A DNA stretch of 34,860 nucleotides from Candidatus Stahliibacteriota bacterium (GTDB lineage Bacteria; Hydrothermota; Tepidihabitantia; B3-TA06), in contig DAOVCF010000003.1 of assembly GCA_030670165.1 (NCBI GenBank), forward strand, positions 1 through 34,860, in the 5' to 3' direction. A program made the position numbers and the translations under genes. The notes under the pieces were generated by a model that saw nothing but the letters and a program-made list of their open reading frames with translations, had not been told where the DNA came from and did no database searches. Positions 1 to 34,860 of the stretch are shown piece by piece. Position 1 is the first letter of the stretch; the number at the start of each line of letters is the position of its first letter.

Positions 1-72
1 ATAAGCCAATTCTCCGGCAATGTCAAGGCCAAGAGAGAGGAGGGGCAAAGCCCCTCCTCCAAAGGTTCAGGT

Positions 73-624
73 TCAATCGGGGAGGTAGCCCGTCCCCGTG
101 CCGGTACAGGTGCCGCCTCCAGTAATGCCGTCAGGGTCACTGCCGGTTACAAGCCAGCTTGCTGTATAGGTGGGATCAGGTCTGGTGTTGTAGTTGAAGT
201 GGTTACCGGTACTCCACCAGGTGCCCCAGACGGAGTCGAACACCACAGGGGGTAGCCCGGATCTCCTGAGAATCGCCGTACCTAACCAGACACCGCTGCC
301 TTCCTTTGTGCCGCTGTCACCTGTCGGTTTGCTGCCGGTGAACACAGTATCCTCAAACTCGATTGTGTCTTCTATCTCACCGATAACATAGATGAAATTC
401 AGTATAACATCCTGAGGAAGGTAGAATGTATCCGTGAACTCTGTGAACGAGGAGTCGGAAACGTAGCCACTGTCGACAGCGGTATAGTCGTGGCTGTTAT
501 AGGTGAGGGTTCCTGAATACCACCAGCCGTCCCAGGTTTCGTAATAGCCGTAAGCGCTTGTGGCGGCCATGAGCATCATCGCAACCGCGGCGATGAGAAG
601 GAGAGTTTTAGGTTTATGCTTCAT
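73..624 (-). CDS. Secreted hypothetical protein with N-terminal signal peptide
   Basis: 183-aa ORF. N-terminus MKHKPKTLLLIAAVAMMLMAATSAYG looks like a Sec signal. AAGGAAGC SD-like sequence upstream, and a consensus-like promoter further upstream. Confidence 0.7.
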   Translation of the reverse strand: MKHKPKTLLLIAAVAMMLMAATSAYGYYETWDGWWYSGTLTYNSHDYTAVDSGYVSDSSFTEFTDTFYLPQDVILNFIYVIGEIEDTIEFEDTVFTGSKPTGDSGTKEGSGVWLGTAILRRSGLPPVVFDSVWGTWWSTGNHFNYNTRPDPTYTASWLVTGSDPDGITGGGTCTGTGTGYLPD

Positions 625-685
625 TTGAAGCTTCCTTGGTTTGTTTATTTATAGAGAGATTTTAATTTCCTCCCTATACAAACTT

Positions 686-713
686 ATTATAGGCAAATTT
701 TACGACGCGTCAA
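686..713 (-). promoter_or_regulatory. Putative sigma70-type promoter for the 73..624 gene (TTGACG-N16-TATAAT)
   Basis: Minus strand: TTGACG (713-708), 16-nt spacer, TATAAT (691-686). Confidence 0.6.
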
Positions 714-838
714 GGTAATTCTGCCAATTAAAGATGATACTATGTTTTTGGCATTGTTTTGCATAAACTTTTGAGGGGGGGGCAACTTAGGAGTGTAATT
801 CTAGAGGATATGTAGGGGATTTAGGGGGGTATAAAAGC

Positions 839-2263
839 TTAGCTTCTGGTTGAGTCTTGTCCTACAGTTTTATCTGGCGGTTTGTATTCGCCCTTGGCAA
901 GCTTTTCTTTAACGAGCGCCAGTCCTTCCTTCTTAGTGGTGATCTTGCGCTCCCACTGTAGTTCCTCCAATTCCCCAAGTATCACCTTGAATACAGGGCC
1001 TGGTTTGAGTCCGAGAGCGATGAGATCATACCCGTTGACCAGAGGCACAAAAGCGGCGCGCTTTGCGTCCTGGATGGCAAGTTCCAGTATCTTGACGATA
1101 GTGTACTCCAGATGTCTGGTCCGGCCAGCAGTGGCGAAGCCATCTGCAAGATCGAGCAGCATGACCTCCGAGGCCACGTCCGCGCAAATCCTTGCAAATC
1201 TCCGCATCGCACGCTCGGTAAGTTCGGGTGCGGTGGCGATTAGATGAAGGTGCATGTGCCTTGCTACTGTTTGCTCCACCCTTTCCGCGTCCTGGTTTGA
1301 GAACCGAAGTTCCTTTGAGAGTGCGCGGCGTATCTTTTTGGCCCCCTTGGTGTCGTGTCCGTAGAAGTGCAGGATGCCGTCCTCCATTCTTATGCGCGTT
1401 TCCGGCTTTGAAACGTCGTGGAACAACGCGGCAAGCTTAAGAAGCGCCGCACGGTGAGGATCAAAGACAATCTCTTCTATCTTCTCGCGGATGTGGGGAG
1501 CCCAGCGATCAGGCTCCTGGTAGAGTATGTGTTCCAGACTCACAAGAACCATCAGCGAATGTGAACGTACCCCGTAGTCCGCCCAGAAGTTTGCAAATGG
1601 GAAGATCTGCTGCATCAGTCCGGCGACGATCATACGGTTGATCAGTGGATAGATATGTGGTAAACCCAGAATTAGCATTAGTTCGTAGGCGATGCGTTCG
1701 CGAGCCATGTTCCCAAGTGAAATGAACTCCGCTTCCCGCTCAAGCAACGGGTCTATGCTGAATCCAAACTGAGCGGCGAATCGGTAGGCACGAAGTATTC
1801 GCAGTGGATCGGACTGGATAGAATCCGGGCCTACCTTGCGGATAAACCTCCTTTCCAGATCCCTCTCTCCGCCAAAGGGGTCGATGATTGCGCTTGAGCG
1901 CTTTCCTTCCAGGATTTTATGCACATCCAAAGCCATGGCGTTGATGGTGAAATCACGGGCGGCAAGGTCTTCCTTGATTGAATCCTTGAAGCCCTTGAAG
2001 TCAAGCACAAGTTCCTTGCGGATCACCACCCTTGCCTCGTCCTCTGCCTCTGATAGCGGCACGAACGCGCCCTTCAGGTTTCTGGCAACCCTGGAGGCGA
2101 ACCTGACACCCGAACCCTTCACCGCGAAGTCAAGGTCCAGGATCTTTCGCTCAAGGCTGAGATCGCGCACCGCACCCCCCACAAGGTAAAGTTCTTTGTC
2201 TCCAGTCAACCCTGCTATCTGTTTGAGGATATCATTGTAGGGCTTCAGCCCCGAAAGCTTCAC
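839..2263 (-). CDS. CCA tRNA nucleotidyltransferase / poly(A) polymerase family protein with HD domain
   Basis: Nucleotidyltransferase motifs [18 protein letters not shown] and [12 protein letters not shown], followed by an HD region ([14 protein letters not shown]). Its ATG overlaps the uvrA stop by 4 nt. Confidence 0.9.
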
Positions 2264-5067
2264 AATATCTCCTTAAGTACCCTGCCGGTGTAGGATTTTG
2301 CGACCTTTGCTATCTTCTCAGGCGGACCCTGGGCTACAATCTGACCTCCTTCATCACCGCCTTGGGGTCCCAGGTCTATGATCCAATCCGCACACTTGAT
2401 TACATCCGGATTGTGTTCAATCACTATCACCGTGTTGCGTTTTTCAACCAGCCGCTGCAGGACCGCAAGAAGCATCTTTACATCCTCAAAATGGAGCCCT
2501 GTTGTGGGTTCATCCAGGAGGTAGACCGTATGTCCTTTTGGGATCTTTGCCAGCTCCTTTGCCAGCTTGATGCGTTGCGCCTCGCCTCCTGAAAGCGATG
2601 GAGCCGATTGTCCCAGCTTAATGTAACCTAATCCTACGTCCTTGAGAAGCCTTAACTTGCGAGCCACAGGCGGAATATTCTTGAAGAACTCGAACGCCTC
2701 ATCAACGGTCATATCCAGCACCTCTGCGATGTTTTTACCCTTGAAGTGCACCTCCAGTGTCTCGCGGTTGTAGCGCTTTCCACCGCAGACCTCGCAGCGA
2801 ACGTAGACGTCGGGCAGAAAGTGCATTTCTATCCTCAAGGTTCCGTCGCCTGAGCAGCGTTCGCAGCGCCCGCCACGGACGTTGAAGCTGAACCGCCCTA
2901 GCTTGTAGCCCCGGATGCGGGCCTCCTTGGTCTTGGCAAAGAGCTCCCTTATTGGCCCGAACGCCTGGGTGTAGGTGGCCGGATTGGAACGCGGTGTGCG
3001 GCCTATGGGCGACTGGTCAATGTTTATGACCTTATCTATATACTTAAGGCCCTGGATTCCGTCGTGATCGCCCGGCTTGGAGCGGGATCGGTAGAAGCGG
3101 CGGGCAAGCGCCTTGTAGAGGATATCGGAGACCAGCGAGGACTTGCCCGAGCCGGATACGCCGGTGACGCAGATAAAAAGTCCTAAGGGGAATTCTACGT
3201 CTATATCCTTGAGGTTGTTGTGGCGTGCCCCTTTCACCACCAGTTTGTCAAGATTCGGGGAGCGTCTGTGGGATGGAATCTCTATCTTGCACTTTCCGGT
3301 AAGGTAGCGACCGGTAAGTGAACGCCTGGCTCGCTTGATCTCGGAAGGTGTTCCCTGTGCTACGATCCGCCCACCCGCGGCACCCGCACCAGGACCAAGG
3401 TCTATCACGTGATCTGCAGACTCGATCGTATCCCGGTCATGTTCGACAACCACCACCGTGTTGCCCAAATCACGCAGCTTACGAAGCGTTGACAGGAGTC
3501 TTCTGTTGTCCCTGGGATGCAGACCGATGGTCGGCTCATCGAGTATGTAGATGACGCCCACAAGCCTTGAGCCGATCTGGGTGGCAAGCCGCACCCGCTG
3601 CTCCTCGCCGCCTGCAAGGGTGTCCGCGGTTCTATCCAGAGTCAAGTAATCTACGCCTACCTCCAGGAGAAACCCCAGTCTGTTCGAGATCTCCTTGATT
3701 ACCTCCTTGACGATGGTGCGTTCGTATCTGGTGAGCTTGAGGTCTGTAAAGAACTCGGCCGCCGTGCGTATCGAGAACCGGCTTATGTCGCGGATGTTAA
3801 CCTCGCCGAGTCTTACTGAGAGCGCCTCTGGTTTGAGACGGTCACCGTTACAGGCCGGACAGGGCAGGATGGACATAAAACCCTCGATATACCGTCTGCG
3901 ATAGTCCGATTCGGTCTCCCTGTGCAGCCGCATCAGGTTGTTGGCTACCCCCTCGAAACGCTCGTAGCCCTCGTAGCGATGGCCTGAGCGGCCAACGTAT
4001 TTCACATCTACCGAATCAGGTGAGCCGTAAAGGACGACATTACGAGCTTCCTCTGAGAGTTCGGCCCAGGGTGCGGCAAGATCAAAGCCGTATCGCTTGG
4101 CAACCGCTTTTAGGATTGCAAGAAGCCAGCCCTGCGGTTCGCCCCAGGGTGCGAGTGTGCCTTCGAGTATGGAGAGTCGGGGATTGACAATTAAGCGGTC
4201 CGGGTCTATCTCCATCTTGGTGCCCAGGCCGTGGCATACAGGGCAGGCCCCGTAAGGGGAGTTGAAGGAAAACAACCTGGGTGTGATCTCCTGGTATGCA
4301 AACCCGCACCGGGTGCAGGCAAGCGACTGGCTGAAGGTGCGTTCCTCCTTGTTGTCCACTAGAACACTGCAAAGCCCCTCGCCCTCGGACAGGGCAAGCT
4401 CCACCGAGTCGGCAAGCCGTTTGCGGATGTTGGGCTTCAGTACTATCCTGTCTATCACCACCTCTACGGTGTGCTGTTTGTACTTCTCAAGCGTGGGCGG
4501 ACTATCCAGTTCAATTATTTCTCCATCCACCCTTGCCCGCACGAATCCTTTGCGCGCGAGCTTGCCCCAAAGGTCCCGATACTCCCCCTTTCTCCCTCGA
4601 ATCTTGGGAGCAAGGATTACAAGCTTTGTTCCCTCCGGGTACTCCAGGATGGCGTCTATGATCTGGTCGGTGCTCATCTTGGATATGGGTATCGAGCAGT
4701 TGGGACAGTAGGGCTTGCCTATTCGTGCAAAGAGAACTCGCAGGTAGTCGTAGATCTCGGTCACGGTTGCGACTGTAGAGCGGGGATTCCGTGCCGAGGT
4801 GCGTTGCTCTATGGCTATGGCAGGGGAGAGGCCCTCGATGAAGTCAACGTCCGGCTTCTCCATGGCACCCATGAACTGGCGCGCGTATGCCGATAAAGAC
4901 TCCATGTAGCGACGCTGACCCTCGGCATAAAGGGTGTCGAAGGCAAGAGATGACTTGCCCGAACCCGAAAGCCCGGTTATCACTACGAGCTTGTTGCGCG
5001 GAATCCTCACGTCTATGTTCTTTAAGTTATGCTCCCGCGCACCTTTGATGAATATATCCTGTTCCAT
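2260..5067 (-). CDS. uvrA: Excinuclease ABC subunit A
   Basis: 935 aa with two ABC ATPase halves ([44 protein letters not shown]), zinc-binding CxxC motifs, and [17 protein letters not shown] / [15 protein letters not shown] signatures. Confidence 0.98.
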
Positions 5068-5079
5068 AGCGTAACCGTA

Positions 5080-5108
5080 ATTTTAACGCTAAAATCATCC
5101 TCAGTCAA
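5080..5108 (-). promoter_or_regulatory. Putative uvrA promoter (TTGACT-N17-TAAAAT), -10 box ending 12 nt before ATG
   Basis: Minus strand: TTGACT (5108-5103), 17-nt spacer, TAAAAT (5085-5080). ATG at 5067. Confidence 0.55.
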
Positions 5109-5219
5109 GACTGATAATTCCCCTCGGCCCCCCTCGGCAGAAGAAGGTAAGGTTTTCTATAAAACGAGAAAAGATATGGAGTGCCACTTTTGATTACTAA
5201 AGGAGTATAGGGGAAACCT

Positions 5220-6374
5220 TTAGTTTCCCAATAGTATAACCTTCTGGGTGATGTTTGATCTACTCAGTTTATATCCCTCTCCGAGTGTGGCGGAAAGCTG
5301 CACAAAGTAAACGCCGCAAGGCAGTGAGAGCTGGTGGGTTATGTGATGCCAGCCGGCTTGTCTCTTGCCATCCTCAATAACACCGACCCTCTTTCCGGCT
5401 GCGTCATACAGCTCCACCCTGGCAAGGCCGGAAGTAGGCAGGAAGAACGAAAGATCAAGCTCGCCTTCAATGGGCGATCGAACCTCAAGCAAGAGTCCAG
5501 AAGCAGGTTTCGTTTCCTTATCTTCTCCTATGTAATCGGAGTTCCCATCGGCATCGGTCTTGATAAGGTAGACATCAAACCCGCCAGCGCCGAAGGAGAA
5601 TGTCCATCCGGCGATGATATAGCCTTTATCCGAGGTCTGTTGCACAGAACTTCCCCCCTCATCCTCGCTGCCGCCGTAGGTTCTGGTCCAGATGGTGTCA
5701 CCCGAGGCATCGGTCTTGATAAGGTAGACATCATACGAGGCAGCGCCGAAGGATAATGTCCCTCCGGTGATGATATAGCCTGTATCCGAGGTCTCTTGAA
5801 CAGAATTGCCCCAATCATCCTCGCTGCCGCCGTAGGTACTGGTCCAGATGGTGTCACCCGAGGCATCGGTCTTGATAAGGTAGACATCATATGAGGCAGC
5901 GCCAAAGGAGAATGTCCCTCCGGCGATGATATAGCCTTCATCCGAGGTCTGTTGCACAGAACTTCCCCCCTCATCCTCGCTGCCGCCGTAGGTTCTGGTC
6001 CAGATGGTGTCACCCGAAGCATCGGTCTTGATAAGGTAGACATCACCGAGAGTGTCACCGAAAGAGCATGTCTGTCCGGCGATGATATAGCCTCCATCCG
6101 AGGTCTGTTGCACAGAATTGCCCCCATCATAGCTGCTGCCGCCGTAGGTCCTGCTCCAGATAGAATTACCCGAGGCATCGGTCTTGATAAGGTAAACAGC
6201 AGATGGACCAGCGCCAAAGGAAAATGTCCATCCGGCGATGATATAGCCTCCATCCAGGGTCTCTTGAACAGAATAGCCCACATCATTGTTGCTGCCGCCG
6301 TAGATTCTCTCCCATGCCTGAGCGGGAACGAAAAAGACGAGAAGCAGGATTAATATAACTCCTAACTTTTTCAT
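5220..6374 (-). CDS. Secreted repeat protein (SVQQTSDGGYIIAG...DVYLIKTDASGDTIWTRTYGG units) with T9SS-type-like C-terminal domain
   Basis: Start re-assigned to ATG at 6374 (MKKLGVILILLLVFFVPAQA signal peptide, AGGAGG upstream) rather than the 6503 ORF start. About five 52-aa repeats. C-terminus VELYDAAGKRVG..GWHHITHQLSLPCGVYFVQLS..TQKVILL resembles sorting-type domains. Confidence 0.82.
   Translation of the reverse strand: MKKLGVILILLLVFFVPAQAWERIYGGSNNDVGYSVQETLDGGYIIAGWTFSFGAGPSAVYLIKTDASGNSIWSRTYGGSSYDGGNSVQQTSDGGYIIAGQTCSFGDTLGDVYLIKTDASGDTIWTRTYGGSEDEGGSSVQQTSDEGYIIAGGTFSFGAASYDVYLIKTDASGDTIWTSTYGGSEDDWGNSVQETSDTGYIITGGTLSFGAASYDVYLIKTDASGDTIWTRTYGGSEDEGGSSVQQTSDKGYIIAGWTFSFGAGGFDVYLIKTDADGNSDYIGEDKETKPASGLLLEVRSPIEGELDLSFFLPTSGLARVELYDAAGKRVGVIEDGKRQAGWHHITHQLSLPCGVYFVQLSATLGEGYKLSRSNITQKVILLGN
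5560..6310 (-). repeat. Intragenic direct repeats, 156-bp unit, about five copies
   Basis: The gYgatgatatagcc word recurs at 5611, 5767, 5923, 6079 and 6235, exactly 156 bp apart. Near-identical blocks around 5641-5730 and 5953-6042. Confidence 0.92.
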
Positions 6375-6395
6375 ATCGTCCTCCTTTATTATGTA

Positions 6396-6424
6396 ATTAT
6401 GGAGATAAAACCAGACTTTGTCAA
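6396..6424 (-). promoter_or_regulatory. Putative promoter for the 5220..6374 gene (TTGACA-N17-CATAAT)
   Basis: Minus strand: TTGACA (6424-6419), 17-nt spacer, CATAAT (6401-6396), then AAAGGAGGACGATATG. Confidence 0.55.
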
Positions 6425-6459
6425 GCCCTAGGAGTCTGTGCATACGTTTCCCTGAGCGC

Positions 6460-6488
6460 TTGACTTGGTGGACTATCTCTTCTATAAT
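6460..6488 (+). promoter_or_regulatory. Putative promoter for the ybbR-like gene (TTGACT-N17-TATAAT), -10 box ending 5 nt before ATG
   Basis: TTGACT 6460-6465, spacer 6466-6482, TATAAT 6483-6488. ATG at 6494. Confidence 0.6.
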
Positions 6489-6493
6489 CCTTG

Positions 6494-7411
6494 ATGCCTG
6501 CACCGCGGTTTATCCGTTGGATAGTCAAGGACTGGTGGCTTAAGCTGATAGCGCTTGTTGCCGCCGTTGTTTTGTGGCTTTTTGCCAGACTTGAGCAGGA
6601 GTATACGCGTGAGTTGAAGCTCGGTCTTGATATGTCACTTCTTCCAACCGAATACGTGGTGGTCGAGCAAAACGTGGATTCGGTGAGCGTGGAGATACGG
6701 GGCAAGGGGAGATATCTTGTTCAACTGGGTAAATTCGAACCCAGGATTGTTTTGCCTCTCGTATCCATGAGGGAGGGTAGAGAGCGATTGAGGATCGGCC
6801 CTGAGAACGTGAATCTGCCTGAACAGATCGAGGTGCGTTCACTTGACCCATACCAGATTGAACTCGTGATAGAGCGCCGGGCCAAACGCAAGGTAGCGGT
6901 TATCGTTCGTTCGGATGGCATCCCGGCAGAGGGATTCGCGATCTCGGATATAGATTACGATAAAACGGTTGATCTATACGGAACTAAGGAGGTGGTTTCG
7001 ACTTTTAGCCATCTTTTTTCAGAGCCTTTGAACGTGGATGGCGTTTCTGAGAGTTTTTCCACAAAGCTGGCAATTCAGGTCCCGGACACGGCAGGGTTGG
7101 CGACCGAACCCTCATCCATCCTGGTAAAGGTAAGGGTCGAGCCTGAGACGACCGTGGTGCTTTCGAATGTGCCTGTAAGCCTTAAGGGAGTGCCTCTTCA
7201 AGGACAGGCTTACCTCTTGAACAAGGAAGCAAAGTTGACCCTAAGGGGGCCTGTGAGTCTCCTGCGGGGTTACAGCAAGGATGAGGTCGAGGTAACTATC
7301 TCGGTTTCTTCCTTGATGCGTGGCGACTACCGATTGCCTGCAGACGTTTCACTGACTCCGGGGGTTAGAGTCGAGAGTGAGCCCGCGGTATTCCGTTTGC
7401 TTGTCAGATGA
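6494..7411 (+). CDS. YbbR-like domain protein (CdaR-type), membrane anchored
   Basis: N-terminal TM (WWLKLIALVAAVVLWLFA) followed by repeated YbbR-like units (VEIRGKGRYLVQL..; VPVSLKGVPLQGQAYLL). ATG overlaps tsaD by 4 nt at the 3' end. Confidence 0.8.
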   Translation: MPAPRFIRWIVKDWWLKLIALVAAVVLWLFARLEQEYTRELKLGLDMSLLPTEYVVVEQNVDSVSVEIRGKGRYLVQLGKFEPRIVLPLVSMREGRERLRIGPENVNLPEQIEVRSLDPYQIELVIERRAKRKVAVIVRSDGIPAEGFAISDIDYDKTVDLYGTKEVVSTFSHLFSEPLNVDGVSESFSTKLAIQVPDTAGLATEPSSILVKVRVEPETTVVLSNVPVSLKGVPLQGQAYLLNKEAKLTLRGPVSLLRGYSKDEVEVTISVSSLMRGDYRLPADVSLTPGVRVESEPAVFRLLVR

Positions 7412-8400
7412 TAACCCTGGGGATAGACACGAGCTGCGACGATACCAGCGTTGCAGTAGTGGGGGAGGGGCAGATTTTTGCGAATCTCGTTTCTTCGCAT
7501 CTTATACACTCCGAATACGGAGGGGTGGTTCCGGAGTTCGCTTCCCGTGCGCATACATGCTTGCTTTATCCTATGACGGAGCTTGCCATCAAGACCGCTG
7601 GCATTTCCTTTGATGAGGTGGATCTGGTTGCTGCGACCGCAGGACCAGGGCTTATGGGTTCTCTTCTGTGCGGACTTTCCTTTGCCAAGGGACTGGCTTG
7701 TGCCTCAGGTAAGCCGTTCATCGCCGTAAACCATCTCGAAGGCCATATCTACAGTATCCTTCTCTCTCATCCCCACCTCGTCCCTCCCGTCCTTGTTTTG
7801 CTGGTATCAGGCGGGCACACTGAACTCGTCCTTGTACGAGCCGAGTTTGAGTACCTTGAGATCGGTGCGACCCTTGACGATGCCTGTGGAGAGGCACTTG
7901 ACAAGGTCGGTAAGCTTATGGGGTTGGGGTATCCTGCCGGGGCTGCCGTAGAACGATTGGCCAAAGAAGCATCCAACCCTGTTCCGCTTCCGCGTCCGAA
8001 TCCTAAGGCACTTGACTTTAGCTATTCAGGTCTGAAGACCGCGGCTCGCAACTATTTAAAGGCTCACTCCGACACCTCGTCAGCCGACATGGCCAGAGGT
8101 CTCGAGGAGGCGGCCTTTGACCATCTTACGGATCGCGTTGTGCGTGCGGTAAAGAAGTCTGGTGTTTATCAGGTGGGTTTGTGCGGAGGGGTAGCCGTTA
8201 ATAAGAGATTGCGGTCCAAGCTTTCGGCTGCCGGGGATGAGGCAGGGTTTAAGCTTTACTTCCCCTTGCCAGAGCTGTGCACCGACAACGCCGCGATGAT
8301 TGCTGTAGCAGGCAGGGCGCGCTACGAGACGTTCGGGGAGAGCCTTTTTGACGCTTCTGCCTTTGACCGTGTTGCTTTTGCTCAAAGATCCAGGTCATGA
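7408..8400 (+). CDS. tsaD: tRNA N6-adenosine threonylcarbamoyltransferase TsaD
   Basis: LGIDTSCDDTSVAVV, GGVVPEFASRAH, GPGLMGSLLCGLSFAKGLA, HLEGHIYS, LLVSGGHTELV, CTDNAAMIA. Confidence 0.97.
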   Translation: MITLGIDTSCDDTSVAVVGEGQIFANLVSSHLIHSEYGGVVPEFASRAHTCLLYPMTELAIKTAGISFDEVDLVAATAGPGLMGSLLCGLSFAKGLACASGKPFIAVNHLEGHIYSILLSHPHLVPPVLVLLVSGGHTELVLVRAEFEYLEIGATLDDACGEALDKVGKLMGLGYPAGAAVERLAKEASNPVPLPRPNPKALDFSYSGLKTAARNYLKAHSDTSSADMARGLEEAAFDHLTDRVVRAVKKSGVYQVGLCGGVAVNKRLRSKLSAAGDEAGFKLYFPLPELCTDNAAMIAVAGRARYETFGESLFDASAFDRVAFAQRSRS

Positions 8401-9941
8401 AAATCTCGAACGAGTTACTGCGTTACCTTTCCCTTAAAGGGATTACCGATCCTCATGAGCAGCGTCGGTTTCTCTTTCCGCAGCTTACGGATCACTACGA
8501 TTCGTTTCGCATGAACGAGATGGATAAGGTGGTAGAGGAGCTCCGAAGGGCGGTGAAGGAGCATCATAAGATACTTGTTTGGGGCCATGCCGATCTTGAC
8601 GGGATTGCATCCGCTGCAATGCTCAAATTCGCGCTCGAAGATTTGGGGACCGAAGAGGTTGGGGTACGCATTCCTTCACGGGAAGTGGAGTGGTTCGGGC
8701 TGATTCCAGATGAGCTGCGTGAGTTCAAGGCGTCGGGGGTGGATCTGGTAGTTACTGTAGATGTAGGGATTACTAACGTTGCCGAAGCGGCACTCGCTCG
8801 CGAGCTGGGCCTTGGCCTGATCATCACCGATCATCACGAGTTGATGGGTAAAGCGCCGGATGCGGTAGTCATAAACCCGAAGCTTCGAGAGAGCGGGTAT
8901 CCGTGGCGTCAGCTTGCAGGTGCAGGCGTGGTGCTGAAGCTCGTGTGTGCGTTATATCAACGTATGGTAGGTATGTCTGTTGAGGAACTCGCGCGTCTGC
9001 GGCCTCATTACTGGACATTTGCCGCTTTGGGGACCATCTCCGATCGCTGCCCGCTTCTTGACGAAAACCGCCTGATCGTTCGAGCAGGTCTGGATCACCT
9101 TCGTTCCGGGGCGTGGCCTTCACTTGAGATTTGGCTTAAAGAGATGGGGTTTGAGGCGGAGAGATTGACCGTGTTCGATCTCTACAGCAGGGCTATATCG
9201 GTTTTCTACGCCGCCGAGCCTGAGGAGGCGGTGAGGATTTTGCTCTCCAAAGATCGCCGGTGGCTTGGCGTTCGGTACGCCGAGCTTAAGGAGAGTGCAA
9301 TTGAATGGCAGCGCGGCAAGCAATGGATGATCGAGGAGGCGGAGCGCTCGGCACGTCATATAGGCGGGATGGTTATATCGGTTTCCGAGGATATCGGTCA
9401 GGCCTACCTGGGTACTACAACCCACGCTTTGCGTGAACGCTATAATCGACCGGCGATTGTTCTCGTTCCAAAAGGAAAACTGTGGCACGCGGAGTGCCGA
9501 GGCATCGAGGAGGTTGATCTACTTGAGTATCTCTCGCAGTTCGAAAGCATCTTCGTGACCTTTGGCGGTCACCGTAAGGCCTGCGGCTTCACCCTTGAAC
9601 CTATGGGGTTGGAGGAGTTTTTGAGTGCCGTCGAAGCGAATCCCATAAAGCTACAACCATCACAGGATAAAGAGGAGGCCGTGTTTGAGCCGGATATTGA
9701 GACAGACCTTAAGGATTGGAGCCTTCTTGCTCCGTTCGGTGAAGGGAATTATCCCCCCAGGCTGTTGGCTCAGGGTGTGCGTATCGAAGAAGCCGGTGAA
9801 GGATACCGCGCCAATGGGATCCCCGTTTATCTCCCGTTTGCCCTGCGTCCTCTTCCCCAGCCTGAAGGGAAATTCGATATGGAATATACCGTTAAGGCCG
9901 ATGGAACGATTAGGGTGTTAAGTCTTGAGCCGGCGGGCTAA
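8397..9941 (+). CDS. DHH-family phosphoesterase, RecJ-like single-stranded-DNA exonuclease
   Basis: WGHADLDGIASAAML, TVDVGIT, IITDHHE (DHH motif), and C-terminal FGGHRKACGFTLE (DHHA1-like). 4-nt overlap with tsaD. Confidence 0.83.
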   Translation: MKISNELLRYLSLKGITDPHEQRRFLFPQLTDHYDSFRMNEMDKVVEELRRAVKEHHKILVWGHADLDGIASAAMLKFALEDLGTEEVGVRIPSREVEWFGLIPDELREFKASGVDLVVTVDVGITNVAEAALARELGLGLIITDHHELMGKAPDAVVINPKLRESGYPWRQLAGAGVVLKLVCALYQRMVGMSVEELARLRPHYWTFAALGTISDRCPLLDENRLIVRAGLDHLRSGAWPSLEIWLKEMGFEAERLTVFDLYSRAISVFYAAEPEEAVRILLSKDRRWLGVRYAELKESAIEWQRGKQWMIEEAERSARHIGGMVISVSEDIGQAYLGTTTHALRERYNRPAIVLVPKGKLWHAECRGIEEVDLLEYLSQFESIFVTFGGHRKACGFTLEPMGLEEFLSAVEANPIKLQPSQDKEEAVFEPDIETDLKDWSLLAPFGEGNYPPRLLAQGVRIEEAGEGYRANGIPVYLPFALRPLPQPEGKFDMEYTVKADGTIRVLSLEPAG

Positions 9942-10053
9942 CTCCCCCTTTATCTTAATCTCCATCGTGATTTATTCAACCCCGCATATTATCACAAGAA
10001 CGGCCCGTATCACACCGCAATGCTCTTTACCCTTGTCTGCGTTACTTTGAGAA

Positions 10054-10611
10054 CTAAGTCCTTTCCAGATACTCACCGGTTTCGGTGTTGACCTTTATCT
10101 TGTCGCCTGGCTCGATAAACGACGGCACGTTTACCTTAAGACCCGTTGTGGTTGTAGCCGGTTTTAGTTGTGCCTGGGCTGTGGCATGTTTCAGAGCGGG
10201 CTCGGTTTCCGCAACCTCCAGCACAACCGCTTTGGGAGGCCTCACGCTTATAGCTTTGCCTTCAAAGAAGGCAACCGAGATTACAAAACCTTCAGTAAGG
10301 TAGTAGCGGTTATCGCCGATCAACCTCATCTCGATGGCAACCTGCTCGTAGTTCTCGGTGTTCATGAAGTGAAACAGTTCGCCGTCTTCGTAAAGATACT
10401 GCATCTCGCGCTCTTCAAGGGTAGCGAGTTCAACCCTGTCGCTTGAGGCGAATCTTTTTTCAGTTGAAAGACCTGTAAGCACGTTGCGCAGTTTAAGTTG
10501 AATCTTGCCCGGTTTACGTCCCTGAGTCACGTGGCGGCTCTCGATCACCACGTATGGTTCACCATCCACAACGACGCAGTTGCCGGTTTTTACCTGAGTT
10601 GCCGGGATCAA
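10054..10611 (-). CDS. efp: Translation elongation factor P
   Basis: MIPATQVKTGNCVVVDGEPYVVIESRHVTQGRKPGKIQLKLRN, C-terminal FIEPGDKIKVNTETGEYLER. Confidence 0.96.
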   Translation of the reverse strand: MIPATQVKTGNCVVVDGEPYVVIESRHVTQGRKPGKIQLKLRNVLTGLSTEKRFASSDRVELATLEEREMQYLYEDGELFHFMNTENYEQVAIEMRLIGDNRYYLTEGFVISVAFFEGKAISVRPPKAVVLEVAETEPALKHATAQAQLKPATTTTGLKVNVPSFIEPGDKIKVNTETGEYLERT

Positions 10612-11984
10612 AGAACCTCCTTGGGCTCTACGTTTTGTTCTTTAAGCTTTGCAAAGAAAAGGTCACGGATACGCTGCAACGCATCGGTGGTTTTGGCCTC
10701 AAAGCGCAATACAAGCACCGGCTGGGTATTGGAGGCTCGAACAAGTCCCCAGCCGTCGGGGAACACTACTCGCGCCCCGTCTATGGTGATGGTCTCATAG
10801 TCCTTGGTAAACTCCTCCTGCAGAGCCTTGACGACCTCGAACTTGCGTTCGTCAGGGCAGGGAACGTGGATCTGGGGGGTGTTGATGTAGGAGGGGACCT
10901 CGGCTGCAAGCTCCGATAGGGGTCTCTTTTGATTCTCAAGAAGCCCAAAAAGTCTCAAGGCCGCATACAGGGCATCGTCGTAACCAAAATACTCGTCGGC
11001 AAAGAAGATGTGTCCGGACATCTCACCTGCGAAGGGAGCTTGTTCTTCGCGGAGCTTTGCCTTGAGGAGCGAGTGGCCCGTTTTGTACATTATAGGATTG
11101 CCGCCTCGCTCCCGGATATACTCCACTATGCCCTGGGAACACTTCACGTCGAATATAATTTTGGCTCCTGGATGTTGCTCCAGCACCTCCGAGGCCAGGA
11201 TAGCCAGAAGCTTATCACCGAAGATCAGCCGCCCCTTCTCGTCCATCGCACCGATCCGGTCGCCGTCACCGTCGAAACCCAGACCCAGATCGGCTCCGTG
11301 CTCCTGCACTAGCCTGCCAAGCTCTTCCATATACTTTGGAACAGTGGGATCGGCAAGATGAACAGGGAAGCGTCCGTCAGGCTCAAGATTTATGTAGGAG
11401 ACGTCAAGAGCAGGGAAGCCGGCAAAAAGCCGCTCAAGCAGCATCCCGGTAGTTCCGTTACCAGAATCTATGATTACCTTTCTCGGTTCCGTAAACTCAA
11501 ACGAGCGGTGCATGTAATTAAGATACGCATGGGTAGGATCGAGTTGCTCTATTCTTCCCGTTCCTTTGCTGAATCTTTCTTCCTCTATTCGTTTTTTAAG
11601 TTCCTGGATGGCATCACCGTACAGGCTTTGTTTCGCTTCGCAGATCTTGAACCCGTTCTGATCAGCGGGGTTGTGGCTTCCGGTAATCATCACCCCGGTA
11701 TCCAGATCGAAATGGTGCAGGGTGAAGTAAAGCAAAGGGGTGGGTATAACGCCCAGATCCACCACGTTAACGCCTGCAGCTTTGATTCCTTCTGAGAGAT
11801 TATCAAACAACCTTGGCGAGCTTAACCGGATGTCACGTCCGACCGCGACCCACACAACCCCGCGCTCGGCTGCTCGTGATGCAAGTGCCCGACCAATTGA
11901 GGCTACCGCCTCGTGGGTGAAATCCCGATCGGCTACACCGCGGATGTCATAGGCACGGAAGATTAAAGGATTTACATCCCCCAT
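10608..11984 (-). CDS. Phosphomannomutase/phosphoglucomutase
   Basis: FRAYDIRGVADRD, MITGSHNP (catalytic Ser loop), FDGDGDRIGAMDEKG, GEMSGHIFF, RASNTQPVLVLRFE. Confidence 0.95.
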   Translation of the reverse strand: MGDVNPLIFRAYDIRGVADRDFTHEAVASIGRALASRAAERGVVWVAVGRDIRLSSPRLFDNLSEGIKAAGVNVVDLGVIPTPLLYFTLHHFDLDTGVMITGSHNPADQNGFKICEAKQSLYGDAIQELKKRIEEERFSKGTGRIEQLDPTHAYLNYMHRSFEFTEPRKVIIDSGNGTTGMLLERLFAGFPALDVSYINLEPDGRFPVHLADPTVPKYMEELGRLVQEHGADLGLGFDGDGDRIGAMDEKGRLIFGDKLLAILASEVLEQHPGAKIIFDVKCSQGIVEYIRERGGNPIMYKTGHSLLKAKLREEQAPFAGEMSGHIFFADEYFGYDDALYAALRLFGLLENQKRPLSELAAEVPSYINTPQIHVPCPDERKFEVVKALQEEFTKDYETITIDGARVVFPDGWGLVRASNTQPVLVLRFEAKTTDALQRIRDLFFAKLKEQNVEPKEVL

Positions 11985-12042
11985 CTACATCTCCTTGTTA
12001 CATTGCGGGTTACGCTTATGTTGATCTATCCCGGCTATTTCC

Positions 12043-12753
12043 TTATTGAGCAATTATACCCAGCCACTCCCTTAGAAGGAACTGAACGCGACCTATCAGG
12101 AGCGAAACACGCGACATGACCGTAAGCCCGAAGGTGGCGCCGAATCCCAGCATGATGAATACGATGCCTACCTTGGAAACAGGGCTCAACACACTTTTTT
12201 CTTTGCGTGAGAAGAAGAAGTAGGCGAGGGTGGTGAGTATTCCTATAAGCAGTATAATCGCCCAGATGCCTGGCCAGGGGTTTCCGGGTTGGAACATCTT
12301 AGGCAAAACCAGGGATGCCTTGGTCTGCTCGAATATGGTGGCCTGGAAGATGAGCGGGATTGCGATACCCGATCCTATACCCAGAGCGATTGAGATGGGG
12401 ATTCGCACCAGCCAGGAGACTTTGGGTATGAGTCGTGTGAAGTAAAGGAGTCCTATAGCGATGGGTATTATGAGGATGAGACGCCCTTGCACGAACAAGG
12501 GGCGCAGCGCGATCTGCCATAAGCCCAGCCACCAGGTCAGGGCCAGGCCGTAACCTAATGCAAGGCCCACGAAGAGGTGTTCGGCTACCCTGTAGATCGG
12601 ATTGTCACGGTAGAGTATGCTGAAGATGGCAAGCGTAAGTAAGGCGGCGATCCAAACCCATACGCTCTTTGAGACCGGAAGGAAGACGATGGCTAGAACG
12701 ATCAATACCACTGCGACTGCCAGGAAAATTACTGTAGGGATCCACTTCTTCAT
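12043..12753 (-). CDS. Uncharacterised polytopic membrane protein, last gene of the DUF6754-associated cassette
   Basis: 236 aa with multiple hydrophobic segments. Its ATG overlaps the upstream stop (ATGA) at 12750-12753. Confidence 0.72.
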   Translation of the reverse strand: MKKWIPTVIFLAVAVVLIVLAIVFLPVSKSVWVWIAALLTLAIFSILYRDNPIYRVAEHLFVGLALGYGLALTWWLGLWQIALRPLFVQGRLILIIPIAIGLLYFTRLIPKVSWLVRIPISIALGIGSGIAIPLIFQATIFEQTKASLVLPKMFQPGNPWPGIWAIILLIGILTTLAYFFFSRKEKSVLSPVSKVGIVFIMLGFGATFGLTVMSRVSLLIGRVQFLLREWLGIIAQ

Positions 12754-14297
12754 TTTTTCCTCCCGGTTGTAAAGTAGCTTATGTTGCCGAGGATCACAAA
12801 CAGGATGATTATGAGAAGGGAGGCCGAGAGAGCGGGTAGTGCCTGTGTGCCTCGCAGGAAGATGCTGCGCTGTACTTCTTTCTTAAGCTCCGTTGGTTGC
12901 TCCTCTTCCAGAATCTCGGTTAATTCGGTTCTCAGGATTTCCTCAGCCATAGTCTGGGTGGTTTCAGTACCGGGAAAGTTGATGCTTATCTTGTCTTTCA
13001 AGGCTTCCTTGAGTTCTTGTCTTAATCGGGCTTTTGCTGGCAACTCGGCGGTTAGAATCTCCGGGGGCGGTGGTTGGAAAAGCCCGGTCAAGATATCCCT
13101 TAGTTCAGTATTGATAAGGGCATCCACTTTGGCTTTGATAACCTCTGGTTTCTTCTGCTCTGGCTCGATTTCTAGTCTATCTCCAAGGATTACCCCTAGA
13201 AGTTGCTTTAATTCGATCTTTAGAATGGTGTCCAGCATGACATTAGACACATCGTAGAGGTTGGCGATCGCCAGCATCTTATCTCTGTTCAGTGAAAGCT
13301 CCTGGCCTTCCAAGGTTACGGTGGTGTTTTTGTGTTTTTGTTTTATCACCAGGTTGCGGTAGTAGACGGTGGTGTCAGAAAACTCAATTAAGGAAAGTGG
13401 CTTTTCAAATCTGCTTTTCGATTCTAGGGCTTTTTCTATGCCGGGCAAGTCAAGATCGAACCGCCGGGCCAGACTTACTATGTCGTTTGAATCAGCGTCA
13501 TAGCTCTGCTTTTCTATGGTTACATTGTAGGAGTCCTTTCCAAGGTATTTGACCACCACGTTGGGGTAGTAACGATCCTTTGCCAGGCGTTCGTATTCGG
13601 CGCCCGCCTTCATCCCGGCAAGCATCCCTACGAACTGTTTGGAACCAAGGAAGGGATAGATATCCGCTACTGATACCGCGGTTACGCCTGTAGCCACCGG
13701 AACATCGTAGGGTGTATGGGCGTAGTAGACCCAGTAGCCGTAAAGGCTTGATCCGGTGAAGTCCATTGCAAGGCCTAGGTTGTCGTAGTTCCTTATTCCC
13801 TCCATGACGGGCAGTTCAGACAAAGGGGTGTCGAAGTAATCGGTTGGGAAGACCTGGTCGATAAAGTTGCCCATACCGAGAACTACTGCAACCGGGCTGG
13901 GTTTCCAGCCGAGAAGAACGTAATCTATGCCGTATTCCTTGTTGTGTTCTTCAGCCAGTCTTGTTAGAACCTCAAGGCCGATATCGGTTCCCTGGATAGG
14001 AAGGGCCATAACCAGTAGCGGGATATTCCGAGCGAAGGCGTGACGGATAATCGCTTCGAGTTGAGGTTTAAGCTCGGGTTCGGTCTGGGGATCGAAATCA
14101 ACTGACAGCAAAATGGCCTTTCGTTGACCGTTGGGGTCTATGCTCTCGATGTGATCGAATACGCTTTTTGTCCGTGGCATGGCGCGAACCTTGGACGGGA
14201 GTTTCACCGTGAGTATAAGGGGTACGATCACTGTAACAGCCAGAACCATGTAGATGATGCGGCGATCTATCTTACCTAGTTTTTCCCAGAAGTTCAT
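12750..14297 (-). CDS. Uncharacterised membrane protein with large soluble domain between N- and C-terminal TM segments
   Basis: N-terminal TM (IIYMVLAVTVIVPLILTV), soluble domain (LLSVDFDPQTEPELKPQLEAIIRHAFARNIPLLVMAL..YGIDYVLLGWKPSPVAVVLGMG..), C-terminal TM (ALPALSASLLIIILFVIL). ATGA overlap with the preceding gene. Confidence 0.75.
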   Translation of the reverse strand: MNFWEKLGKIDRRIIYMVLAVTVIVPLILTVKLPSKVRAMPRTKSVFDHIESIDPNGQRKAILLSVDFDPQTEPELKPQLEAIIRHAFARNIPLLVMALPIQGTDIGLEVLTRLAEEHNKEYGIDYVLLGWKPSPVAVVLGMGNFIDQVFPTDYFDTPLSELPVMEGIRNYDNLGLAMDFTGSSLYGYWVYYAHTPYDVPVATGVTAVSVADIYPFLGSKQFVGMLAGMKAGAEYERLAKDRYYPNVVVKYLGKDSYNVTIEKQSYDADSNDIVSLARRFDLDLPGIEKALESKSRFEKPLSLIEFSDTTVYYRNLVIKQKHKNTTVTLEGQELSLNRDKMLAIANLYDVSNVMLDTILKIELKQLLGVILGDRLEIEPEQKKPEVIKAKVDALINTELRDILTGLFQPPPPEILTAELPAKARLRQELKEALKDKISINFPGTETTQTMAEEILRTELTEILEEEQPTELKKEVQRSIFLRGTQALPALSASLLIIILFVILGNISYFTTGRKK

Positions 14298-14956
14298 TTC
14301 GTACCTCCGATGTAGCCGCGTTCAATGCCGAGTATGATCTTCAGTGAGGTTGCGATTCCGCCGAGGCTTGCCCCAAGGAGTATTCCGCGCTTGGCAGCCA
14401 TGTTGGGTACTGAAAGCAGCCATTCGCCGAGGTCTCCGAGAGGTAGCACGTTATAGAAGATGATGGAGAGCATGATGATGAAGGCCGCGATTAGAAGAAG
14501 AATGGAAACCAGCGACTTTGCACGGAACGAACGGTAGGCCGCAGATGCGATGTAGAAGGCAAGCACCGAGAACATCGTGGCTCCTAGAGGAACCATCATG
14601 TAGTTGTAGAAGTTGGCGAAAAGGTAGGTGAAGACCGGGATCTGCTGTCCATGAACGGTTACTGGAAGCCAACTCATGTTTGGAGCGCGTCCGATGATAC
14701 CGATTACGGCCATGATAACTAGTGCACCAAGGGCTATTGGGCTGTAGGCCCATCCTTCCTTCTTGTGCCTGATCTTGGTCGCGTGGTGGGTGACGAAGCT
14801 TGCAAGACCGATGATGAAGGCGAAGGAACCTATAACCCTGAGCCATTCCAGGGCGGTGTTCTTGAAATACTGGGAGAACTGGTGAGGTATGAAGAACTGG
14901 ATCATCAATACGATACCAAGCACCAGGGTTATAGTTAAGGGTATTCTGCGTTTCAT
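14294..14956 (-). CDS. Uncharacterised polytopic membrane protein
   Basis: 220 aa with about six hydrophobic helices. ATGA overlap with 12750..14297. Confidence 0.72.
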   Translation of the reverse strand: MKRRIPLTITLVLGIVLMIQFFIPHQFSQYFKNTALEWLRVIGSFAFIIGLASFVTHHATKIRHKKEGWAYSPIALGALVIMAVIGIIGRAPNMSWLPVTVHGQQIPVFTYLFANFYNYMMVPLGATMFSVLAFYIASAAYRSFRAKSLVSILLLIAAFIIMLSIIFYNVLPLGDLGEWLLSVPNMAAKRGILLGASLGGIATSLKIILGIERGYIGGTK

Positions 14957-14965
14957 GCCGCCCCC

Positions 14966-16111
14966 TTAGACCGAGGTGACGATTTTGGTTGCGAATTCAA
15001 GACCGAATAGAGCAAGAATAGTCAGTACAACAAGGAGTATGCCGATGGTGGCTTTACCCCAGTCCTGGGCCTTGATGGTTCCCACAAGATTGGGTTCCCG
15101 TGAAAGATATGCCGAGGCCGCGTAGAGCTCCTCCCCGATGATGGTGTAGTCGCAGGCGGTGATAAAGAAGGGCAGCTGTGCCGAGGCGTCGGTGCCCGCG
15201 ATCTGGATCGCACCCGAGATGTTACCGGTCTCGGCAAGAAGCAATGATTCCGCGTAGAACATTCCCAGGAAGAAGTTGGTGGCTGGTTTTTCACGAAGCA
15301 TTATCCCGTTGACTGCGGCAACGTAGGCAAACTGACTGGTGGTTACGAAGAATACACTGTCCGGGTTGAATGCGTCAGGACGACCTGCATCAGAGTAAGC
15401 TTCTTTAACGATTTCCCGGGCAACGGTGTACACGATAGGATCTTTATTTGGAACAATGATGGGGGTGTCGTACTGGGCCGCCTTCTTGGCTATCCCTTGC
15501 AGGATGTTAAGCGCCGCGATTGTTGCGATATCACCGATGCCCGAGAGTCCGGGCACGAACAGAATGGGGCGCCCCATCTCTGTGGCGCGGCCTACCGCCT
15601 CGTCAATAGCTTCCAACCCGGCGATCTTTCTGAGAAACAGATTCTTGCCTCGCTTCGCCTGAGAGATGAAGAACGTAACCAGAGAGAAGAAGAAGATCAT
15701 CGCAACCAGAACGTTGATCCTGCCTATATGGAACCACTGTCCAGCGGCCTGGGTTGCAGCCGAGGGCTCTGATACAATCGTTTCTTCCCCGCGAACCGCA
15801 GCCACCTTGTAGGTATAGTCCGTGAAGTTTGCGATCCCTCCGTCATCCACGATACTATCCGTACCTGGTGCGATAACCGCCACTGCTTGGAACTCTCCTC
15901 CTTCTTTAGAACGCAGGATGATGTAATCATCCAGGAGCTTGTCGTCCGGTGAAAGCTTCCAGCGTACTACCAGCTGATGACCTTCGTCGTTGGGAAAGTC
16001 TGAGACTTGGACTTCTGTCGCCGGTCTGATTGGCGGCAGCAGCTCTGCCAGCGAGTCCACTGGCGGTTCCGCCTGGGAGAGGAGAAGCGGAATTAGCATA
16101 AGTAAGGTCAA
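14966..16111 (-). CDS. DUF6754-like protein: signal peptide, fibronectin-III-like domain, TM, soluble domain, C-terminal TM
   Basis: Fn3-like stretch VVRWKLSPDDKLLDDYIILRS...YKVAAV, then GRPILFVPGLSGIGDIATIAALNIL..DTPIIVPNKDPIVYTVAREIV..FAYVAAVNGIMLREKPATNFFLGMFYAESLLLAETG..GAIQIAGTDASAQLPFFITACDYTIIGEELYAASAYLS. DUF6754 named from recalled motif pattern, not searched. Confidence 0.7.
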   Translation of the reverse strand: MTLLMLIPLLLSQAEPPVDSLAELLPPIRPATEVQVSDFPNDEGHQLVVRWKLSPDDKLLDDYIILRSKEGGEFQAVAVIAPGTDSIVDDGGIANFTDYTYKVAAVRGEETIVSEPSAATQAAGQWFHIGRINVLVAMIFFFSLVTFFISQAKRGKNLFLRKIAGLEAIDEAVGRATEMGRPILFVPGLSGIGDIATIAALNILQGIAKKAAQYDTPIIVPNKDPIVYTVAREIVKEAYSDAGRPDAFNPDSVFFVTTSQFAYVAAVNGIMLREKPATNFFLGMFYAESLLLAETGNISGAIQIAGTDASAQLPFFITACDYTIIGEELYAASAYLSREPNLVGTIKAQDWGKATIGILLVVLTILALFGLEFATKIVTSV

Positions 16112-16120
16112 ATGCCCCTC

Positions 16121-16429
16121 CTATTTAAAGGCTTCTTTACATTTGCACGGCTTTGACCCGCACCGCGGGCAGCCCTTTCCGTATTTTGCTCTGGCTTTTT
16201 CCTCAAGGTCTATTCCAGCAAGATTGGCCAAAGTGCACAGCCACGCGAGAACATCGGCAAACTCCTCCCCTTGAGCCTTTTTGTCTGCGTACCTTATTGC
16301 CCGTGCCAATTCACCGACTTCCTCACTGAACCACACAAACGTTCGTGCCAGCCCACGGCCAGAATCCTTGTGGAAGAACTCTTCCTTAATCAAATCTTGA
16401 AACTCACGTACTCCAAGCTTATCTTCCAT
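16121..16429 (-). CDS. MazG-like nucleotide pyrophosphohydrolase with C-terminal CPRCGxxPCKC zinc-knuckle-like tail
   Basis: FSEEVGELARAIRY...EEFADVLAWLCTLANLAGIDLEE matches the MazG EExxE...EExxD pattern. Tail CPRCGSKPCKC. Confidence 0.82.
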   Translation of the reverse strand: MEDKLGVREFQDLIKEEFFHKDSGRGLARTFVWFSEEVGELARAIRYADKKAQGEEFADVLAWLCTLANLAGIDLEEKARAKYGKGCPRCGSKPCKCKEAFK

Positions 16430-16437
16430 TGGCGCTT

Positions 16438-16465
16438 ATGATACGGTTCAGCGGCGCGTTGTCAA
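16438..16465 (-). promoter_or_regulatory. Putative promoter of the MazG/DUF6754 cassette (TTGACA-N16-TATCAT), -10 box ending 8 nt before ATG
   Basis: Minus strand: TTGACA (16465-16460), 16-nt spacer, TATCAT (16443-16438). ATG at 16429. Confidence 0.55.
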
Positions 16466-16621
16466 TACCTACGATCCTTCATGGCTGTTAGACGAATTTT
16501 AGCTGAACCGGGTTTGCACCTGTAATGTCAGTTTAACTTGAGAGAAAGTGTATCTCGATGGCTCACAACACCCTGGGCAGCGCAGCTGTCCGATGGGTAA
16601 AATCAATACAGGCAGAGCGTT

Positions 16622-18043
16622 CTATTCGACCAGTACGACCTTTCCTGCGGTCGCACTGCCCGAAGAGGAACGGATAAAGTAGACGCCAAGCTCGTAACAC
16701 CCGTAACACCCGTAACACTTCCCCCAGGTGATCATTCCAGATGACTCGGTAGCGTGCAGCTCGTCCACCTTGCGGCCAGTTGCGTCAAAGATGGAAGCAT
16801 GAAAGCCTTGTGGGTGATCCGCGTAGCGCAGTACAATCTGTGGGCCGATGGAAGTTACCAGCTTCCAGTTTGGTGCTTCAACAACCCGATCCTCAACAAC
16901 AGCATCCACGTAACCCAGGGAATCGGTCTTGATGAGCCAAAGATCCCTTTCCTCTGCACCAGAAGGGTGAGTAGACCCCACGATGATATAACCCCCGTCG
17001 CTTGTTGCTTGAACACAGCTTCCATAGGCATGGCCTTCTCCTTTATAGGTTCTTTCCCAGCGAGGAACACCACCCAGATTCGTCTTAATCAAAACCGCCT
17101 CATCCTCAGGGTTTGACGCCACTATCACGCAGCCATCAGAAGCCAGGGCCATCGAATTGTACCAACCGTCATAATCTACCCAAATCTGGGGCGTAGGGTA
17201 TATGTAGCCATCTTCATCCGCTAAGAATAGACCTAAAGCAAAACGCATAGGCATTATTTCCCAGACCCCACTAATCATGTAATCTCCATCTTCTTTTTCA
17301 CGTACCACAAACCCTTCCGATGCCCCTCCTTCAATGTCATCAAAGGCAGCCGTCCAAAGGGTATCTCCCTGATCGTCAACCTTTAAAAGCCAAAGATCAT
17401 GTCCATATTCTTCTAAGCTGGAGGTATAGCCTGTAACTATATACCCACCATCAGAAGCCTCTTGAACGCAGTGGCCTTCATCATACCATTCTCCTCCATA
17501 GCTCCTCTCCCAAAGAATCTCTCCAAGCGAATCCAGTTTTACTAGCCAAAGATCGCTGTGTTTTCTGCCAGTAATGATGTAACCGTTATCTGTGGTTTGT
17601 TCTATCCAGTTACCTCCTTGCCCCCAGGAGCCTGTTCCCTCATATGTTTGAGTCCACAAGGTGTCTCCAAGGAAATCAGTCTTTAGAAGCCAGGTTATGG
17701 GTAGTCCTGAATCGACCGGGAAAGTCCCTCCAAGGATGATGTAGGCGCCGTCAAAGGTTTGACGCACCCGGAACCCCCAATCCCGGTTCTTGCTTCCGTA
17801 TATCTTTGTCCAGACCGTATCCCCCAAAGGATCGGTTTTTAAAAGCCAGAGATCGCTCTCTCCCGCACCGAATGAGCGAGTATATCCTGTGATAACGTAA
17901 CCTCCGTCATCTGTTTGCTCAACACATCGACCTGCATCGAAACCTACACCGCCGTAGGTGCGTGTCCAGCCGGCGTAGATTGTCTTAGGTATGACGGCAA
18001 ACGTTGTAGCCGACAGTAGAATGAATAAGGGCTTCCTACACAT
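16622..18043 (-). CDS. Secreted repeat protein, paralogous in repeat type to 5220..6374, with T9SS-like C-terminal domain
   Basis: Start re-assigned to ATG at 18043 (GGAGGATGCAATG; MCRKPLFILLSATTFAVIP). Repeats WTRTYGG..D.G.CVEQTDDGGYVITGYTRSFGAGESDLWLLKTD. C-terminus IFDATGRKVDEL..GVYFIRSSSGSATAGKVVLVE. Confidence 0.82.
   Translation of the reverse strand: MCRKPLFILLSATTFAVIPKTIYAGWTRTYGGVGFDAGRCVEQTDDGGYVITGYTRSFGAGESDLWLLKTDPLGDTVWTKIYGSKNRDWGFRVRQTFDGAYIILGGTFPVDSGLPITWLLKTDFLGDTLWTQTYEGTGSWGQGGNWIEQTTDNGYIITGRKHSDLWLVKLDSLGEILWERSYGGEWYDEGHCVQEASDGGYIVTGYTSSLEEYGHDLWLLKVDDQGDTLWTAAFDDIEGGASEGFVVREKEDGDYMISGVWEIMPMRFALGLFLADEDGYIYPTPQIWVDYDGWYNSMALASDGCVIVASNPEDEAVLIKTNLGGVPRWERTYKGEGHAYGSCVQATSDGGYIIVGSTHPSGAEERDLWLIKTDSLGYVDAVVEDRVVEAPNWKLVTSIGPQIVLRYADHPQGFHASIFDATGRKVDELHATESSGMITWGKCYGCYGCYELGVYFIRSSSGSATAGKVVLVE
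16692..16718 (-). repeat. 9-bp tandem repeat GTGTTACGG (three units), encodes CYGCYGCYELG
   Basis: Plus strand tCGTAACAC CCGTAACAC CCGTAACAC. Confidence 0.9.
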
Positions 18044-18128
18044 TGCATCCTCCTGGTTTTTGCCGGTTGCCCGGCGTTTACCTGAGCCAAAGACCATCTT
18101 GTAAAAACCGCTCTATGTCATTTTATCT

Positions 18129-18156
18129 ATAATAGGTTGATTTTAGGGTTTGTCAA
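18129..18156 (-). promoter_or_regulatory. Putative promoter for the 16622..18043 gene (TTGACA-N16-TATTAT)
   Basis: Minus strand: TTGACA (18156-18151), 16-nt spacer, TATTAT (18134-18129). Confidence 0.55.
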
Positions 18157-18214
18157 GCAGGAAAAACCCGAAATTATCAGAAAAGCACAACAGATTCGTG
18201 GGGTGAAAAGAATG

Positions 18215-18242
18215 TTGACAACTTATCTTGACGGAGTAGAAT
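18215..18242 (+). promoter_or_regulatory. Putative tRNA-Thr promoter (TTGACA-N16-TAGAAT)
   Basis: TTGACA 18215-18220, spacer 18221-18236, TAGAAT 18237-18242. tRNA begins at 18256. Confidence 0.65.
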
Positions 18243-18255
18243 TCCGATAGACTAT

Positions 18256-18329
18256 TCCGGAGTAGCTCAGTTGGTCAGAGCAGCGGTTTTGTAAACCGCA
18301 GGTCGGGGGTTCGACTCCCTTCTCCGGCT
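18256..18329 (+). tRNA. tRNA-Thr (anticodon TGT)
   Basis: Cloverleaf: acceptor tccggag/ctccggc, D arm gctcagttggtcagagc, anticodon stem gcggt-ttTGTaa-accgc, T arm gggggttcgactccctt. The 1:72 pair is T.C. Confidence 0.93.
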
Positions 18330-18339
18330 TTTTTCTCGG

Positions 18340-18367
18340 TTGACAATCCTGTCACCTGGTGTAAAAT
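18340..18367 (+). promoter_or_regulatory. Putative tRNA-Tyr promoter (TTGACA-N16-TAAAAT)
   Basis: TTGACA 18340-18345, spacer 18346-18361, TAAAAT 18362-18367. Confidence 0.65.
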
Positions 18368-18393
18368 TTAGGTCCGAATAATCTTAAATGATC

Positions 18394-18476
18394 GGGTAGG
18401 TACCCAAGTGGCCAAAGGGGGCAGACTGTAAATCTGCTGGCGAATGCCTTCGGGGGTTCGAATCCTCCCCTGCCCA
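18394..18476 (+). tRNA. tRNA-Tyr (anticodon GTA), long variable arm
   Basis: Acceptor gggtagg/cctgccc, anticodon stem gcaga-ctGTAaa-tctgc, class II variable arm, T arm with ggttcgaatc. Confidence 0.95.
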
Positions 18477-18511
18477 TTATTCTTCCTTTCAAAAGATGTG
18501 GCAAATAAGCT

Positions 18512-18555
18512 GGACAGAAGATGGACAAAAGGTGGACAAATCAAGGACAATTTCC
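18512..18555 (+). repeat. Four GGACA direct repeats at exact 11-bp spacing
   Basis: GGACA at 18512, 18523, 18534 and 18545 (tGGACAgaaga tGGACAaaagg tGGACAaatca aGGACAatttc). Confidence 0.85.
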
Positions 18556-18563
18556 CCGGGGTT

Positions 18564-18592
18564 CCCATAAAGCTACGAAGTAGATTTATGGG
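18564..18592. repeat. Inverted repeat/hairpin CCCATAAA-g-CTAC-gaa-GTAG-a-TTTATGGG
   Basis: 12 of 13 positions pair (8 bp + 1 mismatch + 4 bp) with a 3-nt loop. Confidence 0.85.
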
Positions 18593-18627
18593 GTAAAAAA
18601 AGTGGGACAAGGCGCGACTGCGTCGCA

Positions 18628-18671
18628 ATTACAGATTACAGATTGAAGATTCAAGATTGAAAGATTTAAAG
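18628..18671 (+). repeat. Imperfect 7/8-bp tandem repeat ATTNNAG
   Basis: attacag attacag attgaag attcaag attgaaag atttaaag. Confidence 0.85.
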
Positions 18672-18686
18672 ATAGCTCCGCAAGCG

Positions 18687-19432
18687 TCATCCTTCGGTAG
18701 CGAAGTCGGTCTTCTTTGGCAAATACTGCCTGACCAGACCATTGGTGTGCTCGTTGGTTCCTCTCTGCCATGAAGAGTAAGGTTCGTAGAAGAAGCACCG
18801 GATGTCTGTTTCTTTAGAGATGACTTCATGCTCAGCATTCTCTGGGCCATTGTCAAGAGTTAGAGTGCGGCGAGCGTCTTTTGGAAAGCGGATCAAACAG
18901 TTGATCATCGCCTGGGAGGTTAAAGAAGCAGTTCTGGCATCCAACCTCTCGACCTGAACCAACCTGCTTGAGCGTTCTACCATGGTTAATATAGCCGCCC
19001 TGCTCCGGCGTGAGATCAAGGTGTCTGCCTCCCAGTCCCCAAACCTAGCTCTGGTCTCAACTTCAGACGGCCGGTGCTCTATCCCTATCCTGCCCGCTAT
19101 CTGTTCCGGCGAGGAGTCTTCCTTGAGCTTGGACACCACGTAATCCCTGATCTTATCGTTCTTTAATCGCATCCTGCGGCTCGCCTTTGACCTGCGCTTA
19201 TCCGCTCGCACCTGAGCACGGTGGTCTATGTAGGAGTGGTGGACAGGCGATCTGTTGCGCCGCAACTCACGCGAGATGGTAGAGGGACTCCTGCCTAAAA
19301 CACGGTCCATCTCTCGAATAGATCGCCCGTCTCTACGCATCGTATCTATACCCTATGAGCGCATAAAGCGCTCAAGGGGCACGCTGTCACCTCACGCTCC
19401 TTGAGTCCAAGATGTTGGTATCTTGAGTGCAT
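18687..19432 (-). pseudogene. Degraded IS30-family transposase
   Basis: SIREMDRVLGRSPSTISRELRRN (IS30 HTH), RFGDWEADTLI, LTLDNGPENAEHE, YSSWQRGTNEHTNGLVRQYLPKKTDF. N-terminus MHSRYQHLGLKEREV in another frame ends at a stop, SPEQIAGRI joins directly to GIEHRPSEVE, and the C-terminus is cut after KKTDFATEG. Confidence 0.87.
19356..19374. repeat. Perfect 7-bp hairpin TGAGCGC-ATAAA-GCGCTCA at the break in the IS30 N-terminus
   Basis: Read directly from the sequence. Confidence 0.85.
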
Positions 19433-19469
19433 ACATCCTCAGGATAACGAAATCCCTCTCGCTTTCCAA

Positions 19470-19496
19470 GGTGTTGCACTTCATTATTGAACCCAC
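19470..19496. mobile_element. Candidate IS30 terminal inverted repeat remnant
   Basis: ggtgttgcacttcattattgaaccc lies upstream of the transposase start and resembles IS30-family end sequences from memory. No partner end was recognised. Confidence 0.35.
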
Positions 19497-19533
19497 GACT
19501 TGCATAGTGAGTACAACCCAGTAGACTTTGCTG

Positions 19534-20553
19534 ATGATCTGGTTGTGGGTGCAATTCTTGGTATGTGTGGGGGTGATCGTTGCCGCCGGCACCTATCTCG
19601 TTAAGTTCGGCGACGTGATCGCGGAACGCACCAAGCTGGGAAGACTCTGGGCGGGGGCGATTCTCGTGGCCACCGCCACCTCGTTACCTGAACTCTTCAC
19701 CGGCGTCAGCTCCGTTCTCATATTTGACGTTCCGGATATCGCGGTAGGCACCCTGCTCGGCTCCTGCGTCTTTAATCTGCTTCTTCTGGTCATCCTTGAC
19801 TTTGCCTCCAAGAAAACATCGTTCTTTGACGGGGTTCATCCGGCATACATCGTAGAAACATCTTTCTCATTGGTTATGGTAGCAATCGTTGCTCTGGGGT
19901 TGTTCTTGTGCAATGCTTTGGAGTGCTTCCCTTGGGTTTGGCCTGGGAGCTTTCTTATTCCGATTATATACGTCTTTGCTGTACGCATCACTATGAGGGA
20001 AGGCAGGTATCCTCCCTATACCCAGGAGATGGTTGTCAGAGAAGAACCCAAGCCGAAGAACCGCTCCAAACGGAGACCTGTCAGTTTAGGCAAAGCCATA
20101 CTTGGCTATGCGATCTCGGCTGTTCTGGTTATCGCTGTTTCCCTGTGGCTGCCCGGGGTGGCCGCGCGGATCGCCGCCCGAACCGGCATCGGTACCAGCG
20201 TCATCGGCGGCATCCTGGTGGCGCTCACCACCTCCTTGCCCGAAATCGTCACCACCCTGGCCGCGTTACGCATCGGCGCGGCGGATATGGCGTTCTCCAA
20301 CGTGGTCGGCTCCAACATGTTCAACATGCTGATACTTTCGGTGGACGACATGCTCTACTTCAAGGGACCGATCACATCACACGTGTCCTCAATCAACCTC
20401 GCCACCGCCGTTATCGTTATGGGTATGACCGGGGTGGTGATCACCGCGCTCGCCGTGCGCAGACAGCGTAAGTTTCTCAGACTCTCCTGGGCCAGCTGGG
20501 CGCTGGTGGCAGGGTTTATCATAAACATCATCCTGGTGGTCTCCTCAAAGTAA
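19534..20553 (+). CDS. Sodium/calcium exchanger family (CaCA) antiporter
   Basis: Two alpha-repeats: GAILVATATSLPELFTGVSSV..GTLLGSCVFNLLLL and GGILVALTTSLPEIVTTLAALRIG..NVVGSNMFNMLIL, in a polytopic protein. Confidence 0.88.
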   Translation: MIWLWVQFLVCVGVIVAAGTYLVKFGDVIAERTKLGRLWAGAILVATATSLPELFTGVSSVLIFDVPDIAVGTLLGSCVFNLLLLVILDFASKKTSFFDGVHPAYIVETSFSLVMVAIVALGLFLCNALECFPWVWPGSFLIPIIYVFAVRITMREGRYPPYTQEMVVREEPKPKNRSKRRPVSLGKAILGYAISAVLVIAVSLWLPGVAARIAARTGIGTSVIGGILVALTTSLPEIVTTLAALRIGAADMAFSNVVGSNMFNMLILSVDDMLYFKGPITSHVSSINLATAVIVMGMTGVVITALAVRRQRKFLRLSWASWALVAGFIINIILVVSSK

Positions 20554-20636
20554 GCTGCACGAGGGCTCAAGCAGAGGGCAAGTTTGGGTATTAAAAATGA
20601 CATAAAAGCCTTCCGTATCCGCGGCTGGTTTTGTCC

Positions 20637-20664
20637 TTGACAAGGAATGTGGGGTGGGTATCAT
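20637..20664 (+). promoter_or_regulatory. Putative glmS-like promoter (TTGACA-N16-TATCAT), -10 box ending 8 nt before ATG
   Basis: TTGACA 20637-20642, spacer 20643-20658, TATCAT 20659-20664. ATG at 20673. Confidence 0.6.
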
Positions 20665-20672
20665 TAAGTTCC

Positions 20673-22481
20673 ATGTGTGGATTCTTTGCAATCTCCTTCT
20701 CCAGCCAACGTGCCGATCTCGGTAAGATACTCTACCGGGCCGGAACAAGGCTTGCTTACCGCGGATACGATACTGCAGGGGTGGCGACTATCTCTGAAGG
20801 CGGGAGGCTTGATCTCAGAAAGGACGCGGGTGAGGTCGAAGAACTCAACGAAAAGCTGGGGTTCTCGGAGATGACAGGTCAGCGCGGGATAATCCAGCTT
20901 CGTTGGGCCACTTTTGGATTTCCTAATCATCAAAACTCCCAGCCCCATCACGATTGCCGCAGGTTTCTCGTGGGGGCCCACAACGGGAACATAATCAACA
21001 CCCGCAGCCTGCGCGATGAGCTTTCCTCAAACGGTCATATACTGCTCGGTGAGAACGACGGCGAGGTGATACTGCATCTTTTGGAGGAACCTTTCTATCG
21101 TAGCAGGAATCTTGTCTATGCGGCCAAGGAGGCTGCTGCCAGAATGAAGGGTGCCTATGCTTACGTTACTACCTCCCTTGACGGCGACGGGTTCGTGTCG
21201 GTAAAGAACGGTTCTTCGCTTTTCCTGGGAGTCGGGGATGGATTTCGTTGTGTTTGCAGCGATCTGGTTGCCATCCTTGACCTTACCCGAAACGTGATAC
21301 AGCTTCAGGACGAAGACCTTGTCCACTTCACCTCGGATTCCCACAGGATTTACAATATCCGAAATATAGATGACCCGATCGAGCGGGAAACGCAGACCCT
21401 TTCCATTACCCCTGAGGAGATAACCAAGGGTGACTACCCCCATTTTATGCTCAAGGAGATTCACGAGATTCCTTCGAAGGCTCAAGAACTCATACGTTAT
21501 CTTCCCAAAGCAGAACATACTTCCACGGTGATTGAGAAGCTTGCATCTGCGCGAAGGGTTTTCTTCGTGGGTGCTGGTTCATCGCACTTTGCAGGGCTTT
21601 TAGGCTCGTTCTACTTCGGACGACTGGCCAAGATTCCGGTAACCCCCTCATTTGGCAGCGAGTTTCTGGAGAAGTATAAGGACTGTGTTGATGAACGAGA
21701 TGTAGTCCTTCTGATCTCCCAGAGCGGGGAAACCAAAGATATAAAGAACGTTCTTGACGCAATCCAGAATCGAACCCAGATTATCTCACTTGTGAACAAC
21801 ATCGGCTCAACCCTTGCCATGCGTTCGAGTTACGTTCTGCCAATAGCCTCCGATCTGGAGATAGCCGTGCCTGCAACCAAGACCTACGTTAACCAGGTTA
21901 TTGCCCTGCTCTACCTGGCGCTCAAGATTGCGCAGACTAAAGGCACGAACGGGCTTTCGGCACGCGAGTTCCTCGCTTTGCCCGATATGCTGCAGACCGT
22001 TCTCGACGATGAAGAGAAGATAGCACCATTTGTTGATTCCCTTATCAACTGGCCTGATGCCTACTATCTGGGTTACGGGATGAGCTATCCTGTGGTGCTT
22101 GAAGGGGCGCTCAAGATGAAGGAGATAACCTATCTCCATGTGGAAGGGATGTATTCCGGGGAGTTCAAGCATGGTTCTATCTCGCGACTTGAGAAAGGCT
22201 ATCCAGTGCTATTTGTGGTTTCTGCGCCTGAGAAGTACTACGTGCTTTCCCATGTTAACGAGGTCCGCACCCGCAAGGGCAGGGTTTTGACCATAGGTCC
22301 ACCCGATGAGGAGCTTGAGGCGGAATCCGATCTCTACTTCAAGTTGCCCCAGGCTCACCCGGTGCTCATGCCCATCCTTTCGACCGTTCCCCTGTACATG
22401 ATTGCCTATAGAACCGCGGTGGGTAGAGGGTTTAACCCGGATCGGCCTCGCAACATCTCAAAGACCATAACAGTGGATTAG
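20673..22481 (+). CDS. Divergent glutamine-fructose-6-phosphate aminotransferase (GlmS-like: N-terminal amidotransferase plus two SIS domains)
   Basis: Start re-assigned to ATG 20673 so Cys2 is the N-terminal nucleophile (MCGFFAI). RLAYRGYDTAGVA, GAHNGNIIN, LISQSGETKD, LKMKEITYLHVEGMYSGEFKHG, RPRNISKTITVD. Confidence 0.85.
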   Translation: MCGFFAISFSSQRADLGKILYRAGTRLAYRGYDTAGVATISEGGRLDLRKDAGEVEELNEKLGFSEMTGQRGIIQLRWATFGFPNHQNSQPHHDCRRFLVGAHNGNIINTRSLRDELSSNGHILLGENDGEVILHLLEEPFYRSRNLVYAAKEAAARMKGAYAYVTTSLDGDGFVSVKNGSSLFLGVGDGFRCVCSDLVAILDLTRNVIQLQDEDLVHFTSDSHRIYNIRNIDDPIERETQTLSITPEEITKGDYPHFMLKEIHEIPSKAQELIRYLPKAEHTSTVIEKLASARRVFFVGAGSSHFAGLLGSFYFGRLAKIPVTPSFGSEFLEKYKDCVDERDVVLLISQSGETKDIKNVLDAIQNRTQIISLVNNIGSTLAMRSSYVLPIASDLEIAVPATKTYVNQVIALLYLALKIAQTKGTNGLSAREFLALPDMLQTVLDDEEKIAPFVDSLINWPDAYYLGYGMSYPVVLEGALKMKEITYLHVEGMYSGEFKHGSISRLEKGYPVLFVVSAPEKYYVLSHVNEVRTRKGRVLTIGPPDEELEAESDLYFKLPQAHPVLMPILSTVPLYMIAYRTAVGRGFNPDRPRNISKTITVD

Positions 22482-22484
22482 ATT

Positions 22485-25286
22485 ATGAGATTTTTGAAGG
22501 TCGTCGGGCTGTTGTTTATTTTCGCCGGGGTTCTTTCCGCTCAGTATTACTACGGCAAGAACAAGGTCCAGCGAAAGGTTGAGCCGACGTATACCTATGA
22601 AACCGAGCACTTCTCCATCTACATCCAAGAGGGTGGAGAACCCTTGGCCCGGTTCGCCGCCGAGGTACTTGAGGAGGCCTATAAACAGCACTCATCTGAT
22701 TTTGGGTTTGATCTCGGTGTAAAGATCCCGGCGATCATCTATAAATCCCAGCCTGACTTCGCCGCCACCAACATTATCCTTGAGCCGATTGAGGAGTCCA
22801 TAGGCGGGTTCTCAGAGCTTTTCAAGAACCGAATCGTGGTACCCTTCACCGGCTCCTACAAGGAGCTGCGCCACGTGCTTTACCACGAGCTTACCCACAT
22901 CTTTCAGTTCGAGCTTTACTTCTCCCTTACCATCTCTAACCTTTTCTCGCTAGTCCCCGGCTTTATGCCGCCTCTCTGGGTTATGGAAGGCTCGGCGGAG
23001 TTCTGTTCATCCCACGGCGGGGAGGATGCAGACGCCTTTATGCGCGACCTTCTTGTATCAAATAACGTAATCCCTTTAGAGGAGTTTGAGTACTACGCCG
23101 GCTACGTCGTCTACCGGCAGGGTGAGAGTGTGTTCCTTTTCATCGAGGAACGCTACGGACGGGAGAAGGTCTTTGAACTGCTGCATGCTATCAAACTCAG
23201 AAGCAACATGGATGCGGCTTTTAAGAAGGTCTTCGGGATGAACGTCGAGGATTTCGGTACCGATTGGCTTAACTGGCTCAGGATGCGTTACCTGCCGGAT
23301 ATGGAGAATCTTGAGAACCGAAAGACCCAGGCACGACTCCTTACCGATCACGAGAAGGACTTCAGCTACTACAACGGCAGCGTGGCGCTTTCGTCTTCAG
23401 GAACCAAGATAGCCTACGCCACCAGCAAGGGTGATTACATCACCGTAAATGTCATAAGCGCCTTTGACGGCAAGCATCTGAAGAGGCTCATCAAGGCAGG
23501 ACGTTCCGCCACCTTCGAACGCCTTCCCCTTCTGCGCAGGAGCCTTGCCTGGTCGGCTGACGAATCTCATCTTGCAGTAGTTGGCTTTTCACGAAGCAAG
23601 CCGGTGCTCTTATGGATTGACTATGCCTCGGGAAAGACAGAAAAACGATACGAGCTCAAGGTAGACGACGCCTATGCTCCGGCTGTCTCTAGAAACCGCG
23701 TTGTCTACGTAGGCATCAAGGAAGGGCAGAGCGATCTATATTCCCTCGATCTTGCCTCCGGTCGTATCGAGCGTCTGACTTATGATCTGTACGAGGAGGC
23801 CGATCCTTCCTTTGACCGGGACCTCATCCTTTACGTTTCGGACAGGCCCGATGCCGGTGAAACCTGGGAGGTGGGAAGCTATGCTGTATGGGAACTCCTT
23901 GTATCCGGACGCACGAAACGCATCACTCACCGGTTTGCGCATATTGCTTCCCCGTATCGAATAGAGGAAAACCTTTACTTCATCGGCCCGGGTTTTCAGC
24001 TTTATACCTTTTCTCAAGACGACTCGACCCTTACTGCGCTCACCAACTGGTTCGAGAAGATCGAGGAGTTTTCTCCTTCCTTTAGCGGCAAGACGGCGAT
24101 GCTTGTCTACAACAACACTGGCTGGGACGTGGCCATGCTTAACGGTCAAATTACCTCGTTGGTATCCACACAGGAGGCTGATACATCAGAGGTTACTTCC
24201 GAACCTTACCTTTACGAGGAGGAAGAGGTTACGCTCGAAGATTTTTCACGCTATCGCGCCTCATTCTCGCCCGACTACATCTACGGTTCAGGGGCCTACT
24301 CCAGTCTTTACGGGGCAATGGGAAACTTCAGTTTAGGCATAAGTGACATGCTTGGGGATCACCGTATCTACATAGACGCAAATCTTTACGGTGACATACT
24401 TTACTCCGATATCGCGGTCTCTTACTGGTATCTCAAGCACAGGGTAGACTTTGCAGTAGGTGCATTTCAGTTTGCCGATTTCTTTATGTACTGGACCTCG
24501 GATTCAACCTTTAATTACATTGAACGAGCCCGCCGCGGTGTAAGCACCCTGATCTCCGTTCCTGCAAGCAAGTTCTTCCGCGTCCAGACAGGGGCGGATG
24601 CGATGGCGGTGACTCAGCACGAATATCTGGACTGCCGGTTTGTGAGCTACTCGCAGTTTGAGCCGACTTACGACACGTTTTACACCCAGCCTTTGTTCCA
24701 GACCAGCGGTGCTATTATCTTTGACAACGCCTTGTGGAACTATGCTACGCCTATGCGTGGCTTAAGGTTGAGGCTCGGCGGATACTCCTCCGTATTCTCC
24801 TCGCTTAAGTATCAAACGGTTATGACCGATCTAAGGGGGTATCTGGGGATCACACGTAGTGCCTCGTTCGCCATTCGGGGTTTTGGTGGCGCAAGTTTTG
24901 GTAAGGATAACGAATACTTTACCCTGGGAGGAGCCTATGACGTTCGCGGGTACAGTACCTACTACCCCGACTTTGGATCGAAGGTGTTTTTTTCAAATTT
25001 AGAACTGCGAGTGCCGTTTGTTAATCAGTTGGATATTGCCTTTCCGGTTCCACTCACCATTAGCGGCATCCGCGGAGTAGTGTTTACCGACGCAGGTTTC
25101 ATCTGGGATGAGGAATCGCCTGTGTTATGGGAGAACGGCAATCTTGTTGACCTCAAGGCGAGCTACGGAGCCGGTATCCGTTGGCTTTTCGGCTACTGGA
25201 TGCTCAAACTCGATTTTGCAAGACCGTATCAAACAGAAGAAGATAAACCATGGCGCGTTCACTTCAGACTGGGAGCGGATTTTTGA
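22485..25286 (+). CDS. Secreted/outer-membrane protein: N-terminal gluzincin-like metallopeptidase, TolB-like beta-propeller, C-terminal BamA-like barrel
   Basis: Signal peptide; HELTH motif (LYHELTHIFQFELYF) with downstream WVMEGSAEF; propeller-type repeats (DLYSLDLASGRIERLTYDLYEEADPSFDRDLILYVSDR); C-terminal YDVRGYSTYYPDFGSKVFFSNLELRVPF..GVVFTDAGFIW..YGAGIRWLFGYWMLKLDFARPY..RVHFRLGADF. Confidence 0.8.
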   Translation: MRFLKVVGLLFIFAGVLSAQYYYGKNKVQRKVEPTYTYETEHFSIYIQEGGEPLARFAAEVLEEAYKQHSSDFGFDLGVKIPAIIYKSQPDFAATNIILEPIEESIGGFSELFKNRIVVPFTGSYKELRHVLYHELTHIFQFELYFSLTISNLFSLVPGFMPPLWVMEGSAEFCSSHGGEDADAFMRDLLVSNNVIPLEEFEYYAGYVVYRQGESVFLFIEERYGREKVFELLHAIKLRSNMDAAFKKVFGMNVEDFGTDWLNWLRMRYLPDMENLENRKTQARLLTDHEKDFSYYNGSVALSSSGTKIAYATSKGDYITVNVISAFDGKHLKRLIKAGRSATFERLPLLRRSLAWSADESHLAVVGFSRSKPVLLWIDYASGKTEKRYELKVDDAYAPAVSRNRVVYVGIKEGQSDLYSLDLASGRIERLTYDLYEEADPSFDRDLILYVSDRPDAGETWEVGSYAVWELLVSGRTKRITHRFAHIASPYRIEENLYFIGPGFQLYTFSQDDSTLTALTNWFEKIEEFSPSFSGKTAMLVYNNTGWDVAMLNGQITSLVSTQEADTSEVTSEPYLYEEEEVTLEDFSRYRASFSPDYIYGSGAYSSLYGAMGNFSLGISDMLGDHRIYIDANLYGDILYSDIAVSYWYLKHRVDFAVGAFQFADFFMYWTSDSTFNYIERARRGVSTLISVPASKFFRVQTGADAMAVTQHEYLDCRFVSYSQFEPTYDTFYTQPLFQTSGAIIFDNALWNYATPMRGLRLRLGGYSSVFSSLKYQTVMTDLRGYLGITRSASFAIRGFGGASFGKDNEYFTLGGAYDVRGYSTYYPDFGSKVFFSNLELRVPFVNQLDIAFPVPLTISGIRGVVFTDAGFIWDEESPVLWENGNLVDLKASYGAGIRWLFGYWMLKLDFARPYQTEEDKPWRVHFRLGADF

Positions 25287-26479
25287 TGAGAAGATTGGCT
25301 TCTTTTGCGTTTTTTGCGGTAATCGTGGGTGCAGGTTGTGTTCGGGTTGTAAGGCCGCCTTCTGATTTGATCTACGAGGATGTTCCCCAGTACGCATGGG
25401 AAAGCCTTAAACAGCAGGGTTCTTTCAGGTTTGATTACTACGTGGTTCGCAGTTCTATGCAGTTTGAGGTTCAGGGTTCAGGCGTCGTGGTTTTGCCGGA
25501 TGCCCTGCGATTTAAGGGCACATGGCGGATGGGGGAAGAAGAGCGCGTTCTTAATCTGGCCGCCGCTGGAGACTACCAGCTTGAGAGGCAGGGCAGCGAA
25601 TGGATACCCCGACAGAAGAGTGAGGAGGCGAAGATCCTTGAGCAGGCCGATCGAGTGATCCGCAAGGCGCTTCTTCGCAGGAAGGGAAGGGGATTTGAGC
25701 TGGTTGAAGACGATGGGGAAACGATTACTTACTCATTCCAGCCGAACCTCTTTTATCTTGACCCCGGCTTTGAGAAGAAATACACCGCCGAGCTTGTGGT
25801 GGATGGACGCACGTTTCTTCCTAGAAAGATAAACGCCCGCTCCGATGATGACGACATCCAGTTCAAATTCAGCGTCTTGGGTGTCAACAGGCGCAAAAAA
25901 ATCAGGATTCCGTTTTCGGAAAACTTCAAACTCACCTATGCTCTTGAAGAAGGTAGATTTGCCGAGGCTAAGTCGGTGCTTCGCAAGCGCCTGAAGGATG
26001 TGGGCCGCGCATCGCGTATGCGCATCAAAGCAGGGAACCTCGAAGCAGCACTTACATTTCCCGTGGACAAACAAGTGGCAGAGATCCTTGGCGAACCGGG
26101 CCAGCTGGTTATTCTGGGTCTTAACCTTGAGGGCGCAGGTCCACAGATCAACACGCGAGGGGAACTCTCGGATATCTTCCACATCGCCGATACCGTAGCC
26201 GTGCCCGTGGTGCGATCCGTAGGGGTTGGTTTCGACTCACTCAGTCGGCCCCTGCTTGAGTTAACCATTACAAACCCAGAGCCTCGATCACGTGCCTTTG
26301 ACTATCTTGGGGTGGCGGTCGATGGGGTGCTTTATGAGGTCCTTCCGGTTGACAATCCCACGGATGTCCTTAGGATTGCTAACGTGACCACATACGAGGA
26401 AGCCATTGCATTGAGCATAAAGCTGCAGAGGCCGTTCAACGGGCAACTGCGGTTCCTGGATCAGGAAAGACTCAGATGA
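25286..26479 (+). CDS. Lipoprotein with C-terminal SecD P1-head-like domain
   Basis: Start re-assigned to ATG 25286, overlapping the preceding TGA. Lipobox-like FAVIVGAGC. SVLRKRLKDVGRASRMRIKAGNLEAALTFPVD..ILGEPGQLVILGL resembles the SecD periplasmic P1 region. Confidence 0.65.
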   Translation: MRRLASFAFFAVIVGAGCVRVVRPPSDLIYEDVPQYAWESLKQQGSFRFDYYVVRSSMQFEVQGSGVVVLPDALRFKGTWRMGEEERVLNLAAAGDYQLERQGSEWIPRQKSEEAKILEQADRVIRKALLRRKGRGFELVEDDGETITYSFQPNLFYLDPGFEKKYTAELVVDGRTFLPRKINARSDDDDIQFKFSVLGVNRRKKIRIPFSENFKLTYALEEGRFAEAKSVLRKRLKDVGRASRMRIKAGNLEAALTFPVDKQVAEILGEPGQLVILGLNLEGAGPQINTRGELSDIFHIADTVAVPVVRSVGVGFDSLSRPLLELTITNPEPRSRAFDYLGVAVDGVLYEVLPVDNPTDVLRIANVTTYEEAIALSIKLQRPFNGQLRFLDQERLR

Positions 26480-27975
26480 GATTCGATTTTGTTCTTGCAC
26501 TCTACGCAGTCGTTATCATGATCCTTACAATGTATGCCGTGCATGCCTGGATTATGTTCTTCTACTACATCCGCTCTCGCCACAAGAAGCCTCTGCAGGC
26601 CAAGGCCATCGAGAAGTTCCCTCTGGTATGCGTCCAGCTGCCGATGTACAACGAGAAGTATGTGGTTGAGCGTCTTTTGAAGTGGGTAACCAGGCTTGAT
26701 TGGCCCCGTAATAGACTGGATATTCAGGTGCTTGACGATTCAACCGACGAGACCACTGAGATATGCCGTCGTCTGGTTAAGTATTACCGTGCAGAGGGCT
26801 TTCGCATACGTTTGCTGCACCGGACGGATCGCGAGGGCTACAAGGGCGGTGCGCTTACCGAGGGTCTTCGTAAGACTCGCGCGTCATTGGTGGCGGTTTT
26901 TGATGCCGATTTCCTGCCCCCGCCGGATTTCTTGAAAAGAACCATTCCCTATTTCTCTGATCGGAAGGTTGCAGTGGTGCAGTCGCGCTGGGAACACATA
27001 AACCACGACTACTCTATACTCACCCGCGTACAGGCCATCCTTTTGGATCAGCACTTTGCCATCGAGCAGCAGATGCGCAACCGTTTTGGCCACTTCATGA
27101 CTTTTAACGGAACCGCCGGGGTGTGGCGCAAGCGTGCCATCGAGGACGCAGGCGGCTGGGACGGCAACTGCCTTGCCGAGGATGTAGATTTAAGCTTCCG
27201 TGCCCAGCTGAAAGGGTGGAAGTTCATCTATCTCAACGACTTGAAAAGTCCATCAGAACTTCCCATTGATGTCGCCGGCTTCAAATCACAGCAGTTCCGC
27301 TGGGCCAAGGGAACCATCCAGGCCGGTAAAAAGCTCCTGCCCTCTATCCTTTCAAGCAAACTGAGCTTCCTTTCCAAGTTCGAAGCGGTGGTTCACGTTA
27401 CGGCACATCTGGTGTACCCTCTTCTATTGATGCTTGCACTTCTCACCTTGCCGCTTCTGTTGGTTCGTAACTCGGGTGCAGATTACCGTTCCTACTTTGT
27501 GTTCATGAGCGTATTCTCTATCGGGGCTTTACCGTACTTTCTGCTTTACTTCTTTGCCCAGAAGGATTCCTATCCGGATTGGAAAAGCCGTCTGGGTGCC
27601 ATTCCCTTTGTGATCTCGGCTGTGATGGCGCTTTGTGTGAACAACAGCATCGCAGTGATTGAAGGTTTCCTGGGCAAAGCATCTGAGTTCGTGCGAACCC
27701 CCAAGTACAACATTACGGCCCGGGACATAGCTGATCATAAAAGGGGATATCGTGCCAAGCTTAAGCCGTCGACATTTGTCGAGCTTGGGCTGGGGATCTA
27801 CCTTACCGCGACCGTCGTCTACGCTCTTGTGACCATGCAGTTCGCCATACTTCCTTTCATTGTACTTTACGCATTCGGCTTCCTTTACTTCAGCCTTTCT
27901 GCGATCTCGACTGCGCTTAAGAAAGATCGGGTGAGTGTAAGGGTACCCGTGTATGATAGAGCTGAAACCCCCTGA
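26476..27975 (+). CDS. Processive family 2 glycosyltransferase (cellulose/mannan synthase-like)
   Basis: VQLPMYNEKYVVERLL, QVLDDSTDET, AVFDADF (DxD), GTAGVWRKRAIEDAGGW, LAEDVDLSFRAQLKGW, QQFRWAKG, plus C-terminal TM helices. Confidence 0.88.
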   Translation: MRFDFVLALYAVVIMILTMYAVHAWIMFFYYIRSRHKKPLQAKAIEKFPLVCVQLPMYNEKYVVERLLKWVTRLDWPRNRLDIQVLDDSTDETTEICRRLVKYYRAEGFRIRLLHRTDREGYKGGALTEGLRKTRASLVAVFDADFLPPPDFLKRTIPYFSDRKVAVVQSRWEHINHDYSILTRVQAILLDQHFAIEQQMRNRFGHFMTFNGTAGVWRKRAIEDAGGWDGNCLAEDVDLSFRAQLKGWKFIYLNDLKSPSELPIDVAGFKSQQFRWAKGTIQAGKKLLPSILSSKLSFLSKFEAVVHVTAHLVYPLLLMLALLTLPLLLVRNSGADYRSYFVFMSVFSIGALPYFLLYFFAQKDSYPDWKSRLGAIPFVISAVMALCVNNSIAVIEGFLGKASEFVRTPKYNITARDIADHKRGYRAKLKPSTFVELGLGIYLTATVVYALVTMQFAILPFIVLYAFGFLYFSLSAISTALKKDRVSVRVPVYDRAETP

Positions 27976-27990
27976 GGCTCTTCGTTCTCC

Positions 27991-28018
27991 TTGCTGCGGC
28001 CTCAAATTAAACTATAAT
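27991..28018 (+). promoter_or_regulatory. Putative promoter of the C25 peptidase gene (TTGCTG-N16-TATAAT)
   Basis: TTGCTG 27991-27996, spacer 27997-28012, TATAAT 28013-28018. Confidence 0.5.
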
Positions 28019-28049
28019 CGAGAGGAGTTGTTTGTAAAAAATGCAGACT

Positions 28050-28076
28050 GGTTTACCATTTAAAAGATGGTATACC
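28050..28076 (+). promoter_or_regulatory. 5' UTR hairpin upstream of the C25 peptidase gene
   Basis: GGTTTACCAT-TTAAAAG-ATGGTATACC: 9 of 10 positions pair, 7-nt loop, between the predicted promoter and ATG 28110. Confidence 0.6.
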
Positions 28077-28109
28077 TGTTATACTCAGAGAGGAGGCCGG
28101 GGAGAAATA

Positions 28110-31100
28110 ATGAAAAGAATCGCTATCTATCTTTTGTTGATTGCTTCTGGATTGTGGGCACAGCCGCGAGTTGTTTCAACCTCCCTTGCAGGGGTTCAGG
28201 TTAAGATTGACGCTCCCGGTGAGATTGGACTTTTACACTCTCACGGCAGGATAAATCTTGCCTCGCTTTATCCAGATGCCTGGGTGATCGGTGAGCCAGG
28301 AGGTCCGGCGTTGCCTCGTTATCGAATCATACTCGGGGTTCCGACCGAGGGGGATGTGCATTTTAGCTACTCATTCGGCCCCTCACGTGAGCTTCGTGGA
28401 ATCGAAGTTTCCACCTACGAGGTCCCGGCGATCGGCCCTGAGCCAAAACCGGCGCTTGATTGGGCAGACGACCTTGAGCCAGTGAGTTTTAACCTCACGC
28501 GATGGCGCGGATGCCGGGTGGCCGTTATTGAGGTTACCCCCTTGCGTTACGATTACGACGAGCGGCGTCTTATTCTCTACGATGGGATAACCATTAACCT
28601 GACCTTTGAGAATCCTTCGTCGACCGGGGTCATTCCCGCGCGGAATGATCCTGCGGAACGCATCTATGAGGCTGCGCTTTTGAACTATGATCAGAGCAAG
28701 GGTTGGCGTCTTTATCCCCAGGCCGTTCCTTCAAACCCCTTTGAAGGATCAACCAACTGGGTCAAGGTAACCGTTTCAGAAGACGGTGCCTACAGGATTC
28801 GTTTCCGAGACCTTAAAAAGATCGGGGTCGATCCAAAGAAAATAGATCCACGAACCCTGCGGTTGCTCTACCCTGACCAGCGAGGCCCTGAGGAGCCATT
28901 GCCGGATACGTTGGCAGAACTGCCTGTCTACGTGCATGGGGAATCCGACGGGTCGCTTGATCGCCACGATTACATCGTTTTCTTTGCACGCGGTGCAAAT
29001 CATTGGGACTTTGATGAACGAAGCTTTAAGGTCAATCCATTTGTTCATGAGAACGTCTACTGGTTAACCTGGGGCGGTGAGAAGGGACGTCGCATCCGGA
29101 CTCGCGCAGCTTATCCATTATCTGAGGATGCTGTAACTACTGCCCAAAGCGTGCTTCACTTTGAGGAAGATCATGAATGTCCTGGTCGTTCCGGGCTCCT
29201 GTGGTTGTGGAAGGCCATTACGAAGAGCACGGTCGCCGCTGTAGATACGTTTCTTCTGGATCTCTCCGGCGTGACTCGGATAGATACATTTACCTTTAGA
29301 GCTTACACTACTACTGAGGAGACGGGTTTTCGTTTGCTTTTTGAGGGTGATACGCTTTATTACAGGGATGTAGCCGGATGGGGTACCAATCCGCCATACT
29401 ATACCGTTGTTTCTCCGGATGTGGTTATAGATGAGGAGTTGTTTTTAGAGATAGAGGTATTCGGACCCGGACAGCAGGAGTTGTATCCTGACTGGATACG
29501 TGTGGTAGCAGAGCGTGAGCTTTCATTCAAGCATGGGTCGTTCTGGGTTCAGCTTGACGGACAAGGTACTTATCTCTTTACCAACCTCAGATCGGCTCCG
29601 TTCATCTTCGACGTCAGCGAGCCTTCTGATCCTGTAATTTTGACGGACTGGGAACTTAGCCGTGGAAAGCTCAGGATGAGTGCTCGGACAGTGAAAGATG
29701 TGCCGATCTGGGTAACTGAGGAGCGCAGGTTGCTAACTCCAGGTCTAGAGAAGGCCGAACCAGGAAAGCTTTGGAACGAGGACTGGTCGGTTGACTATCT
29801 TGTACTCTCCACCAACGAGAACCTGGATGCCGCTCAGGCTTTTGTGGAGTACCGCAGCCAGAATCTGAAGATGAGTGGGGTGAATTTCCCAAGGGCAAAG
29901 GCAGTTGCTTTGGCAGATGTAGTTCAGGACTTCGGCTACGGATTGGCCCAGCCGCAGGCAGTACGCCACTTCCTTTCCTACGCCTACGAGAAAGGTGGTG
30001 GCCGTCCGTTCTACGCTTTGATCCTTGGCGACGGGACCTACGACTACAAGAACAACCTGAACTATACGTCGAGGCCCGAGTATTTCCTCATCTACACCTC
30101 GGGTTACGTAATCGATCCCAATGTTTACGCGTCTCAGGCTGCCGCTAAGGAAGGCTGGTTTGTAGAATTCGATGAGGAAGGGAAGTTTTTCCCTGAGATG
30201 TCTATAGCAAGGATTACCGCACGCGACCTTCGAGAGGCTTACGCGGCGCTCGATAAGATAAAGGCCTACGAATCCGCCCCACGCGAGGCTTGGAGTACAC
30301 GGGTACTCTTGCTTGCCGACGATTACTACAAGGGTACGCCTACAGAGATTGACTCAGGGATGAATCATATCCCTGCCAACGAAGGTATTGCCAAACTGCT
30401 TTCCCCGGAGTTCGATCCGGTCAAGGTTTATCTTTCCGATTACGCACTCGTCGGTGGAAAGAAGCCCGACGCCGAAAAGGCGCTGATTGATGCGTTGAAT
30501 CAAGGGGCGTTGCTTTGGTTCTTCTTCGGACATGGTAACGGAAGCCAGCTGACCCATGAGAAGGTGTTCATGAATACCGACGTTCCAAAGGTACGCAACG
30601 GCAGCAAGCTTCCTTTCGCAATGTTCTGTTCGTGCGGGGTGGGTCGTTTCGATGATACCCGTTGGGAGTGTGTCGCAGAGGAGCTTTTACGTAGCGAAGC
30701 AGGAGGCGTGATCGCCGCCATTGCGGCTACCAAGGGAACCGAGGCCGGTTCTAACAAGCTACTCGCGGATAGCTTGGCTCGCGCGTTCCGCAACGTAAAA
30801 AATTTGAACGTTGGGGACCTCTTTTTCGCCATGGGCTATGCGCCCGATTCATTTGGCAATCCTAGTAAAGATCAACTCTATGTCCTGTTCGGGGATCCGG
30901 GTATCCCGTTGCTATTCCCGACAGCGCAAAGTTTTGAATCGGAGGTGGAGAGCTTCGCTACTGGAGATACCGCAGTGATCTCGTTTGAGCCACCGATGAC
31001 TTCGGGGAAGTGGTTTTCTTCAGCCTATGGGAGTTGGGTGAGAAAGACATCTTCTGGAATAACGGAGACTTACTACGCCAAGGGAGAGGTGCTTTACCGC

Positions 31101-31937
31101 GCCCGTGGTGAGCTTGACGGTGGAGAGCGAACCCTGCGGTTTCTTGTTCCAGCAGGGATAAAGCAAGGGGATTCCGCCTACTGGCACGTGGCTTGTGCTG
31201 ACGAGGACTCAATCTATACCTACCCTCTCCTTCTCGACGGAATCAGCGTAGACAGTGTTGGCTGGACAACCACCGACTCCGCAGGACCTCAAGCTCGGCT
31301 TTTGGTCAACGGGCTTGAGGTCGTCGACAGGGACACGGTGCCGCCGTCTTTTACCCTGACGGTCGAGCTCGAGGATCCATCAGGGATAAACCTTACCGGA
31401 CTGGCCGGCTGGAAGGGCGACTCACTCAGCCTTGTGATCAATAACAAGGTTATCGATCTGGCGAACTATTTCGAGTACGAGGTGACTGGCGATGGTCTTG
31501 CAACGAGGGGGGCTGCAGACATTCCGGTTGACCTGACCAGCGAAGAGAATTCACTTACCCTCCACGCGGTTGATAACCTGCTTAATTCAAAAGACTACAA
31601 TCTTACCCTCTATACCTCTTTTGTGCGTGAGCTTGAGATCGCGGACCCGCTGGTTTACCCCAACCCTGTTTCTATCACAGCCGAGTTTACGTTCGATTTG
31701 AGCGCCGCCTCAAGGGTAACGATACAGATCTTCACGGTAAGCGGTCGGCTGGTGCGTCGGTTGCCTGCGTTTTCTTACCCGGCAGGGTTCGGTGCTTACT
31801 TCTGGGACGGCCTTGATGCGGAGGGCAGGCCTCTGCCAAACGGGGTCTACATCTACCGTTTGAGTGCCGAAAGCGAAGACGCGTGGTTGCCTAACGCACG
31901 TACCGCGGTTACCGGAAAGTTCATCGTCGTTCACTAA
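28110..31937 (+). CDS. PorU/gingipain-like C25 family cysteine peptidase with FlgD/T9SS-like C-terminal domain
   Basis: Start re-assigned to ATG 28110 (GGAGAAATAATG; MKRIAIYLLLIASGLWAQ). LLWFFFGHGNGSQLTHEKVF and FAMFCSCGVGRFDD resemble the C25 His and Cys motifs. C-terminus YPNPVSITAEFTFDLSAASRVTIQIFTVSGRLVRRL..GVYIYRLSAE. Confidence 0.85.
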   Translation: MKRIAIYLLLIASGLWAQPRVVSTSLAGVQVKIDAPGEIGLLHSHGRINLASLYPDAWVIGEPGGPALPRYRIILGVPTEGDVHFSYSFGPSRELRGIEVSTYEVPAIGPEPKPALDWADDLEPVSFNLTRWRGCRVAVIEVTPLRYDYDERRLILYDGITINLTFENPSSTGVIPARNDPAERIYEAALLNYDQSKGWRLYPQAVPSNPFEGSTNWVKVTVSEDGAYRIRFRDLKKIGVDPKKIDPRTLRLLYPDQRGPEEPLPDTLAELPVYVHGESDGSLDRHDYIVFFARGANHWDFDERSFKVNPFVHENVYWLTWGGEKGRRIRTRAAYPLSEDAVTTAQSVLHFEEDHECPGRSGLLWLWKAITKSTVAAVDTFLLDLSGVTRIDTFTFRAYTTTEETGFRLLFEGDTLYYRDVAGWGTNPPYYTVVSPDVVIDEELFLEIEVFGPGQQELYPDWIRVVAERELSFKHGSFWVQLDGQGTYLFTNLRSAPFIFDVSEPSDPVILTDWELSRGKLRMSARTVKDVPIWVTEERRLLTPGLEKAEPGKLWNEDWSVDYLVLSTNENLDAAQAFVEYRSQNLKMSGVNFPRAKAVALADVVQDFGYGLAQPQAVRHFLSYAYEKGGGRPFYALILGDGTYDYKNNLNYTSRPEYFLIYTSGYVIDPNVYASQAAAKEGWFVEFDEEGKFFPEMSIARITARDLREAYAALDKIKAYESAPREAWSTRVLLLADDYYKGTPTEIDSGMNHIPANEGIAKLLSPEFDPVKVYLSDYALVGGKKPDAEKALIDALNQGALLWFFFGHGNGSQLTHEKVFMNTDVPKVRNGSKLPFAMFCSCGVGRFDDTRWECVAEELLRSEAGGVIAAIAATKGTEAGSNKLLADSLARAFRNVKNLNVGDLFFAMGYAPDSFGNPSKDQLYVLFGDPGIPLLFPTAQSFESEVESFATGDTAVISFEPPMTSGKWFSSAYGSWVRKTSSGITETYYAKGEVLYRARGELDGGERTLRFLVPAGIKQGDSAYWHVACADEDSIYTYPLLLDGISVDSVGWTTTDSAGPQARLLVNGLEVVDRDTVPPSFTLTVELEDPSGINLTGLAGWKGDSLSLVINNKVIDLANYFEYEVTGDGLATRGAADIPVDLTSEENSLTLHAVDNLLNSKDYNLTLYTSFVRELEIADPLVYPNPVSITAEFTFDLSAASRVTIQIFTVSGRLVRRLPAFSYPAGFGAYFWDGLDAEGRPLPNGVYIYRLSAESEDAWLPNARTAVTGKFIVVH

Positions 31938-31941
31938 CCCT

Positions 31942-32763
31942 GTGGCAGAGATACTCTGGTTGGAGCCTACCCGAGAGACTAACCTGCCTCCTACCAGTAT
32001 CTTCTTTGCTTCGGGTAGATTTGTTCTTTCCACCTTTGTGCTTGGTGATCTCGATGTTGATAGACGAAGTAAAGCCTACCGGAGGATTGTTGAGGTTATC
32101 ATTGAGCGATCCCAAGAGCTCGCTTTGGGTGATGTCAGGGTGAAGCACTCCAGGTTGTCCAGCGAGATAGTAGGTTCAGTCTTTCCCCCCTATTCTTTTC
32201 CTAAACCACCGAACGATCTTTCACCCGCAACATCCTTTCCAGATATTATTGCGGAACAGGAATTACTCCATGGGAAGCTGGAGAAGGCCGATAAACTCAA
32301 GCTTATCTTCCAGGCGGTCTACGGCGGTGAGCATCTGCTTCCCGATCCTGAAGCGGCGTGGAAGTGCCTAGAGAACGAATGGGATTCCATAGAACCGGAA
32401 AGTAAGGCAGGAAAGAGGCGTGTTACGGGTACGGGTGTTATGGGTGTTATGGGTACGGGTGAGCCGCTTGCCGAGCGAATCTCGCCTGAAGGTGATCTTT
32501 ACCGAATCAATCTGAGGCCTGCGAAGGAACTTGGGGTTGATCTAAGGGAGTTTTTTGAGGCGGTGAAGCGGTCGGCAGAGGTCGTTACCGCGGATCGCGC
32601 AAGGAGTGAGGCTCGCATACTACCCCAGTCCCGGTCGGTTGGAATAGAGCCGGATATGGTTCCCAAGGGGCCTTTTCACCACTCGAAATCCTATAGAGAG
32701 AGGGTTTCGCCTGCCTACCGTCTGATTCATGCGGCCGAGATCGGGGGTCTTTTGATTAAATGA
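31942..32763 (+). CDS. Conserved protein of unknown function, GTG start likely
   Basis: GTG at 31942 follows the C25 peptidase stop. Segments KLKLIFQAVYGGEHLLPD, ERISPEGDLYRINLRPA and GPFHHSKSYRERVSPAYRLIH look like conserved blocks. Confidence 0.65.
   Translation: MAEILWLEPTRETNLPPTSIFFASGRFVLSTFVLGDLDVDRRSKAYRRIVEVIIERSQELALGDVRVKHSRLSSEIVGSVFPPYSFPKPPNDLSPATSFPDIIAEQELLHGKLEKADKLKLIFQAVYGGEHLLPDPEAAWKCLENEWDSIEPESKAGKRRVTGTGVMGVMGTGEPLAERISPEGDLYRINLRPAKELGVDLREFFEAVKRSAEVVTADRARSEARILPQSRSVGIEPDMVPKGPFHHSKSYRERVSPAYRLIHAAEIGGLLIK
32420..32460 (+). repeat. Mixed 9-bp/6-bp tandem repeat GTGTTAYGG/GTACGG, in-frame within a CDS
   Basis: GTGTTACGG GTACGG GTGTTATGG GTGTTATGG GTACGG, translated VTGTGVMGVMGTG. 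Confidence 0.9.
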
Positions 32764-32791
32764 TTGACAAGCGGGAGTTGTTTACTATAGT
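32764..32791 (+). promoter_or_regulatory. Putative cupin gene promoter (TTGACA-N16-TATAGT)
   Basis: TTGACA 32764-32769, spacer 32770-32785, TATAGT 32786-32791. AAGGAGG follows before ATG 32810. Confidence 0.6.
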
Positions 32792-32809
32792 GAGCAAGAA
32801 GGAGGATAG

Positions 32810-33151
32810 ATGCTCGTTCGTCACTTTACCGAGGTAAAACAGGACAAGGTAGATACTGAGGGTGCGAAGGGTGTAAAGATCCGCTGGCTTATATCCAAGA
32901 ATGAAGGGGCACCGACCTTCGCCATGCGTGAGTTTGAGGTTGAACCTGGCGGTTACACCCCTTACCATTCCCACGACTGGGAGCACGAGGTGTTTATCCT
33001 TGAAGGCGAAGGTGTAGCGGTTGGTGCCGACGGTGAAACCTCTATCAAACCTGGCATGGTGGTTTTCGTGCCCGGCGGCCAGATGCACAACTTCCGCAAC
33101 ACAGGTACCCAGACGTTACGTTTTCTATGTCTTGTTCCGCATAACCCGTAA
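32810..33151 (+). CDS. Cupin domain protein
   Basis: YTPYHSHDWEHEVFILEGEGVAVGADGETSIKPGMVVFVPGGQMHNFRNTG shows both cupin motifs. AAGGAGG SD. Confidence 0.9.
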   Translation: MLVRHFTEVKQDKVDTEGAKGVKIRWLISKNEGAPTFAMREFEVEPGGYTPYHSHDWEHEVFILEGEGVAVGADGETSIKPGMVVFVPGGQMHNFRNTGTQTLRFLCLVPHNP

Positions 33152-33172
33152 CACCCGTGACACCCGTAACAC
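33137..33172 (-). repeat. 9-bp tandem repeat GTGTTACGG (four degenerate units) spanning the cupin stop codon
   Basis: Plus strand CCGCATAAC CCGTAACAC CCGTGACAC CCGTAACAC. The cupin TAA (33149-33151) lies inside unit 2. Confidence 0.88.
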
Positions 33173-33249
33173 GCCAACACGTTACTTCAACGTGGTGGCA
33201 GGTTGTGAGTTTTAAGAACCTTGTAAGGATCAAACAAGGAGGAGATATT

Positions 33250-33552
33250 ATGAATCAATCCCTCGAAGATTCCTTAGTAGAGTTTTTCAGACATACAAAC
33301 GTTTCTTGTGCAATTTTAAAGACCCTTTGCGAATTCAAGGAGCCTGTTAAGTTCGATCAACTGGTGGATAGGGTAGGTTCAGTCATGACCGACCGCATCC
33401 CGGATTACGCGATTGAAGGAGCGGTTCGGGCGGCTTTAAAGCTTCTGAAAACCACGGGATGGGTTCACAAGTCCGACGACGGGTTTAGCCTGACCGATTT
33501 AGGGCGCGACCTGGCATCAAGGATCACGGAGTGTAAACCGAGAGGGTTTTAG
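33250..33552 (+). CDS. Small winged-helix-like protein
   Basis: AAGGAGGAGATATTATG start at 33250. IEGAVRAALKLLKTTGWVHKSDDGFSLTDLGRDLASRI resembles a winged-helix turn and wing. Confidence 0.55.
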   Translation: MNQSLEDSLVEFFRHTNVSCAILKTLCEFKEPVKFDQLVDRVGSVMTDRIPDYAIEGAVRAALKLLKTTGWVHKSDDGFSLTDLGRDLASRITECKPRGF

Positions 33553-33667
33553 CATTAGAAGTCTTGAGGTGTAACGTATCCTTAATCCGTAGGGGTCGAC
33601 GTTGGCGTTTTGGACGCCCGCTTCGCCTCAGATCGGCCCACAATCTTATTATTGAATCGAGGACTTA

Positions 33668-34860
33668 TCAACTCGGTCGGGTTCCCTTCTTGAGAATCTC
33701 CTTGTCTATCTTTAGTTTAAGTTCACTGATCCGGTCGCGGTAGATGACTGCTTTCTCGAAGTCCAACTGATCAGCCGCCTCCTTCATCTCCTCCTGTAAC
33801 CTGGCGATCGTCGCCAGACGCTCCTCCTCGTCTTTTGGCTCGTGACCAAGATCAATCTCTTCTATCTTCCTGGCGTCGGCGACCCCGGTGGTGGCCATTA
33901 CCTGCTGGATGGATTTTTTTATGGTCTGCGGGGTTATCCCATGGTCGGTGTTGTATCGGATCTGTTTTTTTCGGCGCCGCTCCGACTCTTGCATGGCCGC
34001 CCGCATGGAGTTTGTTATCCTGTCTGCGTAAAGGAGCACCAGACCTTCCACGTTTCGCGCGGCCCGGCCCGAGGTTTGAATCAGCGACCGTGTATCGCGC
34101 AGGAACCCTTCCTTGTCCGCGTCCAGGATCGCTACAAGCGAGACCTCGGGTAGATCAAGTCCTTCCCTTAAAAGATTTATCCCCACCAGCACGTCGAACT
34201 CGCCTAATCGCAGACCGCGTAACAATTCCACCCTCTCAAGCGCGTTGATCTCCGAGTGCATGTAGTGCACCTTAAGCCCCATCTCGGCAAGGTAGGTGGC
34301 GAGGTCTTCGGCCATCCGCTTGGTCAGGGTTGTAACCAGGGTACGCTCCCCCCGCTCAACGCGCACGCGTATCTCCTCTATGAGATCATCCACCTGATTG
34401 GCGGTTGGCCGGATTATCATCGGCGGATCAACCAGACCGGTTGGACGTACCACAAGATCGATTATCCTGTCCTTAGAGTTGATGAGTTCGTAGGCTCCAG
34501 GAGTTGCCGAGGTGTAGATGCGCTGACCGACCAGCGACTCGAACTCGGCGAACTTCAAGGGCCGGTTGTCAAGCGCCGATGGCAGTCTGAACCCGTGATC
34601 CACCAGGTTCTGTTTGCGAAAGCGATCGCCCTTGTACATCCCGTCCACCTGAGGCACGCCTACGTGCGATTCGTCCATGATGGTCAAAAAATCCTTGGGA
34701 AAGTAGTCCAGAAGACACCAGGGTCTGGATCCAGCCGCTCTGCCTGAAAGATGCCTGGAGTAATTCTCGATACCCGGGCAATAGCCTACCTCCCTGAGCA
34801 TCTCGATGTCGTAGCGGGTTCTGGTTTTCAGTCTCTGCGCTTCAAGGAGCTTTCCCTGGC
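33668..34860 (-). CDS. uvrB: Excinuclease ABC subunit B, partial (N-terminus beyond window end)
   Basis: [95 protein letters not shown]-terminal UVR motif. The frame stays open to 34860. Confidence 0.97.

Follow-up and report, generated by a model that had tools for sequence, protein, structure and literature searches.

Do the five tightly packed genes at positions 12043–16429 of the window, the whole 34,860-nucleotide stretch analysed here, encode a single system, and what could such a system do? All five open reading frames lie co-oriented on the minus strand and are designated A to E. Gene A (16121–16429) encodes a MazG-like protein of 102 aa, and B (14966–16111) a DUF6754 protein of 381 aa with a TTG start codon. 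C (14294–14956), D (12750–14297) and E (12043–12753) encode membrane proteins of 220, 515 and 236 aa, respectively. ATGA overlaps join C to D at 14294–14297 and D to E at 12750–12753, while the remaining two intergenic gaps measure 9 nt each. An earlier sequence-only reading of this DNA had given the same coordinates and both overlaps exactly. Its family calls for the first two genes also held. A matches the MazG family PF03819 with 38 bits (2e-9), above the 22-bit cut-off, and B matches DUF6754 (PF20539) with 399.6 bits (5.8e-120; cut-off 27 bits) along profile positions 2–256 of 257, as a full-length member. The same reading had placed a promoter at 16438–16465. The site (TTGACA-16-TATCAT, running from 16465 to 16438 on the minus strand) agrees with the consensus at 11 of 12 positions and lies 8 nt upstream of the mazG-like start codon. 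Promoter-like sites are no commoner in the region than chance would give (4 observed, 4.0 expected), and the proposed promoter is therefore backed solely by its quality and position. Elsewhere in the window, an ORF at 16622–18097 was judged by eye to encode a secreted protein with repeats whose C-terminal segment resembles a sorting tail, and an apparently broken IS30-type transposase-like ORF was likewise recognised at 18687–19340.

The AF2 model of B (mean pLDDT 91.8) presents, in order, an Fn3 domain, a transmembrane (TM) helix, an alpha/beta domain and a second TM helix, with a hydrophobic N-terminus ahead of the Fn3 domain. The Fn3 domain (residues 32–122; 15746–16018, minus strand), also named in the sequence-only reading, was recovered both by a profile search of the PDB, which matched Fn3 domains, and by Foldseek with a probability of 1.00; it is predicted to be extracytoplasmic. 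Beyond Fn3, Foldseek of B against the PDB returned spurious long alignments with an rmsd of about 19 A, which were discarded. The DUF6754 domain (residues 160–340; 15092–15634, minus strand) is modelled as a Rossmann-like alpha/beta fold of six beta-alpha units, and neither the profile search nor Foldseek against the PDB yielded a convincing solved structural relative for it. The topologies of B, C, D and E were obtained by applying the charge rule to hydropathy segments. Because basic residues follow the first TM helix of B, the positive-inside rule places its DUF6754 core most likely in the cytosol rather than outside the cytoplasm. This domain has many invariant residues in the alignment; several of them (Q260, E288, T307, Q312 and G326-E327-E328) lie near the C-terminal ends of the strands, which suggests a ligand pocket in the modelled fold.

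For the other three proteins, Pfam gave no family at E 0.1, and no NCBIfam model scored above its cut-off. C is predicted to contain six TM helices with both termini inside. A weak match of C to the exosortase XrtQ (E 0.02; 14 bits against a cut-off of 270) was rejected. For D, the sequence-only reading had described a 515-aa protein with a large soluble domain between terminal TM segments. That architecture stands, but the size is atypical: the family typically measures about 280 aa, and the window's copy carries an insert of roughly 240 aa (residues 242–482; 12852–13574, minus strand) that is missing from nearly all other D proteins in a 76-sequence alignment, with a column occupancy near 0. 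Weak internal duplications occur within this insert (residues 259–283/327–351 and 412–436/442–466). The AF2 model of a 280-aa orthologue (mean pLDDT 95.5) displays a TM helix, an alpha/beta domain and a second TM helix, and the window's D is read in the same way with the lineage insert ahead of its last TM helix. The soluble domain of D is most likely extracytoplasmic, although its charge pattern is less clear-cut. Foldseek of this domain against the PDB found no convincing solved relative and nothing with E below 0.001; weak Rossmann matches of the glycosyltransferase-like type (TMq about 0.33) were not read as function. In the models of B and D, the six beta-alpha units of the soluble domain are arranged in the same sequence, but profile and sequence comparison did not support homology, and profile comparison likewise gave none between C and E. 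From its hydropathy, E is a polytopic protein with 6–8 hydrophobic segments, and it carries a strongly conserved C-terminal motif (FGA.FG.TVM.R.SLLIGR.QFL).

The B-C-D-E order recurs in nearly every relative examined, across roughly twelve phyla. Iterative HMM searches of 40 loci from the same class recovered 47 copies of B, 44 each of C and D, and 42 of E, in the order B-C-D-E. Loci from named genomes, 80 in all, contained 106 copies of B, 98 of C, 94 of D and 90 of E; a single order was seen, and most loci had the complete set of four if the contig reached far enough. These loci belong to Stahlbacteria/WOR-3, Poribacteria, Brocadia and other Planctomycetota, Zixibacteria, Eisenbacteria, Latescibacterota, Armatimonadota, Cloacimonadota, Edwardsbacteria, Coatesbacteria and CSSED10-310. 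Cassettes are often arranged in tandem in two or three copies; the window's genome holds a second B-C-D-E cassette, and its relatives carry between 1 and 7 copies of DUF6754 each. Across 90 complete cassettes, the distance matrices of B, C, D and E correlate pairwise with r values of 0.81–0.88, compared with a shuffled maximum of 0.17. C-D and D-E are the gene pairs that most often overlap or abut, typically with a 4-nt overlap. The shared order, the co-divergence and these overlaps together indicate that the four products are parts of one thing. The conserved multi-subunit membrane system suspected in the sequence-only reading is supported, and it is apparently undescribed. The partners of DUF6754 do accompany it elsewhere, in the same-class and in the named loci, and that reading has withstood its own refutation test. 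MazG, which that reading had counted as an integral part of the cassette, has to be removed from it: 16 MazG matches stand against 47 of DUF6754 in the same-class loci, and the 80 named loci have 11 of the former and 106 of the latter. It is an optional neighbour of some cassette groups in the host lineage, outside the conserved core. The system appears chromosomal, since no relative was found in the viral contigs or plasmids searched, and a mobile or phage origin was rejected on the same ground.

Some variants of the cassette were also recorded. Two consecutive B genes are present in loci L050, L056, L119 and L112, suggesting exchangeable B subunits, and an additional D follows E (B-C-D-E-D) in L119 (6901–7779) and L129 (5130–6047). 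Behind the cassettes of one paralogue group (L052, L059, L070, L140, L157 and L158) come a DUF4388 protein and a constant set of small proteins; some of the latter are membrane-like, and one resembles a TolQ/MotA-type protein.

In other phyla, three genes are repeatedly encountered upstream of B, encoding a small protein (SM), a MutL protein (PF13941) and a protein of 375 aa termed LIP. The sequence-only reading missed these components, which are encoded away from the window and share an operon with B-C-D-E in other phyla; in the window's genome, contig 135 carries MutL and SM, and contig 195 carries LIP. The order SM-MutL-LIP-B-C-D-E, whole or nearly so, was observed in Planctomycetota (most loci examined), Brocadiales, Effluviviaceae-type genomes and Desulfuromonas sp. 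SDB, as well as in two loci of the host phylum (L203 and L204), while Armatimonadota display the order MutL-LIP-B. The system's MutL exceeds the cut-off of PF13941 with 431.9 bits, which assigns it to the GlmL superfamily, and the copy in the window's genome retains both ASKHA phosphate motifs (DCGSTTTK and DIGGATTD). From this family membership and these motifs, it is predicted to be a GlmL-like ASKHA ATPase. LIP matches no Pfam family above the cut-off; its weak matches point to barrel-sandwich and KOW-like portions, and it is predicted to be a barrel-sandwich plus alpha/beta plus KOW-like protein. Fusions of MutL and LIP of about 950 aa exist, a sign that the two proteins act together. A genome may carry up to seven cassettes and usually has one or two MutL/LIP copies.

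Within the window's class, the neighbours of SM and MutL are glycine-cleavage genes and not B-C-D-E. SM-MutL follows such genes in L179, L182, L186, L188 and L203 of the host phylum and in L112 of Desulfuromonas sp. SDB; the GcvP2-type protein of L112 was confirmed by Pfam, and the calls at the other loci were judged by size and sequence. In L203 and L204, the B-C-D-E arrays have lipoate-protein-ligase-like genes at their flanks. These glycine-cleavage and lipoate neighbours may reflect an operon habit or hint at a second role of MutL-SM. Lipoylation of LIP was considered on account of them and ruled out, as the candidate lysine is not conserved. A second, divergent pair, MutL2-LIP2, exists as a fusion in some genomes and adjoins no B-C-D-E cassette; it was located in L189 (6760–9612), L190 (7686–10562) and L191 (7921–10878), with further pairs in L198–L202.

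The distribution of these genes across genomes points in the same direction. The system reaches almost all of the WOR-3/Stahlbacteria-type phylum and is scattered in Planctomycetota and other groups. DUF6754, MutL and LIP were each detected in 128 of the 133 host-phylum genomes, and D in 130. Both genomes of one genus (g62), which are 94–95% complete, are devoid of DUF6754, D, MutL and LIP, and the four were evidently lost together. Two genomes of this phylum (G051 and G126) keep MutL and LIP and are without DUF6754. MutL and LIP were each found in 30 of the 31 genomes from other phyla that had been selected for carrying DUF6754. Planctomycetota provide the best test of co-occurrence, since the system is patchy there. 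Among their 195 genomes, B and LIP occur together in 55 and are both absent from 134, with B alone in 5 and LIP alone in 1. The corresponding counts for B and MutL are 57 with both, 133 with neither, 3 with B only and 2 with MutL only; the three genomes carrying DUF6754 without MutL are G190, G201 and G333. LIP and MutL coincide in 56 genomes and are jointly absent from 136, with MutL alone in 3 and LIP alone in none. Fisher values near 1e-41 for these tables ignore phylogeny and overstate significance, so that only the pattern should be trusted. The genes are also close to each other in this phylum: B and LIP lie at most 4 kb apart in 37 of the 55 genomes, and LIP and MutL in 46 of the 56.

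By these genomic comparisons, the grouping of SM, MutL, LIP, B, C, D and E as one probable system is well supported. How they might work together is a more tentative matter. We give even chances to an arrangement in which B, C, D and E form an inner-membrane complex that works with a cytosolic module of MutL, LIP and SM. We infer the contacts and the direction of force within this machine as follows. The four membrane proteins would be subunits of a single inner-membrane complex, with the Fn3 domain of B and the domain of D facing the periplasm and the pocket domain of B in the cytosol. MutL would use ATP and, by way of LIP, act on the pocket domain of B in the cytosol, while SM would perhaps attach the MutL-LIP pair to the membrane complex. 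The ATP cycle of MutL could then switch or drive the membrane assembly, and the outcome would most likely be the moving or assembling of an envelope component. The presence of several B-C-D-E paralogues with one MutL-LIP pair would correspond to one ATPase serving complexes of different specificity. A bolder proposal, which is possible but falls somewhat short of probable, is that these proteins constitute an unrecognised class of ATP-driven envelope machine, in which an ASKHA (GlmL-like) ATPase, not of the ABC, AAA or rotary type, would power a four-subunit inner-membrane complex through LIP as a dedicated adaptor.

Other explanations assign these proteins different roles. B-C-D-E could export a surface polymer or surface proteins, or serve as a platform for their assembly, with paralogues differing by substrate and MutL-LIP serving as a maturation factor and not as a motor. 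Some paralogues do adjoin a Wza-like SLBB/Poly_export gene and others a Wzi-family gene, one adjoins a C25 peptidase with a sorting tail, a phosphomannomutase gene follows the window's cassette, and both D and the Fn3 domain are predicted to be periplasmic. These neighbours lean towards envelope export or assembly and are not constant; they vary by clade, most cassettes are without them, and no transporter, polymerase or glycosyltransferase family was detected in B–E with Pfam or NCBIfam, which leaves this explanation unlikely. An ordinary operon of unrelated housekeeping membrane proteins would agree with the lineage-specific mazG, manB and efp neighbours, but it is contradicted by the same order across many phyla, the co-divergence, the tandem duplication as a unit and the joint loss, and we consider it very improbable indeed.

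The ancestry of MutL raises a further alternative, a membrane-bound corrinoid or radical-enzyme system in which MutL would be a GlmL-type reactivase and B-C-D-E its membrane client. GlmL/MutL has been described as a chaperone that reactivates glutamate mutase (PMC4682846), and the match to PF13941 (432 bits) places the system's MutL in the GlmL superfamily. Nevertheless, it scores far below the GlmL equivalog NF040745 (238 bits against 475; 227 for the copy in the window's genome) and the Or-4 model (210 against 600), and it is also under the NCBI cut-off for the GlmL family. No B12-dependent mutase gene was recognised among the operons examined, and B–E have no match to a cobalamin-binding family in Pfam or NCBIfam. 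In the mapped loci, whose neighbours were only partly scanned with Pfam, no glutamate mutase gene (GlmS/GlmE) was recognised beside MutL; its neighbours there are LIP, B–E, glycine-cleavage or unrelated genes. This alternative is improbable. So, distinctly, is a signalling complex in which the cytosolic pocket of B would bind a nucleotide or metabolite, D would sense the periplasm and MutL-LIP would be downstream effectors. The invariant residues clustered near the strand ends of a Rossmann-like fold, together with the MazG and DUF4388 neighbours in some clades, are compatible with it, but such regulatory neighbours are clade-specific and the conserved set contains no kinase, cyclase, receiver or DNA-binding domain.

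The seven-component system is present in almost every genome of one phylum, in nearly a third of the sampled Planctomycetota and in members of many other deep-branching phyla, and a system of this breadth with no assigned function represents a large blank in bacterial envelope biology. Its co-occurrence with a GlmL-like ATPase and LIP offers a first handle on mechanism, and some Planctomycetota can be grown and manipulated, which makes the system testable. The results also suggest that a MutL/GlmL-type annotation in these phyla need not imply glutamate mutase.

In comparison with known systems, B is a DUF6754 (PF20539) protein over its full length and passes the cut-off with 400 bits; Pfam assigns no function to this family, and no family record found includes the partners C, D and E or the link to MutL-LIP. 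A literature search, with most subscription journals and preprints outside it, found no paper naming DUF6754, PF20539 or PF13941 and no account of the seven-protein system. With the GlmL/MutL proteins (PF13941; NF040745, NF040744, TIGR01319), the system's MutL shares the ASKHA ATPase family and the phosphate motifs, but it lies below every NCBI cut-off, has no recognised glutamate or ornithine mutase beside it in the mapped loci, and has its ties to LIP, with which it may be fused, and to four membrane proteins. ABC exporters and tripartite efflux systems likewise combine polytopic membrane subunits, periplasmic domains and an ATP user; no ABC ATPase domain was found in B–E, MutL, LIP or SM, and the candidate ATPase is of the ASKHA type. 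PilM-PilN-PilO and MreB-MreC-MreD pair a cytosolic actin-like (ASKHA-fold) ATPase with bitopic and polytopic envelope proteins. No homology to PilN/PilO or MreC/MreD was detected: Pfam at E 0.1 gave nothing for C, D or E, and none of the three passed the cut-off of an NCBIfam family. The likeness of these complexes to B-C-D-E with MutL is one of architecture, an analogy and not a membership.
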